This document shows, piece after piece, positions 1-64,000 of a stretch of 64,000 nt of DNA (position 1 is the first letter of the stretch; the number at the start of each line of letters is the position of its first letter). The position numbers and the translations under genes are program-made. The notes beneath the pieces were generated by a model. It was given only the letters and a program-made list of their open reading frames with translations, had not been told where the DNA came from and did no database searches. The DNA comes from Atribacter laminatus (lineage in GTDB: Bacteria > Atribacterota > Atribacteria > Atribacterales > Atribacteraceae), in contig NZ_CP065383.1 of assembly GCF_015775515.1 (NCBI RefSeq), positions 2,790,001 to 2,854,000 on the forward strand, written 5' to 3'.

Positions 1-34
1 AATGTAGATCCGAATTTAGTCATGAATTAATCTG

Positions 35-502
35 ATGAAGAGAAAACTGACTGTAGAAGAAAGGATTGTTCGACTAATTAGTAAAGCCTGGTATACCAAA
101 AAAAAGCTTAGAGGGAAGTTAATATCAGAAGGATACCCGGAAAACGATGTTGAAGAAGCCCTTCAGGCTTTTGAACAAGATGGATATATCGATGATGAAT
201 TTTTTATGAAAACCTATTTGGAAGGGAAAAGAAACAGCAACCCCCGTGGTTACTGGGCTTATAAAACTGAATTGGAACGATTGGGTATCGAAAAAGATTT
301 ACTTGAACAATTTCGATCTATCTATTATCCTCCTTCCGAAGAAGTCAAAGATGGAATTGAACTGATCCGAAAATGGTTTCAACAAGGGGAAACCAGTCGT
401 GATCGAATAATCCACCGCTTATCGCGAAAAGGGTTCAGTTATGATATTGCCGAATGGTCATGGGATCAATTTCAAGCTAATCGGGAAGGGGAGTTATCTT
501 GA
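35..502 (+). CDS. recX: Regulatory protein RecX
   Basis: RecX binds RecA filaments and limits recombinase activity. The 155-residue product has the usual RecX length and its tandem three-helix repeats: the first repeat carries the K-L-R-x-K-L...G-Y-x-x-x-x-V-E-E-A-L pattern at about residues 24-45, followed by a short linker ending Y-I-D-D-E-F-F. No strong Shine-Dalgarno precedes the ATG. It overlaps a TGA at 33-35 (TGATG) that could close an upstream frame, and a second frame stops at 28-30. Either could be the C-terminus of the preceding gene, possibly recA by analogy with other genomes, but too little is visible to tell. The plus-strand order recX-rny-ymdB-spoVS supports the call. Family assignment is by recognisable repeats and context; the role is established family knowledge. 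Confidence 0.85.
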   Translation: MKRKLTVEERIVRLISKAWYTKKKLRGKLISEGYPENDVEEALQAFEQDGYIDDEFFMKTYLEGKRNSNPRGYWAYKTELERLGIEKDLLEQFRSIYYPPSEEVKDGIELIRKWFQQGETSRDRIIHRLSRKGFSYDIAEWSWDQFQANREGELS

Positions 503-690
503 CTTGATCTTTACCCATCGGTAAAATATTCTCTATGCAGTTTTTTAACATAGCTTTGAATGAGTACAAAATTTTATTTCATTGAAAAGAAGAAAAATCC
601 AAAAATTCTTTAAACATCGAATAGAATCAGTCAATACCCATCAGGCTTTTTATTCGTACTTTGAAAATTGAATAAGGGGTGATCGCACAA
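503..690. other. recX-rny intergenic gap
   Basis: An AT-rich gap of 188 bases. It holds a 6-bp hairpin, TTTACC/GGTAAA at 510-525, just after recX, and a second small inverted repeat, CTATG/CATAG at 533-553 spanning a T-run. Either could act as a weak terminator. No convincing promoter hexamer pair is seen before rny, although separate transcription of rny would need one here. Confidence 0.35.
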
Positions 691-2232
691 ATGTTGCTTG
701 TATATATATTAATAGGTATTGTGGTCGGAGTCGGGTTAGGATTTAAAACCGGCATGGCTTTTAAGCTGAAACAGATGCAACAGAAAAAAGAAGATGTGGA
801 GCAAAAAATCCAAGAAATGCTTCAAGATGCCAATCGTGAAGCCGAAACAATAAAAAAAGAGGCCTTACTGAGCTCTAAAGAACAAGTTATTCGAGAAAAA
901 CAAGCCTTAGAAGAAGAAATAAGGAAAAAAAGAAAAGATTTACAGGGTTTTGAGGCCCGCTTGTTGAGAAGAGAAGAAATGTTAGAAAGGCGAAGCGAGC
1001 AGATTGAAAAAAGAGATAATCATCTTCAAAAAATCACAGAAGACGCAGAAAAAATGCTTATAGAAGTGGAAGAAATGAAGGCAAAAGAAGTGGAAGAACT
1101 GGCTCGAATTGGCGGATTAACCATTGAAGATGCCCGTGAAGAATTGCTGGATCGGTTAGAAAAAACTCTGGCGTTTGAAACCGGCTTAAAAATAAAAGAA
1201 GCGGAAGAAAACGCGAAGAAAGAAGCGGAAAAAAACGCTCGTCATATCGTTGTTCAAGCAGTGCAGCGATACGCTGCTGAATACACCGCAGAAAACACTG
1301 TCTCAATTGTTAGTTTACCGAATGATGACATGAAAGGACGCATAATCGGTAGAGAAGGAAGAAATATTCGGACTTTTGAAATGATGACTGGAGTTGATCT
1401 CATTATCGACGATACTCCTGAAGCAGTTATCATTTCTTCCTTTGATCCTATCCGTCGTGAAATTGCTCGTATTGCTTTGGAAAAACTAATCTTAGATGGT
1501 CGTATTCACCCAGCGCGGATCGAAGAGCTTATTGAACGAGCAAAAACCCAGGTTGAAGAAAAAATAATCCAAGAGGGTGAGCAGGCTCTTTTTGACACTG
1601 GGATGAAAAATGTCAATTCTGATTTGGTAAAGCTTTTAGGAAAGCTTTACTATCGAACCAGCTATGGGCAAAATGTACTCCAACACTCTAAAGAAGTAAC
1701 CCATTTCGCCGGGATTATGGCTTCTGAACTGGGAATAAATGTCAATCTTGCTAAAAGAGCTGGTCTGCTTCATGATATTGGGAAGTCTTTGGATCATGAA
1801 ATCGAAGGACCGCATGCCAAAATCGGAGCTGAATTAGCAGAACGTTATGGCGAAAAATGGGAAATCGTTCATGCCATAGAAGCACATCATAACGACATCG
1901 AACCACAAACCATTGAAGCTGTTTTGATTCAAGCTGCTGATGCCATATCAGCTTCAAGACCAGGAGCTCGTCGGGAAAGCTTAGAAGCCTATATCAAAAG
2001 GTTGGAGCAATTGGAAAAAATATCTAATTCTTTTGATGGTGTTGAGAAATCCTATGCCATTCAGGCAGGCCGAGAAGTTCGAATTATTGTCAAGCCCGAG
2101 AAAGTGGACGATGCTCTTTCAGCAAAGTTAGCTTATGATATCGTCAAGAAAATCGAAAAAGAGCTTGAATATCCAGGCCAAATTAAAGTTACTGTCATTC
2201 GTGAGACCCGAGCTGTAGAGTATGCCAAGTAG
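691..2232 (+). CDS. rny: Ribonuclease Y
   Basis: RNase Y is the membrane-anchored endoribonuclease that starts bulk mRNA decay in many bacteria. The 513-residue protein shows the full family layout: an N-terminal transmembrane helix (about residues 2-21), a long Glu/Lys-rich coiled coil to about residue 190, a KH RNA-binding domain with the [12 protein letters not shown] loop near residue 214, and an HD phosphohydrolase domain with H-D-I-G-K near residue 359 and a later H-H-N-D. The start is chosen at ATG 691 because AAGGGGTGATC at 674-684 is an almost perfect Shine-Dalgarno for it. A GTG at 679 in the same frame lies inside that motif and is rejected. ymdB follows at 12 bases, a widely conserved pair. 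Confidence 0.96.
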
Positions 2233-2244
2233 GAGGAAAGCACT

Positions 2245-3018
2245 TTGAGATTTCTCATCATAGGAGATGTTATCGGAAAACCGGGTCGAAAAATAGTTGG
2301 AGAAAAAATTAAAGCTATAAGAAAGTCTCAGAATATCGACGCAGTAATCGTTAATGGTGAAAATTCAGCTGGAGGGCTGGGTATCACCCCCGAAACAACC
2401 GAGGAATTACTTGGATTTGGAATAGACGTAATTACCACTGGTAATCACATCTGGGATAAAAAAGAGATCCTTCCTTATATTGATAGTCAATTGAGGTTAT
2501 TACGTCCTTTGAATTATCCACCTGGTGTTCCAGGAAATGGATCGGTTATTCTTAAAAATAACCAAAGAAAATGGGCAGTCCTCAATTTAAGCGGTCGGGT
2601 TTTTATGTCACCACTGGATTGTCCTTTTCAAGCCCTTGATAAAGAATTAGAAATAATAAAAAAAGAAACCAATATTATTCTGGTTGATTTTCATGCTGAG
2701 GCAACATCAGAAAAAATTGCTTTTGGATGGTATTGTGACGGCCGGGTTTCTTGTGTCGTTGGAACACATACCCATGTAGTTACTGCCGACGAGAAAATAC
2801 TACCCAGTGGAACCGCTTATATCACTGATATTGGTATGACTGGAGCTCATCATTCGGTAATCGGTATTGAAACCAAGCAAATATTAAGTCGCTTTTTGAC
2901 CCAAATACCAGTTCGGTATACTGTTGCCAAAGAGAATATAATTCTGAACGGTGTAATTGTAGAAGTTGATGATCAAACTGGGAAATCGGTTTCCATCACA
3001 CGATTTAGTTTGAGTTGA
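2245..3018 (+). CDS. ymdB: YmdB-family metallophosphoesterase
   Basis: A member of the YmdB family (TIGR00282-type), calcineurin-like phosphoesterases with cyclic-nucleotide phosphodiesterase activity in Bacillus, where they affect biofilm and motility decisions. At 257 residues it has the family length and metal-site segments: G-D-V-I-G-K-P-G-R near residue 7, N-G-E-N-S-A-G-G-L-G near 38, T-G-N-H-I-W-D near 66, V-D-F-H-A-E-A-T-S-E-K and G-T-H-T-H-V in the second half. It begins with TTG at 2245, preceded by AGGAGG at 2231-2236 that overlaps the rny stop, so it is coupled to rny. The substrate in this organism is not shown by sequence. Confidence 0.92.
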   Translation: MRFLIIGDVIGKPGRKIVGEKIKAIRKSQNIDAVIVNGENSAGGLGITPETTEELLGFGIDVITTGNHIWDKKEILPYIDSQLRLLRPLNYPPGVPGNGSVILKNNQRKWAVLNLSGRVFMSPLDCPFQALDKELEIIKKETNIILVDFHAEATSEKIAFGWYCDGRVSCVVGTHTHVVTADEKILPSGTAYITDIGMTGAHHSVIGIETKQILSRFLTQIPVRYTVAKENIILNGVIVEVDDQTGKSVSITRFSLS

Positions 3019-3064
3019 AGCGTATTTTATTTTATTTTGACTTCAACAAGGAGGATATTCAAAG

Positions 3065-3331
3065 GTGGATGTACTGAAGGTTTCTTCAAAATCGAATCCA
3101 AATTCAGTTGCAGGAGCTCTTTCTGGAATCATTCGAGAAAAACAAATAGTTGAAATACAAGCAGTAGGGGCTGGTGCTGTCAATCAAGCAATTAAAGCCA
3201 TCTCTATTGCTCGTGGATTTCTTGCTCCTAATGGAATTGATCTGGTGTGTATTCCAGCCTTCACCGACATCATTATAGATGGTGAGGAAAGAACTGCTAT
3301 TAAATTAATTATAAAACCTTGGAATAAGTAA
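3065..3331 (+). CDS. spoVS: Stage V sporulation protein S (SpoVS)
   Basis: SpoVS is a small Alba-like protein needed for spore coat and septation steps in Bacillus, and is also kept in many non-sporulating bacteria, where its role is unclear. The 88-residue product matches the family over its whole length, including V-S-S-K-S-x-P-N-S-V-A-G-A near residue 6, the Q-A-V-G-A-G-A-V-N-Q-A-I-K-A segment near 33 and I-A-R-G-F in the middle. It starts with GTG at 3065 behind AAGGAGG at 3048-3054. It ends the transcription unit recX-rny-ymdB-spoVS, since a strong hairpin follows at 3342-3394. Nothing else in the window suggests sporulation. Confidence 0.95.
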   Translation: MDVLKVSSKSNPNSVAGALSGIIREKQIVEIQAVGAGAVNQAIKAISIARGFLAPNGIDLVCIPAFTDIIIDGEERTAIKLIIKPWNK

Positions 3332-3341
3332 ATCTTGTTTG

Positions 3342-3394
3342 AATAATAAAGCCTGTACCATAAATAAAATGTATTGTGTACAGGCTTTATTATT
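3342..3394 (+). terminator. Hairpin terminator after spoVS
   Basis: A perfect 17-bp inverted repeat: 3342-3358 pairs with 3378-3394 around a 19-base loop. The stem is GC-rich at its loop end (GCCTGTAC) and flanked by A and T tracts. It lies between spoVS and miaB, so it should end the upstream operon. The symmetric tracts would allow it to work on either strand. Confidence 0.85.
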
Positions 3395-3417
3395 TATCAA
3401 ATTGAGTAGAAGGTTCA

Positions 3418-4749
3418 ATGATGACCAACACAACTTTTTTTATCGAAACCTATGGATGTCAAATGAATAAAAGCCGCAGTGAACATATTGCCCAGGTTAT
3501 GATTCAAAATGGATATCAACTGATCGAAGATAAAAAAAGAGCTGATATTTTATTGTTTAATACCTGTGCCGTGCGGGAACACGCTTCAGAAAAAGCCATT
3601 AGCAATATTCAAAAAACCATTAAAGACCTTAATAAAACGTCTCGATATCCAATTATTGTAATTTTTGGTTGTTTAAGTCAATTCCTAAAAAACCGTCTCG
3701 TACAAAGAGTACCCGGAGCTCAAATAGTGATTGGAACTTCAAATATCGATCATATTCCTCAATTTATTGAAGAACATACCAGAAAAAAAAAGAAAATATT
3801 GGATTTCAACCTGCCATCATCTTCTCAGGTTTTTGACGAAAGTGGTTATCTCCGAAACTCTTCACATATATCTGCTTATTTACCTATCACATATGGCTGC
3901 GACAATTTTTGTAGTTACTGTGTTGTCCCGTATACCACCGGTCCCCAAAGAAGTAAACCATTACGGACCATCCTGACCGATATCGAGAAAATTATCCAAG
4001 ATGGATACAAAGAAATCATCCTTTTAGGCCAAAATGTGAATAGCTATGGATTAGACTTAGACTTAAAAAATGGCTTTGAAGTTCTTTTACAAGCTATTGA
4101 ACAAAATTTTCATAATTCATCGTTCTGGATTCGCTTTTTAACCTCTCATCCTAAAGATATGCGGCCTTCCATTGTTGACATCGTAAAGAATTCGTCTATA
4201 ATGGCTCATTATTTCCATCTTCCTATTCAATCGGGTTCAGATCGTATTTTGTCTGCTATGAATCGGGGTTATACCCGAGATCATTACCTAAAATTAGCAA
4301 AGTACATCCGACAAAACCTGCCTGATTCGGGAATCGGGACCGATATGATTGTTGGTTTTCCCGGTGAAACTGAAAGGGATTTTTTGGATACTCTTAATAT
4401 CGTTCAAGAAGTCCATTTTGATCAGGCTTACACCTATATTTATTCTTCCCGATCAGGAACTGCTGCTTATCAGCTTCCCGATCATCTTCCTTTGGCAGAA
4501 AAGAAAAAACGGCTTCAATTTCTTAATCAAACTCTTTCTGATATCCATCAAATAAAATTATCGAACTGGGTCGGTAAAAAAACCAAGATTTTGATTGATC
4601 AAATTGAAGGAATGAATTCTTCAGGGAGAACGACTGATAACCAAAGAATCTATCTTCCTAATACAAATTTTATTCTTGGACAAGTTATCTCAGTCGTCGT
4701 GATCAAGACTTTGAAAGGAAAACTTTATGGAGAATTGGTTCTTTCCTGA
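3418..4749 (+). CDS. miaB: tRNA-2-methylthio-N6-dimethylallyladenosine synthase MiaB
   Basis: MiaB is a radical-SAM methylthiotransferase that turns i6A37 into ms2i6A37 in tRNAs reading UNN codons. The 443-residue protein carries the N-terminal UPF0004 domain with three cluster-binding cysteines (C14 in Y-G-C-Q, C50 in N-T-C-A-V-R, C85 in F-G-C-L). The radical-SAM motif is C161-x3-C165-x2-C168 in G-C-D-N-F-C-S-Y-C, and a TRAM-like C-terminal end is present. The E-R-S-R seen after the SAM motif in many homologues reads P-Q-R-S-K here. It lies after the spoVS terminator and overlaps miaA by 23 bases, coupling the two successive enzymes of the modification. Confidence 0.95.
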   Translation: MMTNTTFFIETYGCQMNKSRSEHIAQVMIQNGYQLIEDKKRADILLFNTCAVREHASEKAISNIQKTIKDLNKTSRYPIIVIFGCLSQFLKNRLVQRVPGAQIVIGTSNIDHIPQFIEEHTRKKKKILDFNLPSSSQVFDESGYLRNSSHISAYLPITYGCDNFCSYCVVPYTTGPQRSKPLRTILTDIEKIIQDGYKEIILLGQNVNSYGLDLDLKNGFEVLLQAIEQNFHNSSFWIRFLTSHPKDMRPSIVDIVKNSSIMAHYFHLPIQSGSDRILSAMNRGYTRDHYLKLAKYIRQNLPDSGIGTDMIVGFPGETERDFLDTLNIVQEVHFDQAYTYIYSSRSGTAAYQLPDHLPLAEKKKRLQFLNQTLSDIHQIKLSNWVGKKTKILIDQIEGMNSSGRTTDNQRIYLPNTNFILGQVISVVVIKTLKGKLYGELVLS

Positions 4750-5698
4750 TACTTCGCGTCCCATACCAATCCTTGGTTTGGTTGGTCCAACCGCCAGCGG
4801 AAAAACCGATCTTTCCTTTCTTCTTGCTCAGAAATTAGAAAAGGTGGAATTGATTTATGCTGATTCTATGGCTATTTATAAATATTTAAGCATTGGTACT
4901 GCAAAACCTACAATAGAGCAGAGACGTCTAATTCCCCATCATCTAATCGATATCCTTGAGCCAGATCAAATTTGGAGTTCCTTTCGTTTTCGCACCGAGG
5001 CTTTCCGCTTTATTTGGGAATGTTTAGAAAGACATTCTCTTCCAGTTATCATTGGTGGTACCGGTTTTTACTTAAAAAGTCTATATGAGCCTTTCGTTCC
5101 TCAAGGAAGTCCCTCTCATCCCCGATTGCGACTCATTTTTGAAGGTTATTCCAACCCTCAGCTTTTTGCTCGTCTGGTAGCCATTGACCCTCCCCGTGCT
5201 TCCCAAATTGGTAAAAATGATCGGAAACGTTTGATTCGTGCTTTAGAAATTTACCACCAAACTAATAAGCCTCCAACTTTCTTCAAAAAATTTCCATCAA
5301 AAGCCAAAATCCCTTTCCAATTTATTTTTTTCGGTCTTGACTACAAGAAAGTAGATCTCAAAAGAAGAATTATTGAAAGAACTCAGTATATGATAAAAGA
5401 GGGGCTCATCCAAGAAGTCCAAGACATTTTATCAAAAGGTTTTTCTCTAAATGTTCCTGCTTTAAATAATTTTACTTATGGACCGGTAGTTCAATACCTA
5501 CAAGGTGGTATAACTATCCAACAAATGGAAAAACTGATTACTATAGGAACTTTTCAATATTTAAAAAGACAATTTACTTGGTTTCGGAAAGCTCCAATTC
5601 GCTGGATTTCTATTGAGGGGAAAAATCCCGATATAATAAGTGATGAAATTATTCATACATTTTTATCCTATTTCAAAGGAGGTCAGTCAAATGAATGA
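4727..5698 (+). CDS. miaA: tRNA dimethylallyltransferase MiaA
   Basis: MiaA transfers a dimethylallyl group to A37 of tRNA, making the substrate for MiaB just upstream. The P-loop G-P-T-A-S-G-K-T is at residues 20-27, D-S-M at 46-48, I-G-T-A-K-P at 56-61, G-G-T-G-F-Y-L near 113 and the C-terminal K-R-Q-F-T-W-F-R. Length, 323 residues, is normal. Two usually conserved patches are altered: the Q-V-Y after the catalytic Asp-Ser reads A-I-Y, and the late G-Y-K/R-E/Q segment reads T-Y-G-P-V. Family membership is clear; the divergence may affect substrate handling. The ATG sits inside the end of miaB, preceded by AAGGAAA. The stop overlaps the start of the next gene by 8 bases. Confidence 0.9.
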   Translation: MENWFFPDTSRPIPILGLVGPTASGKTDLSFLLAQKLEKVELIYADSMAIYKYLSIGTAKPTIEQRRLIPHHLIDILEPDQIWSSFRFRTEAFRFIWECLERHSLPVIIGGTGFYLKSLYEPFVPQGSPSHPRLRLIFEGYSNPQLFARLVAIDPPRASQIGKNDRKRLIRALEIYHQTNKPPTFFKKFPSKAKIPFQFIFFGLDYKKVDLKRRIIERTQYMIKEGLIQEVQDILSKGFSLNVPALNNFTYGPVVQYLQGGITIQQMEKLITIGTFQYLKRQFTWFRKAPIRWISIEGKNPDIISDEIIHTFLSYFKGGQSNE

Positions 5699-5999
5699 AA
5701 AGAACCATGAAAAGATACCGCCTCAAAAAATTTCTGATTTAGGGTATTACTTTTTAAATGTACTGCAGGCAAAAGCCTGGCAATATTTAGGGCTATTGGT
5801 TCATCCTGAAAACGGAGAAACGCTGGTTGATTTGAAAGAAGCTCATCGTGCCATCGATCTCTTTGAACTTATTTTTGAAAATTTAAAGAATGATTTTGCC
5901 CCATCAATCAAAAAAGAAATGGAAATGCATCTGACGAATTTACAGCTCAATTACGTGGAAAAAGTAAAAAAAGAAGGGGAACAAAGCGAAAAGAAATAA
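5691..5999 (+). CDS. DUF1844 family protein
   Basis: A 102-residue acidic and lysine-rich soluble protein of the DUF1844 family, whose function is unknown. Visible family features are the A-W-Q-Y-L-G-L-L-V-H-P-E-N-G-E segment (about residues 27-41) and the helix D-L-K-E-A-H-R-A-I-D-L-F-E-L after it. The start is ATG 5691, set by the strong AAAGGAGGTC at 5674-5682; an in-frame ATG further upstream (5640) lies within miaA and lacks such a site. It overlaps the miaA stop by 8 bases and is the last gene of the plus-strand block, converging on hflX. No function should be assigned from this context. Confidence 0.8.
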   Translation: MNEKNHEKIPPQKISDLGYYFLNVLQAKAWQYLGLLVHPENGETLVDLKEAHRAIDLFELIFENLKNDFAPSIKKEMEMHLTNLQLNYVEKVKKEGEQSEKK

Positions 6000-6064
6000 A
6001 TTTTACATAATATACCTTATGGGAACCACTATCGAAATCCAACTGGCTTCTTTTCAAGTCCTTT

Positions 6065-7366
6065 TTAAGATGAAAAATTTAGCTGACGGATTCGGCCAGT
6101 GGCTTCCTTAGAAATCGAACAACGAACTTCAACCATGCCATCGATTCGAAATTCAATATTTTCAATATAGCCGTGATGGTATATCTCTTTTTCGATTTGA
6201 GGAAGATTTCGGTAGCTTACTGTGAGGTTCAAACTTTCACGATTGCTTTTCAACAGTTTACCGATCGTCTCGATGAGGTTTTCAATACCATTTTTTTTCT
6301 CAGCTGATATCATAACATATGGATTATCATCAAATATATCTCTTGAAATAACCGGTACCGGTTCAACCTGATCAATCTTATTAAAAACGATAATCTTAGG
6401 TCGGCACGCTATAGCCATATTTTGCAAGATGCGGTTTATCACCTTATGGTGTTCGGGATAACTGGGATCGGATAAGTCTAAAACCTCGAGAAGACAATCG
6501 GCGTCATTAATCTCATCGAGAGTGGCTCGAAAAGCATCAATAAGCGTTTCTGGCATTTCCCGGATAAACCCTACTGTATCGGTAAAAATGACCGATCCAA
6601 TCCCCGGCAAAAATGCCTTCCGGGCTGTAGGGTCAAGAGTGGCAAACAATCGGTCCTCGACATAAGCATGAGCATCGGTAAGACTATTTAAGAGCGTCGA
6701 CTTCCCGGCATTGGTATATCCAACGATGGCAACAATGGGGAGATTCTTTTTTATCCGAAGGTTTTTCCGTACTTCACGATATCGATTTACTTTATTTAGT
6801 TCTTTTTTAAGCTGTCCAATTTTTTGTTTAATGCGTCTTCTTTCAGTTTCTATTTTTTGTTCCCCGGGTCCACGGGTACCAATACCACCACCCAAGCGGG
6901 ACATTTCAACTCCCTTCCCGGATAACCGACTGAGTTCATACTGAAGTGATGCCACTGTAACTTTAATCTTTCCTTCCGAAGAACGGGCTCGTGCGGCAAA
7001 AATTCGGTGGATAAGGGCTATCTTGGTATAAACCTTCACATTAAGGGCTTTTTCGAGGTTTTTTTGCTGTGAAGGAGATATTTCGGTATCAATAATCACA
7101 CCGCGAATTTCAGGATTTTTCTGCAGAAAAACTTTAATTTCTTCAACCTTTCCCTTGCCCAAATAATAATGAGGAAAAGGATGAAAAATGTTTACCTCCC
7201 AAATCTCCGTCAATTGAAAGCCTGCACTGCGAGAAATCTCCAGTAATTCCTGACGAATACCGTCCGCTCCCATATTCGTCTGGCTACCATGACCACTACA
7301 AACAATACCAAGGGTTTTAATGAATAATCTTCGACTATTCAGAGCTCTATCAGCCTCCTCCTCCAT
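6065..7366 (-). CDS. hflX: GTPase HflX
   Basis: HflX is a ribosome-associated GTPase that splits stalled 70S ribosomes under stress. The 433-residue protein has the N-terminal HflX domain, the glycine-rich linker with G-G-G-I-G-T-R-G-P-G-E-Q near residue 159, a coiled segment, and a GTPase domain with G1 G-Y-T-N-A-G-K-S at 216-223, G3 D-T-V-G-F and G4 N-K-I-D. The assigned ATG overlaps the end of the glycosyltransferase gene by 17 bases and lacks its own Shine-Dalgarno. A GGAGGAGGAGG run lies just inside the coding region, so a slightly later start remains possible. It is the promoter-distal gene of the minus-strand block and converges on the DUF1844 gene. Confidence 0.95.
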   Translation of the reverse strand: MEEEADRALNSRRLFIKTLGIVCSGHGSQTNMGADGIRQELLEISRSAGFQLTEIWEVNIFHPFPHYYLGKGKVEEIKVFLQKNPEIRGVIIDTEISPSQQKNLEKALNVKVYTKIALIHRIFAARARSSEGKIKVTVASLQYELSRLSGKGVEMSRLGGGIGTRGPGEQKIETERRRIKQKIGQLKKELNKVNRYREVRKNLRIKKNLPIVAIVGYTNAGKSTLLNSLTDAHAYVEDRLFATLDPTARKAFLPGIGSVIFTDTVGFIREMPETLIDAFRATLDEINDADCLLEVLDLSDPSYPEHHKVINRILQNMAIACRPKIIVFNKIDQVEPVPVISRDIFDDNPYVMISAEKKNGIENLIETIGKLLKSNRESLNLTVSYRNLPQIEKEIYHHGYIENIEFRIDGMVEVRCSISKEATGRIRQLNFSS

Positions 7367-8027
7367 ACGAGTTTTTCAAGATTTCCCAATACATTTTGAC
7401 TCGATGACGAAATCCTTTCATCAAGCCCATTTTCTCTTCCTTCATCACATGAGTCAATCCAGGCAGCTTCACCAATTTCATGGTCACACCGTTTTTTCGA
7501 ATATATCGGTTCATAGCAACTTCAACTCCGTATCGGGATACTTCCAGATCGGATATGTTTTGGATGACATCGGTTCGTATCGCCCGTTGTCCTGATAATA
7601 ACGGAGCAATTTTCTGAGCAAAATCGGTGGCAAAACGCCCTTCTTCAAACACCCCAATGGTTACATCGGCTTCTCTTTCGGTAACTGGGTGAACCAAGCT
7701 CAACACATGACTTTCTTCTAACCCAACTAAATCCGCGTCTAATAAAAGAACTACATCGGTTCGTATGTACTCTAACCCCCGGTAAAGAGCACCGCCCTTC
7801 CCTACATTACTAATTAAATCAACAACCTCAACATTACGACTTCGAGCAATATCTACCGTTCGATCGGTTGATCCATCGCTCACCACCACAATCTGCTCAA
7901 TAACGGGCACTCTTTTCAGGACATCAATAATCGGTCCGATAGTTTTTTCTTCATTGTAAGCAGCAATAATTGATGTAATTCGGTGGTTCTTATTGTTTAA
8001 TTGGTTCATTTCGGTTTGATCTTTCAT
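7350..8027 (-). CDS. Family 2 glycosyltransferase
   Basis: A cytosolic GT-A fold glycosyltransferase of family 2, 225 residues. The N-terminal nucleotide-sugar region shows I-I-A-A-Y-N-E-E-K-T-I-G near residue 20 and V-V-S-D-G-S-T-D-R-T near 49. The metal-binding D-A-D (L-L-L-D-A-D-L-V-G) is near residue 97. The single-domain product resembles dolichyl-phosphate-mannose or glucosyl-3-phosphoglycerate synthase-like proteins but has no membrane segment, so the acceptor cannot be named. It starts eight bases after the proS stop region, with AGGA before the ATG, and overlaps hflX. No neighbouring sugar genes help define its pathway. Confidence 0.85.
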   Translation of the reverse strand: MKDQTEMNQLNNKNHRITSIIAAYNEEKTIGPIIDVLKRVPVIEQIVVVSDGSTDRTVDIARSRNVEVVDLISNVGKGGALYRGLEYIRTDVVLLLDADLVGLEESHVLSLVHPVTEREADVTIGVFEEGRFATDFAQKIAPLLSGQRAIRTDVIQNISDLEVSRYGVEVAMNRYIRKNGVTMKLVKLPGLTHVMKEEKMGLMKGFRHRVKMYWEILKNSYGGGG

Positions 8028-8035
8028 GTTGATTC

Positions 8036-9289
8036 CTACAAAATAACCAATTCATCCTTAATTTTTTTTATCACTGATACCAACTGCTCCCGGGTACACT
8101 CTATCCTCTTTCCATTTGAACGTATTTTAATTTCCAAAGTGCCATTTTTCAAGGCTTTTTCACCAACAATCACCTGAATTGGAAAACCAATCAAATCAGC
8201 TTCTTTGAATTTATATCCTGCTGAAACTTCTCGATCATCCCAGATTGTCTCATACCCTTGATGAGCAAGCTGCTGGGAAATGCTTTCGGCTAGTTCCATA
8301 CCGGCTTGATTTTTTAATTTTACCGGTATAATGATTATCTCGTAGGGAGCGATATTCCAAGGCCATTTTATTCCATTTTCGTCGTGATTGGCTTCAATTG
8401 CTGCAGCCATAGTTCTTCCAATGCCGATTCCATAGCATCCCATAATCAAAGGTTTTTCTTTCCCATCCTGGTCAACAAAATAGGCTTTCATCGATTCCGA
8501 ATATTTCGTTCCCAACTGAAAAATGTGGCCAACTTCAATACCTCGCTTTTCCTCCATACCAGCATGGCATTCTGGACAATCACTGATCTCCTGGGTTGAG
8601 GCAACCAAACACTTTGGACATCTCATCACTTTTTCTTCCCCAGAATCGGCAATAATAAGAAATTCGTGAGAAACATCTCCACCGATTACCCCCGAATCAG
8701 CTCTCACTGCTATATATTCTAAACCACAAGACGCAAATATTTTTGAGTAGGCATCATACATTTTTTGGTAACTCACCTTTAATCCCTCATAATCCCGATC
8801 GAAGCTGTACAAATCCTTCATAATGAATTCTCGAGACCGCATCACTCCAAACCGAGGTCGGATTTCATCTCGAAATTTCGTCTGGATTTGATACAACAGC
8901 AAAGGGAGCTGGCGATAGGAGCGAATCTCTTTCCGAGCTATATCGGTGATCACTTCTTCATGGGTTGGTCCCAAACAAAAATCTCGTTCTCGACGGTCTT
9001 GAAAACGGATCAATTCCGGACCATAAATATCCCAGCGCCCGGTTTCTTTCCAAAGTTCTCCAGGTTGAAGGGCGGGTAACAAAAGTTCCTGACCATCAGC
9101 ATGGTTCAGCTCTCGACGAACAATATTCATGATTTTTTCCAAAGAACGCAAACCCAAAGGAAGGATATTATATATTCCCGATGAAAGTTGCCTGATCATT
9201 CCTGCCCGCAGCATTAAGCTATGACTGATCACTTCGGCTTCGGCGGGATTCTCTTTCAGTGTTGGAGCAAACAAAGCTGACATTTTCAA
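8036..9289 (-). CDS. proS: Prolyl-tRNA synthetase, short form without editing insertion
   Basis: Class II prolyl-tRNA synthetase, charging tRNA-Pro. Motif 2 (about residues 135-156, with F-R-D-E-I-R-P-R-F-G) and motif 3 (G-I-G-I-G-R-T-M-A-A) are clear, as is the C-terminal anticodon-binding domain. At 417 residues it is about 150 shorter than common bacterial ProRS: the roughly 180-residue INS editing domain expected between S-H-E-F and G-I-E-V-G-H-I-F is missing. In its place is a short segment with C224-x2-C227 and C238-x2-C241, probably a zinc knuckle. The start is TTG 9289 (M-K-M-S), with AGGAGG ten bases upstream. Absence of the insertion is seen; loss of alanine editing is inferred from the family. 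Confidence 0.93.
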   Translation of the reverse strand: MKMSALFAPTLKENPAEAEVISHSLMLRAGMIRQLSSGIYNILPLGLRSLEKIMNIVRRELNHADGQELLLPALQPGELWKETGRWDIYGPELIRFQDRRERDFCLGPTHEEVITDIARKEIRSYRQLPLLLYQIQTKFRDEIRPRFGVMRSREFIMKDLYSFDRDYEGLKVSYQKMYDAYSKIFASCGLEYIAVRADSGVIGGDVSHEFLIIADSGEEKVMRCPKCLVASTQEISDCPECHAGMEEKRGIEVGHIFQLGTKYSESMKAYFVDQDGKEKPLIMGCYGIGIGRTMAAAIEANHDENGIKWPWNIAPYEIIIIPVKLKNQAGMELAESISQQLAHQGYETIWDDREVSAGYKFKEADLIGFPIQVIVGEKALKNGTLEIKIRSNGKRIECTREQLVSVIKKIKDELVIL

Positions 9290-9303
9290 AGCGTATTTTC
9301 CTC

Positions 9304-10377
9304 CTATTTTTTCACCATTGGATTGGATACCATCAATTGTAATTGTTTTACCAGTTCACTCAAAGCATCCTGTTGATGCATGGTTTTAACTACTTTACCT
9401 TGAACAAAAAGGAGCGCGGTTGATTTTCCAAAAGCTAACCCTAAATCAGCCTCCTTTGCTTCTCCCGGACCATTCACCTCACACCCCATGATTGCTAATT
9501 TTATGGGGAAGGGAGATGATATCATCTGGACTGCTTCTTTTATTTCTCTAACAAATGATACCACATCTCCTCTGGTTCGAGCACAGGTCGGACAGGAAAT
9601 TACTTCAATTCCTTTTTGCCGTAGTCCCACTCCTTGAAGTATTTGGACCGCAACTTGGGATTCAAGAACCGGATTGGGTGAAGTGAGTGAAACGCGTATA
9701 TTATTCCCTATCCCTTTTTGGAGGATTGTACTTAAAGCAATTGTCGACTTAATGATTCCTTCAAATCCCTCACCAGCTTCAGTCAGTCCGACATGTAAAG
9801 GATAAGAAAAAGCGTCAGCTAAGCGTTCATAAATCTCAATTGTTTCATTAATATCGGTTGATTTGGCAGAAAGAATAATTCGGTGAAAATCATTTTTCTG
9901 TGGGATTTCAATCATTTCGATTATACTATCAAGGAGTGCCTCCACTCTCCCCTTTTTCTGGAGATGAGAGGGGAGCGAGCCGGTATTGGCACCTAGTCGA
10001 AGCACACCATTTCTTGCTTTCATTCTCTCAATAAGCTGTTGGTATTGGAGCCGATTTTTCCAAGTTCCAGGATTAACTCGAATTCCATCAATACCTGCTT
10101 CGACTGCCTTAAGAGCAATGATCGGCGAAAAATGGATATCGGCTACGAGAGGAAGGGGTGAATGCTTTTTCAGCTGTATGATGCCGGACAAAGCTCCTTC
10201 ATCGGGTACGGCAATTCGAAAGCAGTCACTTCCAGCTGCTGCTGCGGCACAAATTTCATTCAAACATTCATCAACTCGTCCTGGGTAAACTCTCCCCATA
10301 GACTCTACCGAAACCGATGAACGTCCACCAATAGCAAGAGAACCAAGAAAGACTTGGAAAGTTTTTTCTCGCTTCAT
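9304..10377 (-). CDS. ispG: 4-hydroxy-3-methylbut-2-enyl diphosphate synthase (flavodoxin/ferredoxin) IspG
   Basis: IspG (GcpE) reduces methylerythritol cyclodiphosphate to HMBPP, the sixth step of the MEP isoprenoid pathway, using a [4Fe-4S] cluster. The 357-residue protein has the TIM-barrel half with V-A-D-I-H-F and G-I-R-V-N-P-G, then the cluster site C-P-T-C-A-R-T near residue 264. The third cysteine follows in M-G-C-E-V-N-G-P-G-E-A near residue 300, whose Glu is the fourth ligand in the family. It overlaps rseP by four bases (ATGA), and proS follows after 14 bases. Clustering with dxr, uppS and cdsA, and ispH elsewhere in the window, places isoprenoid and envelope synthesis together. 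Confidence 0.95.
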   Translation of the reverse strand: MKREKTFQVFLGSLAIGGRSSVSVESMGRVYPGRVDECLNEICAAAAAGSDCFRIAVPDEGALSGIIQLKKHSPLPLVADIHFSPIIALKAVEAGIDGIRVNPGTWKNRLQYQQLIERMKARNGVLRLGANTGSLPSHLQKKGRVEALLDSIIEMIEIPQKNDFHRIILSAKSTDINETIEIYERLADAFSYPLHVGLTEAGEGFEGIIKSTIALSTILQKGIGNNIRVSLTSPNPVLESQVAVQILQGVGLRQKGIEVISCPTCARTRGDVVSFVREIKEAVQMISSPFPIKLAIMGCEVNGPGEAKEADLGLAFGKSTALLFVQGKVVKTMHQQDALSELVKQLQLMVSNPMVKK

Positions 10378-11423
10378 TTTCCGGTAACTATTCTTAGAAC
10401 ATCCTGATAGGTAACGAATATTGCCATCAAAATGATAAATAAAAATCCAATCATATAGAAAAATCCAATTTTACTTGGATCCATCGGTTTCCCCCGGATT
10501 TTTTCATAAAGAAAAAGCAAAAGATGACCTCCATCTAATGCCGGAATTGGCAATAAATTAAAAAGGGCTAAAGCCACGCTAATCAATGCCGAAAAATAAA
10601 GCAAATTTAAAAACCCATAACTGGCAGCTTGCCCCGACATTCGAGCAATTCCAACAATACCAGTCACTTCCATTGGAACCCGTCCCATTACCATATACAG
10701 TAAACCAAGGAAGCTCACAACGAACCATTCTATCACCGAAGAAACACTTTTATAAAAGGCAACGAAAGGATTTACTCGACGATTTTCAACTCCATAAACA
10801 ATACCAATCAAGAAACGTTTTTCATCTTCATCCCAACGAGGGACTAACTGCACTTCAATCTCTGTTTGTTCTCGTAAAACGGTTAAAGATAATTCTTGTT
10901 CACCGTTAAGAGCGATTTGATTGGATAAATCCTCCATTTTCTCGATAGTTTTCCCATTAATCGAAGTAATAACGTCTCCAGGCAATATCCCGGCACTTTG
11001 AGCTGGACTATTTTCGATAACTTGTTGAATTTTTAAACTGCTGGTAGGTACGCCCAAAAAACTAAAAACCAAAAAAACTAAAATAATCGATAAAAACAGG
11101 TTCATGGCAGGTCCCCCTGCCACAATGAGACTTCTTTGATAAATTGGCTTTTTATCGAAACGCTCAGCATCAGGAACACTTGCTTCACTATACCCTTCAA
11201 TGAGCGTTTCTTCCATCCCGGCCATTTTGGTAAATCCACCCAGCGGAAAAGCTCGAATCGAATACTCAGTATCCCCTTTTTGCGTCGACCAAAGTTTTGG
11301 TCCATACCCTATGGCAAATTTTAAAACTCTAACCTTAAACCATCGAGCAAAAATAAAATGACCGAATTCATGGCAGAGAACTAATAACCCAATAACAAAT
11401 ATAGTAGCCAGGATAGTCAACAT
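10374..11423 (-). CDS. rseP: Site-2 zinc metalloprotease RseP family (M50)
   Basis: An intramembrane metalloprotease of family M50 that cleaves membrane-embedded substrates such as anti-sigma factors or signal-peptide remnants. The zinc motif H18-E19-F-G-H22 lies in the first membrane helix. A PDZ domain covers about residues 120-205 (S-P-A-Q-S-A-G-I-L-P-G-D-V-I), and the last third holds further helices with the N-L-L-P-I-P-A-L-D-G-G-H motif that supplies the third ligand. Length, 349 residues, is typical of the one-PDZ form. It overlaps the start of ispG by four bases and the end of dxr by seven, in the commonly seen order uppS-cdsA-dxr-rseP. Its regulated substrate is not evident here. Confidence 0.94.
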   Translation of the reverse strand: MLTILATIFVIGLLVLCHEFGHFIFARWFKVRVLKFAIGYGPKLWSTQKGDTEYSIRAFPLGGFTKMAGMEETLIEGYSEASVPDAERFDKKPIYQRSLIVAGGPAMNLFLSIILVFLVFSFLGVPTSSLKIQQVIENSPAQSAGILPGDVITSINGKTIEKMEDLSNQIALNGEQELSLTVLREQTEIEVQLVPRWDEDEKRFLIGIVYGVENRRVNPFVAFYKSVSSVIEWFVVSFLGLLYMVMGRVPMEVTGIVGIARMSGQAASYGFLNLLYFSALISVALALFNLLPIPALDGGHLLLFLYEKIRGKPMDPSKIGFFYMIGFLFIILMAIFVTYQDVLRIVTGK

Positions 11424-12577
11424 TTTAAGGATCTCCTTTGTTGTATCAAGTCCTTTGCGATTTTAAACCCCTGGTTATAGATATAAATAACATCGGATAC
11501 CGATTGTGGCTTTGCTATTGTTGTTTCCAAGGTTTTTTCCAAAAGAATGGGGATATGATTAAACCCAATTCGGTGACTGAGAAAAGCCTGAACACATGCT
11601 TCATCAGCCCCACAAAAGAAAGCTGGATACCCTCCCCCCAAGCGTCCCACTTTGACTGCAAGATAAAAACCCTGGAAACGATCAGGAACCGGATAATCAA
11701 AATGCAATTGGTGCAGCTGGGTAAAATCCATTTTATACTCTTCCCAAGGAAAAGTTCTTTCGGTTTTTAAAGCATGCAAAATAACCGATTTCATATCTGG
11801 TTTGGAAAGAAGCGCTGTTATAAAGCCGTCTTTTCTCTCGACAAGAGCATGAATCACACTTTCTCTCTGGATGAGAACATCAATTTGGGAATAAGGGAAC
11901 CGAAAAAGGCAATTGGCTTCAATCACCTCTAACCCTTTATTAATTAAATTGGCCGAATCAACAGTTATCTTCGTTCCCATTTTCCAATTGGGATGAGAGA
12001 GAGCCATTTCAGGAGTAATTTCATTCAAATCTCCTTGCCATTCATAAAACGCTCCTCCCGAAGCTGTGAGATAAATCTTGGCAATATGTTCTTGGTTATG
12101 GCCTTGAATGAGCTGATGGAGAGCATTATGCTCGCTATCCAATGCAATAATATTTTTATTTTGACTTAAATCTCTTTCGCCTTTCCAAAGCTCGCTTCCG
12201 GCAACGATAATTTCTTTGGTGGCCATCCAAATGATCTTATCGGTGTTCAATAAATCATAAAAAAGATCAATCCAGTCAATTCCCGATAAGGCAAAAAATA
12301 TTCCATCGATAGAATCTCCTAAGAGTATTTCTTTAACCGCATCTCGGTTTTTTAAAACCCTTATTCCCGATTCTTTTAAATCAGAAGCGGCTCTAAAATT
12401 CGCTTCAGGATTAGCAAGATAAATCGATGGATTACGAAAAGCTTGGGCTTGTTGAATGAGTTTTTCCCGGTTTATATTCGCAACTAATGTCTTCACTTCA
12501 AATTCGGGAAAATAAGAGAGAACATTACAAATCTGCTCTCCCAAATAACCAGTCGATCCAATTACTGCAACTCTCAT
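11417..12577 (-). CDS. dxr: 1-deoxy-D-xylulose 5-phosphate reductoisomerase
   Basis: DXR converts DXP into MEP, the committed step of the MEP pathway, with NADPH and a divalent metal. The N-terminal NADPH site G-S-T-G-Y-L-G starts at residue 7. D-S-E-H-N-A near residue 147, T-A-S-G-G-A-F, and H-P-N-W-K-M-G-T-K-I-T-V-D-S-A followed by N-K-G-L-E-V-I-E-A mark the active site. The usual A-N-K-E-S before the metal site reads A-T-K-E-I, so the enzyme is somewhat diverged, but all acidic ligands are present. At 386 residues the length is normal. It sits one base after cdsA and overlaps rseP by seven bases. Confidence 0.94.
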   Translation of the reverse strand: MRVAVIGSTGYLGEQICNVLSYFPEFEVKTLVANINREKLIQQAQAFRNPSIYLANPEANFRAASDLKESGIRVLKNRDAVKEILLGDSIDGIFFALSGIDWIDLFYDLLNTDKIIWMATKEIIVAGSELWKGERDLSQNKNIIALDSEHNALHQLIQGHNQEHIAKIYLTASGGAFYEWQGDLNEITPEMALSHPNWKMGTKITVDSANLINKGLEVIEANCLFRFPYSQIDVLIQRESVIHALVERKDGFITALLSKPDMKSVILHALKTERTFPWEEYKMDFTQLHQLHFDYPVPDRFQGFYLAVKVGRLGGGYPAFFCGADEACVQAFLSHRIGFNHIPILLEKTLETTIAKPQSVSDVIYIYNQGFKIAKDLIQQRRSLKC

Positions 12578-12578
12578 C

Positions 12579-13388
12579 TTAACCTCCCCACCAAGTTTGA
12601 ATAAAATAAATCACTGGGGATACGAAAAAAAAGGAATCAAATCGGTCCAGAAATCCACCGTGACCAGGCAAAAATTGTCCAGAATCTTTTAATTGATATT
12701 CTCTCTTCACAGATGACTCAAAGAGATCTCCCAAGAAACCAACCAAAGCTATTATCAATCCAATCAAAAGAGATTGAAATACTGTCCAATGAGAAAGAAA
12801 AAATATTTTTAAAAAAAGGGCTCCTCCACAACTCAGGGCTATTCCTCCCCATAATCCCTCCCAGCTTTTTCCAGGACTAATAGCCGGAGCTATTTTATGT
12901 TGACCCCACTTTTTACCAACTATATACGCACCAATATCATTTAACCAGACAATGCAGGCAAAACCAACCAGAATCCATCGACCATAATCGAGACCGGTTT
13001 TTACCCAAAAAAAAGGAAGCCCGATACAATAGACAATTCCAAATAAGAAAAAACTAACCCGTTCAATTATTCTGGAACGCTCGTAGAAACTCCACCAAAC
13101 TAAAAGAATAAAGAAAACAAACCAAATAAACGGTGCTGATGAATGAGGATAAAGGAAAGAAAGGTAAAATAAAATTATTGCTATGATGATGAGTACTTTG
13201 GTAAATCGGTGTGGAATTTTACAATGGACCATTTGTATATATTCTTGGAAAGCGAAAACCGAAAGAGCAGCAAATACCGCTATCAGGGTTAGGTCATGAT
13301 ACACCATCAAAAACAAGAAAGGAGGCAAGGCTAATAGAATGCTAAAGGTTCTCAGTTTAAATTCCGTCGGCTGGGAAAGTTTGGTCAC
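12579..13388 (-). CDS. cdsA: Phosphatidate cytidylyltransferase CdsA
   Basis: CdsA makes CDP-diacylglycerol from phosphatidic acid and CTP, the branch point of phospholipid synthesis, in the inner membrane. The 269-residue protein is a polytopic membrane protein with about seven hydrophobic segments. It carries the complete CDP-DAG synthase signature near its C-terminus, S-V-K-R followed by K-D-S-G, H-G-G-F-L-D-R and F-D. It begins three bases after uppS and is followed one base later by dxr, the conventional uppS-cdsA-dxr order, so all are likely on one message. Confidence 0.95.
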   Translation of the reverse strand: MTKLSQPTEFKLRTFSILLALPPFLFLMVYHDLTLIAVFAALSVFAFQEYIQMVHCKIPHRFTKVLIIIAIILFYLSFLYPHSSAPFIWFVFFILLVWWSFYERSRIIERVSFFLFGIVYCIGLPFFWVKTGLDYGRWILVGFACIVWLNDIGAYIVGKKWGQHKIAPAISPGKSWEGLWGGIALSCGGALFLKIFFLSHWTVFQSLLIGLIIALVGFLGDLFESSVKREYQLKDSGQFLPGHGGFLDRFDSFFFVSPVIYFIQTWWGG

Positions 13389-13391
13389 CTC

Positions 13392-14120
13392 TTAGCCTAA
13401 TCCCCCAAATTTTCTTTTTCGGCTGACAAAATCGGCAAGTGCTTGATGATAGTCTCGAGATGAAAAATCAGGCCAAAGAACATCGGTAAAATAGAGCTCA
13501 CTATAAGCCAACTGCCAGAGTAAGTAATTACTTAAACGTTTTTCTCCACCAGTTCGGATCAAGAGATCGGGATCGGGTTGATTCCCGGTATCGAGATATT
13601 GTCGAAAGGAATCTTCATCAATATCTCCTCCCTGATTCAATGAGATCTGAAGGAATTTTTGAAATGCCCTGATTATCTCGTCTCTCCCACCATAATTTAA
13701 AGCCAAATTCAAGGTCAAACCCTGATTCCGTTCGGTTAACTTCTCCAGGTTTTCCATTCGCTCAGTCAAATGATCGGGAAAACCCTCTTTTTTCCCTATG
13801 AATCGAACTTTTACCTGATTCTGATACAATTCTTCGGCATATCGATCAATTGCCTCAATAAAGATTTGCATCAGTCCCTGAACCTCATTTATTGGTCGCC
13901 GCCAATTCTCGGTAGAAAACGAATACAGGGTGAGAAAAGGGATTTTCTCATCCCAGGTTTCTTTAACCACCAATCGAACAGCCTCAACTCCCTGCCGATG
14001 ACCTTCTAATCTCGGCTTCCCTCGAGTTTGAGCCCAACGACCGTTCCCGTCCATAATAATGGCAACATGATGAATGCCATATTCTAAATACTCATGATTT
14101 CCTTTTCTTTTTTCTCCCAT
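13392..14120 (-). CDS. uppS: Isoprenyl transferase (undecaprenyl diphosphate synthase)
   Basis: A cis-prenyltransferase that extends farnesyl diphosphate with isopentenyl diphosphate to make the C55 carrier lipid for peptidoglycan. Visible motifs are H-V-A-I-I-M-D-G-N-G-R-W-A near residue 18 (catalytic Asp), G-H-R-Q-G-V, Y-S-F-S-T-E-N-W-R-R-P, L-N-L-A-L-N-Y-G-G-R and the final D-L-L-I-R-T-G-G-E. Length 242 is typical. The ATG lies 37 bases inside the end of frr with only a weak ribosome site. No better start exists before the D-G-N-G-R motif, so it is probably translated by coupling to frr. IspA, which makes its allylic primer, is encoded elsewhere in the window. Confidence 0.95.
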   Translation of the reverse strand: MGEKRKGNHEYLEYGIHHVAIIMDGNGRWAQTRGKPRLEGHRQGVEAVRLVVKETWDEKIPFLTLYSFSTENWRRPINEVQGLMQIFIEAIDRYAEELYQNQVKVRFIGKKEGFPDHLTERMENLEKLTERNQGLTLNLALNYGGRDEIIRAFQKFLQISLNQGGDIDEDSFRQYLDTGNQPDPDLLIRTGGEKRLSNYLLWQLAYSELYFTDVLWPDFSSRDYHQALADFVSRKRKFGGLG

Positions 14121-14650
14121 ATTCCATCTATTTCATTGGTAAATTCATCGGTCATTTTTTGAACTTCTGCCACTGTTTTTTTACTCTCATCCTCAGAAAT
14201 AACCCCGTCTTTTTCCAACTTTTTAATTCCATCGTTGGCTTCACGCCTTAAGTTGCGTATTGCAACCTTGGCTTCTTCGGCTGTTTTCTTGGTAAACTTG
14301 GCAATCTCTTTTCGCCTTTCCTCGGTTAATGGAGGAACATTGATTCGAATAATGTTGGAATCTACCACTGGGTTAAAACCCAAATCGGATTTCCAAATGC
14401 CCTTTTCAATCGGTTGAAGGGCATTTTTATCCCAGGGTTGAACAACAATAGTCTTCGCATCAGGTGTATTAATTGATGCTATGGTTTTTAATTCAACCGT
14501 GCTTCCATAATAATCAACAACTACATTCTCAATGAGAGCCGGAGTGGCTCGACCGGTTTTCACATGGGACAGTTCATCTCGCAAAACAGCAATAGCCGCT
14601 TTCATTCTTTTCTCAATATCCTTTAATAAATCCTTTAATTGTTCTGCCAT
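14084..14650 (-). CDS. frr: Ribosome recycling factor
   Basis: RRF releases post-termination ribosomes together with EF-G. The 188-residue protein has the standard three-helix and beta-sandwich layout, with M-K-A-A-I-A-V-L near residue 16, T-G-R-A-T-P-A-L-I near 32, I-R-I-N-V-P-P-L-T-E-E-R-R-K near 103, and the final helix R-N-L-R-R-E-A-N-D-G-I-K-K. Its ATG shares one base with the pyrH stop (TAATG), and uppS starts inside its last codons. The rpsB-tsf-pyrH-frr-uppS order is one of the most widely conserved bacterial clusters. Confidence 0.96.
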   Translation of the reverse strand: MAEQLKDLLKDIEKRMKAAIAVLRDELSHVKTGRATPALIENVVVDYYGSTVELKTIASINTPDAKTIVVQPWDKNALQPIEKGIWKSDLGFNPVVDSNIIRINVPPLTEERRKEIAKFTKKTAEEAKVAIRNLRREANDGIKKLEKDGVISEDESKKTVAEVQKMTDEFTNEIDGIWEKKEKEIMSI

Positions 14651-15384
14651 TATCCTCCCTCCTGAGAAATAAAAGTTCCAATTTTATCGCCTAAAACGAC
14701 TCTTAAAAGATTGCCAGTTTGGTTAAAGTTAAAAACAATGATAGGAATATTGTTATCCATACACAAAGAAACTGCAGTCGAATCCATGACCTTCAGTCCG
14801 AGATTCAGCAAATTAAGATAGCTGATGGTTTCATATTTGACTGCATTCCGGTTGGTTACCGGGTCTGACTCATACACACCATCAACCTTGGTCGCTTTAA
14901 TAACTGCATCGGCTTTGATCTCAGCAGCTCGGAGAGCAGCTGCAGTATCGGTTGTAAAGTAAGGATTCCCGGTCCCGGCTGCCAAAATGACCACCCGTCC
15001 TTTTTCCAAGTGACGAATGGCACGTCTTCGAATATAAGGTTCAGCTACCGCCCTCATTTCGATGGCAGTTTGGACTCGAGTGGGGATATCAGCATTTTCA
15101 AGAAAATCTTGAAGAGCTAAGGCATTAATAACCGTTGCCAACATCCCCATATTATCAGCGGTCACTCGGCTTATTCCCCGATCTCCGGCAGTACGCCCTC
15201 GAAAGATATTTCCACCACCAACCACAATGGCGATTTCTACCTTTAATTGGTGAACTTGTTTAATCTCTTGAGTAAAATACTCTAATACTCTGTTATCAAT
15301 ACCTGAAGAGAGTGACCCCATCAGCGCTTCACCGGATAACTTTAACAAAATCCGGCGATAAAGCGGCTTCACCTTTTCACCCAT
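14650..15384 (-). CDS. pyrH: UMP kinase
   Basis: PyrH phosphorylates UMP to UDP, feeding RNA, DNA and cell-wall precursor synthesis. The 244-residue protein of the amino-acid-kinase fold shows [12 protein letters not shown] near residue 10, [19 protein letters not shown] and [11 protein letters not shown]. The start is taken at ATG 15384, just after the tsf stop, with GGTGA eight bases upstream. An in-frame GTG four codons earlier (15396) lies within tsf and is less likely, and the resulting N-terminus ([11 protein letters not shown]) matches the usual length. It lies between tsf and frr as expected. Confidence 0.95.
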
Positions 15385-15385
15385 G

Positions 15386-15982
15386 CTATTCTTCACCGAG
15401 TTTTAAACGAACAAATCGTTTAATAATTATATTCTCACCCACTTTAGCAATGGTTTCCACCAATAAGTCCTTAATTTTTTTATCACCATCTCGAATGTAT
15501 TCCTGTTCGAGAAGGCAGTTTGCCTGATAAAACTTATTCAGCTTCCCTTCAACAATTTTCTTTTGGACTGCTTCAGGTTTACCGCTTTCACTAAGCTGAG
15601 CTTGGTAGATCTTCTCTTCTTCCTTACGAATATCTTCAGGCACTTCTTCAATCGCTACCCAGCGGGGGGCTTGAGCGGCGATTTGAAGAGTTAATTCTTT
15701 GACAAAGTTGACAAATTCTTCAGTACGGGCAACAAAGTCAGTTTCACAATTGACTTCCACCAATACTCCTATCTTCCCGTCAGTATGAACGTAAGAACCG
15801 ATGAGGCCCTGTTCGGCTGATCGGCTTTGTTTCTTTGCTGCTGTTTCAATTCCCTTCTTACGAAGAAGCTCACAGGCTTTTTCCATATCTCCGTTGGTTT
15901 CTTCTAAGGCTTTTTTGCATTCCATGACTCCTGCGCCACTTAGGTTTCTGAGTTCGTAAACTACTTTAGCATCATAGCTCAT
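15386..15982 (-). CDS. tsf: Elongation factor Ts
   Basis: EF-Ts exchanges GDP for GTP on EF-Tu. The 198-residue product is the short form, with one core subdomain, also found in Thermotoga and Thermus, rather than the roughly 280-residue E. coli type. Conserved points are the UBA-like N-terminus with [16 protein letters not shown] near residue 11, and the [11 protein letters not shown] motif near 77. Its ATG overlaps the rpsB stop by four bases and pyrH starts one base after its end. Identification rests on motifs and on the conserved rpsB-tsf pair. Confidence 0.96.
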
Positions 15983-16860
15983 GGCTGCTCCTCCTTTGCT
16001 TCTTCAGTGAGATTTTCATCATTGCTTTCTATTTCTTCCAGTTCAGGGTCCTTGAGCTCTTCTAAAATCGAAAGCGGAGGTTCTTCTTCATCGCTACCAA
16101 TCGTTACTTCATTTGAAACCGCTGCATCAGTTTCAGGAACAGCTTCTCCTTCAGTAGCAACTTCTTCGCGACCTTCGGTAGCATACTGTTTCCCTTCCAT
16201 CACGGCATCGGCTATGATGGAAGAAAAGAGACGAATAGCCCGTATGGCATCATCGTTACCGGGTATCACAAAATCGACTTCATCAGGATCACAGTTCGTA
16301 TCAACTATACCAACGATTGGAATTCCAATACGACGAGCTTCCAATACGGCGTTTCGCTCTCTTCTGGGATCGACAACAAAAACACAATCAGGAACTTTAG
16401 ACATCTTTCGAATTCCAGTGAGATATTTTTCCAATCGAGTTTTGGTTTTTAAGATTTGCATAATTTCTTTTTTAGGAAGTCGGTTTAAGATACCATTTTC
16501 TTCCATTTTTTCAATATGTTCTAATTTATCTATACTCTGCTGAATGGTTACATAATTGGTAAGCATACCACCCAGCCAACGCTGATTTACATAATGCATT
16601 CCGCATCGGTTCGCTTCTTGCTCGATCGATTCCTGTGCCTGCTTCTTGGTCCCAACAAAAAGAACCGTTCCACCCTCTTTCGCTAGGTCACGAACAAAAT
16701 AGTAAGCCTTCTCAGCTAAACCAACGGTTTTTTGTAAATCAATAATGTAAATATTATTCCTTTCGGTAAAAATATAGGGTTTCATTTTTGGATTCCAACG
16801 GCGAGTTTGATGACCAAAATGAACCCCAGCTTCCAATAATTGCTTCATGGTAACGATCAT
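15979..16860 (-). CDS. rpsB: 30S ribosomal protein S2
   Basis: Ribosomal protein S2 of the small-subunit head. The core, about residues 1-225, contains the family signatures [19 protein letters not shown] near residue 8, [12 protein letters not shown] near 91, and the D-T-N-C-D-P segment near 188. The remaining residues to 293 form an acidic, low-complexity tail rich in Glu, Thr and Val, longer than in most homologues. AAGGAGAA precedes the ATG by six bases. It is the first gene of rpsB-tsf-pyrH-frr, and a good promoter lies about 120 bases upstream at 16980-17009. Confidence 0.96.
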
Positions 16861-16979
16861 AAATAATTCTCCTTCCGGTTTTTTCCTCTGCCGGACCGAT
16901 GGTTAATCTTTTTGGGAAGATCACCGGAATTTATGTCCGACATGAGAATTTATTCTTATGCTATGCATAAATCGGGCAC

Positions 16980-17009
16980 AGTATATCATGAAAGGGAAAA
17001 ATATTTCAA
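16980..17009 (-). promoter_or_regulatory. SigmaA-type promoter of the rpsB operon
   Basis: On the minus strand a -35 TTGAAA (17004-17009) and -10 TATACT (16980-16985) are separated by 18 bases. A TG one base before the -10 makes it an extended -10 element. Transcription would start near 16973 and leave a leader of about 110 bases before the rpsB ATG. That leader carries short complementary CCGG/CCGG segments near the ribosome site, which could allow S2-dependent control as in other bacteria. Promoter hexamers are seen; the leader control is speculative. Confidence 0.7.
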
Positions 17010-17038
17010 CCATAATTCCCATTTATCTATAAATGAAG

Positions 17039-18436
17039 TCATAAAATGTAACGAGTAACATCTTCATCCTGCAAAACATTTTTCAATCGGTCCTGAATAT
17101 AAGCTTGATCAATAACTACCTCTTTTTCCTTTAAGTTCGGTGCTCTAAAAGAGATATCCTGGAGAACTCGCTCTACTACTGTGTGTAAACGACGTGCACC
17201 GATATTTTCCATTTTTTGATTTAAAATTGAGGATATATGGGCAATTTCGCGTAGCCCTTCATCGGTAAATTGCAATTCGAGTCCTTCGGTAGACAGCAAT
17301 GCTGTATATTGCTTTACCAAAGAATTGTAGGGCTCTACAACGATACGATAGAGATCTTCTTCACTGAGCGCTGAAAGTTCAACCCGTATGGGAAACCGAC
17401 CTTGTAATTCAGGAAGTAAATCTGATGGCTTGGTATGGGAAAAAGCCCCAGCAGCAATGAAAAGAATATGGTTGGTACGGACTGGTCCATGTTTGGTAAC
17501 CACCGTTGAGCCTTCTACGATCGGTAATAGGTCACGCTGAACTCCTCCTCGAGAAACATCGGGACCATGGGTGTCTCTCCCCCCTGGTGAGGCAATCTTG
17601 TCGATCTCATCGATAAAAACAATTCCACTTTCCTCGACTCGTCGAACCGCTTCACTTTTAATGTCATCCATATCCAACAACTTTTGAGCTTCTTGATTAA
17701 AAAGAATTTCTCGAGCATCTTTAACTTTTACCCGTTTTTTCTTCTTGCGAGTGGGGAAAATGCCTCCAAAAAGACCAGAAAAGTCAATACCCATATTATC
17801 TAAACCGCCAACATTAACCACTTCTACCGGCATCGAACTCTCTTCTATCTCGATTTCGATTTCCCGGTCTTCTAACTCACCCTTTCGTAATTTTTCCCGG
17901 ATTTTTTCTCGAGTTCGTTCTGCTGAAGAAGATGGAGCCGGCCATACCACGTCAACCCGAGGGCTGGTTTCAGAAGAAGGAGGTTCATCAAAATCTTCTG
18001 GGGTTACTTTTTTATTAAAAAGAAGGTCTAACAAGCGTTCTTCCACAACCCATCTGGTTTTTCCTTCTTGAGCACTTATTTTTTCACTTTTTACCATTCG
18101 TAATGATAACTCAGTCAGATCACGAATAATTGACTCAACATCTCTTCCCACATAGCCAACTTCAGTGAATTTGGTTGCTTCAACCTTCATAAAAGGTGCA
18201 CCAGTCAATTTTGCAATCCGACGGGCAATCTCAGTTTTACCAACACCAGTTGGGCCAATCATAATGATATTTTTTGGAGTAATCTCCTCAGCCATGTCTT
18301 GAGGAAGTAATCTCCGTCGAATCCGGTTACGAAGGGCAACCGCTACAGATTTCTTAGCGTCTTCCTGACCAATAATATATTTATCTAATTCCCGGACAAT
18401 TTCTTCTGGGGTTAAAAAATCATCAATGTGTTCCAT
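17039..18436 (-). CDS. hslU: ATP-dependent protease ATPase subunit HslU
   Basis: HslU (ClpY) is the AAA+ unfoldase that feeds substrates into the HslV peptidase. The 465-residue protein has the I-I-G-Q-E-D-A-K-K-S-V-A start, Walker A G-P-T-G-V-G-K-T at 61-68, the pore motif region G-Y-V-G-R-D-V near 88, an acidic inserted I domain with repeated E-I-E-I-E near residue 200, Walker B (V-F-I-D-E-I-D-K) and the C-terminal R-Y-I-L that docks into HslV. ATG 18436 is preferred because AAGGAAG precedes it and the N-terminus then matches homologues. An in-frame ATG at 18469, 11 codons earlier, is the alternative. hslV lies directly upstream in the same operon. Confidence 0.95.
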   Translation of the reverse strand: MEHIDDFLTPEEIVRELDKYIIGQEDAKKSVAVALRNRIRRRLLPQDMAEEITPKNIIMIGPTGVGKTEIARRIAKLTGAPFMKVEATKFTEVGYVGRDVESIIRDLTELSLRMVKSEKISAQEGKTRWVVEERLLDLLFNKKVTPEDFDEPPSSETSPRVDVVWPAPSSSAERTREKIREKLRKGELEDREIEIEIEESSMPVEVVNVGGLDNMGIDFSGLFGGIFPTRKKKKRVKVKDAREILFNQEAQKLLDMDDIKSEAVRRVEESGIVFIDEIDKIASPGGRDTHGPDVSRGGVQRDLLPIVEGSTVVTKHGPVRTNHILFIAAGAFSHTKPSDLLPELQGRFPIRVELSALSEEDLYRIVVEPYNSLVKQYTALLSTEGLELQFTDEGLREIAHISSILNQKMENIGARRLHTVVERVLQDISFRAPNLKEKEVVIDQAYIQDRLKNVLQDEDVTRYIL

Positions 18437-18478
18437 GTCATTCGCTTCCTTTCTTTTTGAAACATCCAACCCCTTGTT

Positions 18479-19012
18479 TTATTCCAATGTTTCCAAATAG
18501 ATCTGATCGTTAGTATAAATGCAGATTTCTGCGGCAATTTCCAAAGATCGTCGGGCAATTACCTCTGAATTCATATCGGTATTTCGATATAAAGCTTTTG
18601 CAGCAGCTAAAGCATAATTCCCTCCCGAACCAATAGCTGCGATTGACTCGTCGGGTTCGATTACATCTCCCTTTCCGGAAATAATCAATACATGCTCTAA
18701 ATCCATAGCCAGCAATAGCGCTTCAAGATGTCTGAGAACTTTATCCGTCCTCCACATTTTTGCCAGCTCAATGGCAGCCCGAGCCAGATTACCACTATAC
18801 GAATTCAATTTTTCTTCAAAACGATCAAGCAAGGTAAGACAATCAGCTCCAGCACCGGCAAAGCCGGCCAAAACCTTTCCCTGATAGAGAGTCCGTATTT
18901 TTTTAGCTCCTCTTTTCAAAACTGATTCATTCATGGTTACCTGCCCGTCACAAGCCATTGCTGCTTTTCCATTTCGTAAAACACCAAGAACCGTTGTTGA
19001 TAGGATCTTCAT
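18479..19012 (-). CDS. hslV: ATP-dependent protease subunit HslV
   Basis: HslV (ClpQ) is the proteasome-like peptidase that pairs with HslU. After a five-residue propeptide the product shows the Thr-Thr that provides the N-terminal catalytic nucleophile (Thr6 before processing), then C-D-G-Q-V-T near residue 21 and the K-K-I-R stretch. A-G-A-G-A-D and G-S-G-G-N-Y-A-L-A-A-A occur later. The 177-residue length is normal. It is followed 42 bases later by hslU and preceded directly by xerC, giving the xerC-hslV-hslU order also known from Bacillus (codV-clpQ-clpY). The cytosolic complex degrades misfolded and regulatory proteins. Confidence 0.95.
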   Translation of the reverse strand: MKILSTTVLGVLRNGKAAMACDGQVTMNESVLKRGAKKIRTLYQGKVLAGFAGAGADCLTLLDRFEEKLNSYSGNLARAAIELAKMWRTDKVLRHLEALLLAMDLEHVLIISGKGDVIEPDESIAAIGSGGNYALAAAKALYRNTDMNSEVIARRSLEIAAEICIYTNDQIYLETLE

Positions 19013-19912
19013 TTAATCCTCCTTTTTATGGGATCGGGGGTGGGCGTTTTCATAAACCTTTTTCATATTGTCCCAGTTTAAATGGGTGTAAATCTGGGTA
19101 GTAGAAAGACTGGAGTGTCCCAGTGCTTCCTGAACAATCCTCATTTCAGCTCCTCCGGAAAGAAAATGGCTGGCAAAACTATGACGAAAAGTATGAGGCG
19201 AAGCTTTTTTTACCATCCCAATCTCTGATAAAATTTTATTTAAAATGACCCGTACCCCACGGGTGGTTAAGGGTTGTTGAAGGTAATTTAAAAAAAGCTC
19301 TTTTACTGCTCCTTTCGGTTGACGAAATGGAAGATAATCTCTGACCGCCTGAAGAGCTTTCTCGTTAAAGGGGACTATTCTCTCTTTACCACCTTTCCCT
19401 AGTACCTTTACGATTTTCTGCTGAAAATTCAAATCGATGGTTTTAAGTCGAACCACTTCTCCTACACGTAAACCAGATGAATAAAGAATTTCAAAGAGTG
19501 CCCGATTACGGGCCTGAAGAAAATTCGGTTTTTTTTGGAAATTATCTTCCAAATACGTTAAAAACCGGTTGATTTCCTGTTGAGAAAAAAAGGTAGGAAG
19601 GCTTTTTTCTTCTTTGAGCCCTCCGATACCATCACAAGGATTTTTTTGAATTTTCCCTCTCTTTCGTAAATATCGATAAAAGGTTTTTAAAGCCGATAAT
19701 CGGTTCAACTGCGAAACTCTCATTAAATGAGAAATCGTTTTGAGGAAAGCCATAAAACCGGCAACATCTGAAGTATCAATCTCATCCAGGCTTCTTTGGC
19801 TGGTTTTCATTAAAAAAGTACAGAATTGATTCACCACCCGAAGGTAATTTTCAACTGTATGAGCAGAGTAATGGCGCTCCAGCTCCAAATATTCACGAAA
19901 CTCATCAATCAA
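19013..19912 (-). CDS. xerC: Tyrosine recombinase XerC/XerD type
   Basis: A site-specific tyrosine recombinase, most likely for resolving chromosome dimers at dif. The N-terminal SAM-like DNA-binding domain covers about residues 1-100. The catalytic domain shows S-G-L-R-V-G-E (Arg), G-K-G-G-K-E-R (Lys), H-T-F-R-H-S-F-A (His-x-x-Arg), L-G-H-S-S-L-S-T-T-Q-I-Y (His, and Tyr nucleophile in the final Y-T-H context). TTG 19912 is chosen, giving 299 residues as in the family. A longer frame to ATG 20020 would overlap der by 104 bases, and the TTG has no clear ribosome site, so coupling to der is assumed. Position before hslVU supports XerC. Confidence 0.9.
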   Translation of the reverse strand: MIDEFREYLELERHYSAHTVENYLRVVNQFCTFLMKTSQRSLDEIDTSDVAGFMAFLKTISHLMRVSQLNRLSALKTFYRYLRKRGKIQKNPCDGIGGLKEEKSLPTFFSQQEINRFLTYLEDNFQKKPNFLQARNRALFEILYSSGLRVGEVVRLKTIDLNFQQKIVKVLGKGGKERIVPFNEKALQAVRDYLPFRQPKGAVKELFLNYLQQPLTTRGVRVILNKILSEIGMVKKASPHTFRHSFASHFLSGGAEMRIVQEALGHSSLSTTQIYTHLNWDNMKKVYENAHPRSHKKED

Positions 19913-19916
19913 TTGA

Positions 19917-21266
19917 TTATTTATTTTTAAGCTCGATGGTAATGGGCACACCTTCCCAGTCACCTTCCTGACGAATGATTTTCTCAATACTATGAATACT
20001 TCTCTCCAGCTCTCGATCATTTCCTTTAAAATTGGTTAAAAATGAAAAACGAGGGGGAGCATTGAGCTCTTGATATCCATAATAGGTACGGAGGAGTCTT
20101 CCTTTCCCCATGCTGATATTTAAATCGTTAATCTTTTCCTTGATCTCTCGATTGATAAAGCTGGTTTTAAGCCGTTGATAATATCGGCTGGCAATGGCTG
20201 CAAATTGAGCTAAAAAATGCGGTTTCATATTCCGATCAGTTGCCGACCCAATTAAAACCGTAGCATAATCGAGAAAATTTAATTCGCTCCAAATCCACTT
20301 TTTGGTTTCCTCAATCTTTTTTCGAGTCAATCGCTCAGGAATTAAATCCATTTTATTCAGAAAAACCAAACAACATTTTTTTTGCTGAAAAATTTGATTG
20401 GCAATGTGCCGATCCTGCTGGCTAATTCCCTCTAAAACATCAAGGATTAATACACACAAATTGGTTTCTGCAATTTTTTCCATGGTCCGCACTGTGGCAT
20501 AAAAGGCGATATCTTCTTTGATACGTGATTTACGAGCTAAACCGGCTGTATCCACCAGTTGATATCGTCCGTATCCTCCGCTAACCAGAGATGATTCCAA
20601 GGGGTCTCGAGTCGTTCCAGGAATTGTGCTCACTATAGATCGGTCACTTTCCAACAGCATATTAAATAAGGTTGATTTTCCAACGTTCGGTTTACCAACA
20701 ATAGCAATCCGAAAATCATGATGTTCAACAATTAGAGCTTCATCCGATTCAGTATCTCTTTTCAAACGGTTGAAAAGGATGGATTTTAATTGAGGAATTC
20801 CATCTCCATGCACTGCCGATATTTGTAAGACGTCATCAAATCCTAAAGCGTAGAAATCCGATAATAAACCTAAATGGGTCATCCCTTCTCTTTTGTTGAC
20901 GACTGGAATAATAGCATCCTGCACTCGACGTAAACGACTTATTAATTCATGATCAACGCTGGTCATTTCTTCTTTTCCATCAAGAACCAACAAAATACAG
21001 TCAGCTTTCTTGATGGCTTCCCAGACTTTTTTTTCCGATTCGGTTTGCAGAAGGTTATCCGGCGAAACAGCTAATTCAATGCCAGCGGTATCGACTAATC
21101 GAATCTGAACCCCTTCTATTTCAATGATATTTTCAATAATGTCTCTGGTTACGCCTGGGGTTGAGTCAACAATGGTAATCCTTCGTCCCGAAAGACGGTT
21201 GAAGAGCGTTGACTTTCCGACGTTGGTTTTCCCTGCAATAACAACTAATGGTATTTCTCTATTCAT
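19917..21266 (-). CDS. der: GTPase Der (EngA), double G domain
   Basis: Der acts in 50S ribosome assembly. The 449-residue protein has two tandem G domains and a C-terminal KH-like domain. Domain 1 carries G-K-T-N-V-G-K-S near residue 12 and D-T-A-G near 59. Its G4 motif reads N-K-R-E instead of N-K-x-D, a Glu change also known in cyanobacterial Der. Domain 2 carries G-K-P-N-V-G-K-S near residue 186, D-T-A-G-L and a standard N-K-M-D. The KH-like region includes R-L-L-R-T-Y-Y-G-Y-Q near residue 401. It lies between ispH and xerC on the same strand, with small gaps. Confidence 0.94.
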   Translation of the reverse strand: MNREIPLVVIAGKTNVGKSTLFNRLSGRRITIVDSTPGVTRDIIENIIEIEGVQIRLVDTAGIELAVSPDNLLQTESEKKVWEAIKKADCILLVLDGKEEMTSVDHELISRLRRVQDAIIPVVNKREGMTHLGLLSDFYALGFDDVLQISAVHGDGIPQLKSILFNRLKRDTESDEALIVEHHDFRIAIVGKPNVGKSTLFNMLLESDRSIVSTIPGTTRDPLESSLVSGGYGRYQLVDTAGLARKSRIKEDIAFYATVRTMEKIAETNLCVLILDVLEGISQQDRHIANQIFQQKKCCLVFLNKMDLIPERLTRKKIEETKKWIWSELNFLDYATVLIGSATDRNMKPHFLAQFAAIASRYYQRLKTSFINREIKEKINDLNISMGKGRLLRTYYGYQELNAPPRFSFLTNFKGNDRELERSIHSIEKIIRQEGDWEGVPITIELKNK

Positions 21267-21276
21267 ATATTTTTCC

Positions 21277-22134
21277 TTATTGAATTTTTTCCACCAATTC
21301 TTTTACTGCACAGTCGGGAGTTGAGGCTCCGCTGACAATCAATATCGTTTGATTCGGTTGAAACCACGACTTTTCCACTTCATTGGGATCTTCAATCCAG
21401 ATGGTTCGTGGAGCCTGATCTTTGGCCACTAAATAAAGACCCCGGGTATTGGAACTATGTTTCCCTCCTAAAATGATTACTATATCTATTTTTCCGGTCT
21501 GGAGATAAGAATTTAATTCATTTTGCCGATGTTCGGTCTCCGGACAAAGAGTATTATAAATTAAACATCGATTGGTTCGGTTTTTTTCCTTTAGCAATCG
21601 ACAAAAATCCAGATATTGTTGCTGAGGAAAAGTAGTCTGTTCGATAACTGCCAATGGTTTATTTTCTGGTAAGGCATTGAGCTTTTTTCCCCAATCGGTT
21701 GAATTCTTTCCTAATACCAATGGCTTACTGCTTAGCTCACTGATTAAGGCTTTAATTTCGGCGTGGTTGGGATCACCAAGGATAATCATGGTATACCCTT
21801 TCTTTTCTAATTCACCGGCCAATGACTGAACTTTCCGAACTCGAGGACAGGTGGTATCAACTATGGTAATTCCTTTATCCAAAAGCTTTTTCCTGGTTTT
21901 CCGCTCCAAACCATGGGAACGGGTAACCACGGTTATCTTATCTGGTATCCGCTCCACTTCATCTTCCAACCGGGCTCCCTTTTCAACTAACATCTTGACC
22001 GCTTGATGATTATGAACTAATTCTCCAAGAAGGTAAACCGGCTGGGGGTTTTTATCAAAAGCCTCTATTGCCATGGTATAGGCTCTTTTTACTCCAGGAC
22101 AGAAACCAATATGCTTCGCAATCAGAATTTTCAT
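21277..22134 (-). CDS. ispH: 4-hydroxy-3-methylbut-2-enyl diphosphate reductase IspH
   Basis: IspH (LytB) makes IPP and DMAPP from HMBPP, the last MEP step, with a [4Fe-4S] cluster. The three ligand cysteines are visible in G-F-C-P-G-V-K-R-A near residue 11, D-T-T-C-P-R-V near 95 and N-T-L-C-P-E-T-E near 195. The His residues L-V-H-N-H and N-H-A-E-I and the N-T-R-G-L-Y segment are also present. ATG 22134 gives the usual M-K-I-L-I-A-K N-terminus one base after the cmk stop; an ATG four codons upstream (22146) overlaps cmk. Neither has a strong Shine-Dalgarno. IspG, its upstream partner, is at 9304-10377. Confidence 0.94.
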   Translation of the reverse strand: MKILIAKHIGFCPGVKRAYTMAIEAFDKNPQPVYLLGELVHNHQAVKMLVEKGARLEDEVERIPDKITVVTRSHGLERKTRKKLLDKGITIVDTTCPRVRKVQSLAGELEKKGYTMIILGDPNHAEIKALISELSSKPLVLGKNSTDWGKKLNALPENKPLAVIEQTTFPQQQYLDFCRLLKEKNRTNRCLIYNTLCPETEHRQNELNSYLQTGKIDIVIILGGKHSSNTRGLYLVAKDQAPRTIWIEDPNEVEKSWFQPNQTILIVSGASTPDCAVKELVEKIQ

Positions 22135-22135
22135 A

Positions 22136-22801
22136 TCATTCATCATCTACCGCTTTTTGGTAGAGAAAGTTCACCACTTCTTCAATGCTCATATCAGAAG
22201 TATCAACCATCAGGGCATCATCAGCTGGCCGCAAAGGAGCTTCGCTTCGAGTAGAATCGATGGTATCCCGTTCTATAACATTTCCGAGAACGTCCGAATA
22301 AGAAATATCAATCCCCTTTTCTTTTAATTCTTTCCACCGTCTTTGTGCTCGAATTTCTGGTCGTGCAGTCAAAAATATTTTTAAATCAGCATCAGGAAGA
22401 ACTACCGTTCCGATATCTCGTCCCTCAGTTACCGAAGAAGTTGATTGAGCTAAATCCCTCTGTTTTTTCTTTAAAAAAAGGCGCACGGCAACAATTTTTG
22501 CCACCGGTGAAACATGCTGGTTGACCATGGTTTGTCGAATTTCTTCATCGCACCGCTTTCCATTGAGAAAAATGACCGAAGCTCCATCAATAACTTGAAA
22601 ATGAAGGTCGATTTTCTCTAAAGCTTGCTTAAGAGCTTCTGAATCTCCGTAGTCTATACCCTGCTTTATCAAATAATAGGTAATCGCTCGATACATAGCG
22701 CCAGTATCTATATATAAATAGGACAACTTTTTAGCCAACAAATGAGCTACGGTGCTTTTTCCTGCTCCGGCAGGGCCATCTATAGTAATCAGGCTTTTCA
22801 T
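22136..22801 (-). CDS. cmk: Cytidylate kinase
   Basis: Phosphorylates CMP and dCMP to the diphosphates. The 221-residue product has the P-loop I-D-G-P-A-G-A-G-K-S-T-V-A near residue 8, Y-I-D-T-G-A-M-Y-R-A near 29, S-x-V-T-E-G-R-D-I-G-T-V-V-L-P near 124, and R-A-Q-R-R-W-K-E-L near 153, followed by R-D-x-x-D-S-T-R. These are the standard CMP kinase elements. Its ATG overlaps the aroA stop by four bases, and ispH follows. The aroA-cmk-ispH series is common in Clostridia and other anaerobes, so co-transcription is likely. Confidence 0.95.
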   Translation of the reverse strand: MKSLITIDGPAGAGKSTVAHLLAKKLSYLYIDTGAMYRAITYYLIKQGIDYGDSEALKQALEKIDLHFQVIDGASVIFLNGKRCDEEIRQTMVNQHVSPVAKIVAVRLFLKKKQRDLAQSTSSVTEGRDIGTVVLPDADLKIFLTARPEIRAQRRWKELKEKGIDISYSDVLGNVIERDTIDSTRSEAPLRPADDALMVDTSDMSIEEVVNFLYQKAVDDE

Positions 22802-24156
22802 ACTTCCTCCTGTTCATGAGGGCTCATAAGCGAATTGTCGGGAAAAATCTGAAAGTTCCCGTATCCAATTTTTTGAAGGTCTTGAAAGAAATTCGGGTAA
22901 CTGATTGATATACATTCGATATCTTCAACTTCTACTGGAGCGTCAGCAATCAATCCAGCTATCACCATGCTCATAGCTATCCGGTGATCACCATAACTTT
23001 TTACCTTGCCACCTTTCAATCGGACTGGACCGGAAATAACCAAACCGTCTTTGGTTTCATCAACCAGTGCTCCTAAACTGATTAAATTTTCACTGATGGC
23101 ATGCAAACGGTCGCTCTCCTTTACCCGCAATTCACCGGCTCCTCTGATTATTGACCGTCCATGAGCCTGGGTCGCAAGGACCGATAATATGGGTATCTCG
23201 TCGATGAGCGATGGAATCTCTTCCCGATCAATCTCAAAATGATTTAATATTGAGTGTTCTACGGCAATATGGCCTTGTCGCTCTCCCCACTCTTCCCTTG
23301 CATCAAAGGTTTTGATTTTGGCTCCCATTCTTTGCAAACAATCCAACATTCCTGTTCGGGTCGGGTTCAAACCCAGGTTTTGAATGATAATATAAGATCC
23401 TGATACCAAGAGGGCGGCAGCTATTAAAAAGGCTGCTGAGGATACATCTCCAGGGAGATTAAAAGACCGAGCTTTCAATTCTTTTCCTGGGTAAACTTCA
23501 ATCACTTCTTTCTGCTTTCGGATATCGCTTCCAACCGCCTTAAGCATATTTTCAGTATGATTTCGCGAAACAATCGGCTCTTTTATGAAGGAAGGACCGT
23601 CTCCCCATAAGGCGGTAAAAAGTAAACAAGACTTGACTTGGGCACTGGGAATTTCGAGAGTATGATGAAAAGCGTGTAATGGTTTTTTGCCAATGACATA
23701 GAGAGGCGCATATTGGTCTCGATCCCGACCTCCGATAATCACACCAATTTTTCTTAAGGGGTCAATAATGCGTTTCATGGGACGCCTGCGTATACTCTGA
23801 TCACCAGTTAATATTGATAATCCTTGAACTCCAGCGGTAATACCGGCAATCAACCGCAAGGTTGTTCCTGAATTATCCACATCAAGGATATCGGTTGGCT
23901 CAGACAAATCTTCTTTTCCAGAACTGCTTATCTTCACTAATCCCTGATTGGGAAGGGCTTGTACTTTCACTCCTAAAAGCTCCAAGCAATGTAAGGTTGA
24001 CCAGGTATCGTGACAAAAAGAAAAATTTTGAACGACGGTCTCCCCAACGGATAAGGCCCCAATCATCGCTGCTCGGTGACTCAACGATTTATCTGGAGGA
24101 CAAAAGATTTTTCCTTTCAATTTTTTTGAAGCTGGAAGCATACGAACCTTACCCAT
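22798..24156 (-). CDS. aroA: 3-phosphoshikimate 1-carboxyvinyltransferase (EPSP synthase)
   Basis: AroA joins PEP to shikimate-3-phosphate, the sixth step of the shikimate pathway. The 452-residue protein shows P-P-D-K-S-L-S-H-R-A near residue 20 (PEP and substrate lysine), D-N-S-G-T-T-L-R-L near 92, R-P-M-K-R and the later R-V-K-E-S-D-R-L and D-H-R-I-A-M-S motifs. AAAGGAG stands seven bases before the ATG. It overlaps aroH by eight bases and cmk by four. The D-N-S-G-T-T and A-x-x-S-L-S details resemble the class II type, but this is not decisive. Other shikimate genes occur at 42.7-44.8 kb and 59.6 kb. Confidence 0.95.
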   Translation of the reverse strand: MGKVRMLPASKKLKGKIFCPPDKSLSHRAAMIGALSVGETVVQNFSFCHDTWSTLHCLELLGVKVQALPNQGLVKISSSGKEDLSEPTDILDVDNSGTTLRLIAGITAGVQGLSILTGDQSIRRRPMKRIIDPLRKIGVIIGGRDRDQYAPLYVIGKKPLHAFHHTLEIPSAQVKSCLLFTALWGDGPSFIKEPIVSRNHTENMLKAVGSDIRKQKEVIEVYPGKELKARSFNLPGDVSSAAFLIAAALLVSGSYIIIQNLGLNPTRTGMLDCLQRMGAKIKTFDAREEWGERQGHIAVEHSILNHFEIDREEIPSLIDEIPILSVLATQAHGRSIIRGAGELRVKESDRLHAISENLISLGALVDETKDGLVISGPVRLKGGKVKSYGDHRIAMSMVIAGLIADAPVEVEDIECISISYPNFFQDLQKIGYGNFQIFPDNSLMSPHEQEEV

Positions 24157-24544
24157 TATTTTCTCCTTTTAAATCCATCCGTAGTTTTTGAGTCTCCCCC
24201 AAATAAACATGACGAATGGCATCTTGGCTGGCACTCGGGCAGAATGCGATCATCATCAAACGAATACAACGTTTTAGAGCACCCTCTACGGGAATCTCTT
24301 GAGCACACATTAAGGGAAGAAAACGGTATTTTTCAATTTTTCGAATGGATCGAGCGGGAAAAGCCGATTTTAGATCGTGAGTGACGGTTATGAAAACTGC
24401 AGTAACGTCATCGGGCACAAGCTGGTTTTTTTCCATCATGGTTTCAAACAAAAGTAAGGTAGCTGCAGCGATCTCATTAGCATTATCCCTTTCAACAGTG
24501 ATAGCGCCCCTGATCCCTCGCATCGGATTCGTCTGATAATCCAT
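24149..24544 (-). CDS. aroH: Chorismate mutase, AroH type
   Basis: A monofunctional AroH-class chorismate mutase, converting chorismate to prephenate for phenylalanine and tyrosine. The 131-residue product matches the Bacillus-type trimeric fold: M-R-G-I-R-G-A-I-T-V-E near residue 8 with the active-site Arg, F-P-A-R-S-I-R near 62, the Q-E-I-P-V-E-G-A-L-K-R-C-I-R-L-M-M stretch near 82 (Glu and Arg active-site positions) and I-R-H-V-Y-L-G near 110. It starts at an ATG overlapping the cobO stop and overlaps aroA by eight bases. It directly precedes EPSP synthase in transcription, so both serve aromatic amino acid synthesis. Confidence 0.93.
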   Translation of the reverse strand: MDYQTNPMRGIRGAITVERDNANEIAAATLLLFETMMEKNQLVPDDVTAVFITVTHDLKSAFPARSIRKIEKYRFLPLMCAQEIPVEGALKRCIRLMMIAFCPSASQDAIRHVYLGETQKLRMDLKGENNG

Positions 24545-25071
24545 TAATATTCAATCCCCTTTCGAGCTGGTATCCCTTGTTGATAGGGATGCTTTATAAG
24601 AGTCATATTAGTAATCAAGTCAGCATATTCGATGAGTTGGGGTATAGCCTTCCTCCCAGTTAATACCACCTCCAGCTTGGGATTTCGAGTGTCCAATTCT
24701 GGAAAAAAATCATCCCAACTGAGCATCTGGTAGGTAAAAGCATAAAGAAACTCATCCATTATCAATAAATCGTAGTTCTCGCCTTTTAAAGTTTTTTTGG
24801 CCATTTCCCAGCCCATCAAGAATTCTCGATGATCCTCTTCTTGCCAATGCCTATTAAAAATAAATTTACCCGATCCAAATTGATACACTGTTATTCCTGG
24901 TAGGTATTGAAGCGAAATGAGCTCACCGGTTATATTCTTTTTAAAAAATTGGAGAAAAAGAACTTTTAATCCCTGACCGGTAGCTCTTACCGCTAAACCA
25001 ATGGCAGCAGTGGTTTTTCCCTTTCCATCCCCATAATAGACTTGAACGTATCCTCTACCGGCCGACATCAT
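24544..25071 (-). CDS. cobO: Corrinoid adenosyltransferase, CobO/BtuR type
   Basis: Transfers adenosyl from ATP to cob(I)alamin or cobinamide, making the coenzyme form of B12. The 175-residue protein has the P-loop Y-G-D-G-K-G-K-T-T-A-A-I-G-L-A near residue 12, a Walker-B-like D-L-L-I-M-D-E-F near residue 110 and V-L-T-G-R near residue 140, all typical of the family. ATG 25071 is chosen because GGAGGTG sits six bases upstream; a longer in-frame start at 25110 would overlap rluB further. It shares bases with rluB upstream and aroH downstream. No other cobalamin genes are present here, so it may serve salvage. Confidence 0.9.
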   Translation of the reverse strand: MMSAGRGYVQVYYGDGKGKTTAAIGLAVRATGQGLKVLFLQFFKKNITGELISLQYLPGITVYQFGSGKFIFNRHWQEEDHREFLMGWEMAKKTLKGENYDLLIMDEFLYAFTYQMLSWDDFFPELDTRNPKLEVVLTGRKAIPQLIEYADLITNMTLIKHPYQQGIPARKGIEY

Positions 25072-25789
25072 TCCCAACACCACCTCTTTCAAAAAGAAGT
25101 TCAATTTCATCTTTCAAAAGATACCGCCACTCACCGGGCAACAAATTCTCATCCAGGGTTATCGGCCCCATTTTGGTTCGTATTAAGCGTAATACCGGAT
25201 GGCCAATACCTTCAAAAAGGATACGAACTTCATGCTTTTTCCCTTCATTTAAAACCACTTCAGCAATGGTAAATCCTTTCTGATGTTCAATGAGCTTCAC
25301 CGAATGAGCTTGATACCATCTCCCGTTCTTCAATAGTCCATCGGTAAGCACTCTCATCTCCTGGCAGTTTAAGGAGCCTGAAGCGTAAACTCGATAGGTT
25401 TTCAATACTTCATAGCGGGGGTGGGTTAAAATATTAGTGATTCGCCCATCATTGGTAAAAAGAAGCAATCCCTCGCTATCACAATCCAAACGACCAATCG
25501 GAAATATTCTTTCCTTGATATCAGCAACATATTTCATAACCGTTTCCCTTCCCTGGGGATCTCGGACTGTTGTCAACGTTCCTCGAGGTTTGTATAGCTG
25601 GAGATAGATCAGACGAGTTCCCGACTGCACTGGGGATCCATCAAAAGCGACTACATCAGCTGGTTCGACTTGATAGGCTGGTTGGATTCGGATTTCGTCG
25701 TTGACGGTTACCCTTCCCTCTTGTATAAAACGATCACAGGCTCGTCGAGAACCAATTCCAGCCTGAGCTAAATATTTATTCAATCTCAT
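25055..25789 (-). CDS. rluB: Ribosomal large/small subunit pseudouridine synthase RsuA/RluB family
   Basis: A pseudouridine synthase acting on rRNA. The 244-residue protein has an N-terminal S4 RNA-binding domain (M-R-L-N-K-Y-L-A-Q-A-G-I-G-S-R-R-A-C-D) and a catalytic domain with G-R-L-D-C-D-S-E-G-L-L-L-F-T-N-D-G near residue 98, whose first Asp is the nucleophile, plus K-x-Y-R-V and the late V-L-R-L-I-R-T-K-M-G motif. The S4 domain and K-P-R-G-T-L-T-T-V-R-D fit RluB slightly better than RsuA, but the target site cannot be settled. It follows scpB with a 14-base overlap, the scpA-scpB-rluB order common in Firmicutes. Confidence 0.9.
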   Translation of the reverse strand: MRLNKYLAQAGIGSRRACDRFIQEGRVTVNDEIRIQPAYQVEPADVVAFDGSPVQSGTRLIYLQLYKPRGTLTTVRDPQGRETVMKYVADIKERIFPIGRLDCDSEGLLLFTNDGRITNILTHPRYEVLKTYRVYASGSLNCQEMRVLTDGLLKNGRWYQAHSVKLIEHQKGFTIAEVVLNEGKKHEVRILFEGIGHPVLRLIRTKMGPITLDENLLPGEWRYLLKDEIELLFERGGVGNDVGR

Positions 25790-26324
25790 GGGTCAATTCC
25801 TGACTGGTAATTATTTGTTGAATACGCTGCAGGGCTTCCTGGTCTTCTAAACCAAATACCTCATAAAATTTCTCAGTAAGCTGGTAAAGAAAAGGTTTTC
25901 CTGGTCGGTCAACCTGACCAGCAATAATGATTAAACCCCTTTCTAATAGAACACTGATTGCAGCTCCGGAATCTACTCCTCGTTTGATATCGATTTGAGT
26001 TTTGGTAACCGGCTGTTCAAGGGAAACGATAGCTAGAACCTCCAAAGCAGCACGGGATATCCCTTTTTTAACCGTGATCTGAGCATAATCCTTCAAATGG
26101 CTTCCATACTCCGGCCGAACCGCCATTTGCCACTGCCCGGCTACTCGGCGTAAAAATATGGCGCTCTGCCGTAACCGGTAGTCCTCGGCTAAATTCAAAA
26201 TTTCTTTTTCAACTCTTTCTCGGTCGGCTTGAGTCACTCTCATTAACTCCTCAATCGGAACCGGCTGAGGAGAGGAAAAAAGAAAAGCTTCGATTAATCC
26301 TTTTAACAAAATATCATCACTCAT
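25776..26324 (-). CDS. scpB: Segregation and condensation protein B
   Basis: ScpB is the kite-type winged-helix partner in the SMC-ScpAB condensin complex. The 182-residue product shows the tandem winged-helix pattern: L-L-K-G-L-I-E-A-F-L-F-S-S-P-Q-P near residue 5, the L-R-R-V-A-G-Q-W-Q-M-A-V-R-P near 57, S-R-A-A-L-E-V-L-A-I-V-S-L-E-Q-P-V-T-K near 91, then I-K-R-G-V-D-S-G and the L-L-E-R-G-L-I-I. These are diagnostic of ScpB. It overlaps the preceding ScpA-like gene by eight bases (ATGA type) and rluB by 14. Confidence 0.93.
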   Translation of the reverse strand: MSDDILLKGLIEAFLFSSPQPVPIEELMRVTQADRERVEKEILNLAEDYRLRQSAIFLRRVAGQWQMAVRPEYGSHLKDYAQITVKKGISRAALEVLAIVSLEQPVTKTQIDIKRGVDSGAAISVLLERGLIIIAGQVDRPGKPFLYQLTEKFYEVFGLEDQEALQRIQQIITSQELTHEIE

Positions 26325-26898
26325 TTTTTAGGAGGTACACCAACCCGTCTTCTTCTTTCATTTTTAGAAGGTCTCGAAATACCATGTCCAGTAAAACCAA
26401 AAAGGTTGCAATAACGATTCGAAGTTCTCGTCTATTCTGAAACAAAGCATCCATTCTGAACCATTGACCGGTTCGCTGGTCAAAAAAACCATTGATGTAA
26501 TCTCTCTGCTCTTCAATCAGATTTTCAAAGTGATCATCTATTTCAATATCCGGTTGATTCGATTCGGTATTCAAAAATTTCCGATATAAACCCAACAAGC
26601 TGTCCAGTGACATCTTTTCCAGATCAAGAACTTCACGGGTTTGAATTTTTTTCCAGCGCTCTGGTGGAACTTTCAAAATGTTTTCTTCCTGTTGCTTCAG
26701 CTCGGCAAGAACCTGAGAAAACAATTCAAAGATCTTCTTCTCAATTGGTTGATTTTCTTCTTCCGAAATGGCTTCTTCCTCAATCTGGAGAATTTCGTTC
26801 AACTGTTTTTCAACCAACTCAATATCTTCTTGGAGCAGGTTTACCCTCCCCCAAAGAGCATTGGCTTTTTCAATTCGATCTTTCCAGTCGGTATCCAT
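26317..26898 (-). CDS. scpA: ScpA-like kleisin, N-terminal domain not recognisable
   Basis: This gene occupies the place of scpA just before scpB. Its 193-residue product ends in a winged-helix segment (R-E-L-R-I-V-I-A-T-F-L-V-L-L-D-M-V near residues 155-171, then D-G-L-V-Y-L-L) that matches the C-terminal SMC-cap-binding domain of ScpA. The first 100 residues are Glu-rich and helical and lack the family's N-terminal G-P-L-D-L-L-L signature; the protein is about 60 residues shorter than usual. trpS ends intact four bases upstream, so no lost exon or frameshift is hidden there. It may be a diverged kleisin whose SMC-neck contact differs. Family assignment is inferred from the C-terminus and position. 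Confidence 0.65.
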   Translation of the reverse strand: MDTDWKDRIEKANALWGRVNLLQEDIELVEKQLNEILQIEEEAISEEENQPIEKKIFELFSQVLAELKQQEENILKVPPERWKKIQTREVLDLEKMSLDSLLGLYRKFLNTESNQPDIEIDDHFENLIEEQRDYINGFFDQRTGQWFRMDALFQNRRELRIVIATFLVLLDMVFRDLLKMKEEDGLVYLLKNE

Positions 26899-26901
26899 AA
26901 T

Positions 26902-27906
26902 CTATCGGGGTATTTGATAAGCAATATGCATTGCTTCTCGAACCTTTTGCATTGTTTCACGAGCAAGAGTCTGAGCTTTCCGACTCCCTTCTACTAATAT
27001 ATTTTTGACTAACTGGTCTTTCCCTTGATATCGTTCCCGGAAAGGCGTAATCTCTTCCAGATAATCAACCATATATCCCAATAGCTCTTTTTTGCAATCA
27101 ACGCATCCCAAATCTCCGGTTCGGCAGTCTTCTTCAATCTGTTCGACTCGAGGATTTCCAACAATATTATGAAATGAAAATACATTGCATCTTTCCGGAT
27201 GTCCCGGATCACGTTTTCGAACTTTCTCCGGATCGGTAAACATTGAAAGAACCTTGGTTCGCAACTCTTCCTTGGTATCAGATAAGCCGATAGCGTTATT
27301 TAAACTCTTACTCATCTTTCTCCCATCAATCCCCAAGATTCGTGGAGTTTCGGTAAGAAGCGGTTGGGGTTCCTTGAACACCTCTTGTTGATAGAGAAAA
27401 TGAAAACGTCGTACCATTTCTCGGGCAATCTCAATATGAGGAACTTGATCTTCTCCAACCGGCACCTTAACTCCTTGATATATTATGATGTCGGCAGCCA
27501 TTAAAACCGGATAGCCAAGATGCCCATAACCAACCGCTTCTTTCAAACCCATGTCTTGGAGTTGCTGCTTTAAGACCGGATTTCGTTCCAGCCACCCCAA
27601 AGGAGTGACCATGGAAAGAAGAAGATGAAGTTCAGCATGCTCCGGTACCAATGATTGAATCATGGGAATACATACCTCGGGATCAATGCCCACGCTAAAC
27701 CAATCAACAGCCATATCAATGATATTTCTCTCTATATCCTCAGTATGTTCAAATGAGGTGGTCAAAGCATGCCAATCGACAATACCAAAAATACAGTCAT
27801 ATTCTTTTTGGAGCTGCAGCCAATTTTTTAACGCTCCAAGATAATGACCGATATGCATTTTACCGGTCGGTCTCATTCCACTAAAGATCCTATCTTTGCT
27901 CCCCAC
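26902..27906 (-). CDS. trpS: Tryptophanyl-tRNA synthetase
   Basis: Class I synthetase that charges tRNA-Trp. The 334-residue protein has the HIGH motif H-I-G-H at 18-21 preceded by G-M-R-P-T-G-K, the A-D-I-I-I-Y-Q and V-P-V-G-E-D-Q-V-P-H motifs in the middle and the K-M-S-K-S loop near residue 197. All are standard. It starts with GTG 27906, inside the last 17 bases of the DHH-CBS-polymerase gene, with no separate ribosome site, so coupled translation is likely. The ScpA-like gene begins four bases after its stop. Confidence 0.95.
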   Translation of the reverse strand: MGSKDRIFSGMRPTGKMHIGHYLGALKNWLQLQKEYDCIFGIVDWHALTTSFEHTEDIERNIIDMAVDWFSVGIDPEVCIPMIQSLVPEHAELHLLLSMVTPLGWLERNPVLKQQLQDMGLKEAVGYGHLGYPVLMAADIIIYQGVKVPVGEDQVPHIEIAREMVRRFHFLYQQEVFKEPQPLLTETPRILGIDGRKMSKSLNNAIGLSDTKEELRTKVLSMFTDPEKVRKRDPGHPERCNVFSFHNIVGNPRVEQIEEDCRTGDLGCVDCKKELLGYMVDYLEEITPFRERYQGKDQLVKNILVEGSRKAQTLARETMQKVREAMHIAYQIPR

Positions 27907-30499
27907 GTTTATTCACCCTTTCCCAACTTTGCTTAATCAATTGTTCTTCTTCAAAACGGTTCTTGGCATATCCATCAATTTTAGCCAATTTTAACTCATC
28001 CAGCATTGTAGCATAGTGAGGTCCAGCTTTAATTCCCATTTCTTGTAAATCAGAGCCTTTTAAAATGGTTTTAATCGTCCTCCATTCTTTAAGATAACGG
28101 TTTATTCGCTGATTGGCCAAACTTTTCTCCGGATAAAAGCTGAGCAAAAAGTACAAAAATTCAAGCGGCATTAAACGACAGCGAAGATAAATTTCTGAAG
28201 GGCGAATGTCTTTTTCTTCGACAGCAGACATAAATTCACTTTTATAGGAGTGATAACTCACCACTTTATGGGAGAAATGACGAGATAGTGCCAAACGCTT
28301 TTGCAATAAAGAAATTTGCTTGACGTCAAAGTCGTCGAAAAGAGGAGTTAATTGATAAAGAAATTTATCTATCCCGATAATGGTTTTTACTTCTGGGAGT
28401 CTTCTTTCCACGCCAATAAACCGATCGGAATATTCCCTTTTCCAGATACATCCTGGTAAAATTGACGGAATCATTTCCAATTGGTAAAGACGTTCTAAAT
28501 AGCGATAATAATTGGGAAGCTCCAGAATAAGTTGGATTTCTTCTTTAAGACGATCGGGTTTAATACTATCTAACAAATTTTTTCGAATAGTTTGTTTTAA
28601 AAGACTCATGGTAAATGGTTCAATGTGAAAATCATATTTTTTTTCAAACCGGACCGCTCGTATGGACCGAGCCGGGTCATCAACAAAACTTAACGGATGA
28701 AGAATTCGAAGAATCTTATTTCTCAAATCACGATAACCGCCAAAAAAATCATAGAGCTCTCCCCAATTATCGGGATAAATGCTAATTGCCATCGCATTCA
28801 AGGTAAAATCTCTTCGAAACAAATCTTTTTTTAAGTCAGAATATTCCACGTCGGGTGCCGCTCCTGGAAAAGCATAAAATTCTTTACGAGCACTGGCAAA
28901 ATCGATTCGTTTCTTCTCTTTCATAAAAATGACCGATGTGCCAAAAGGTGGATAGGAAACTACCTTCCCATTCAACAGTCGGTTGAGATTTTGGGAAAAT
29001 TCAATTGCGTCACCTTCTACTACCAAATCCAAATCATGATTGGGAACACCCAAAATAATATCCCTTACCACTCCTCCAACCAGATAAGTTCTCACTCCAA
29101 CTCGGCGGGCGAGACCACTGATCAAGTTGATCAATTCCAAATCAGCAGCACTAAAATGGGCAAATACCGACTCGGAAACATTCAATCGGGTTAACTCATT
29201 CACTACAATATTTTCTTTCTGATGAAACACCCGCAAAAGATCGCTTCGGGTGATTATCCCGATCGGTTTTCCCGCTTTGATAACCGGCACTCTCCCTATA
29301 TCGTTTTCTACCATTAAATTTCGTATGGTGTAAATCGAATCACGGGGCGAGACTCCAATAATTTGAGGTGACATAAAGCTCTTTATTGGGGCATTTTGTA
29401 AGCCATGGTGAATGGCTTTTTCCATATCCCTTCGGGCAATTATACCTACCAGTGTCCCCTCGTCATCCACCACCGGTAATCCGGAAAAACCCGAACGAAT
29501 TAAAGTTAAATAAGCATCGTTAATACTGCTTTCATGGTGAATGGTTTTTACAGGCGTTGACATAATATCAATAGCTCGAGTAAAAGAAAATGAGCGTTTC
29601 ATCATGTTGATGATTTTTTTTCTGACTTCTTCCAATGAACTCCCCTTAATCGAAACCGACGCAGCGCTTTTATGCCCCCCACCATTTAAGCCAGTGGTGA
29701 TGATGCTTACATCGATTTCTTCTAAGCGGCTACGAGCAATGACATACACTTTATTTTCCATATCAAAGAGTGAAAAAAGGACATTAATTTCTTCCAAATC
29801 CATCAATTTATGAACCAGAAAAGATACCCCGTCGACATAATCTTTCACCTGAACTGATGTAAAATGAACCTGAATCCCATTTACTTCAACCACTGCGAGG
29901 GAATTCACCATCAGTTTTAAAACATCCCGTTGCTCACTGGTAAGCTGCATATTGACATAATCAGGTATGGCACTCAACTTCGCTCCGTGTTCGACTAAAA
30001 AAGCTGCGGCTTGAAGGTCTCGGGCGGTTGTGGTTGGGAAGGTTAACGATCCGGTATCTTCATATATTCCAAGAATTAGCAGAGTCGCTTCCAAAGAATT
30101 AAGTGGAAGATTCTGTTCTTTGATCAGCTCTACCAAAATAGTGGTACAGGCACCGGTTGGCTGAACAATCACCTGTTCGCCTTTTAATCCATCCGGTGTT
30201 TCAGGATGATGATCATAGATTGCATAGGCTACCCGTCCAGCTTGAATCAGCTCTTCGGCTCTTCCGCCCCTCGAAGGAGAAGAAGCATCCACAATCCATA
30301 TTTTCTTAACCGATTTCCAATCCAATTCTTTCTCAACTGAATAATCAAAAAAAGTTCCATAAAGAGTGAGAAAGCGCCGAACATTTCGATTCACACTACC
30401 ACCGATAATGATGCGGGTTCCCGGATAAAGTTTGCAAACTGCAAACATCGAGGCTAAGGCGTCAAAGTCAGTACCTTCATGGCTAATGACAATATTCAT
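27890..30499 (-). CDS. DHH phosphoesterase-CBS-tRNA nucleotidyltransferase fusion
   Basis: An 869-residue protein with three modules. Residues 1-305 form a DHH/DHHA1 phosphoesterase, with D-F-D-A-L-A-S at 11-17, D96-H97-H98 and G-G-G-H-K-S-A-A near 275. Residues about 312-425 hold a pair of CBS domains. Residues about 470-869 form a class II poly(A) polymerase/tRNA nucleotidyltransferase, with Y-L-V-G-G-V-V-R-D near 476, H-D-L-D-L-V-V-E-G, R-R-D-F-T-L-N-A-M-A-I and R-S-I-R-A-V-R-F. This architecture is known from Aquifex and Thermotoga, where it acts as a CCA- or A-adding enzyme. Whether this copy adds CCA or only part needs knowledge of other genomic copies. It overlaps trpS by 17 bases. Confidence 0.88.
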   Translation of the reverse strand: MNIVISHEGTDFDALASMFAVCKLYPGTRIIIGGSVNRNVRRFLTLYGTFFDYSVEKELDWKSVKKIWIVDASSPSRGGRAEELIQAGRVAYAIYDHHPETPDGLKGEQVIVQPTGACTTILVELIKEQNLPLNSLEATLLILGIYEDTGSLTFPTTTARDLQAAAFLVEHGAKLSAIPDYVNMQLTSEQRDVLKLMVNSLAVVEVNGIQVHFTSVQVKDYVDGVSFLVHKLMDLEEINVLFSLFDMENKVYVIARSRLEEIDVSIITTGLNGGGHKSAASVSIKGSSLEEVRKKIINMMKRSFSFTRAIDIMSTPVKTIHHESSINDAYLTLIRSGFSGLPVVDDEGTLVGIIARRDMEKAIHHGLQNAPIKSFMSPQIIGVSPRDSIYTIRNLMVENDIGRVPVIKAGKPIGIITRSDLLRVFHQKENIVVNELTRLNVSESVFAHFSAADLELINLISGLARRVGVRTYLVGGVVRDIILGVPNHDLDLVVEGDAIEFSQNLNRLLNGKVVSYPPFGTSVIFMKEKKRIDFASARKEFYAFPGAAPDVEYSDLKKDLFRRDFTLNAMAISIYPDNWGELYDFFGGYRDLRNKILRILHPLSFVDDPARSIRAVRFEKKYDFHIEPFTMSLLKQTIRKNLLDSIKPDRLKEEIQLILELPNYYRYLERLYQLEMIPSILPGCIWKREYSDRFIGVERRLPEVKTIIGIDKFLYQLTPLFDDFDVKQISLLQKRLALSRHFSHKVVSYHSYKSEFMSAVEEKDIRPSEIYLRCRLMPLEFLYFLLSFYPEKSLANQRINRYLKEWRTIKTILKGSDLQEMGIKAGPHYATMLDELKLAKIDGYAKNRFEEEQLIKQSWERVNKRGEQR

Positions 30500-30596
30500 T
30501 ATTGATTAAACTCCTGAATAGGATGTAAGACCGGCGGAAAATAGTAAATCATCTTAAAATAATAATTCATCGGATCTAAACCTTCTTCCTTCTCAA

Positions 30597-31763
30597 TTAA
30601 TCTTCGAGTATGAAGGAAAAACTGGTTCCCGGACCCGACCAAGGAATTCCGAACAACTGGGCAATCGTCGCCCCAATATCAGCAAACGAAGAACGGATTC
30701 CCAAAGAATTCCCCGTCAATAATTGGGGAGAGGCACAGATTAGAAGTGCGTGTTCGCGGGAGTGATCAGTGCTGGACGTGGTAGGATCACACCCATGGTC
30801 ACTGGTAATGATTAAAATGTCATCAAAACGTAATCGAGGGAGAAATTCTTTTAATTGAGCATCCCAGGACTCAAGAGCCTTTTGAAAACCAATAGCGTCA
30901 TTACGATGACCATAGAGGGTATCGAAATCATTGAAGTTTGCCCAAATCAAACCAAAACGCTCATCTTCGAGTAATTCAAAAAATACCCGAAAGGTATCAG
31001 AGTTATTGGTGGTCTTAAAATTTTTACTGATTCCTCGCCCGGCAAAAACATCACCAATTTTTCCAACTCCAGCTACTTGAATTCCTCTCTCCAAAAGAAC
31101 ATCTAATACCGTTGGATAAGGAGGTGGCAGCGAAAAATCTTTCCGCCTTGAGGTCCGTTGAAAGCTTCCTGGCTGGCCAATAAAGGGACGCGCAATAATA
31201 CGGGCAACAGCGTGATCGCCATTCATAATTTTTCGAACCATTTCACAAAGACGATACAGGTCTTTAACCGAGACGATCTCTTCATGTGCAGCGATTTGCA
31301 GCACGCTATCGGCTGAAGTATATAAAATAGGAAAACCGGTACGGATATGTTCGGCACCATATTCTTCAATAATGGCAGTTCCTGATGCCGGTTTGTTTCC
31401 CAAAATCCGGAAACCTGTAACCCTTTCGATCTCATCGATAATCTCTTCGGGAAAACCTTGCGGATAAACCGGGAAAGGATGCTCGGTAATGACCCCCATC
31501 ATCTCCCAATGACCAGTAGTCGTATCCTTCCCTGCTGATTTTTCCACCATCTTCCCATACCATCCCTCGGCTTTTTTTACCGCAACAACTCCCGGTATTG
31601 GTTCGATTTTTCCCAAGCCTAATCTTTCCAGAGTCGGGCAAGACAAACCACCAACCTCCCGAGAAAGATTGGCTAACGTATGGCTTCCTTCGTCTCCATA
31701 TTCAGCGGCATCAGGAAGTTCACCCATTCCTAAGCCATCAAGAAGTGCAATGAATATTCTCAA
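30597..31763 (-). CDS. deoB: Phosphopentomutase
   Basis: DeoB interconverts ribose- or deoxyribose-1-phosphate and the 5-phosphate in nucleoside salvage, an alkaline-phosphatase-fold enzyme with two metal ions. Visible elements are the first metal Asp in L-L-D-G-L-G-M-G-E-L-P-D-A-A near residue 9, the phospho-threonine region K-D-T-T-T-G-H-W-E near residue 80, and the C-terminal T-S-D-H-G-C-D-P and D-H-S-R-E-H metal ligands. TTG 31763 is chosen because GGGAGG precedes it by six bases and the N-terminus then fits homologues; it overlaps the Nudix stop as TTGA. The product is 388 residues. No other deo genes are nearby. Confidence 0.93.
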   Translation of the reverse strand: MRIFIALLDGLGMGELPDAAEYGDEGSHTLANLSREVGGLSCPTLERLGLGKIEPIPGVVAVKKAEGWYGKMVEKSAGKDTTTGHWEMMGVITEHPFPVYPQGFPEEIIDEIERVTGFRILGNKPASGTAIIEEYGAEHIRTGFPILYTSADSVLQIAAHEEIVSVKDLYRLCEMVRKIMNGDHAVARIIARPFIGQPGSFQRTSRRKDFSLPPPYPTVLDVLLERGIQVAGVGKIGDVFAGRGISKNFKTTNNSDTFRVFFELLEDERFGLIWANFNDFDTLYGHRNDAIGFQKALESWDAQLKEFLPRLRFDDILIITSDHGCDPTTSSTDHSREHALLICASPQLLTGNSLGIRSSFADIGATIAQLFGIPWSGPGTSFSFILED

Positions 31764-32320
31764 GTCAATCCTCCCAGCCAATATTGTAAGGCAATTATGG
31801 TCTTGGCATCTTGTATTTCTCCTTTAGTCATCATATCCTGAGCTTTTTCTCGATTTACTTTTAAATAATAAATTTCCTCATCATCATCTCCCTTTCGAGC
31901 TTTTTCAACCGGTTGTACTTGGGAAGCAAGAAAAAAATGGATCCGTTCGGTACTATATCCCGGTGCCAGAAATACCGGGAAAAGGTACTTCCAACATTCA
32001 CTGGCAAAACCAGTTTCTTCCTCCAACTCTCGAATCGCACAATCCAGTGGATCCTCATCGAGTTCCAAGGTTCCGGCAGGAATTTCCCATAGCCATTGTC
32101 CAGCCGGTGCTCGAAATTGTCGTATTAAAATTAATTGATTCTCTGGCGTGGTGGCGATAATTGTCACCGCTCCCGGATGATTGACGAAAATTCGTTCTAA
32201 ATTATCAACATATATATTTTTTTTCAATTGAAATAAACGAGTTTCACAGAGAACATCACTGCTCTTTATTTCAGGGATAACCAGTTTTGACGACTTTATT
32301 TCATCATACGGAAAAAACAC
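31760..32320 (-). CDS. Nudix hydrolase, ADP-ribose pyrophosphatase type
   Basis: A 186-residue Nudix hydrolase. The Nudix box is complete, G-T-L-E-L-D-E then R-E-L-E-E-E-T-G, near residues 82-103. It is preceded by the beta strand R-Q-F-R-A-P-A-G-Q-W-L-W-E-I-P-A-G typical of ADP-ribose pyrophosphatases, with Pro about 15 residues after the box. Hydrolysis of ADP-ribose to AMP and ribose-5-phosphate is the family inference. It starts at GTG 32320, with GGAG seven bases upstream inside the CBS-ACT gene's end. deoB follows with a four-base overlap, and a link through ribose phosphates is plausible but unproven. Confidence 0.88.
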   Translation of the reverse strand: MFFPYDEIKSSKLVIPEIKSSDVLCETRLFQLKKNIYVDNLERIFVNHPGAVTIIATTPENQLILIRQFRAPAGQWLWEIPAGTLELDEDPLDCAIRELEEETGFASECWKYLFPVFLAPGYSTERIHFFLASQVQPVEKARKGDDDEEIYYLKVNREKAQDMMTKGEIQDAKTIIALQYWLGGLT

Positions 32321-32322
32321 AT

Positions 32323-32985
32323 TTACGCTCCTTCATCAACTTGGGTAACCCAGACATGTTTCACAGTAATACCATCAGCTTTAAAAGCCTCAATAATTGG
32401 CTCATAATCGCGAGTCGCAATCCGTATCACAACATAACGTAAATTTGGTTTTTCTTTTATATAAAAGGTTGCCAAACTCAAAATATTTACCATGAATTGA
32501 GAAACGATTCCGGTAACTCGATGCAATTCACCCGGTTTTTCAGGAAGCTCAAGGGTGATTCGGGTTCCACCTAACTCAACCCCCAGAGTTTCAACTAATA
32601 CATCAAAAATATCTGATTCGGTTATCATTCCAACCACCCGGGTTTCCTCAACCACCGGAAGTCCACCGACTTGATTTTTTTTCATGATTAAAGCAGCTTC
32701 TTCAATTGGGATATCGGGTTTTATGGTGATTACCTTTTTTTCCATGATTTCAGATACATTCATTTTACTGAGGAGATAAGTCAACTCAAAACGACTCAAG
32801 GTGGTTGCCTTAGATGGTTCTGCTTCTAATAAGTCGTTATAAGTAACAATCCCAATTAATTTATCCCGATCAACGACCGGAAGTCTTCGAACTTCATTTT
32901 CTTTCATTAATCTCTCTGCTTCCAAAATAGTTGTAGTGCTGGAAATAATCACCACGTCTTTGCTCATACGGTCTCTTACTAACAT
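32323..32985 (-). CDS. CBS-pair and ACT domain protein (AcuB-like)
   Basis: A soluble 220-residue regulator-like protein with two N-terminal CBS domains (about residues 1-55 and 78-132, each with the L-P-V-V-x pattern: R-R-L-P-V-V-D and G-G-L-P-V-V-E). An ACT domain follows, about residues 142-210 (T-L-E-L-P-E-K-P-G-E-L-H-R-V). The order resembles AcuB-family proteins, which may sense adenylates and amino acids; no catalytic domain is present. ATG 32985 is preferred over a TTG two codons earlier because AAGGGGG lies eight bases before it. It is the first gene of a run with the Nudix hydrolase and deoB, with a 240-base gap upstream. Confidence 0.85.
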   Translation of the reverse strand: MLVRDRMSKDVVIISSTTTILEAERLMKENEVRRLPVVDRDKLIGIVTYNDLLEAEPSKATTLSRFELTYLLSKMNVSEIMEKKVITIKPDIPIEEAALIMKKNQVGGLPVVEETRVVGMITESDIFDVLVETLGVELGGTRITLELPEKPGELHRVTGIVSQFMVNILSLATFYIKEKPNLRYVVIRIATRDYEPIIEAFKADGITVKHVWVTQVDEGA

Positions 32986-33068
32986 TGGCAATCCCCCCTT
33001 CCAGGGAATTTTCTTTTTTAAGAATTTTTAAAACCACTTAAAAGTATCTTACTCATCACTATTATAGC

Positions 33069-33183
33069 TATCCTGAAAATCCATGGGCATGATAAATCAA
33101 GCCCCTAAAAAGAATTATAAAATGGAGGAGCACAATTTATTGCGCCCAATTCATGGAGCGACATGCCATGCAATGTCTAATCT
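33069..33183. repeat. Dispersed hairpin-rich intergenic repeat, copy A
   Basis: This stretch of the 239-base gap between the CBS-ACT and kor genes contains three successive small inverted repeats. They are GGGC/GCCC at 33085-33104, GCACAAT/ATTGCGC around 33130-33146 and GACAT/ATGTC around 33160-33177. Positions 33094-33183 align by eye at about 70 percent identity with 59203-59292. The first 16 bases, 33069-33084, recur exactly at 55314-55329. A TATAAT on the minus strand at 33061-33066 could be the -10 of the CBS-ACT gene, but no good -35 is seen. Confidence 0.7.
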
Positions 33184-33224
33184 TTGTTTTCATTCTCATC
33201 TGGTACCATCAAGCACTCCTGGTT

Positions 33225-33779
33225 CTATTCAGGAATTTTCTTGGATATCGAATTCTTTCCTGCGTAGAAAGCTTTCATATTGATATCAATTAACTTACTT
33301 TTCTTCCCTTGTAATATTTCTTCCAAAGCATTCCGGATTGACTCCTCTTTAACTGTTGAATGATATCCAATCAAGGCTCCAAGGATAACCATATTTAAAG
33401 TTCGAGGATCGCCTACATCATTGCCGGCAATATCATTTCCAGGAACTTCCAATATTTGAATTTTGGAATCATGATGCGTTTGGGTGATTAAAGAAGAATT
33501 AACAACCAATAACCCTCCCGGTCTTACGGTAGGAGCATAACGTCGCAGGGATGGTTCATTCATGACAATACAAACATTGGGATGATCAGAGATAGTTGAT
33601 CCTATTTCCTGATCAGAAATGATAACAACACAATTCGCCGTTCCACCCCTCATTTCAGGACCGTAGGAGGGAAACCAGCTGACATGATATCCATCAATCA
33701 TGCCAGCTGTCGCTAATACTCTTCCTAAAAATAAAATTCCTTGGCCACCGAATCCTGCTACCACGGTTTCAACGTGCAT
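33225..33779 (-). CDS. korC: 2-oxoacid:ferredoxin oxidoreductase, gamma subunit
   Basis: The gamma subunit of a four-subunit 2-oxoacid:ferredoxin oxidoreductase (Kor/Vor type), 184 residues. It starts with the diagnostic G-F-G-G-Q-G-I-L-F-L-G near residue 9 and contains W-F-P-S-Y-G-P-E-M-R-G-G-T-A-N near 36, both conserved in this domain, where it helps bind CoA. It overlaps the beta subunit gene by 11 bases. Together korD, korA, korB and korC make the oxygen-sensitive enzyme that oxidises a 2-oxoacid to acyl-CoA and reduces ferredoxin. Whether the substrate is 2-oxoglutarate or a branched-chain oxoacid cannot be told from sequence. Confidence 0.9.
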   Translation of the reverse strand: MHVETVVAGFGGQGILFLGRVLATAGMIDGYHVSWFPSYGPEMRGGTANCVVIISDQEIGSTISDHPNVCIVMNEPSLRRYAPTVRPGGLLVVNSSLITQTHHDSKIQILEVPGNDIAGNDVGDPRTLNMVILGALIGYHSTVKEESIRNALEEILQGKKSKLIDINMKAFYAGKNSISKKIPE

Positions 33780-34530
33780 CGGGAACTCCCTCCTTGACTT
33801 TTATTTCACCAAGGGGAAATACTGAAATAATATTCTTTTCCAACCATTGGACGGCTTCGAGTGGCGGCAGAGCCCAATTGGTAGGACAGGGTGATAAAAT
33901 TTCTACTAAAGAAAAGCCTAAACCAGCTTGTTGGGTTAAAAAAGCTCGCTTGATTGATTGTTTCGCTTTTTTTATCAGCTGAGGCTTGGTTAGGGCAACT
34001 CGAGCGATATAAGCCGACCCTTCGGCAACTGCCAACATTTCTCCCAGTTTAAAAGGAAATCCTGCTTCGGCTTGCTTTCTTCCCCGAGGAGAGGTTGTCG
34101 TCCGTTGGTCAAGAATAGTGGTGGGCGCCATCTGTCCTCCCGTCATCCCAAAAGTAGCGTTGTTAATAAAAAAAGCCGAAATACATTCACCTCTTACTGC
34201 ACAATGCACAATTTCTGCGGTGCCGATAGCGGCAATATCACCATCACCTTGATAAGAAAAAACCATCCGGTCGGGAAGTGCTCGTTTTATACCAGTAGCG
34301 GTAGCCGGAGCCCGACCATGAGCACCCATAACAAAATCAATATCCAAACATTCATAGATATATACCGAACAGCCTACCGGTCCAACACCGATGGTTTTAT
34401 CAGCAATGTCCAGTTCATCGATAACTTCGGCAATTAATCGCTGAGCCAAACCATGATTACAGCCCGGACAATAACGGAAAGGTTGATTAATTAAGGTCTT
34501 TGGTCTCTCAAATACAGTCTGCATAGCCAT
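33769..34530 (-). CDS. korB: 2-oxoacid:ferredoxin oxidoreductase, beta subunit (TPP-binding)
   Basis: The thiamine-diphosphate-binding beta subunit, 253 residues. F-R-Y-C-P-G-C-N-H-G near residue 18 and the TPP motif G-D-G-D-I-A-A-I-G near 97, ending in N-N-A-T-F-G-M-T-G-G-Q near 127, are clearly visible. M-G-A-H-G-R-A-P-A-T-A-T-G near residue 68 is the pre-TPP loop of the family. It starts six bases after the alpha subunit stop and overlaps korC by 11 bases. Works in the cytosol in the KorDABC complex, passing electrons from the hydroxyalkyl-TPP to the delta-subunit clusters. Confidence 0.92.
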   Translation of the reverse strand: MAMQTVFERPKTLINQPFRYCPGCNHGLAQRLIAEVIDELDIADKTIGVGPVGCSVYIYECLDIDFVMGAHGRAPATATGIKRALPDRMVFSYQGDGDIAAIGTAEIVHCAVRGECISAFFINNATFGMTGGQMAPTTILDQRTTTSPRGRKQAEAGFPFKLGEMLAVAEGSAYIARVALTKPQLIKKAKQSIKRAFLTQQAGLGFSLVEILSPCPTNWALPPLEAVQWLEKNIISVFPLGEIKVKEGVPDAR

Positions 34531-34535
34531 TCTCC

Positions 34536-35588
34536 TTACTTCCCTAAAATATCACGAATTCTTTTCAGGGTATCTTCAACCGATGGAATCATACCACCGC
34601 TCCGCCCATAGAAATGAACCGGAACTGCACCGTTCACCGCTAATTTGACATCTTCTACCATTTGTCCCATGTTCATTTCCACATCCAAAACCCGTCCAGC
34701 CCGTTGGGCCAATTTATGAATGACCGCCGAGGGAAAGGGGTAGAGAGTAATCGGTCGGAGCAGTGCTAATGGAATCCCCAAATTTTTAGCCTCTCTGACC
34801 ACGCTCTTGAGAATCCGAGCGACGGTTCCATATCCAACTAACAACATCTCAGGTTTATCTTCTCCAAATACCTCATAGCGAATTTCTTCTTGCTCAATTT
34901 TTTGATATTTTTCAAATATTTTATTGTTGAACTGTTCCAAGCCTCTCGGATCCAGGTCAAAACAAAGGATATACTGACGCTCTCTACCATCTTTACCAGT
35001 GATTGCCCAGTCTTTAGCTGGCAATGGCGGAAAGTCTGGTTTATTAAAAACCACCGGCTCCATCATCTGACCTAACATTCCGTCTCCCAAAATAATGACC
35101 GGATTTCGATATTTATCAGCCAGATAAAATGCCAAGTAGGTCAGATCGACTAACTCCTGAACGGTTGATGGCCCTAAAACAATAACCTTGTAATCCCCGT
35201 GTCCCCCTCCCTTTACTGCCTGAAAATAATCACTCTGAGAGGGCTGGATGTTTCCCAAACCCGGTCCTCCTCGGCTCATATTAACGATCACTGCCGGCAA
35301 TTCAGCCGAAGCCAAATAAGAGATTCCTTCCTGTTTGAGACTAATACCAGGCCCGGAAGAGGAGGTCATCACCCTTTTTCCGGCTGCCGCTGCTCCATAA
35401 ACCATATATATTGAGGCAATTTCACTTTCAGCTTGGAAAAAAACCTTCCCTTCTTCAGGCATTCTCTGCGACAGGTATTCACTGATCTCGGTCTGTGGAG
35501 TAATTGGATAGCCAAAATACAGATCACATCCCGCTTGGATAGCAGCTTCGGCAACCGCATCGTTTCCCTTCATTAAAATTTTTTTCAT
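34536..35588 (-). CDS. korA: 2-oxoacid:ferredoxin oxidoreductase, alpha subunit
   Basis: The alpha subunit with the pyrimidine-binding domain, 350 residues. G-Y-P-I-T-P-Q-T-E-I near residue 27 is the typical substrate-pocket signature, followed by E-S-E-I-A-S-I near 54, T-S-S-S-G-P-G-I-S near 75 and S-R-G-G-P-G-L-G-N near 105. The length without a fused gamma domain matches Vor and Kor alpha subunits rather than pyruvate enzymes. Its start overlaps the korD stop by four bases and korB follows at six bases. The order delta-alpha-beta-gamma is the usual one for this enzyme family in anaerobes. Confidence 0.92.
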   Translation of the reverse strand: MKKILMKGNDAVAEAAIQAGCDLYFGYPITPQTEISEYLSQRMPEEGKVFFQAESEIASIYMVYGAAAAGKRVMTSSSGPGISLKQEGISYLASAELPAVIVNMSRGGPGLGNIQPSQSDYFQAVKGGGHGDYKVIVLGPSTVQELVDLTYLAFYLADKYRNPVIILGDGMLGQMMEPVVFNKPDFPPLPAKDWAITGKDGRERQYILCFDLDPRGLEQFNNKIFEKYQKIEQEEIRYEVFGEDKPEMLLVGYGTVARILKSVVREAKNLGIPLALLRPITLYPFPSAVIHKLAQRAGRVLDVEMNMGQMVEDVKLAVNGAVPVHFYGRSGGMIPSVEDTLKRIRDILGK

Positions 35589-35806
35589 TTTTCATTCTCC
35601 CGATAGACTGAAATTGCCACTTCTGGGCACACTTGTGCACAAAAACCACATCCGATACAATGTTCCTCATCGTTGATCATTGCCGGGTAGTATCCGTGCG
35701 AATTAAAACTTTCCGATAAAACCAGCACTTTTTTCGGGCAGATTTGGATACAATATCCACAACCCTTACAAAATTCCTGATTAATCAATACTTTATTCAA
35801 TACCAT
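35585..35806 (-). CDS. korD: 2-oxoacid:ferredoxin oxidoreductase, delta subunit (2x[4Fe-4S] ferredoxin)
   Basis: A 73-residue bacterial-type ferredoxin carrying two [4Fe-4S] binding motifs, C-K-G-C-G-Y-C-I-Q-I-C-P near residue 13 and C-I-G-C-G-F-C-A-Q-V-C-P near residue 51. It is the electron-transfer delta subunit of the 2-oxoacid oxidoreductase and the first gene of korDABC. AGGAG precedes the ATG by five bases. recN lies 50 bases upstream on the same strand. A TTGAAA and TATTGA pair in that gap was considered as a promoter but would start transcription at the ribosome site, so korDABC may instead be read through from recN. Confidence 0.92.
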   Translation of the reverse strand: MVLNKVLINQEFCKGCGYCIQICPKKVLVLSESFNSHGYYPAMINDEEHCIGCGFCAQVCPEVAISVYRENEK

Positions 35807-35856
35807 CTACTCTCCTGTCAATATCAACAGATTTTCTCAGTTTCAATCACCGAGTC

Positions 35857-37554
35857 TTACTTTCCGGCTCTCTCCATTAAAGTTTCAGCAAACTGGAGAG
35901 CTGGAACTGTCGAATTTTCTCCTCCCATCATTCGGGCTAATTCTTGTAATTGCATTTCCCGATCTTGTAAATCGCTTATCTCCGCCCAGGTGTCCTGACC
36001 ATCAGTGTACTTATCGACTCTCAAGTGTTGATCGGCAAAACAGGCAATCTGGGGAAGATGGGTGACACAAATAATCTGGCGACCGGAAGCAATCACTTTT
36101 AACTTCTCACCGATCCAAAAAGCGGTTTTCCCTCCTACTCCCTGGTCAATTTCATCAAAAATCATAACCGGCAGATTCTTCATTTCTAAAGCAATGGATT
36201 TTATTCCCAATACTAAACGTGACAACTCCCCACCCGAAATGACTTCCATAACCGGTCCAATAGGCTGTCCGGGATTTAATGAAATCATAAAACCGACGTT
36301 ATCCAAACCCGTAGCAAAAAATTTTTTCTGCTCAACTGGAATAGGATTAAAGCTGACTTCAAATTTGACTTTAGTAAAGGCTAGTTGCTTTAATTCTTCT
36401 TCTAATCGGTTTTTCATAATTTCTGCCGCTTTTTGTCGATGCTGAGAAAGCATTTCACCACTGTCAAGCAATTCCTGCTGGCAATTTTTCAGTTGTTCTT
36501 CCAGTTGCTTTTTTTTCTCAGTTTGACGTTCTACTTCCAACAGTTTCTCTTCAATGCTTTTCCGGTAACCAATGAGTTCACTGGTTGTCCGGCAGTGGTA
36601 TTTTCTTTTCAAGCGTTCTATTTCAGCCACTGATTTTTCCAATTTTTCAATTTTATCCGTCGAATAGTCTAGTTGGCTTCTTAATGCAGCGACTTCTGAA
36701 GCTATTTCTTGTAGTTCAGTTTCGATATTCCGAAGGTTCCCTACAATCCCATTTAAAGCCAAAAACTTCCCTTCGGCGGGGATTTTTTCCACCTCAAAGG
36801 TTAAACGGGAAAGGAGAGTTGATATTCCTTCCCCACTTTCATTCCCTTCCATTAAAACAAAGAAAGTATCTAACGCTGAACAGTAAGATTGCATATTAGC
36901 CAATAAACGAAACTCTCCTTCAATTTCATTTATCTTTTCAGGAGATAAACCCATCTCCTCAAATTCTTGAAAAGCAAACTTGAGCTCAGTCCAATGGGAA
37001 AGGTCACCGGCCATTAACTGTTCTAATTCATGTTTGATTCGCAACCACTCAGTATATTTTTGCCGGTAATGCTCTCTTTCTTTTTTCCCGGTTTCATCCA
37101 AAAAATCATCCAAGATATTCAGCTGGTTTTCGCTTGCCAAAAACCGTTCATGTTCTCTTTGACCGTAAATATCAATTAACATTGCAGCTGTTTCTTTTAG
37201 CCATCCAACTGGCACTGATCTCCCATTAATGCGAGCTCGATTTTTCCCATTTCGGTGAATCTCCCGAGACAATACCACTTCCCCGGGAATTTCACCGGTT
37301 AATTCATTATCCTCTAGCCATTGAATTAAATCAGGACTAGAAGAAAGGTCAAAAAGTCCCTCAATAAGAGCTGACTTTCGATCTCGACGAATCATATCTT
37401 CAACCGCCCGTCCTCCTTTAAGGAGACTTATAGCGTCAATTATTAATGATTTACCGGTTCCTGTTTCACCGGTAATCGCTACCAGGCCATCATTCAATTC
37501 AAGGTGTTGAGAGTCAACAATGACAAAGTCTTTAATGACCAGTTCTCGGAGCAT
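35857..37554 (-). CDS. recN: DNA repair protein RecN
   Basis: An SMC-like ATPase acting at double-strand breaks. The 565-residue protein has Walker A G-E-T-G-T-G-K-S at 29-36, a long central coiled coil (about residues 150-390), and at the C-terminal head the ABC signature I-S-G-G-E-L-S-R near residue 463 and Walker B V-M-I-F-D-E-I-D-Q-G-V-G-G. The last region with I-C-V-T-H-L-P-Q-I-A is typical. It ends the conserved tail nusB-ispA-tlyA-nadK-recN, with a gap of only two bases to nadK, but the argR gene that often sits here is absent. Confidence 0.95.
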   Translation of the reverse strand: MLRELVIKDFVIVDSQHLELNDGLVAITGETGTGKSLIIDAISLLKGGRAVEDMIRRDRKSALIEGLFDLSSSPDLIQWLEDNELTGEIPGEVVLSREIHRNGKNRARINGRSVPVGWLKETAAMLIDIYGQREHERFLASENQLNILDDFLDETGKKEREHYRQKYTEWLRIKHELEQLMAGDLSHWTELKFAFQEFEEMGLSPEKINEIEGEFRLLANMQSYCSALDTFFVLMEGNESGEGISTLLSRLTFEVEKIPAEGKFLALNGIVGNLRNIETELQEIASEVAALRSQLDYSTDKIEKLEKSVAEIERLKRKYHCRTTSELIGYRKSIEEKLLEVERQTEKKKQLEEQLKNCQQELLDSGEMLSQHRQKAAEIMKNRLEEELKQLAFTKVKFEVSFNPIPVEQKKFFATGLDNVGFMISLNPGQPIGPVMEVISGGELSRLVLGIKSIALEMKNLPVMIFDEIDQGVGGKTAFWIGEKLKVIASGRQIICVTHLPQIACFADQHLRVDKYTDGQDTWAEISDLQDREMQLQELARMMGGENSTVPALQFAETLMERAGK

Positions 37555-37556
37555 TT

Positions 37557-38411
37557 CTAATCAATCCGTTTTCTAATATCCATCCCCCAGGATAATTTAT
37601 CTCTCAGCAAAGAATAAAAGGGTTTTTCGGGAACAAGTTTTACCATATGATTGGTCAGTTTCGATTTTCGAACCTCAATATAATCTCCTTTATCCAAGCC
37701 AAAACCTCTCTGTCCGTCCAAAGTAACCATGGTGCCTTCCTTGGTTGATTCCAATATCAGTCGAATCGAGGAGGTCGGTTGAACGATAATTGATCGAGCA
37801 TAAAGGGTATGGGCACATATTGGGGTAATGATGAAAAGATCCAAAGTTGGATGAATAACCGGACCACCTGCTGACAAGGAATAAGCCGTTGAACCGGTAG
37901 GTGTACCGATGATTAACCCATCGGCCGGAAAAGTTGCCAGATATTCGTCATCAATGAAGGTGCTGAGGTGAATCATCTGCGCAAAGGGTCCACGGTAGAT
38001 TACCACGTCATTTAAAGCAATATCCTGTTCCGTCCCCCTTTGGGTATGATGAATGGAACAATCCACCATCATCCGGTCTTCAACGGTGTAATCTCCTTCT
38101 AAGACTGCTTTTGCAGCATCGAATAGGACCTCGACACTCACTTCGGTTAAAAAACCCAATCCACCCATATCAATACCCAATATCGGAATTCCTTTTGCTG
38201 CATACCTGTGACTTGCTGATAAAAAAGTACCATCACCACCTAACACAAAAACCATATCGGGTTTTTCATCAGGAATATGATTGGTATTGATTATGGAACA
38301 CGATACCAGATGCTGATTAAAAAAATCATGCAATTCTTGCGCTTTTTGGGAAATCATATCATTCACTTTTCTGGAAAATATATGAACTCTCTGAATTGGA
38401 TTTTTGTTCAT
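37557..38411 (-). CDS. nadK: NAD kinase
   Basis: Phosphorylates NAD to NADP. The 284-residue protein carries V-L-G-G-D-G-T-F-L near residue 55 (the catalytic G-G-D-G), G-I-D-M-G-G-L-G-F-L-T-E near 78, and the conserved glycine-rich strand region with P-T-G-S-T-A-Y-S-L-S-A-G-G-P near residue 166. These define the family unambiguously. It lies two bases before recN and six after tlyA in transcription order, in the tlyA-nadK-recN arrangement seen in many Gram-positive and related bacteria. Confidence 0.95.
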   Translation of the reverse strand: MNKNPIQRVHIFSRKVNDMISQKAQELHDFFNQHLVSCSIINTNHIPDEKPDMVFVLGGDGTFLSASHRYAAKGIPILGIDMGGLGFLTEVSVEVLFDAAKAVLEGDYTVEDRMMVDCSIHHTQRGTEQDIALNDVVIYRGPFAQMIHLSTFIDDEYLATFPADGLIIGTPTGSTAYSLSAGGPVIHPTLDLFIITPICAHTLYARSIIVQPTSSIRLILESTKEGTMVTLDGQRGFGLDKGDYIEVRKSKLTNHMVKLVPEKPFYSLLRDKLSWGMDIRKRID

Positions 38412-38417
38412 TCCATC

Positions 38418-39278
38418 TCACTTTTTATTCCTTTTTTGGGTTGACTCATTTGGTGAAAGAAAATAAAAATGCGCCTCGTTTACTTCTTTCCTTATTATAT
38501 CCCCAAATTCAGTTTTATCAAAAAAATTAGAGCATTTCTTCCAACAGGCTAAATATTCAATATTCCCTTCTCTCCCTTGAATCGGGGAGAAAGTAACACC
38601 TTGGAGGTGGAGATGATTGTCTCGAGCCGATTCAAAAACATCCTCAAGAACCTGGATGTGGATTTCTTTTTTTCTTACCAAACCGCCTCGTTCCACCTTG
38701 TCTTTTCCCGCTTCAAACTGGGGTTTTATCAAAGCAATACAGATTCCATGTTCCGGAAGGAGTGAACTGATAACCGGAAAAATAAGTCGAAGCGAGATAA
38801 AAGACACATCAATAGTAATACCCTGGATAGATTCAGGAAGGTCTTGGGGGATAAAATAACGAATATTTATTCTCTCTAAAGGAACCACCCGGGGATTTTT
38901 GCGAAGCTTTTCATGAAGTAACCCATATCCAACATCGAGGGCAAATACTTTTTTGGCTTGTTTCTGCAGTAAACAATCTGTGAATCCTCCGGTTGAAGAA
39001 CCAATATCTAAAAAAGTTTTACCAACCGGATTGATTTGAAAACAAGAGAGGGCTTTGGCTAACTTTTCGCCGCCTCGACTAACAAATTGAGGCAAACTTT
39101 CAAGAATAATTTCAATATCATCCCAAACTCGAGATGATGGCTTTAAAATTCCTGACACTTTTTCAACTTTAACATCACCCGCTAAAATCATCCGCTGGGC
39201 TTTTTCTCGGCTTTCAACCAAACCTCTCTTGACTAATAATTCATCAATTCGGATTTTTTGTCTTTTTTCTTCCATCAT
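38418..39278 (-). CDS. tlyA: TlyA family rRNA (cytidine-2'-O)-methyltransferase
   Basis: A 286-residue protein with an N-terminal S4 RNA-binding domain (R-I-D-E-L-L-V-K-R-G-L-V-E-S-R-E-K-A near residue 10) and an FtsJ-type methyltransferase domain. The latter shows V-S-R-G-G-E-K-L near residue 66, D-I-G-S-S-T-G-G-F-T-D-C near 91, A-L-D-V-G-Y-G near 112 and L-I-K-P-Q-F-E-A-G near 185. The family 2'-O-methylates cytidines in 16S and 23S rRNA; some members were once annotated as haemolysins. No clear Shine-Dalgarno precedes its ATG. It follows ispA after 31 bases; dxs, often found between them, is absent. Confidence 0.92.
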   Translation of the reverse strand: MMEEKRQKIRIDELLVKRGLVESREKAQRMILAGDVKVEKVSGILKPSSRVWDDIEIILESLPQFVSRGGEKLAKALSCFQINPVGKTFLDIGSSTGGFTDCLLQKQAKKVFALDVGYGLLHEKLRKNPRVVPLERINIRYFIPQDLPESIQGITIDVSFISLRLIFPVISSLLPEHGICIALIKPQFEAGKDKVERGGLVRKKEIHIQVLEDVFESARDNHLHLQGVTFSPIQGREGNIEYLACWKKCSNFFDKTEFGDIIRKEVNEAHFYFLSPNESTQKRNKK

Positions 39279-39309
39279 TTCAGCTGTGGATAGATAGTTC
39301 CAATAGGTT

Positions 39310-40200
39310 TTAATGGTGACGGGTTATAATAAAGTGGGCTATTTCTCTTAATAAAGAAAAGGAACGACTGGTCTGATTTAAAACCGCCTCAGCTTCTCGA
39401 AATAAGCTTTCCATAATTTTTTGAGTTTCATTCATCCCATAAATCCCCACCAGAGTTGCTTTCTTCTGTTCGATATCTTTTCCGGCTGTTTTGCCTAATA
39501 CCCCACTTGGTTGAGTTACATCTAACAAATCATCTTTAATTTGAAAACATTGTCCTGTTAACAGTCCAAATCGCTCCAAATCATTGAGTTCTTTCTTATT
39601 GGCACTCCCAACAATTGCTCCGCAAAGAATTGGCGCTTGAATAAATCGAGCGGTTTTCATCCGATAAATATCCATTATCTGGTCTTCATCGGCGTCGGTT
39701 CCTTCCAGATCAATATCAAGCACTTGACCACCAACCATTCCTTCTACGCTGAGGGCATCCAACAATACCTTAAGAATTCTGATCAGTTTGGTATTATTAA
39801 CCATCTTACAAAATTGACTATCGGAAAGAAAAAAACGAAATCCCTCGACCAGTAAAGCATCGCCGGCAAGGATTCCCATCGCTCCTCCAAATGCTTTATG
39901 CAAACTATATTTCCCACGACGATAATCATCATTGTCCATTTCTGGCAAATCATCGTGGACCAAGGAAAAAGAGTGTATCATTTCGATTCCACCCGCCAAA
40001 GAAAGAAGATCTTCGCGTTTGATACCATAGGCTTCGCCGGTTGCCAGGCACAAAGATGCTCTGATCTTTTTCCCCCCTCCAATGACTCCATAGCGAAGAG
40101 CTTCCATTAATCGAGTCGGGGCTTCTGGAAAAATTAGTCTTTGTTCCAAATGATTATCCAAAAGGATGGCGTTTTCGTTGATATACTGAATGATATCCAC
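39310..40200 (-). CDS. ispA: Polyprenyl synthetase (geranyl/farnesyl diphosphate synthase)
   Basis: A trans-prenyltransferase of the all-alpha fold condensing IPP with allylic diphosphates to GPP and FPP. The first Asp-rich motif is D-D-L-P-E-M-D-N-D-D-Y-R-R-G near residue 82 and the second is I-K-D-D-L-L-D-V near residue 222. The six-residue spacing in the first motif and residues before it suit a short-chain synthase of bacterial type. It is 296 residues long, starts one base from the nusB stop, and likely supplies FPP to UppS. The genes xseA and xseB, usually beside it, are absent from the window. Confidence 0.93.
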   Translation of the reverse strand: MDIIQYINENAILLDNHLEQRLIFPEAPTRLMEALRYGVIGGGKKIRASLCLATGEAYGIKREDLLSLAGGIEMIHSFSLVHDDLPEMDNDDYRRGKYSLHKAFGGAMGILAGDALLVEGFRFFLSDSQFCKMVNNTKLIRILKVLLDALSVEGMVGGQVLDIDLEGTDADEDQIMDIYRMKTARFIQAPILCGAIVGSANKKELNDLERFGLLTGQCFQIKDDLLDVTQPSGVLGKTAGKDIEQKKATLVGIYGMNETQKIMESLFREAEAVLNQTSRSFSLLREIAHFIITRHH

Positions 40201-40634
40201 TATTCTTTTTTATTAACCCCCAAAGATTTAAATTCGGCCTGAGAACTTCGAGCCAATTTCCCTAAAATTCCGTTGACGAATTTACCTGAATCGGTGGTGC
40301 TAAATTTTTTAGCCAGTTCTACTGCTTCGTTAATCGAAACTCCAACCGATATATCAGAAAGATAGAACATTTCAAAAACTGCTATCCTCAACAGGTTTCG
40401 GTCAATAGTTGGCATCCTATATAAAGGCCAATCCAAACTATAGGCTGAAATGATGCGTTCGATTTCAGGTAAGTTTTGCTCCACTCCCCGCACCAGTGAA
40501 AGAAAAAAGCTCCGATCATCATCCTTCCAATTGGAGGGTATTTTAAATACCGATAAGATTTCAGAAAATGTTTTTTTTCTGAGATCCATTTGAAATAAAA
40601 TTTGCAGAGCAGTTTCTCTGACTTTACGGCGCAT
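40200..40634 (-). CDS. nusB: Transcription antitermination protein NusB
   Basis: NusB binds boxA RNA with S10 during rRNA antitermination. The 144-residue all-helical protein starts M-R-R-K-V-R-E-T-A-L-Q-I-L-F-Q-M-D as the family does. It has I-D-R-N-L-L-R-I-A-V-F-E-M near residue 81 and the C-terminal S-V-G-V-S-I-N-E-A-V-E-L-A-K-K-F-S-T-T-D-S. The final F-V-N-G-I-L-G-K-L is diagnostic. It overlaps the Asp23 gene by 11 bases and shares a base with ispA. Confidence 0.95.
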   Translation of the reverse strand: MRRKVRETALQILFQMDLRKKTFSEILSVFKIPSNWKDDDRSFFLSLVRGVEQNLPEIERIISAYSLDWPLYRMPTIDRNLLRIAVFEMFYLSDISVGVSINEAVELAKKFSTTDSGKFVNGILGKLARSSQAEFKSLGVNKKE

Positions 40635-41019
40635 GATTGACCTTCAACCCCGAATTAGACGATTCAGAAAATAAATTTTCAAAATTTTCATTTAGTCCAA
40701 CGGACGAAAACCCTTGGACAAAAATATCAATTCGATCGACCCTCAATCCCGTTTTTTTCTCAAAACTATCCTTGAGGCTTTTCTGGATATCCCAAGCTAC
40801 TTCTGGTATCCTCTTTTCTAAAGTAAATATGAGATATAAAGAGATATTTAAGGATTCTTTTTTGGTTTCGATCTTAATGCTCTCATCGGACTGTTTTTCC
40901 AAAGAATCAACCCCTGAGACTTGACGAACGATTCCCTCAATCAATTTTACTAAAACCCGATGAGAATATTCAATTTTTCCTTCCGACAAATGAATATCAA
41001 CATACTTCAATATCGGCAC
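40624..41019 (-). CDS. Asp23/Gls24 family envelope stress protein
   Basis: A 131-residue protein of the Asp23/Gls24 (DUF322) family, membrane-linked stress proteins of Gram-positive and related bacteria. Family features are E-G-K-I-E-Y-S near residue 13, the V-L-V-K-L-I-E-G-I-V-R-Q-V-S-G-V segment near residue 23 and the later V-R-Q/V-D-R-I-D-I-F-V-Q-G-F. The serine-rich tail is poorly conserved. Position between efp and nusB is the same as in many Clostridia and Bacilli, where the partner is called AmaP or YloU-like. Its molecular role is not established. Confidence 0.85.
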   Translation of the reverse strand: MPILKYVDIHLSEGKIEYSHRVLVKLIEGIVRQVSGVDSLEKQSDESIKIETKKESLNISLYLIFTLEKRIPEVAWDIQKSLKDSFEKKTGLRVDRIDIFVQGFSSVGLNENFENLFSESSNSGLKVNHAP

Positions 41020-41021
41020 TC

Positions 41022-41588
41022 CTAAGCTCTCTCTAAGTATTCCCGAGTACGAGTATCTACCCTGATAACCTCACCAATATTCACAAATAAAGGAACTTGA
41101 ACAACAATCCCTGTTTCAAGGGTTGCTGGTTTTGAACCACCCGAGGCTGTATCGCCTTTGATTCCTGGAGGAGCATCAACCACCTTTAATTCAACATAGG
41201 AGGGAAGATTTACACTTACATGCTTATCTCCATACATCAGTATTTCAACCATCATATTTTCTACCAGAAAATCACTGGCTTCACCAAGCAAATCATTTGG
41301 TAGTAGAACATCTTCGTAGGTTTCTTGATCGAGAAAATGGAAACCCCCATCATCTTTATACATATACTGTGCTTGTCTTCCTTCAAGAATGGCTCTAACG
41401 ATTTTGTCTCCCGGTTTAAAAACTTTCTCGACGATAAAACCGCTGTTTATATCTCGAAGTTTGGTTTTAGTCACCCAACTCCATTTTCCAAATTTAGCCG
41501 GTTGAAAAGCGGTAACAATATATAATGTACCATCAACATCGATACAAGTCCCCACTCGAAGATCAGTATTGGATATAATATCGGCCAC
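41022..41588 (-). CDS. efp: Elongation factor P
   Basis: EF-P relieves ribosomes stalled at polyproline. The 188-residue product has the KOW-like domain I followed by two OB-fold domains, with the C-terminal G-D-T-A-S-G-G-S-K-P-A-T-L-E-T-G and V-P-L-F-V-N-I-G-E signatures. GTG 41588 is chosen because GGGAGG stands seven bases upstream; an in-frame ATG at 41603 precedes that site and is rejected. The modified loop is unusual: the standard K-P-G-K-G-A-A reads K-F-G-K-W-S-W here, keeping Lys35 at the tip but losing the Pro and the second Gly. Which modification system would act cannot be seen. The pepP-efp pair is conserved. Confidence 0.93.
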   Translation of the reverse strand: MADIISNTDLRVGTCIDVDGTLYIVTAFQPAKFGKWSWVTKTKLRDINSGFIVEKVFKPGDKIVRAILEGRQAQYMYKDDGGFHFLDQETYEDVLLPNDLLGEASDFLVENMMVEILMYGDKHVSVNLPSYVELKVVDAPPGIKGDTASGGSKPATLETGIVVQVPLFVNIGEVIRVDTRTREYLERA

Positions 41589-41659
41589 TATAAAACCTCC
41601 CATGAATCGGAAAAAAAATGACTTAAATTGTCTTTTTCGTTCATTCCTTTGCTTTATCT

Positions 41660-42721
41660 TTACAAAATTACTGGAAGCCTATTTAAAACTCGACAGGATT
41701 CTTTTTCAACCACAACAATATTTTCCAGCCGTATCCCACCTTTCCCAGGGATATAAACTCCTGGTTCCACCGTTACGACCATGTTTTCCCGAAGAATAAC
41801 TTCACTGGTAATACTTAGTCGGGGTGATTCATGAACAAGAATTCCTACCCCATGACCCAAACTGTGAGTAAAATATTGTTCAATTTTATGTTGTTGGAAA
41901 AAATCCCGAACCGCCCGTTCAACATCAGCAGCTTTTACTCCATCACAAATAAAGTTCTGGGCTAATTGTTGAGCTTCCTGAACTATTTGGATGGCTTTTT
42001 TAAACCATTGATCCTCAACCCGACCGATGGGAACCGTGCGGGTAATGTCACCACAATACTTTTTATAACGAACTCCCCAATCTACCACCAACCAGCTTCC
42101 CGCTTCCAATTTCTCGTCGGTTGGTTGAGCATGGGGAAGAGCTGACCTTTCTCCGCTCGCTACTATAGTTGGAAAAGCAATTGAATCTCCGCCCATTTTG
42201 ATCATTTGATAATCCAATTCCAGAGCAAAATCTTTCTCTTTGATTCCGGGGCGAACCATTGGGCTCACTGCTTCCCAGGCTTTTTCAGAAAGGTGCAGCG
42301 CCTTTGTTAGTAATTCCAGCTCGCCCGGCGCTTTAATCATCCGCATTTCTTCTAACCAGTTGGTAACCGGAATCAACTCGAGATTTTTCTCTTTTAAGCT
42401 GAGATAGCTTTGATAAGTGAGATTGGTCTCAAAATAAACCGTTTGAAAACCATTTGATACGCAGGTATCGGCAATTTTTTTATAGACATCGGTATTAAAC
42501 TCAATGATATCAGTCGCAATTTTTAGCTCCTTCTTGGCCTGCGTAGTATAGCGACCATCACAGAGAAACACCGGATCCTGGTCGGGAAATAGAATTAAAA
42601 ATCCACTCGATCCGGTAAAACCGGTCAGATAAAAGATATTGGAAAGATCGGTCAGCAAAAAAGGAATACCACGATCATTTTGTAAATTTTCTTGGAGTTT
42701 TTTTATTCGATTGGTTTCCAT
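41660..42721 (-). CDS. pepP: Xaa-Pro aminopeptidase/dipeptidase (M24B)
   Basis: A cytosolic metallopeptidase of family M24 removing residues next to proline. The 353-residue protein has a creatinase-like N-terminal domain and the pita-bread catalytic domain with the five metal ligands: D in V-V-D-W-G-V, D in G-D-I-T-R-T-V, H in H-S-L-G-H-G-V-G, E in V-T-V-E-P-G-V-Y and E in G-G-I-R-L-E-N. Length and motif spacing fit the short bacterial form found beside efp. A 71-base gap separates it from efp and 18 bases from aroQ. Dipeptidase and aminopeptidase activities cannot be told apart here. Confidence 0.92.
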   Translation of the reverse strand: METNRIKKLQENLQNDRGIPFLLTDLSNIFYLTGFTGSSGFLILFPDQDPVFLCDGRYTTQAKKELKIATDIIEFNTDVYKKIADTCVSNGFQTVYFETNLTYQSYLSLKEKNLELIPVTNWLEEMRMIKAPGELELLTKALHLSEKAWEAVSPMVRPGIKEKDFALELDYQMIKMGGDSIAFPTIVASGERSALPHAQPTDEKLEAGSWLVVDWGVRYKKYCGDITRTVPIGRVEDQWFKKAIQIVQEAQQLAQNFICDGVKAADVERAVRDFFQQHKIEQYFTHSLGHGVGILVHESPRLSITSEVILRENMVVTVEPGVYIPGKGGIRLENIVVVEKESCRVLNRLPVIL

Positions 42722-42739
42722 GTTTAATAGTCCCTTTCG

Positions 42740-43198
42740 TTAAGCAAGACGTATAGGTTCTTCTATTCCTTTCAAAATTAAAGCATCCATGGCCAAAATA
42801 TAACCAATCCAACCTAAACCACTAATCTGACCCCAACAAACCGGTGCGGTTACTGAATGGTGTCGAAATTCCTCTCTGGCATAGATGTTAGACATGTGTA
42901 CTTCAATTGATCGAATTTTTACGGCGCTAAGAGCATCTCGAAGTGCTATGCTATAATGAGTCAACGCTCCCGGATTGATAATTATACCATCAATTTCTTT
43001 TCTTTTCTGTTGTATTTTATCAACGATCTCACCTTCGTGGTTGGACTGAAAAAATTCTGTTTGTACCCCTCTTTTTTTGGATTCTTCGGCAATTTTCTTG
43101 ATTAAAGCATCGTAACTCATTGAACCGTATAGGCTGGTTTCTCGCTCACCTAAAAGATTGAGATTGGGGCCAAAAATATAGAGCAATTTATGATTCAT
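42740..43198 (-). CDS. aroQ: 3-dehydroquinate dehydratase, type II
   Basis: The dodecameric type II dehydroquinase, third step of the shikimate pathway. The 152-residue protein carries I-F-G-P-N-L-N-L-L-G-E-R near residue 8 (catalytic Arg within), Y-G near residue 24, F-Q-S-N-H-E-G near 49, I-I-N-P-G-A-L-T-H-Y-S near 74 and the catalytic His in E-V-H-M-S-N near 100. It overlaps the aroB stop by four bases, linking steps two and three of the pathway. Confidence 0.95.
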   Translation of the reverse strand: MNHKLLYIFGPNLNLLGERETSLYGSMSYDALIKKIAEESKKRGVQTEFFQSNHEGEIVDKIQQKRKEIDGIIINPGALTHYSIALRDALSAVKIRSIEVHMSNIYAREEFRHHSVTAPVCWGQISGLGWIGYILAMDALILKGIEEPIRLA

Positions 43199-44292
43199 GG
43201 TTCCACCTCAACTAACTGTGGCAAGACATCAAGGACCAGTCCCATTTCCACCGGAATCGAGGACACTGGTTTACCGATAGCTTCTAATAGAACCATCCTC
43301 AAGCTTCCACTCACATTTTTTTTATCTTTTAACAAGGATTGAATGAAGATATTAGCGTTGACTGAATAAGGTAATGATGTGGGCAACCCACATCTCACCA
43401 GCAACTTTTGATGAATATTTACCAAATCAGCAGACATCATGCCCATTTCCTCAGCGATCTTAGCCGCTCCTATCATCCCAACTGCAACAGCTTCACCATG
43501 ACGAAGGGCTCCATACCCTAAAGTTTTTTCAAAAGCATGCCCTAAAGTATGGCCGTAATTTAAGATGCTCCTTATTCCACTTTCTTTTTCGTCCTCTTGA
43601 ACGATTTCTCCCTTGAATTGAATCGACTGATAAATAACCTCTTCAAGAGTTTTTTGATCTTGTCCAAGAATCATCGAAATGTTCTTTCGAAAAAATTCAA
43701 AAAATTCTCCACCCTTAAGCAAAGATGCTTTAATCACTTCGCTCAAGCCTTCTCGGAATTCGCGGTCGGGTAAAGATTGTAAAAAATCAAGTCCAACTAT
43801 AACCCCTTCAGGTTGATAAAAGGTACCGATTAAATTTTTTCCCTCTTCAAGGTTTACTCCGGTTTTTCCACCAACCGAACTATCAACCTGGGCTAAAAGA
43901 CTGGTGGGAATTTGAAAATAGGGAATTCCACGCAGATAGGTTGAGGCAACAAAACCGGTGATATCGGTAATCACTCCTCCACCCAAAGCAATTAAAAAAC
44001 TCTTTCTATCTAATCCCTGACGTAATAATTCGTGGTAGATCTTCTCAACAGTATTCAGCTGTTTATACTCTTCACCATCCGGAATGGTCACTGATGAAAC
44101 AATAAAATTCTTTTCTTTAAAAATGTTTTTAATTTTTTGGAGATAGAGTGATCCCACAATGGAATTGGTTACTATGGTCAGCTTTCGGGATGGAAATTGG
44201 ATTTGATCGAACCAATCAGGAGAAGTAAAAAGCGATGGAAGGAGGATAACCGGGTAACGCTTAGTTTTGGTTTGTATAGAAAGGGTACGCAT
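43195..44292 (-). CDS. aroB: 3-dehydroquinate synthase
   Basis: AroB cyclises DAHP to 3-dehydroquinate with NAD and a metal. The 365-residue protein shows I-P-D-G-E-E-Y-K near residue 73, the NAD loop A-L-G-G-G-V-I-T-D near 104, P-T-S-L-L-A-Q-V-D-S-S-V-G-G-K-T-G-V-N near 133, and the metal His in Y-G-H-T-L-G-H-A-F-E and L-R-H-G-E-A-V. ATG 44292 is taken as the start; TTG two codons earlier (44298) has better spacing to GGAG, and an upstream ATG (44343) would overlap aroK by 83 bases. It overlaps aroK and aroQ. The aroK-aroB pair after pilQ is the order known in Proteobacteria. Confidence 0.93.
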   Translation of the reverse strand: MRTLSIQTKTKRYPVILLPSLFTSPDWFDQIQFPSRKLTIVTNSIVGSLYLQKIKNIFKEKNFIVSSVTIPDGEEYKQLNTVEKIYHELLRQGLDRKSFLIALGGGVITDITGFVASTYLRGIPYFQIPTSLLAQVDSSVGGKTGVNLEEGKNLIGTFYQPEGVIVGLDFLQSLPDREFREGLSEVIKASLLKGGEFFEFFRKNISMILGQDQKTLEEVIYQSIQFKGEIVQEDEKESGIRSILNYGHTLGHAFEKTLGYGALRHGEAVAVGMIGAAKIAEEMGMMSADLVNIHQKLLVRCGLPTSLPYSVNANIFIQSLLKDKKNVSGSLRMVLLEAIGKPVSSIPVEMGLVLDVLPQLVEVEP

Positions 44293-44779
44293 GTTCAATA
44301 ATTTCTCCAAGTATTCTTTCCAGCTTTTTTTGAGTCGTATCAATTATAGCATGAGCTCTTTCATACCAACCTAAGCGGCTTAAATACAGTTCTTTGAGAT
44401 GTTTTCTGGTAGGGTATTTTTGTAATAAGGGGCGGGTTGGGTCTCCAGTTATTCTCAAAAAAAGTTCATCGAAATCGGCCTTTAAGTAAACAGTAAAAAA
44501 ACGCTGGTGAAGGATCTCCCAATTTTCTTCACCTACCGGGAGCCCGCCACCGGTTGCCAATACAACTCTCTCTAACTCAGCTATCTCGGCTAAAACTGAC
44601 TTTTCGCATTTCCGAAAATACCCTTCACTATTTTTTGCAAAAATCTCAGCTATCGTACAGTGCTCCTTTTCTTGGATTAGCACATCACTATCCAGGAATG
44701 TCCATCCGAATTGGCAAGCCAGTCTTTTACCAATGGTTGTCTTCCCTGATCCCATAAAACCAATAAGTGCAATGTTCAT
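44261..44779 (-). CDS. aroK: Shikimate kinase
   Basis: Phosphorylates shikimate at O3 (fifth step). The 172-residue product has the P-loop G-F-M-G-S-G-K-T-T-I-G near residue 7, the substrate D-S-D in F-L-D-S-D-V-L-I near 30, F-R-K-C-E near 56, the A-T-G-G-G-L-P-V motif near 75 and R-P-L-L near 116. It overlaps the lipoprotein gene upstream by four bases and aroB by 32. Translation is probably coupled with the pilus operon upstream. Confidence 0.95.
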   Translation of the reverse strand: MNIALIGFMGSGKTTIGKRLACQFGWTFLDSDVLIQEKEHCTIAEIFAKNSEGYFRKCEKSVLAEIAELERVVLATGGGLPVGEENWEILHQRFFTVYLKADFDELFLRITGDPTRPLLQKYPTRKHLKELYLSRLGWYERAHAIIDTTQKKLERILGEIIEHAYPFYTNQN

Positions 44780-45645
44780 TTAAGAGAACATGAGGAACAG
44801 GATGAGCCCGGGTTTTGTCCTTGATTTTGAATGATTTGATCTATTTCGCTTTGTAGGCTGTCATCTATCATGTCGGCATTGATTGAAACGGCTTTTTTTA
44901 TAGTGATAGGATGGCCAGCCCCATCTATCCCATTGAAGGTAATGATTGCCTGGCCAAAGGGAATATCATGATTTATATAATAGTCTTGAGTCGATTGGTC
45001 AAAGATTTCAAGATTCAGGATTCTACTGAAATTATTGGTTGTTTCTTCATTATCTTCCTCAGCCTTGCCAAAGGGTGGAAGATAAAGAAAAACTGACAAG
45101 TTTTTTCGCAAGCTATCGATTGGTATTCCTTTGTTATCGGTATAAACAACTTCACAATCTTGAATTTCCGCTCCTACATTGTTAATTGGAGCAAAGGTAA
45201 ATTCAACAACCCGAGCAAAATCAACTGCTATTGTTGTTACATAAGATTCTTGAGAGCCTGTAGTGCTTGCAGTGCTTGATATTGAACCATAACCACCAGT
45301 TAGAGAACCAGTAGATTCTACTCCAACAGATCCATCTTCACCGATGGATACTGCATACCAATTAGGATTTGCTCCATCGATTCCGACCTCATTAGTTGAA
45401 GTATTAATATTTGCAGTACTAGCAGATGCTACATTCAATACAGTAGAATCACTAGTTATATCAGTTACCGAAACTACTCCTAAAATACCGTTGGTCGCTT
45501 CCTCGCCATCTTCTTTTAACACCTTATAGCTCACTTCAAACTTTCCAGTGGGAAACATAGGGTTACCGGCAAACCAGCGACAACCGGTCAACAAAAATAA
45601 TCCAATCAATAAAAAGAATAAAATATATATAAAGAATTTTTTCAT
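44776..45645 (-). CDS. Putative lipoprotein of unknown function between pilQ and aroK
   Basis: I do not recognise this 289-residue protein. It has a lipoprotein signal: M-K-K-F-F, a hydrophobic core and L-L-T-G-C with Cys22 as the expected lipidated residue. Residues about 55-135 are Ser/Thr/Gly-rich and beta-prone; the second half is more ordered, with R-I-L-N-L-E-I-F-D-Q near residue 209. It ends in C-S-S-C-S-L-K, a possible disulfide. The start follows the pilQ stop after a long GGAGGAGGAGGAG, so expression should be strong and coupled to the pilus genes. It may be a PilQ pilotin or a surface-pilus accessory by position, but no pilotin fold is evident. That is inference from context. Confidence 0.6.
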   Translation of the reverse strand: MKKFFIYILFFLLIGLFLLTGCRWFAGNPMFPTGKFEVSYKVLKEDGEEATNGILGVVSVTDITSDSTVLNVASASTANINTSTNEVGIDGANPNWYAVSIGEDGSVGVESTGSLTGGYGSISSTASTTGSQESYVTTIAVDFARVVEFTFAPINNVGAEIQDCEVVYTDNKGIPIDSLRKNLSVFLYLPPFGKAEEDNEETTNNFSRILNLEIFDQSTQDYYINHDIPFGQAIITFNGIDGAGHPITIKKAVSINADMIDDSLQSEIDQIIQNQGQNPGSSCSSCSLK

Positions 45646-45660
45646 AACTCCTCCTCCTCC

Positions 45661-47424
45661 TCAATAAGCCACTAAACTTGGAGTTAAAAAAATAATCAAT
45701 TCGGTTTCTTCATGGGTTTTACTTCGTAAAGTAAAAAGCTCCCCAATGATAGGAATTTCACTCAGAAGAGGTATTTTAGTTATTCTCTCGATGTCGCTGC
45801 TCTTGATCAACCCCCCGATCACCAGAGTTTCCCCAGCTCGCAATCGGGCTGTGGTATCGGCAGATTTTTCACTGGGCTGTGGATCCTTAAAGGTAAGTCC
45901 TTCCAAAACATATTCTCGTTCTATAAAAGTACTTACTTTGGGAAATACATGCAAAATAATATATCCATCCTGTGTAACTTCGGGAGTTACACCCATTTTA
46001 ACTCCCACATCCAGCCATTTTATTGGAAAAGATTTATTTCCTTCGGAATCCATTACCACATCTCGATAGGGGACTTTTTCGCCAACGTTGATAACTGCAG
46101 TTTTTCCACTCAGAGTCAAAATACGAGGGCTCCCAACTAAGCGACCTAAATTCTTTTTTTCCAAAGCTTGGATCCGTATTGTTACCAAATCCTGCCGCTC
46201 CATAGTTCCGCCCAACGACATCTCGCCAAAAGAGATCTGCCCTTCCTGATCACCGACAAACCAACTGACTCCCAAGTCCTTGGTTTTGTTTCGATTGATT
46301 TCGACAATCTTGGCTTCTATCATAATCTGAGGAAGCTTACGGTCGATATTAGAGATGAGTTCACTAACTGCTTCCAATTCCTCTTGGGTTCCTTTCACAA
46401 CGATATAAGGGTTCCCGATCGGCACCTTAATCTTTTCTTCACTCATAGCAATATTTTCATTTAAAGTATAATTTAAACTGATTCTGTTCTCGTCAGGAAT
46501 GATAATTTTAACCAGCTCGACGATCCGACCCAGCTGATCTCCCCCATCATATAAATTGTTATTGAGTGGAAATATCTTCGTTTCCAGAGCCACATCTATA
46601 GTCTTTAGTACTTCTTCAGCCTTAGCAAGTTCATCTTCTCTCCCCCTTATTAAAAGACTGCGGGTAGTCGGGTCTATTGAAATTCGGTTCGGTTCGGGAA
46701 TATACATTGATAGAACCGAAGCAGCAGCATTGGGATCAGTATATTTTAAGGTAAATCTTCGTGACGTTAATAAATCAAAATTTTCCTCAAGGGTCTCTTT
46801 CTTGCCAATTATAATATTATTTCCTAATTTTACTTGTTCCAAACCTCTCATTTTCAGGATATATCCTAAAGCCTGGTCAAAAGAAAGTCCTTCAAATGCC
46901 AACGATATTTTTCCTTCAACCGTATCGTCCACAACCATGTTGACTCCGGCTGATTTTGCCAAAGCCATTAAAACATCTCGAACATCGGTATCACGGAAAT
47001 CAAAAGAAAACAAATTCTCTTGTGGCTGGGAAGTAGAAAAAGGTCCCTTTAAAAGGATGGTCAGCAGCCTCCCATTTGACTCGTCAAGAACTTCGTACTG
47101 AACTGTTTGGGATAGTTCACACCAAATTCGAATACCCGATTCAGAACTTCGAATAATGATATTTCGTAATGGACCCATGTTCATTAGTCGTTCGGAAAAG
47201 GATAAAGAACTGGCTGCTCCTTCAATATCCAAACCGATACGATAAGGATCAGGTGACACTTCTTCCCAGGAGACCTGGTTATCAAATTTAAAAGTTAATT
47301 TGATTTCAAGATTATCAACCCGATAGAAAAAATCCTTCAACTCAAGGGCGTGCGAACAGGAAAAGAAGAATAATATAAATAGAAGGATGCCAATCAAGTA
47401 ATGGGAAAATTTTAAAATTTTAAT
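45661..47424 (-). CDS. pilQ: Type IV pilus secretin PilQ, probable ATT start
   Basis: The outer-membrane secretin through which the pilus exits. Domains in order: signal peptide (about residues 1-27), AMIN domain (28-115), STN/N0 (about 135-215), N1-type repeats, and the secretin beta domain from about 380, with V-G-S-P-R-I-L-T, V-G-E-K-V-P-Y and the terminal L-R-A-G-E-T-L-V-I-G-G-L-I-K and P-L-L-S-E-I-P-I-I-G-E-L-F. A TTG at 47397 starts M-I-G-I-L-L without a ribosome site or basic n-region. ATT 47424 is preferred: AAGGGAGGGA at 47431-47440 lies six to eight bases upstream, and the product begins with two lysines before the hydrophobic core. It then has 587 residues and overlaps pilP by 13 bases. 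Confidence 0.9.
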   Translation of the reverse strand: MKILKFSHYLIGILLFILFFFSCSHALELKDFFYRVDNLEIKLTFKFDNQVSWEEVSPDPYRIGLDIEGAASSLSFSERLMNMGPLRNIIIRSSESGIRIWCELSQTVQYEVLDESNGRLLTILLKGPFSTSQPQENLFSFDFRDTDVRDVLMALAKSAGVNMVVDDTVEGKISLAFEGLSFDQALGYILKMRGLEQVKLGNNIIIGKKETLEENFDLLTSRRFTLKYTDPNAAASVLSMYIPEPNRISIDPTTRSLLIRGREDELAKAEEVLKTIDVALETKIFPLNNNLYDGGDQLGRIVELVKIIIPDENRISLNYTLNENIAMSEEKIKVPIGNPYIVVKGTQEELEAVSELISNIDRKLPQIMIEAKIVEINRNKTKDLGVSWFVGDQEGQISFGEMSLGGTMERQDLVTIRIQALEKKNLGRLVGSPRILTLSGKTAVINVGEKVPYRDVVMDSEGNKSFPIKWLDVGVKMGVTPEVTQDGYIILHVFPKVSTFIEREYVLEGLTFKDPQPSEKSADTTARLRAGETLVIGGLIKSSDIERITKIPLLSEIPIIGELFTLRSKTHEETELIIFLTPSLVAY

Positions 47425-47996
47425 ACGATTTCCCTCCCTTTATAGGCCAATACGGCTTCTTCTTTAGATACTTTAACCAATTCGATACCGGATTGCAAGG
47501 GTTTTTGGGAGGTTAAAATTTCTATTTTTCCATCCACATTAAGAATAATTGCCTGTTTATTGTCAGAAAGAACAACTCCTTTCATGGCTATATCAGGCAG
47601 TGGCTCTTCTTTTTTTTCAGCAACAACATTTTTTGCTGGAGGGTTTTGAGCTTTATTTTCTTGAACTGCGACTATCTCGTCACCGCCCCCCATGGCTAAT
47701 GGAATGGTTGAATCATCTATATCACCCTGAGCTTCAGCTAAAACAAAACGAGGTTGAAAGATGTTTCTCATCCCTGAAATTGATTCATCTTTATAGGTAA
47801 CCAAAAATATTTCATTATTATCAATTTTCGGTGGTTCATACTGCAATCCATTAGCTTTGGGTCGGATAAAGGCTGGAATTGGTTGAATGTCAGTCCCAGG
47901 TGTAAAAGTCCGATCGTAGATATTCATACCTAAATACATACAAAAAACGAATATGGCTATAAACCCATACTGAAGATATTTTTCAATGGTTTTCAT
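47412..47996 (-). CDS. pilP: Type IV pilus PilP/GspC-like inner-membrane protein
   Basis: A 194-residue protein with one N-terminal membrane helix (about residues 10-27), a Pro/Ala/Glu-rich linker and a C-terminal beta domain (about residues 135-194) with I-A-M-K-G-V-V-L-S-D-N-K-Q-A-I-I-L. This resembles the HR domain of PilP and GspC that contacts the secretin. It is not lipidated, unlike Proteobacterial PilP, so it is closer to GspC in layout. The position between pilO and pilQ supports the role of linking the inner-membrane PilMNO complex to the PilQ secretin. Sequence similarity is weak, so the name is partly by synteny. Confidence 0.75.
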   Translation of the reverse strand: MKTIEKYLQYGFIAIFVFCMYLGMNIYDRTFTPGTDIQPIPAFIRPKANGLQYEPPKIDNNEIFLVTYKDESISGMRNIFQPRFVLAEAQGDIDDSTIPLAMGGGDEIVAVQENKAQNPPAKNVVAEKKEEPLPDIAMKGVVLSDNKQAIILNVDGKIEILTSQKPLQSGIELVKVSKEEAVLAYKGREIVLKF

Positions 47997-48535
47997 TGGT
48001 TCATTCCTTCTTTGGCAGCTAAGTAGGTGGAAAGGTTCATTTGAACTAAGAAATTTCCCTCGGCTTTATCCTTCTTAAAGTCGAAGTTTTTGACTTGAAT
48101 AAGCCTTGGAGATTGACGTAGATAGTTCATAAAATAAAGAATGCTATAATAAGAGCTTTTTAAGGCTGTACTAAATGGAACCTCGGTATATCCATCATTA
48201 GAGACTAAGGTTTGAGGCACTAAGGACTGGATTTCGGCCTCGGAAAGAAAGGCTGCATCTTCAACTGTTATCAATAGATTTGGTATCTCTTTTTCATCGG
48301 GCAGTCGATCTTCAAGGACGATAGCCGCCGATTTTAAGCTTTCTAATTGATATTGTAATTGTTCTAAGTTGCTAACTTTTTTTCGTAAAACGGTTATTTG
48401 ATTTTGAAGGGTGCTTTTCTGGTCACCAAGAGTATCGATAAATTGGTATTGAGATGTCATAACCAAATAAAAAAATAAAATTATCACCCCGCACCAAGCA
48501 ATAAAGATTAGCGGCCAGTATTTTTCAAGATTCAT
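47993..48535 (-). CDS. pilO: Type IV pilus alignment protein PilO
   Basis: A bitopic inner-membrane protein of 180 residues: a short cytosolic N-terminus, a membrane helix at about residues 9-27, a coiled coil (about residues 35-70, with L-R-K-K-V-S-N-L-E-Q-L) and a ferredoxin-like periplasmic domain in which S-S-Y-Y-S-I-L-Y-F-M-N-Y-L near residue 127 is typical of PilO. PilO forms heterodimers with PilN and joins PilM to PilP/PilQ. It overlaps pilP by four bases and pilN by eleven, inside the conserved pilMNOPQ order. Confidence 0.85.
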   Translation of the reverse strand: MNLEKYWPLIFIAWCGVIILFFYLVMTSQYQFIDTLGDQKSTLQNQITVLRKKVSNLEQLQYQLESLKSAAIVLEDRLPDEKEIPNLLITVEDAAFLSEAEIQSLVPQTLVSNDGYTEVPFSTALKSSYYSILYFMNYLRQSPRLIQVKNFDFKKDKAEGNFLVQMNLSTYLAAKEGMNQ

Positions 48536-49082
48536 GTTTTTTCAGCTCCAAAATTAAATTGAAATCATACAAACTGTCCTTCAAGGAAAGGGATTGAAAT
48601 TCAGCATTTAGGTATAAATCCTGATATCGACTTAAACTCTCAATAAATTGAGCAATACTGAATATACTTTGAGAAGTTCCCGCGCAGGTTATTTGAGTTC
48701 CGGTAAAATTGGCCGAATTTAGAAAAACATCATCAGGCATACTATTCCCAATAGAATTAACTATCTTCAACCAGTCCGGTTCGCTCCCAATTAAAGATCT
48801 GACAACGTCGATCCTATTTTGAATAATATCAATCTGTTTTTGGGTTTCCTGTAATCTGGTTTCTTGTTCTTTAAGATAGTTTATTTCTGCAGTCATCGAT
48901 TCAATTTGAGTAGTCAAGATTTGTAATCGATTCCCATTTATTGTATAAGCATAAAGAAAATAGAGAGTCATTCCCAAGGTTAAGGTAAAAAACAAAATCC
49001 TTATCCAGTTCGGTGTCTTTTTAACGATATATTTTTTTGGAATAAGATTAATCTTTATCCGATAAGAAGATTTCAATTCCAT
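48525..49082 (-). CDS. pilN: Type IV pilus assembly protein PilN
   Basis: A 185-residue bitopic protein. The N-terminal cytosolic tail has I-N-L-I-P-K-K-Y near residue 11, the PilN signature (I-N-L-I/L-P) that binds PilM. A membrane helix follows at about residues 28-45, then a coiled coil and a periplasmic ferredoxin-like domain with I-T-C-A-G-T-S-Q-S-I-F near residue 129. It pairs with PilO. It overlaps pilM by ten bases and pilO by eleven. Confidence 0.88.
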   Translation of the reverse strand: MELKSSYRIKINLIPKKYIVKKTPNWIRILFFTLTLGMTLYFLYAYTINGNRLQILTTQIESMTAEINYLKEQETRLQETQKQIDIIQNRIDVVRSLIGSEPDWLKIVNSIGNSMPDDVFLNSANFTGTQITCAGTSQSIFSIAQFIESLSRYQDLYLNAEFQSLSLKDSLYDFNLILELKKHES

Positions 49083-50059
49083 AATGAAGCTCCCATAGCT
49101 GAAAGATAAATTCCACTGGAAGCCACTTTTTTATGACCCGTATCAATTGGCTTGATATCCTGAAAAGTAACGTTCAAATTAACCGTCAACATGGTTTTTA
49201 ACGGAATAATATTAGAACCTCCTCCAGCCAGGAAACAATTATCCAAAACTATTTTTCCGTACTCACTCTGAAAGAAGGTTAGAGAGCGCCTTAATTCGGA
49301 AAGGAGCGGGTCAGAGGTGTCATTGAGAGCTTCTTCCAATTGATAAGGCAGATTGTTATCCTGAGTGCTCCGGTTTAAGATTTCCTGGATCTCGGCTGGC
49401 AGTAACTTAAATTTATCCCTTAAATAATCCCAAATCCTACGTATTCCCCAGCCAAAATGACGGGAATAAACCAGTTTCCCATTTTCAAAAAAAACCACAG
49501 TACTTTTACTAAAACCAACATCAATCAGGATAAACCATGCATCTTTGGTTAAATCGGATCGTAAAGTTAAAAACCCTTTTAAAAAGCTTATTATTTGAGG
49601 TTCAATGGCTTCAATCCGAATTCCAGCTTTACGAAAAACATCCAGATACTCAGTGACTATAATAGCCGGCGAAGCTGTATATAATAGGTCTAATTTGTCA
49701 TTCTTTTTCTCGATAATCTGCCAGCCGATCTGGATATTTTCTTCACCGGTCATAATCGAGCTGGCTTCCCATTTCAGAGCATTTTCTAATTCTTGATCTG
49801 ACATTTGAGGAAGAGATATATTTTGAACCACCATGCGTGGGTGGTAAAAAGATACTACCCCGTCGTGTGGAAGACGATTTTTGTCCCAAAATATTTTTAT
49901 ATTCTCAACCAAAGTATTTTTTCCTTTTATTTCGCCTTCGAAGAATACATCATTCGGCAGAACCAATTCGCCACTCCGAATAGTCTCGAATACTCCTTCT
50001 CTTTTTTTCTTAGTTTGAAAATACTTCAATGCATAAGAACCTAAATCAATTCCAAGCAT
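49073..50059 (-). CDS. pilM: Type IV pilus assembly protein PilM
   Basis: An actin-like cytosolic ATPase of the FtsA fold that binds PilN. The 328-residue protein begins M-L-G-I-D-L-G-S-Y-A-L-K, the phosphate 1 motif, and has the second phosphate region L-I-D-V-G-F-S-K-S-T-V near residue 189 and the adenosine motif L-A-G-G-G-S-N-I near 283. ATG 50059 is chosen: it forms TAATG with the stop of the preceding gene and is preceded by GAGGGA. A longer frame upstream would run through that gene. It starts the pilMNOPQ set. Confidence 0.93.
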   Translation of the reverse strand: MLGIDLGSYALKYFQTKKKREGVFETIRSGELVLPNDVFFEGEIKGKNTLVENIKIFWDKNRLPHDGVVSFYHPRMVVQNISLPQMSDQELENALKWEASSIMTGEENIQIGWQIIEKKNDKLDLLYTASPAIIVTEYLDVFRKAGIRIEAIEPQIISFLKGFLTLRSDLTKDAWFILIDVGFSKSTVVFFENGKLVYSRHFGWGIRRIWDYLRDKFKLLPAEIQEILNRSTQDNNLPYQLEEALNDTSDPLLSELRRSLTFFQSEYGKIVLDNCFLAGGGSNIIPLKTMLTVNLNVTFQDIKPIDTGHKKVASSGIYLSAMGASLWN

Positions 50060-50532
50060 TATTCCCTCACATAAATTTGATTTGATTGACTTCTTACTCC
50101 TGTAATGCAAACCTTCCTATTATAGACTTTATAGTTTGCAATTAAAATATTTAATGATCCTTTTTCGATATAAATTTTTTCATCGTCAAAATAATAGCTA
50201 TAGTTAGGTTGAAAACTTGACGTAATCCTTTCAGAAGGATCAACTGTTCCTTTTTTTTCTCGATACTTTTTTGCTTCCATTAAGACCCCTTCTACCCGGT
50301 AATCTTCTTGAATACTTTTTTGATAAGCACTGCAAATCTTCCCGTGGAGAAGAACTTCTTGAAACAGTTGCATCGAAAGCAAAAGAAAGAAACTCATTAA
50401 AATCAAAGAGTATATTTCAATAAAACCTCTTTCTTTTCTGGTATTAACATTGTGATCACCTAATATATCGGCAATATTTAAAAAATATTTATGGTATCTT
50501 TTTTTAAAATCTTTTTTTGTCCCTTTTATCAC
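50059..50532 (-). CDS. Putative minor pilin, PilX-like, without Glu5
   Basis: A 157-residue protein with a long basic leader, then E-R-G-F-I-E-I-Y-S-L and a hydrophobic helix, which looks like a type III signal (cleavage after Gly36). Glu is at mature position 3, not 5; position 5 is Tyr. Loss of Glu5 is known in GspK/PilX-type initiator pilins. The rest is a soluble, charged domain with two cysteines. It starts with GTG 50532 behind AAAAGG and lies between the PilW-like and pilM genes. The PilX designation is tentative and rests on position and the N-terminus. Confidence 0.6.
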   Translation of the reverse strand: MIKGTKKDFKKRYHKYFLNIADILGDHNVNTRKERGFIEIYSLILMSFFLLLSMQLFQEVLLHGKICSAYQKSIQEDYRVEGVLMEAKKYREKKGTVDPSERITSSFQPNYSYYFDDEKIYIEKGSLNILIANYKVYNRKVCITGVRSQSNQIYVRE

Positions 50533-50580
50533 CTTTAGACCTTTTCTATCATCTGGTATTTTAATTTTTCCCCTCTCCTC

Positions 50581-51099
50581 TCATTCTTCGATCTCCTCAT
50601 CCACCACTTCACACCATGATAAACACTGAAGGTCAAGATGTTCCCTTGAATTATCCTGAAATAAGAAATCCAGAGAGACTTGGACACGGATTTTTCCATT
50701 TTCCAATACTTCGAGTTCAAAAAGAGGACCTATTATGGAACAGTGATCTAAAATCGGATTTGCAGCATTCGAGTGTTTAACCAAAAGATTCGAATCCTTA
50801 GGATAAATTTCAATAAGATTCTTGCCCATGGCGATCTGCAATCGGTTACCATTTTGAAGAAGAGCAATTGGATAACCAGTCTTGATAAAAGTCTTTAATT
50901 GGTCAAGTGCAGATAAAAAAGTTTCATTTTTCTCAATTATATCGGCATAAACATCAACAGTGCGGCCCAAATTGGCTATCAGGCTCGAAGAAATAACCAA
51001 GAAAACCATAAATAAGCAAAATACCACGAGCATTTCAATCAGAGAAAATCCTTTCTCATTCAACCAAAGTTTCAAGGGTAAAGATTGCATTCTGCTCAA
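50581..51099 (-). CDS. Minor type IV pilin, PilW-like
   Basis: A prepilin-like protein of 172 residues. The leader ends N-E-K-G, and the mature part begins F-S-L-I-E-M-L-V-V-F with Glu at position 5 and a hydrophobic helix to about residue 44, a canonical type III signal processed by prepilin peptidase. The globular part has pilin-like strands, two cysteines near residues 118 and 158 and an acidic end (V-V-D-E-E-I-E-E). It overlaps the preceding minor pilin gene by 44 bases and probably helps prime pilus assembly. Assignment to PilW is by position among fimT, pilV and pilX types. Confidence 0.75.
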   Translation of the reverse strand: MSRMQSLPLKLWLNEKGFSLIEMLVVFCLFMVFLVISSSLIANLGRTVDVYADIIEKNETFLSALDQLKTFIKTGYPIALLQNGNRLQIAMGKNLIEIYPKDSNLLVKHSNAANPILDHCSIIGPLFELEVLENGKIRVQVSLDFLFQDNSREHLDLQCLSWCEVVDEEIEE

Positions 51100-51406
51100 A
51101 ATCCCTCACTTCGATCAAAACTCGATATAAATCATCATCAAACTCATTTATTTTGTGATTTATTTCAAAGCTATCCTTCGGTAATATAAAACCATTCATT
51201 TCTGCATAATTCTGGTTGATCTTCAGCGATTCTATAGAATTAACCGCTTCTACAATTGCTAATCGAAGAAGTGAACTTTTCCTTTGGAATCGATGAGCGA
51301 TATGCAGTCCCTGGTAAGCAGCCAGAGAAAAAAGTGAAAAAAGGGTTATGGCAGTAATTACTCCAATATAAGAAAAACCACTTTCATTAGGACGGCGGTT
51401 TATCAT
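51056..51406 (-). CDS. Minor type IV pilin, PilV-like, without Glu5
   Basis: A 116-residue protein with leader E-S-G and mature start F-S-Y-I-G-V-I-T-A-I, so Gly rather than Glu occupies position 5. The hydrophobic helix (residues 11-33) and cleavage site otherwise fit class III signals, and A-Y-Q-G-L follows as in pilins. Its small C-terminal domain resembles PilV/GspI. Two neighbouring minor pilins (this and the one at 50059-50532) lack Glu5, whereas those at 50581 and 51387 keep it. It overlaps fimT by 20 bases and the PilW-like gene by 44. Confidence 0.65.
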   Translation of the reverse strand: MINRRPNESGFSYIGVITAITLFSLFSLAAYQGLHIAHRFQRKSSLLRLAIVEAVNSIESLKINQNYAEMNGFILPKDSFEINHKINEFDDDLYRVLIEVRDFEQNAIFTLETLVE

Positions 51407-51854
51407 CGATGCGCACTCTCCCGGTAACTGGTGTAATAATGATATATTTCAAATGATTAGCGATACGAAGGGTGATCGTTCCTCCGCACGATGGTGTGCC
51501 GGTTGAATAAAAACGAAGGGTATTGAGCGGAAAGTTGGTTCGGTAAAGAATTACTTCATCAGGTAAAAGGGAGTGAGTTGACTTTCCCGAGCTATCGGTA
51601 TAAATATACTTATTTCGAGCAATATCAAAAACAATTTTAGTGGTCTTGCCATTATTGAGAGCTTCAATTTTAGCAATGCGTATTTGGCTGGAGATTTTTT
51701 GTACCACAGTTTTCCCAACGAAGGTACTTCTTAAGTGAGCCAGAGATGGAAAAGAAAAAGCAAATAAAAAAGAAAACAAAGCAAGAACGACAATCAGCTC
51801 TATTAAAGTAAACCCTGGATAGTTAAAAGTTATGAGATTATTTTTTTTCTTCAT
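51387..51854 (-). CDS. Minor type IV pilin, FimT/GspH-like
   Basis: A 155-residue prepilin. The leader ends N-Y-P-G, followed by F-T-L-I-E-L-I-V-V-L with Glu at mature position 5 and a membrane helix to about residue 35. The globular part has the GspH/FimT pattern: F-D-I-A-R-N-K-Y-I-Y near residue 79 and a late strand T-P-V-T-G-R-V-R, which is highly typical. It opens the minor pilin set that ends at pilM. A 79-base gap separates it from the prepilin peptidase gene. Confidence 0.82.
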   Translation of the reverse strand: MKKKNNLITFNYPGFTLIELIVVLALFSFLFAFSFPSLAHLRSTFVGKTVVQKISSQIRIAKIEALNNGKTTKIVFDIARNKYIYTDSSGKSTHSLLPDEVILYRTNFPLNTLRFYSTGTPSCGGTITLRIANHLKYIIITPVTGRVRIDDKPPS

Positions 51855-51933
51855 AAATGCAATTAATGTTCAAATAATAACATTATATTTTATGTCTTTT
51901 AAATTATGAATATTTTTATTAACCTGATATTTA

Positions 51934-52398
51934 TTATATAAATAATCCCATATACCAGTCAATAATATATTCACCAAAAAATAAAGAGGCAATTGCTCCT
52001 AAAGCCAAGAATGGTCCAAAAGGGATGGGATCTTTCATGGTCTTTTTTCCCAGAGCAATTAGGAGAAGACCGACAATGGCTCCACTGAAGAAAGAAAGCA
52101 GGATAGCTAAAATGGTGAGCTTAAATCCGAGGAATAACCCTATGGCACCAGCCAATTTCACATCACCAAAACCAATGCCTTTGGGGAAAATGAGGTAAAG
52201 AACGAAAAATAAACCGAAACCAAACAATAAGCCTATAGAATATTGAATTAGATTTATATTATTAAACAAAAGATTTGTCGATCCAATAATAAAAAGTAAA
52301 AATACGAACTTGTTTGGAATGCGTAAATACTTAATATCATAAATAATGATTGCGATCAATATTCCAAGAAAAACTAAAAGCAATGTATAATACATCAT
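51934..52398 (-). CDS. pilD: Prepilin peptidase, A24 domain only
   Basis: An aspartic prepilin peptidase of family A24, 154 residues and about six membrane helices. The two catalytic Asp residues are visible in I-I-I-Y-D-I-K-Y-L-R-I-P-N near residue 21 and G-I-G-F-G-D-V-K-L near 76. It lacks the N-terminal methyltransferase domain with paired cysteines found in about 260-residue PilD/GspO proteins. It is the size of TadV/CpaA or archaeal enzymes, so the pilin N-terminus may be unmethylated or be methylated by another protein. It follows pilA beyond a strong hairpin terminator, so it may be expressed at lower levels. Confidence 0.85.
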   Translation of the reverse strand: MMYYTLLLVFLGILIAIIIYDIKYLRIPNKFVFLLFIIGSTNLLFNNINLIQYSIGLLFGFGLFFVLYLIFPKGIGFGDVKLAGAIGLFLGFKLTILAILLSFFSGAIVGLLLIALGKKTMKDPIPFGPFLALGAIASLFFGEYIIDWYMGLFI

Positions 52399-52404
52399 AC
52401 TATA

Positions 52405-52442
52405 TTAAAAGGCTATGTCTCATAAATAACATAGCCTTTTAA
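52405..52442 (-). terminator. Hairpin terminator after pilA
   Basis: A perfect 14-bp inverted repeat, 52405-52418 with 52429-52442, around a ten-base loop. On the minus strand the stem ends in TTTT followed by AATATAG, a good intrinsic terminator after pilA (stop at 52469). Partial read-through would set a high ratio of pilin over the downstream pilD and minor pilin genes. It could also act on the plus strand. Confidence 0.8.
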
Positions 52443-52468
52443 CCCTTTATAATTTATTTAACTATATT

Positions 52469-52891
52469 TTACATTCCGTGTAATATTCCACCTTCAGTTA
52501 CATATAAATTACCAGCAGTAACAATGTCTGGATAACCAGCAGAGTCAGTAATTTGATAACCTGACCCGCCACCTGTTTGGGTGTATGTATATGATCCGCC
52601 ACCTGGGGACCCAGGTACGCCACTTGGCATATAGGCTGACACCATTGAAGCAAGACTTCCAGATGGATAAGAAGACAAATTATTTTCTGTCGCATAAAGC
52701 TCGACTGCGTTTGCCAGGTTTTTCAAATTCGCTGCTGAAGCGTTGACTGCAGCCCTTGTTCTTGAAGTATTATACCTCGGAATGGCTATCGCTAATAGAA
52801 ATCCTAAAATGGCGATGACGACGATCAGTTCGATTAATGTGAAACCTTCTTCACCCTTTTTATTTTGTTTTCTTCTCATAATTGACCACAT
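52469..52891 (-). CDS. pilA: Major type IV pilin PilA
   Basis: A type IVa pilin of 140 residues. After a 16-residue leader ending E-E-G comes F-T-L-I-E-L-I-V-V-I-A-I-L-G with Glu at position 5, then the canonical alpha-1 helix ending I-A-I-P-R-Y. The head is small, rich in Ser, Gly and Tyr, without a disulfide. GGAGGTG seven bases before ATG 52891 supports that start over an internal ATG. It is flanked by pilC upstream and, beyond a terminator, pilD. An 11-base direct repeat in its upstream region (52919-52955) may control it. Major pilin is inferred from that signal, the terminator and the short compact head. Confidence 0.88.
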   Translation of the reverse strand: MWSIMRRKQNKKGEEGFTLIELIVVIAILGFLLAIAIPRYNTSRTRAAVNASAANLKNLANAVELYATENNLSSYPSGSLASMVSAYMPSGVPGSPGGGSYTYTQTGGGSGYQITDSAGYPDIVTAGNLYVTEGGILHGM

Positions 52892-52918
52892 TCTCTTACA
52901 CCTCCGATTTTCTTTCTT

Positions 52919-52955
52919 TATATCGGTTATTCTATTTAAATATATATATCGGTTA
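52919..52955 (-). promoter_or_regulatory. Direct repeat upstream of pilA
   Basis: On the minus strand the 11-mer TAACCGATATA occurs twice, at 52945-52955 and 52919-52929, with starts 26 bases apart. The downstream copy is 28 bases before the pilA ATG. Between them lies the AT-rich segment with TAGAAT, a possible -10. The copies could be regulator binding sites on the same face of the helix within slightly over two turns; no regulator is known. Confidence 0.45.
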
Positions 52956-52991
52956 AATAATGGAAAACTTTAACTTTAAATTATAAAAATC

Positions 52992-54224
52992 TTACCCTCC
53001 GCCCATTCCCTGAGATGCCATTTCAAAAATGGGAAGGAAGAAAGCTAAAGCCATGATTAATAATCCAACACCGATGACTGCCGTTAGGACGGGTTCAATG
53101 ACCGTTGAAATCCGACCAACAAAAACGTTAACTTCTTTATCATAGAGCTCGGATAATTTACCCAGGGTCATTTCTAAGTTGCCTGATTCCTCTCCAACAT
53201 TGATCATTTGATTAAGAATCGGAGGAAAAAATTCATAATCCCTGACGCTTTGAGAGAGATTTCTCCCCTTGCGAATTTTTTCCGCAACCTCCAGGAGGAT
53301 ATCCCGAACGAAATAATCACCTACCGCTGAGGAAACGATTTCCAAGGCTTCGACTATCGGCATTCCGCTGCGCAGCAGACCATTCATAATCCAGCAGAAT
53401 CTTGAGATGACCAGTTTTTTAAACAGTTCTCCAAAAAGCGGCAAATTGTGTTTTTTTTGGTCCCACCACCTTTTTCCTTTCTCTGAATTGACATACATAT
53501 AGAAAATAATAAATCCACCTACCAATCCCCCATATACAAAATACCAGTTGGCATTCATAAATTTAATAACATTTAAAAAGACCTTAGTAATGGTTGGAAG
53601 CTCTAAGCTGAAACTCTCAAAAAGAAGAAGAAATTGGGGAAAAACAAAATACACCATAAAAAAAGAAGCAGCAATCATGGCTACGACTAAAATAATCGGG
53701 TAATACATTGCTGACTGTACCTTGTCTCGAAGGTCTTTTTCCCATTCCAGATATTCCGCCAAACGCCCTAAAGCCCAATCAAGGTTCCCGCCAGCTTCTC
53801 CCGATTGGACCATCCCAATAAAAACTCGGTTAAAAACCTTGGGATATTCGCTGATTGCTTGAGAGAATGAATAGCCTCGCTCAATCTTGCCGGCTATATC
53901 CCTTATAACCGAAGCAAAACTCTTGTTAGAGGCTTGCTGACCCATACTTTCTAAAGCCGCTATCAGAGGAACTCCAGCTTCTATCATTGAAGCTATGCCA
54001 CGGCTAAAAAGAGCTAACTCTTTAAGATCAGTTTTCCCTCCGGCTCTGGTAGAGAAAAGAGAGATCTCTTTTTTTAGGCCTTTTGGTTTCTCTTCAGCAA
54101 TAGAAGTGATAAAATAGCCCCGATCACGAAGAGTTATGACTGCATCTCTTTCGCTGTTGGCTTCTATTGATCCTTGATGAGTTGCTCCTAAGGTATCCCG
54201 TACCTTATAAATATAATTAGACAT
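52992..54224 (-). CDS. pilC: Type IV pilus inner-membrane platform protein PilC
   Basis: PilC (GspF family) is the membrane core on which the assembly ATPases act. The 410-residue protein begins Y-I-Y-K-V-R-D-T-L-G-A-T-H-Q-G, as homologues do, and has two repeated GspF domains (about residues 70-195 and 272-395), each with L-x-x-M-x-x-x-G-V-P pattern: F-S-R-G-I-A-S-M-I-E-A-G-V-P and M-N-G-L-L-R-S-G-M-P. V-G-E-E-S-G-N-L appears in the second copy, V-Q-S-G-E-A-G-G-N-L in the first. Three membrane helices are visible. It shares a base with pilT upstream. Confidence 0.94.
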   Translation of the reverse strand: MSNYIYKVRDTLGATHQGSIEANSERDAVITLRDRGYFITSIAEEKPKGLKKEISLFSTRAGGKTDLKELALFSRGIASMIEAGVPLIAALESMGQQASNKSFASVIRDIAGKIERGYSFSQAISEYPKVFNRVFIGMVQSGEAGGNLDWALGRLAEYLEWEKDLRDKVQSAMYYPIILVVAMIAASFFMVYFVFPQFLLLFESFSLELPTITKVFLNVIKFMNANWYFVYGGLVGGFIIFYMYVNSEKGKRWWDQKKHNLPLFGELFKKLVISRFCWIMNGLLRSGMPIVEALEIVSSAVGDYFVRDILLEVAEKIRKGRNLSQSVRDYEFFPPILNQMINVGEESGNLEMTLGKLSELYDKEVNVFVGRISTVIEPVLTAVIGVGLLIMALAFFLPIFEMASQGMGGG

Positions 54225-55294
54225 TAAGTACGATTCCTCCAGGCTTTAAATTCCTTCTGGTCGATAGCATTGTCAAAAGCATCTTCCCAAGTCACCAAAC
54301 CTTTCCGATACAGCTCATAGAGCGAACGATCCATAGTGATCATTCCCTCTGAAAGAGAGGTTTGCATTACAGTATAGATTTGATGACTCTTCCCTTCTCG
54401 TATCAAATTTCGAATAGCATTGTTGGCCAGCATTACTTCAATTGCCGGTACTCTCCCTTTGGCATTGGCACGGGCTAAGAGTTGCTGACTGATAACGCCT
54501 TGAACGGCACCGGCTAACTGGATGCGAACTTGCTGCTGCTGATGGGGAGGGAAGATATCGACTATCCGATCAATAGTCGAAGGTGCATTATTGGTATGGA
54601 GGGTTGCGAAAACTAAATGCCCGGTTTCTGCAGCGGTCAAGGCAATGGCAATAGTTTCTAAGTTTCTCATCTCGCCTACCAAAATAACGTCAGGATCTTG
54701 ACGAAGAGCATGAACTAAGGCATTTTCAAAGGAATGGGTATCAGCACCCAGCTCCCTTTGATTGATAATACTTTTTTTATGGCTGTGGAGATATTCAATT
54801 GGATCTTCAATGGTTATAATATGACACGCTCTGGTATTATTGATGTAATCAATCATCGATGCTAACGAAGTTGATTTTCCACTACCGGTTGGTCCGGTTA
54901 CCAAGATGAGACCCCGAGGAAGTGCTGTTAATTTTACCAGAGTGTCCTTAGGGAGATGAAGTTCTTCCATGGAAGGAATGACATAACTCAAAGCCCGAAG
55001 CACTAAACCAAAAGATCCCCGCTGTCGGTAAACATTGACACGAAAACGACCGGTTTGAGGAAGGCTAATAGAAAGGTCCAGTTCATTACTTTTAAGAAAA
55101 TGCTCCCAGCGTTCGTTCTTTCCAGCAATAAATCGAGCGATCTGTTCGGTGTCTTCTGGTTTTAATACCGGCAAGTCGGTTTTGGTTAATTTTCCATCGA
55201 TGCGTATTACTGGTGGCAATCCAACCGTTATGTGTAAATCCGATCCTTTGCTATCTACAACTTTTTTAAGAAGCTCAAGTACATCCCAATCCAT
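54224..55294 (-). CDS. pilT: Type IV pilus retraction ATPase PilT
   Basis: The hexameric ATPase that depolymerises pili and drives twitching. The 356-residue protein has Walker A G-P-T-G-S-G-K-S at 134-141, the Asp box T-I-E-D-P-I-E-Y, Walker B D-P-D-V-I-L-V-G-E-M-R and the His box T-G-H-L-V-F-A-T-L-H-T. The C-terminal A-I-R-N-L-I-R-E-G-K-S-H-Q-I, specific for PilT, is present (conserved A-I-R-N-L-I-R-E). Overlap with pilC is one base. Its upstream side is separated from pilB by 2.07 kb containing repeats and an IS element. Confidence 0.95.
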   Translation of the reverse strand: MDWDVLELLKKVVDSKGSDLHITVGLPPVIRIDGKLTKTDLPVLKPEDTEQIARFIAGKNERWEHFLKSNELDLSISLPQTGRFRVNVYRQRGSFGLVLRALSYVIPSMEELHLPKDTLVKLTALPRGLILVTGPTGSGKSTSLASMIDYINNTRACHIITIEDPIEYLHSHKKSIINQRELGADTHSFENALVHALRQDPDVILVGEMRNLETIAIALTAAETGHLVFATLHTNNAPSTIDRIVDIFPPHQQQQVRIQLAGAVQGVISQQLLARANAKGRVPAIEVMLANNAIRNLIREGKSHQIYTVMQTSLSEGMITMDRSLYELYRKGLVTWEDAFDNAIDQKEFKAWRNRT

Positions 55295-55313
55295 TTTGAT
55301 CCTTTCTTTTGTT

Positions 55314-55329
55314 TATCCTGAAAATCCAT
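55314..55329. repeat. 16-base repeat shared with 33.07 kb
   Basis: TATCCTGAAAATCCAT is identical to positions 33069-33084. Here it lies 20 bases upstream of the pilT start, there 84 bases upstream of the CBS-ACT start, on the same strand relative to those genes. It is followed at 55329-55355 by an 8-bp inverted repeat, TTTTCAAC/GTTGAAAA. It may be the edge of the dispersed repeat family of 33.1 kb. Confidence 0.5.
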
Positions 55330-55358
55330 TTTCAACCATAGTACAGAGTTGAAAAAAT

Positions 55359-55437
55359 TTCACCCTCATCCTCATTTTCTACCGTTTTTCTTCTTTTTTC
55401 CTCTCCCCTGGTGGGAGAGGATCAAGGTGAGGGGGAA
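55359..55437. repeat. Dispersed hairpin repeat (TTCACCCTCA type), long copy
   Basis: An element of about 79 bases with imperfect inverted ends, TTCACCCTCATC against GGTGAGGGGGAA (10 of 12 pair), and an internal 8-bp hairpin CCTCTCCC/GGGAGAGG at 55400-55420. The same left end recurs at 55497 and 57247. It lies in the pilT-IS gap and encodes nothing recognisable. Similar REP-like repeats are widespread in bacterial genomes. Confidence 0.75.
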
Positions 55438-55496
55438 ACATAAATAGTTTATCAAGCTTTTATTTCAAAAATCCAAATCTGGTTTTCATACTGGTT

Positions 55497-55536
55497 TTCA
55501 CCCTCATCCCAACCTTCTCCCATCAAGGGAGAAGGA
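55497..55536. repeat. Dispersed hairpin repeat (TTCACCCTCA type), short copy 1
   Basis: A 40-base element starting TTCACCCTCATCCC, followed by the 9-bp hairpin CCTTCTCCC/GGGAGAAGG (55513-55521 with 55527-55535, loop ATCAA). It is nearly the same as 57247-57285 and shares its left end with 55359. Confidence 0.75.
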
Positions 55537-55639
55537 GCAACTAAATTAAAGAGGAAATGTTCATTTATAATCCGTCATCGTATATTGATTCCTATACCAA
55601 AAATACCAAATAATTACTAAAATGTTTTATAAAAGAAAA

Positions 55640-55709
55640 AAGAAGGTGGAAAAAGGACATTTTCGTCATTGGTTAAAAAACCGTTCAGAATGTTGTCCAC
55701 CACCTTCTT
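55640..55709 (+). ncRNA. Candidate bridge RNA of the IS110-type element
   Basis: The non-coding end upstream of the transposase folds into one long interrupted hairpin. AAGAAGGTGG (55640-55649) pairs with CCACCTTCTT (55700-55709), GGACA (55655-55659) pairs with TGTCC (55694-55698), and GGTT/AACC closes a small apical loop near 55671-55682. The outer and inner stems are separated by internal loops. IS110 elements encode a bridge RNA in this position, whose internal loops pair with target and donor DNA. The fold is seen; the function is inferred from the family. Confidence 0.5.
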
Positions 55710-55824
55710 CTCTTCCCCAAGACTTTACAGAACATGAGGCAACTAAAGCCTGAATAAAAAAACGATGAAAGTCCAAGGAAGAATAGATCAAAATACCAAC
55801 CAAAAGAAAAGGGAGATAAAAAAC

Positions 55825-56829
55825 ATGAAGTACCAACAAGTAGTGGGCATGGATATTGCGAAAGACTCAGTGCAAGCCAGTCGCTTTGATGGAACAACTT
55901 TTTTTGATTTTTCCTTTCCCAACCAAGAAAAGTCGTTCCTGAAAGAGGTTCAGAAAAGCATCCCAAAAAGTGATCCCTCTCACACTCTTTTTGTCATGGA
56001 AGCAACTGGAGCGTATCATCTCAAACTCGCCACTACCCTCTATAAGAAAGGTTACTCCGTTGCCGTCGTCAATCCCTTCATCATCAAAAAATATGCCGAG
56101 ATGCTCTTAAAAAGAGCCAAGACTGATAGGAAAGATGCTCGGTTGATTGCCCAATTTGGTTTTTATCAGGAGGTCACTCTCTTTGCTCCCAAAGAGAGCA
56201 TGGCTGAAGAAATAACTCAAGTCTTAAAAGGTCTAGACCAACTCAAAAAAGAAAGAACCAACTTGAAGAATTACCGAGAAGCATTCACCTGCCATAACGA
56301 GATCAACCCAGTGGTGAGGGATATCTATCAAAAACAGCTGGAAGAGATCGAAAAAGCGATCAAAACCCTCGAAGCCGAAGCAAAACGACTGGTTTCCCAG
56401 TATGCTCCGAAAGAATACCAACTGCTCCTGAGTATCAAAGGAATCGGGAAATGCTCGGCGACTGCTCTTTTAGGACTCCTCCAAAAGATGGATCGCTTCT
56501 CTCGAGGGAAAGAAGTGGCCAGTTTCTTAGGCCTTGCTCCCCAGATCTCTCAATCTGGAAAAGACAAAGGCAAAGCCTGGCTGAGTAAAAAGGGGAACGG
56601 CTATCTCCGTAGGCTTCTCTATCTTGCGGCTCTTTCGGCTTCACGGTCTAATGCTCAATGTCGGGAACTCTATCAGCGACTCCTTGCGAAAGGAAAACCG
56701 AAGAAAGTCGCTCTCATAGCAGTCGCCAATAAGCTCTTAAGACAGGCCTTTGCAGTATTAAAAAGTGGTTGTCCTTATGATCCTCATTACCTAAAACTAA
56801 AAAGTAATCTTGAAGTAGTTTTGACTTGA
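55825..56829 (+). CDS. IS110-family transposase (DEDD type)
   Basis: A 334-residue transposase with an N-terminal RuvC-like DEDD domain: D10 in G-M-D-I-A-K-D, E59 in V-M-E-A-T-G-A-Y, and D101 and D104 in K-T-D-R-K-D-A. The C-terminal transposase_20 domain has I-K-G-I-G-K-C-S-A near residue 204 and the conserved Ser (S244) in S-Q-S-G, which attacks DNA in this family. ATG 55825 follows GGGAGA by eight bases; an earlier in-frame ATG (55765) is not needed. The frame is intact and all catalytic residues are present, so the element may be active. Confidence 0.93.
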   Translation: MKYQQVVGMDIAKDSVQASRFDGTTFFDFSFPNQEKSFLKEVQKSIPKSDPSHTLFVMEATGAYHLKLATTLYKKGYSVAVVNPFIIKKYAEMLLKRAKTDRKDARLIAQFGFYQEVTLFAPKESMAEEITQVLKGLDQLKKERTNLKNYREAFTCHNEINPVVRDIYQKQLEEIEKAIKTLEAEAKRLVSQYAPKEYQLLLSIKGIGKCSATALLGLLQKMDRFSRGKEVASFLGLAPQISQSGKDKGKAWLSKKGNGYLRRLLYLAALSASRSNAQCRELYQRLLAKGKPKKVALIAVANKLLRQAFAVLKSGCPYDPHYLKLKSNLEVVLT

Positions 56830-56842
56830 CAATTAACACAGA

Positions 56843-56921
56843 ACATTCTGAGCGGTGCTTTTCCGCGTGAGGATCTCATCCTTTTCTTTTTTTAATTCAA
56901 AATTATTTTAAGGATGAGATC
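56843..56921. repeat. Dispersed repeat (CTGAG...GAAGATTTCAT type) with long inverted repeat, at the IS right end
   Basis: CATTCTGAG, a GCGG/CCGC hairpin and CGTGAGGATCTCAT (56843-56880) match the element at 59376-59416 in order and spacing class. The following sequence carries a perfect 12-bp inverted repeat, 56872-56883 with 56910-56921, around a T-rich 26-base loop. It begins at the right end of the IS element, so the IS may have inserted into such a repeat. Confidence 0.65.
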
Positions 56922-57013
56922 TTCAGGTCTTTAGGAAAAGAAACACCATATTGTCGTTTTTATCATTAATTGCTTTTTCTTTTATTCGACTCACAACTCA
57001 CTGATTCTAATAA

Positions 57014-57067
57014 ATGAGATTGCCACGTCGTTCAACCATAAAACGGTTGAACTCCTTGCAATGACGG
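57014..57067. repeat. Dispersed repeat (GAGATTGCCACGTCG type), copy 1
   Basis: An element of about 54 bases starting ATGAGATTGCCACGTCG and ending GCAATGACGGA, with an 8-bp inner hairpin GTTCAACC/GGTTGAAC (57030-57037 with 57045-57052) and outer ATTGC/GCAAT pairing. A shorter diverged copy is at 59453-59495. The form is known as a common intergenic repeat in several anaerobe genomes. Confidence 0.65.
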
Positions 57068-57094
57068 AGCAGGAAAAAACTCAAATCCCACTAA

Positions 57095-57113
57095 CCCCCT
57101 TTGCTAAAGGGGG
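57095..57113. repeat. CCCCCTTT hairpin repeat
   Basis: A perfect 8-bp stem, CCCCCTTT and AAAGGGGG, with the three-base loop GCT, preceded by AAATCCCACTAA. It has the look of another REP-type element. Only one copy is seen in this window. The remaining sequence of the 56830-57365 gap shows no coding potential. Confidence 0.5.
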
Positions 57114-57246
57114 AAACGATTCCTGGGTAAGTATTTTCATCCTCATCTGATACAGATATATGGCATGAGGATCTATCTTAAAAATACCTGAACAATTTTA
57201 ATAAGTAATTCATTCAGAGCAATTAACCAAGGTCTTTTTCTGACCT

Positions 57247-57285
57247 TTCACCCTCATCCTGATCTTCTCCCATCAAGGGAGAAGG
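57247..57285. repeat. Dispersed hairpin repeat (TTCACCCTCA type), short copy 2
   Basis: A second short copy of the element at 55497, beginning TTCACCCTCATCC, with the hairpin CTTCTCCC/GGGAGAAG (57264-57271 with 57277-57284, loop ATCAA). It lies 80 bases before the pilB 3' end, so it may also mark the end of the pilB transcript. Confidence 0.75.
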
Positions 57286-57365
57286 AATAATAGTGACCTA
57301 ATCGCACAAATATATTATCGGCTGCTTAAACAAAAAGTTTAAAAGATGATTTTTCTTGAGGAAAA

Positions 57366-59069
57366 TCAAATATTGGCGGTAACTCGATACATTTCTTCCG
57401 GACTAATAATACCAGTAAGTACTTTTATGGCAGCGTTTTCACGAAGCGTTCTCATTCCTTCTTTGCGCGCTGTTTCGGTTAGTTCCCTCTCGGTAGCATG
57501 GTTTAAGATCATTTCTCGGAGTTGATCGCTCAAATTAAAAATACTGTGGATGGCTACTCTTCCCTTGTATCCCGAGGTACAACGGGAACACCCTTTTCCT
57601 TGGTAAACCACAACATGATCTTTCTTACCGTCGGTAAGATCGAGTGCAGCATCCCCTTCTAATTCAACCGGATATTTACAAAATTCACATACCTTCCTCG
57701 CCAATCGTTGGGCTACTACTCCAATGATAGCTGAAGAAATAAGAAAAGAAGCTACGCCCATCTCTTGGAGACGGGTTACCGCTCCAGGTGCAGTATTGGT
57801 ATGGAGGGTAGAAAAAACTAAATGTCCGGTGAGAGCGGCGTGAATGGCAATTTCAGCGGTTTCACGGTCTCGAATCTCACCAACCATGATAATATCCGGG
57901 TCCTGTCGCATAATAGCACGGAGTGAGTTTGCAAAAGTAAAGTCAATTTTAGGTTTAACCTGGATCTGGTTGATATTTTCCAAAATATACTCAACCGGAT
58001 CTTCAATGGTGATAATATTTAAATCCGGACTGCTAACGTGATTGAGAGCAGAATAGAGAGTGGTGGTCTTCCCGCTCCCAGTGGGTCCGGTGAGAAGAAC
58101 CATTCCATAGGGTCTTTCAATCATCCGATAAAAACGTTTCAAGTCATCAGACTCAAATCCCAGCCGTTCGAGATTTAAAAGTAAACTTGATTTATCCAGA
58201 ATACGCATGACGATCTTTTCCCCAAAAATAGTCGGAAGTGATGAAACCCGAAAGTCTATAGTTCGATTTTCTACTGTAACCTGAAATCGTCCATCTTGGG
58301 GAAGACGTCTTTCGGCAATGTTCATACGGCAAAGAATCTTAATACGGGATATTAAGGCAGGATGAATTTTTATGGAGGTACTGGTTGAGTCTTGAAGAAT
58401 TCCATCAATTCGGTATCGAATTCGCACTCGGTTTTCATGAGGCTCAATGTGGATATCGCTAGCACCCGCTCGAATGGCTTGTAGAATTATCATATTTACC
58501 ACCCGAATAATTGGAGCTTCTTCACCCATCTCCTTGAGTTGATCGATTCTTAACTCCTCGGCTTCATCAAGGTAGATCATGCCCTCTTCTTCTTCGGCTT
58601 CCTTGAGAATCTCGCTAACCGAACTACCACCACCATAATAAGTATTTATAATACCCTCGATCACGTCGGGAGGAGCAATTGCTGGATGGACATCTTTTTT
58701 GGTCATCATTCTTGCTCGGTCAATGGTCACAATATCCACTGGATTCACCATAGCCAAAACTATAAAATTGGCTTCTTCATTCACCACCACGCAATGGTTT
58801 TGTCGACAAAACTTTTCCGGTAGACGAGTTACTGCGTTAGAATCAACGACATAATTATCGTGGTCAATATATAAAGTACCCAACTGCTCTGCGAGGGCTT
58901 GAAATAGTTCATTTTCCTTCACAAAGCCTTCTCTTCGTAGAATTTCTCCTAACTTTTCTCCGGTTTTTTTTTGAATTTCTATTGCTTTCATAAGCTGGTC
59001 AAAGGTAATAAAACGCTTGGCAACCAGTATCTCGCCTAACTTTTTTGAATTGAGTGTGCTCATTTCCAT
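57366..59069 (-). CDS. pilB: Type IV pilus extension ATPase PilB
   Basis: The hexameric ATPase that powers pilus extension. Domains of the 567-residue protein: N-terminal MshEN/GspE-N region (about 5-150) with L-G-E-I-L-V-A-K-R near residue 11, then the ATPase with Walker A G-P-T-G-S-G-K-T near residue 331, Asp box T-I-E-D-P-V-E-Y, Walker B D-P-D-I-I-M-V-G-E-I-R and His box T-G-H-L-V-F-S-T-L-H-T. The tetracysteine zinc motif is present as C-E-F-C and C-S-R-C near residues 466 and 501. GGGAG stands nine bases before ATG 59069. Repeats and an IS element lie between it and pilT, which would normally be adjacent. Confidence 0.95.
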   Translation of the reverse strand: MEMSTLNSKKLGEILVAKRFITFDQLMKAIEIQKKTGEKLGEILRREGFVKENELFQALAEQLGTLYIDHDNYVVDSNAVTRLPEKFCRQNHCVVVNEEANFIVLAMVNPVDIVTIDRARMMTKKDVHPAIAPPDVIEGIINTYYGGGSSVSEILKEAEEEEGMIYLDEAEELRIDQLKEMGEEAPIIRVVNMIILQAIRAGASDIHIEPHENRVRIRYRIDGILQDSTSTSIKIHPALISRIKILCRMNIAERRLPQDGRFQVTVENRTIDFRVSSLPTIFGEKIVMRILDKSSLLLNLERLGFESDDLKRFYRMIERPYGMVLLTGPTGSGKTTTLYSALNHVSSPDLNIITIEDPVEYILENINQIQVKPKIDFTFANSLRAIMRQDPDIIMVGEIRDRETAEIAIHAALTGHLVFSTLHTNTAPGAVTRLQEMGVASFLISSAIIGVVAQRLARKVCEFCKYPVELEGDAALDLTDGKKDHVVVYQGKGCSRCTSGYKGRVAIHSIFNLSDQLREMILNHATERELTETARKEGMRTLRENAAIKVLTGIISPEEMYRVTANI

Positions 59070-59092
59070 AAATCATTTCTCCCACATTATTA

Positions 59093-59121
59093 CTAATAAG
59101 GTAACTTATTTTACTTAACAA
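59093..59121 (-). promoter_or_regulatory. Possible promoter of pilB
   Basis: Minus strand: -35 TTGTTA (59116-59121) and -10 TATTAG (59093-59098) with 17-base spacing, ending 24 bases before the pilB ATG. Both hexamers match consensus in four of six bases, and the region is AT-rich. Weak evidence; listed because the 500-base gap upstream of pilB should contain its promoter. Confidence 0.3.
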
Positions 59122-59196
59122 TACCTTTATCAAAAACAAATAAGTAGTAATTAGTAAAAAAACACTGATTCAGAGCCTCATTTGAACATCTGCAGA

Positions 59197-59292
59197 CTTG
59201 ACCAATCAAGCCTCTACAAAAAATATAAAAAGGTAGTGGTGTAATTTATTGCATCCGATAAATGGATCGATATGCCATGGCATATCGAATCT
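59197..59292. repeat. Dispersed hairpin-rich intergenic repeat, copy B
   Basis: The second copy of the element at 33.1 kb: 59203-59292 aligns with 33094-33183 at about 70 percent by eye. It holds CTTG/CAAG at 59197-59210 and, at 59267-59288, a perfect 22-base palindrome centred on GCCATGGC. The same stem in copy A has GACAT/ATGTC with paired changes, suggesting that structure rather than sequence is conserved. It lies upstream of pilB in a 500-base gap. Confidence 0.7.
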
Positions 59293-59375
59293 AGAATATT
59301 ATTATCATCGGATGATCCTATGCAGCATAAAAGTCGACCCGCAATATAATAATTTACCACGAATACCTCAAAGTT

Positions 59376-59416
59376 GTCACCCTGAGAATACGGAATAAGA
59401 ATCCGTGAAGATTTCA
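59376..59416. repeat. Dispersed repeat (CTGAG...GAAGATTTCAT type), copy 2
   Basis: GTCACCCTGAG, an ACGGA/TCCGT hairpin (59390-59394 with 59402-59406) and CGTGAAGATTTCAT. It corresponds to 56843-56880 with a different but self-complementary hairpin sequence. Confidence 0.6.
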
Positions 59417-59452
59417 TTATTTAGGTTATTTCCATTTCAAATGCTTTAACCG

Positions 59453-59525
59453 ATGAGATTCTCACGTCGCACAAGACGCTTCTCGGAATGATGGAGAAGC
59501 CGGATGAGATAGTTACATCATCCGG
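59453..59525. repeat. Dispersed repeat (GAGATT...CACGTCG type), copy 2, with adjoining hairpin
   Basis: ATGAGATTCTCACGTCGC ... CTCGGAATGATGGA (59453-59495) is a diverged copy of 57014-57067. It is followed by an 8-bp hairpin CCGGATGA/TCATCCGG (59500-59507 with 59518-59525), located 45 bases past the aroE stop. The hairpin lacks a T-tract on the minus strand, so it is not a convincing terminator. Confidence 0.55.
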
Positions 59526-59569
59526 TCAAAAACCGAACTCTCCAAAAAGACAGAAAGTCATCAAGATAC

Positions 59570-60436
59570 TTACCTCAATGCCTCATTCAAAGCTCTTTCC
59601 ATAACTTCAATGGGAGCCTCGTGGCCGGTAAACAAACGAAAACTCTCCGCTCCTTGATAAAGCAACATTATCTTCCCATCAAAAGCTTTTTTTCCTTTTT
59701 TTCGTGCTTCTCTTACCAGAGGAGTTTCTTCTCGATGATAAACCACATCAATTATCCATTCACTGTTTTCAACATTGTTCCAAGGGACTTCTATAAATTC
59801 CCGGTTCAGCCCCAAACGAGTGGCATTGATCAAAACATCAACCTGGTTCAAAAAAGAAGATTGACCATTTATAAAGCTCTCCCAGCTATCAATTTCTACT
59901 TCCGTTGTGAATGAATTTTTTACCCATTGTTGAAATTGGAGAGACCTCTCGAGTGAACGGTTATACACCGTAACTTTATGAATTCCTCTTTCAATGAGTA
60001 CCGATAACACAGCACGAGCAGCTCCTCCAGCTCCCAAAAGAGCAATATTTTTACCGTTGAGGTCAACCTGATTAAAATCCAAGGCTTTGGCGAAACCAAT
60101 TCCATCGGTATTATAACCAACCAACTCTTCATCATTTAGAACCACAACATTCACTGCTCCCAACAGCAAGGCAGTATCATCCAACCTATCCAGCCATTGA
60201 ATAATTTTTTCTTTGTGCGGAACTGTAACATTTATTCCTTTCAATCGCCAGGTTCGAAGTGTACAAACGGCATTTATTAGATTATCGGCTGAAATATCAA
60301 AAGCTAAATAAACGTAATCAAGTTTTAAGGCGTTAAGAGCTGCATTTTGAAAAACTGGTGACAAGGAATGATTCACAGGATGTCCAATGAGCCCTAATAA
60401 TTTGGTTTCAGCAGTTATTCGGTTTTGTTGAACCAT
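59570..60436 (-). CDS. aroE: Shikimate dehydrogenase
   Basis: Reduces 3-dehydroshikimate to shikimate with NADPH. The 288-residue protein shows G-x-P-V-N-H-S-L-S-P near residue 17, N-V-T-V-P-H-K near 69 (catalytic Lys), A-V-N-V-V near 92, G-Y-N-T-D-G near 107 and the NADP loop G-A-G-G-A-A-R-A near 132. The late Y-Q-G-A-E-S-F is typical. It overlaps the YqeG gene by 22 bases, an order (yqeG then aroE) common in Firmicutes. A 500-base repeat-filled gap follows before pilB. Confidence 0.94.
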   Translation of the reverse strand: MVQQNRITAETKLLGLIGHPVNHSLSPVFQNAALNALKLDYVYLAFDISADNLINAVCTLRTWRLKGINVTVPHKEKIIQWLDRLDDTALLLGAVNVVVLNDEELVGYNTDGIGFAKALDFNQVDLNGKNIALLGAGGAARAVLSVLIERGIHKVTVYNRSLERSLQFQQWVKNSFTTEVEIDSWESFINGQSSFLNQVDVLINATRLGLNREFIEVPWNNVENSEWIIDVVYHREETPLVREARKKGKKAFDGKIMLLYQGAESFRLFTGHEAPIEVMERALNEALR

Positions 60437-60933
60437 TGAAGGAACCTTTTCATAACAAATTTCTCCGCCAATCGAACCAGACGGGTAAAAAAGAATTCTT
60501 TCCGATTGATGGGGTTGACTAAAATCGTATGGAGATTTAAACGATTTCCCCCTAAAACATCGGTAAATATTTGATCACCAATCACTGTAACCTGATTGTA
60601 ATTCAAATCCATTGTCTCCAATGCTTTACGAAATGAGCCACGTCGCGGCTTTTGAGCCATGGATATCCCGGGTATTCCCAGGGATTCCATGAAGTAATTG
60701 ACCCTTGAAGTTGTTGAGTTGGATACCAGAAATATTTTAAACCCATCATTTTTAGCTTGTTTTAACCATTTTTCCGCCGATTGGGTAACGGTCGGTTGGT
60801 CCCAGGGAGCAATGGTATTATCGAGATCGATAATCAAACCCTGTATACCCTTTTTCCTCAACAAGTCCAGAGGGATTTCAGATATTTCATCAACGTAAAG
60901 TGATGGATAAAATTTCCTTAAAAATTGTTTCAT
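60415..60933 (-). CDS. YqeG family HAD-IIIA phosphatase
   Basis: A HAD-superfamily phosphatase of subfamily IIIA, YqeG type, 172 residues. Motif I is D-L-D-N-T near residue 36, motif II V-S-N-S near 70 and motif III G-D-Q-I-F-T-D-V-L-G-G-N-R near residue 117, a sequence typical of YqeG, and P-x-x-x-F-R-K precedes it. Family proteins may act on phosphatidylglycerophosphate or other lipid phosphates, but the substrate here is unknown. It overlaps mltG by four bases and aroE by 22. Confidence 0.88.
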   Translation of the reverse strand: MKQFLRKFYPSLYVDEISEIPLDLLRKKGIQGLIIDLDNTIAPWDQPTVTQSAEKWLKQAKNDGFKIFLVSNSTTSRVNYFMESLGIPGISMAQKPRRGSFRKALETMDLNYNQVTVIGDQIFTDVLGGNRLNLHTILVNPINRKEFFFTRLVRLAEKFVMKRFLQWFNKTE

Positions 60934-61913
60934 TGAATTGCGCTCTGCTTTTTATTTTTTAAATGTTCGTCAAAGGTTTTGGAAAAATTGTGTGTCCCGT
61001 TTTCTCCCAGTACAAAAAAATAATAATCGGTTTGGGGAGTATCAACCACTGCTTCTAAAGAATCGAGACCAGGATTGCATATCGGAGTTGGTGGAAGTCC
61101 TTGATGAAGGTAAGTATTGTAAGGAGATGGTATGGTTAAATCATCCAAGCTCAATGATGAGAGCTGCACTCCTTTTTCCTGATTCCAAGCATAAATGACT
61201 GTTGCACACGACTCTAATTTCATATTCGATTTCAAGCGATTTAAAAATACCGAGGCGACTATAGGTTTTTCATTTTTTGCCTGCGCTTCTCTCTCAACTA
61301 TTGAAGCCAATATGACTTTTTGATTCATCTCGGTATAATTTTCCTCCAAAAGATTCCCAGGATAAATTTCTTCAAATCGATTTAATTGGATTTCAATAAC
61401 CTGTAATGGATGAGTACCTGGCGATAAATAATAAGTGTCGGGGAATAAATATCCTTCTAAATTTTGGGCTTCAGATAACCATGGTTTATGAAAAACTTCT
61501 GGTTGCTGCGTAAAGTTTAAATATTCCTCCCGTTGACAAATTCCAGCTTGATCAAGCAATGTAGCCATTTGTTTAACTGTTGAACCCTCAGGAAAGGTTA
61601 CTTTAACCCGATAGGAACGACCTTGGGCTATTCTATTTACAATTTGTGAAATGGTTTCTCCCGATTGAAACTGGTAATTCCCGGCAATTAATTGACTTTG
61701 ATCGCTTAAAAATGTAAAAGCCAAAAAAAGGGTCGGAGAAATTATGAGACCGTTTTTCTTAAAATCTTGGGCGATCACTTGGTTGGTCATTCCCGATTGA
61801 ATAACCACGGTTTGAGAATCATCACCAACCCCTGGTGAATAATAGAATGATATATAGAGAATAAAACAGAATAAATAACTAACAATTATCAATCCGATAT
61901 GGTTTTTTTTCAT
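60930..61913 (-). CDS. mltG: Endolytic peptidoglycan transglycosylase MltG
   Basis: A membrane-bound lytic transglycosylase (YceG family) that cuts nascent glycan strands and sets their length. The 327-residue protein has one N-terminal membrane helix (about residues 6-26), a LysM-like region (about 40-110), and the catalytic domain with L-E-G-Y-L-F-P-D-T-Y near residue 165 (Glu) and I-V-E-R-E-A-Q near 210. L-P-P-T-P-I-C-N-P-G near 274 completes the signature. It overlaps ruvX by four bases, the common alaS-ruvX-mltG order. Confidence 0.93.
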   Translation of the reverse strand: MKKNHIGLIIVSYLFCFILYISFYYSPGVGDDSQTVVIQSGMTNQVIAQDFKKNGLIISPTLFLAFTFLSDQSQLIAGNYQFQSGETISQIVNRIAQGRSYRVKVTFPEGSTVKQMATLLDQAGICQREEYLNFTQQPEVFHKPWLSEAQNLEGYLFPDTYYLSPGTHPLQVIEIQLNRFEEIYPGNLLEENYTEMNQKVILASIVEREAQAKNEKPIVASVFLNRLKSNMKLESCATVIYAWNQEKGVQLSSLSLDDLTIPSPYNTYLHQGLPPTPICNPGLDSLEAVVDTPQTDYYFFVLGENGTHNFSKTFDEHLKNKKQSAIQ

Positions 61914-62329
61914 ATTTGAGTAGAATCAATATAGGTTTGAAGAATTATAGTTGCCGCTAACTGATCGATAACCATTTTTCTTTTTTTTCGGCTTACATCA
62001 GCTTCCAACAGTCTTTTCTCTGCTTCTTTGGTCGTTAACCTCTCGTCAAAAAGCACCACTTCACCAGGAAAACCCTTGGTTAACAATTCACGAAATGCCA
62101 TTATTTTTTGTGCTTCACTTTTTGCCGAATTGTTTAATCGCAAAGGCAAACCCAAAACAATGACTTCGGCTTGAATTTGCTGGGCAACTTCAATGATATG
62201 AACGACATTTTTTTTCAGGCTTTCACTGGAAATCACTTTCAGAGGAGAAGCAAAGCTTGTCCCACGATTGTAAGATAATCCTATTCTCTTTTCTCCAATG
62301 TCAACCGCTAAAATTTTTTTCACCAACAA
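61910..62329 (-). CDS. ruvX: Putative pre-16S rRNA nuclease/Holliday junction resolvase RuvX (YqgF)
   Basis: A 139-residue RNase H-fold nuclease of the YqgF family. L-A-V-D-I-G-E-K-R-I-G-L-S near residue 8 (first Asp), V-L-G-L-P-L-R near 57 and D-E-R-L-T-T near 97 are the usual signatures; the final D-Q-L-A-A-T-I-I-L-Q near 123 contains the last Asp. The family acts in 16S rRNA maturation and was once proposed as a resolvase. It lies between alaS (81 bases upstream) and mltG. Confidence 0.93.
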   Translation of the reverse strand: MLVKKILAVDIGEKRIGLSYNRGTSFASPLKVISSESLKKNVVHIIEVAQQIQAEVIVLGLPLRLNNSAKSEAQKIMAFRELLTKGFPGEVVLFDERLTTKEAEKRLLEADVSRKKRKMVIDQLAATIILQTYIDSTQI

Positions 62330-62410
62330 ATTCCTTTGAGTTTTTGATATTGAAAGATCAAGTTTTAGTGAATTTATGATATCTAAAGCTTATCTTCCTC
62401 TTCCTCAATA

Positions 62411-64000
62411 TCAAGAGATTTGATCGGTCATTTTCTTGATTGCTTTAATAAATTCTTCCCAAGAGCCAAAGGGAATGCCACCAAATTGGACCAAAGAAGG
62501 CCTCCCTCCACCACCGCCACCAATTTTCTTGGTTATTTCACGAACCAAACGATTCAGATCGATTGATTGGGGGAGATTTATCCCAGCTAAAACACCAGAA
62601 ATTGCTTCATCTTTTTTTATTCCCAGAACCACCATTCCCTGTTTTAACCGAGTACGTAATTCATCAATAATTTCTTTTAAGTAATCTACCTCCGGAGGAT
62701 TTTCAACAAAAAGATGCGTCAGGTATATCGGTGTGTCGTTGCTGCCAGCAACTTTGAGAGCATCAAATATTGCCTGGCGGGCATGAGATTGAAAGGTTCG
62801 CTGGAGTTCCTCTTTATAACGCTTATTATTCTCAATTAAATTATTAATTGTCGGTAATATCTGATGATGATCCGACCCTAAAATATTTTTAATATTTCGC
62901 CCCAGGCGGTAATATTCTTGAAGGTAGCTAAAAGCAACTGGTCCGGCCACAGCTTCTACTCTTCTTAAACCCGACCCAATGCTGGATTCGGTAATAATTT
63001 TAAAAAGACCCGCCTCACTGGTTCGTCGTAGGTGGGTTCCTCCGCAAAGCTCGGCAGTGTAATCGCCTACTCGGATGATCCGAACCAGTGATTGATATTT
63101 CTCTTCAAACAATGCGACCACACCGGCTCTCTGAGCTTCATCAAGGCTTGAATAACTTATCACTACCGGTAAGTCTTCAAAAATCTTTTGATTTACAATG
63201 TCTTCCACGGCGTCGATTTCATCTTCAGACAAAGCAGAAAAATGGGTAAAATCAAAGCGAAGTCCGCTTTCTCCCACCCAAGACCCAGCTTGTTTTACTT
63301 GCGAACCCAAGATTTCCCGTAACGCTCGATGAAGCAAGTGAGTGGTCGTATGATGAATTTCAATGAGTCGGCGACGCTGGGTATCAATTTTTGCCCAAAC
63401 TCGATCATTCTCTTTGATTTGTCCACTGACTACTGTCCCCTCGATTAAAAACTCAGAGTAGACTTTCTCGACCTGAACCCTTCCTTGTTCGGAGTCTATC
63501 CAGCCGGTATCATACTCCTGCCCTCCTTTTTCCGGGTAAAAGGGTGATTCTTTTAAAGCGATGATTACTTTTTGGTCAGTTTCCGCTTGACTGATACGGT
63601 CCTCTCCATCGGATAAAGCTACAATCTCGGTATTGACCATAGATTGATTGTATCCTACAAAGCGGCTGTTAACACCGGTAAATAGCTCCTCGATTTCCTT
63701 TTGGCTCCTCATAAGCTGATCTTTTTCACCGCGCGCTTTACGAGCTCTATTTTTTTGTTGCTCCATTTGGTCTTCAAATTCGGCTTTATTAAATTGTAAA
63801 CCCTCTTCTTGAAGAATATCTTCAGCTACATCTGAAGGAAATCCATACGTATCATAAAGCATGAAAATATCCTTTCCAGAAAGCTGCTGTCTTTGGCTTT
63901 TTTTGGCTTGTTCAATTAATTGATTTAAAAAAACTTCTCCACTTTTCAGGGTCCCCTCAAAGCGGGCTTCTTCTTGATAAACAATTTTTGAAATAATATC
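62411..64000 (-). CDS. alaS: Alanyl-tRNA synthetase, 5' end outside the window
   Basis: The C-terminal 529 residues of AlaRS; the reading frame is open to the right edge at 64000, so the start and most of the catalytic domain are missing. Visible parts: the end of the tRNA recognition region with F-M-L-Y-D-T-Y-G-F-P near residue 46 of the fragment, the editing domain with H-H-T-T-T-H-L-L-H near 217 and C-G-G-T-H near 317, a coiled segment and the C-Ala domain ending G-G-G-G-G-G-R-P-S-L-V-Q. The editing zinc ligands are intact. It is followed by ruvX and mltG as in many bacteria. Confidence 0.95.
   Translation of the reverse strand, partial: DIISKIVYQEEARFEGTLKSGEVFLNQLIEQAKKSQRQQLSGKDIFMLYDTYGFPSDVAEDILQEEGLQFNKAEFEDQMEQQKNRARKARGEKDQLMRSQKEIEELFTGVNSRFVGYNQSMVNTEIVALSDGEDRISQAETDQKVIIALKESPFYPEKGGQEYDTGWIDSEQGRVQVEKVYSEFLIEGTVVSGQIKENDRVWAKIDTQRRRLIEIHHTTTHLLHRALREILGSQVKQAGSWVGESGLRFDFTHFSALSEDEIDAVEDIVNQKIFEDLPVVISYSSLDEAQRAGVVALFEEKYQSLVRIIRVGDYTAELCGGTHLRRTSEAGLFKIITESSIGSGLRRVEAVAGPVAFSYLQEYYRLGRNIKNILGSDHHQILPTINNLIENNKRYKEELQRTFQSHARQAIFDALKVAGSNDTPIYLTHLFVENPPEVDYLKEIIDELRTRLKQGMVVLGIKKDEAISGVLAGINLPQSIDLNRLVREITKKIGGGGGGRPSLVQFGGIPFGSWEEFIKAIKKMTDQIS

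Follow-up and report, generated by a model that had tools for sequence, protein, structure and literature searches.

The secretin gene pilQ of Atribacter laminatus most probably starts at ATT, a very rare start codon; this assignment is given a probability of about 95% from the comparison of related genomes. The codon is located at 47422..47424 on the minus strand of the window, the whole 64,000-nucleotide stretch analysed here (contig NZ_CP065383.1, positions 2,790,001 to 2,854,000). It follows a strong Shine-Dalgarno sequence and is nested within the upstream pilP gene, in a frame relation that forbids NTG. It is considered probable, on the same comparative grounds, that these three features combined explain the start. 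An earlier sequence-only reading of this DNA had proposed the ATT start; the nesting in pilP is new beyond it, and the constraint imposed by the pilP frame also accounts for the absence of an NTG codon.

Standard gene callers use ATG, GTG and TTG as start codons. As a result, annotated PilQ proteins would tend to lack their signal peptide across this little-studied order. An isoleucine codon whose spelling never changes offers a test for AUU-type starts which needs sequences only, and an overlap frame that forbids NTG provides a structural reason for a gene to be held at AUU. A report of an ATT-started pilQ was not found in the openly accessible literature, closed journals being outside the scope of the search.

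The pilQ Locus and Its Candidate Start Codons

The genes are arranged in the order pilM-pilN-pilO-pilP-like-pilQ, where PilM, PilN, PilO and PilQ were identified by Pfam and pilP by its position only. The open reading frames of pilO, pilN and pilM are located upstream in the same operon (47993..50110, minus strand), with Pfam matches to PilO (3.3e-22), PilN (2.4e-08) and PilM_2 (2.6e-23). The pilP-like gene is an open reading frame at 47412..47996 (minus strand) between those for PilO and PilQ, and its C-terminal codons carry the start site of pilQ. Despite its pilP position, the encoded protein had no match to a Pfam family (E up to 0.001). On the minus strand, the open frame of pilQ runs from 47439 to 45661 and comprises 592 codons. 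From the ATT, the coding sequence (45661..47424, minus strand), as delimited by the open frame, Pfam and the aligned N-terminus, would code for a protein of 587 amino acids beginning with (fM)KILKFSHYLIGILLFILFFFSCSHA, which was identified as a secretin by Pfam (Secretin 1.2e-41, plus Secretin_N and STN).

In the pilP frame, the minus-strand mRNA reads ...TAT AAA GGG AGG GAA ATC GTA TTA AAA TTT TAA... across the site. The Shine-Dalgarno sequence GGGAGGGA of pilQ (47431..47438, minus strand) is formed by the Gly-Arg-Glu codons GGG AGG GAA of pilP, and was assigned from the invariance of GGG and AGG and from the 3' end of the 16S rRNA. Reading along the minus strand, it spans 47438-47431 and is followed by six bases and then by the ATT (47424-47422). 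The two genes overlap by 13 nt (47412..47424, minus strand), and the overlap ends with the pilP stop codon TAA (47414-47412). The letters that had been claimed for this start, namely the ATT, the Shine-Dalgarno sequence upstream of it and the pilP stop within the overlap, are thus all present.

The 16S 3' end of the genome, GGATCACCTCCTTTCT, is a standard anti-Shine-Dalgarno sequence, and its computed pairing before the ATT amounts to -13.0 kcal/mol, versus -3.9 kcal/mol for the best conventional start that the open pilQ frame offers in its first 80 codons. The earlier reading had seen no good conventional start for pilQ. It had also been stated that TTG 47397 is the only conventional start. 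In fact this codon (47395..47397, minus strand), which is rejected here as the start, is the first one, and the next in-frame ones follow at least 28 codons after the ATT. The string GGGAGGGA-N6-ATT occurs three times in all on the two strands of the 3.10-Mb single-contig genome, as does a reversed control pattern; by itself the string is unremarkable, and its position is what counts.

Conservation of the ATT Codon within the Order

The set for the order consisted of 25 genomes, of which 18, including that of A. laminatus, have a readable pilQ 5' end. These represent all four families and nine of the ten genera of the order, and the relatives are 55-89% identical; since the 18 genomes are related by descent, the counts given below are not independent. 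For the other seven (G001, G002, G003, G008, G009, G018 and G022; completeness 75-90%), no match to pilQ extended as far as the N-terminus. Codon counts comprise all 18 sequences, while the protein alignments took in 15 and 16 of them.

An in-frame (A/G/T)GG GAG GGA NNN NNN ATT was identified at the pilQ 5' end of all 18 readable genomes, and a second, partial pilQ copy in one of them (L081 in G021) also carries the motif and the ATT, as a 19th instance. The sequence GGGAGGGA with a 6-nt gap before the ATT is present in each of the 18, with pairing energies from -12.4 to -16.2 kcal/mol. After codon alignment of pilQ, the column of the proposed start contains ATT in 18 of 18 genomes. The comparison of N-termini in relatives, which had been suggested as a check, revealed ATG, GTG or TTG at this position in none of them. 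Among 560 columns covered by at least 17 sequences, codon invariance is confined to this ATT, two TGG and two ATG. When the 140 pilQ columns with an invariant but degenerate amino acid were considered (at least 16 sequences), the ATT was the only one with a single codon, and the other 139 vary. Eight other columns consist of isoleucine throughout, and each of them mixes two or three isoleucine codons. A codon which is never respelled under these circumstances does not behave like an ordinary internal isoleucine codon. An ATG turned into ATT by a sequencing or assembly error, always conceivable as a single-base difference in one genome, has a negligible probability, since the same base is found in 18 separate genome entries.

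The alternative start TTG 47397 is the first codon usable by a standard gene caller. Its position had been proposed for comparison with related genomes, and it turned out not to be conserved: TCA is found there in L003, which belongs to the same genus, and TTG is shared by only one of the 17 relatives (L002).

The N-Terminus of PilQ

Translation from the ATT would place two or three Lys or Arg residues ahead of a hydrophobic core in all 18 PilQ proteins, as judged by charge and hydropathy only; in L013 an additional acidic residue precedes the core. This agrees with the signal peptide predicted for the ATT start in A. laminatus, with positive charges followed by a hydrophobic core. In 15 of the 18 sequences, the first conventional start coincides with the beginning of the core or falls within or behind it. 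In L013 and L017 it lies before the core, where no Lys or Arg remains, and in L008 it lies before the core with one Arg left, so that all of these residues are lost in 17 of 18 cases. In the window, TTG 47397 is the codon with which the computed hydrophobic core begins, with no Lys or Arg left before it, and the N-terminus obtained from this codon indeed has no positive charges, as had been noted.

Complete PilQ copies of 566-598 amino acids were found in 16 of the readable genomes, that of L018 being cut short. For the PilQ of L100:3412-6084 (the same pilQ as L017), the open frame continues to 891 amino acids, and a match below the cutoff to an InlB-type B-repeat follows the secretin domain.

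The Start Site Is Nested inside pilP

In all 18 loci, the pilP stop codon is located downstream of the ATT. Its distance is +10 within the A. laminatus genus (three genomes) and +16 in the other 15. The co-directional overlap thus comprises 13 nt in this genus and 19 nt in the 15 genomes of other genera. Across the site, the pilP frame reads GGG AGG GAR nnn nnA TT(A/T). The pilQ start takes its first base from the wobble position of a pilP codon; in the window, the AUU is composed of the wobble A of the pilP codon GTA and of UU, the first two bases of TTA (Leu192). The pilP codon which supplies the UU is TTA in 11 and TTT in 7 of the 18 loci. The preceding nnA codon encodes threonine nine times, valine five times and serine, glutamine, arginine and alanine once each, and its third base is A in all 18. 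At the C-terminus of PilP, the motif YxGRE is invariant in the 16 aligned sequences. Of the 12 pilP columns in which a degenerate amino acid never varies, those of GGG and AGG alone keep a single codon.

These constraints bear on a second view of the locus, in which the real start is TTG 47397 or some other conventional codon further downstream, and the conservation ahead of it reflects nothing but pilP coding. The region does encode PilP. However, the need to encode the PilP residues cannot by itself account for the fixed third bases of GGG, AGG and the xxA codon, which the pilQ start does explain. Together with the poor conservation of the TTG and with the loss of positive charges, which the first conventional start avoids in only one of 18 sequences, this makes a downstream start very improbable. 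A PilP-PilQ fusion, made by a ribosomal frameshift within the overlap and stimulated by the internal Shine-Dalgarno sequence, is likewise very improbable. A sequence of this type is found inside pilP just ahead of the overlap, but a slippery heptamer common to the 18 overlap sequences was not seen on reading them, and a fusion would bury the signal peptide of PilQ within the chain.

In this frame, ATG, GTG or TTG as the pilQ start would force a TGN codon, coding for Cys, Trp or stop, into PilP. Where PilP has TTA, a direct change to ATG would create TGA and truncate the protein. Leu192 is part of the last predicted strand of PilP (residues 188-193, pLDDT about 70), in a structure model which is weak overall (mean pLDDT 60, pTM 0.25).

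pilQ Starts in Other Families of the Phylum

A search of 25 genomes that belong to the phylum's other families yielded 12 pilQ loci, two of which (L021 and L029) end before the start, leaving ten readable ones. In all ten, pilQ starts with an ATG behind a Shine-Dalgarno sequence. In nine, the ATG overlaps pilP in a different frame (AATGA, read in pilP as AAT GAx for Asn-Asp/Glu). The PilP proteins of the same nine loci have a similar ending, mostly G/D-Y-E-I/F-x-L, followed by an extension which carries the Shine-Dalgarno sequence (GGAGGTGAGGAG or a variant of it). In the tenth locus, L022, the pilQ ATG is located past the pilP stop. The position which supplies the UU within the order was compared by eye in the nine loci, and is occupied by leucine in seven (CTA, CTC, CTG, TTA), isoleucine in one and glutamine in one. 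Outside the order, the spelling at this position is therefore free, and the residue is not absolutely fixed. For the readable loci, the occurrence of ATG in the other frame versus AUU in the order indicates that AUU is associated with the one frame that leaves no room for an NTG.

Proposed Mechanism of Initiation at the AUU Codon

In the mechanism proposed here, the initiator tRNA would start PilQ translation at the AUU 47424, and the unusually strong, conserved Shine-Dalgarno sequence with its fixed spacing would allow the ribosome to use this weak codon. The AUU would serve both proteins, and the overlap frame, a relation visible in the sequence itself, would be the cause of its use. PilQ synthesis may consequently be low, driven by the Shine-Dalgarno sequence, possibly coupled to pilP and sensitive to IF3.

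When 70-nt segments from the 18 loci were folded in isolation, the Shine-Dalgarno sequence was mostly paired, with mean unpaired probabilities of its eight bases from 0.01 to 0.61, and the structures differ by eye. Such pairing would slow free initiation and could fit an opening of the site by ribosomes translating pilP, which is a guess. The overlaps of -13 or -19 nt in the 18 loci do not show the typical coupling spacing of -4 or -1, and coupling was reported, in the part of PMC12548453 available to us, to fall as the overlap grows beyond -4 nt. Since an overlap of 13-19 nt is beyond the best-known coupling spacings, a strong pilP-pilQ coupling is not to be assumed.

Comparison to Known Systems

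The comparisons in this section refer to the accessible portions of the papers cited. The classical AUU genes of E. coli are infC and pcnB (PMC1780047, PMC9410913), and these are the only two stated for this organism (PMC9410913). The start of infC is AUU in E. coli and AUA in S. aureus (PMC9410913, PMC13009471), so that infC resembles pilQ in having an AUH codon after a strong Shine-Dalgarno sequence. Unlike infC, pilQ does not encode a translation factor, autocontrol is not expected, and its start is nested in the upstream gene. For E. coli pcnB (Binns and Masters 2002, via PMC13009471, PMC1780047 and PMC9410913), a chromosomal AUU start like that of pilQ limits expression, in a different gene.

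In S. aureus, cvfC1 (AUU) and ccpN (AUA) combine a conserved non-canonical start with a conserved extended Shine-Dalgarno sequence, as does pilQ (PMC13009471). Their starts were mapped by ribosome profiling (PMC13009471), whereas that of pilQ is known from comparison alone. An overlap with another gene is not mentioned for them in the accessible portions. For lepA of Borrelia burgdorferi and Bacillus licheniformis, an AUU start was inferred because the full-length protein needs it (PMC1780047), as for pilQ, for which conservation at the codon level over an order goes beyond the lepA case. Overlapping NTGA gene pairs with termination-reinitiation (PMC10666635, PMC12548453) have the same frame relation as pilP and pilQ, in that the start codon's second base opens a codon of the upstream gene. 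In contrast to these 4-nt overlaps, that of pilP and pilQ is 13 or 19 nt long, pilP runs past the start, and TGA is unavailable.

Other AUH Starts in the Order and the Persistence of AUU

The infC gene was found in 24 of the 25 genomes of the order. In the 23 parsed loci (L110-L132; L133 unparsed), its start codon, assigned from the position of the Shine-Dalgarno sequence and located two codons past G(A/G)GGCG, reads ATC 17 times and ATA 6 times. A gene for an Rrf2 regulator (Pfam Rrf2 8.9e-36) has an ATT where homologues have their first Met. Among its ten closest loci (L178-L187), which derive from two families, include some near-identical pairs and were judged orthologous by score only, nine have ATT behind a G-rich Shine-Dalgarno sequence (L178, L180-L187) and one has ATC (L179). 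In L179, an in-frame ATG lies two codons further upstream and may be the start. At the same residue, 18 further homologues or paralogues (L188-L197 and L199-L206; L198 is outside the count, and L207 lacks the motif) have ATG or GTG, including the homologue of A. laminatus itself (L195), with ATG. A long upstream gene overlapping the Rrf2 AUU was not present in the two loci looked at, L071 and L077 (L178 = L071:1515, L181 = L077:1515), so that an overlap of this kind is not needed for AUU starts in the order. Ahead of the Rrf2 gene of L071, a sequence closely resembling a sigma-70 promoter (TTGACA, TATAAT) was noticed by eye.

The Rrf2 case keeps alive the view that the AUU of pilQ is retained for regulation, either because IF3 discriminates against it, the PilQ level then depending on available IF3 as for E. 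coli infC, or because the weak codon keeps a potentially harmful secretin at a low level, the overlap with pilP being incidental. The AUC and AUA starts of infC in the same order point in this direction, as do the conserved AUU and AUA starts with an extended Shine-Dalgarno sequence in S. aureus, which are reported, in the part of PMC13009471 accessible to us, to have given about 10% of the AUG level in poor medium. However, the overlap frame by itself accounts for the missing NTG, and the same gene has ATG in the readable loci of other families, where the frame is different; the latter favours the frame constraint. Regulation with an incidental overlap is therefore seen as a possibility with a less than even chance. 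The persistence of AUU thus has two accounts which do not exclude each other, a constraint from the frame and a selection favouring initiation that is weak or regulated. The frame argument leaves unexplained that the start has always stayed ahead of the pilP stop, unlike that of L022.

Elevated IF3 inhibits initiation at non-canonical codons, according to the available part of PMC2268962. An extension, which is speculative and rather unlikely, is that the order has a small set of AUH starts responsive to IF3, comprising infC (AUC or AUA), pilQ (AUU), in some families Rrf2 (AUU) and perhaps further genes, and tying the output of the pilus secretin to the state of translation initiation. The pilP codons might then have been shaped to keep the site, by an Arg which gives the Shine-Dalgarno sequence in place of the Tyr of other families, and by fixed wobble bases.

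When start codons were ranked by Shine-Dalgarno energy alone in 464 kb, ATT, ATC, ATA or CTG scored best for 99 of 340 open reading frames. Most of the non-NTG best-energy starts looked at appear to be internal, so that the evidence lies in the comparison of genomes and not in the energy alone. The gene upstream of pilM (50059-50580) was given an ATT start by energy and was dropped as unsupported, though not disproved, there being no shared ATT among the parsed loci; its relatives show little conservation, and the parsed loci were a fraction of the 17.

An Amidohydro_2 protein (L152:7306-8355, minus strand; L173-L176) has an apparent ATT start after AAAGGAGGAG in four of four copies from the genus of A. 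laminatus, and a conserved conventional start near this ATT was not seen in these four genomes. The copies are 94-100% identical, and the evidence is weaker here. For a Cas6 gene (L149:17985-18719; Pfam Cas_Cas6_C 2.3e-35), an apparent CTG start in the arrangement AAGGAGGGAATATTCA-CTG was observed in a single genome.
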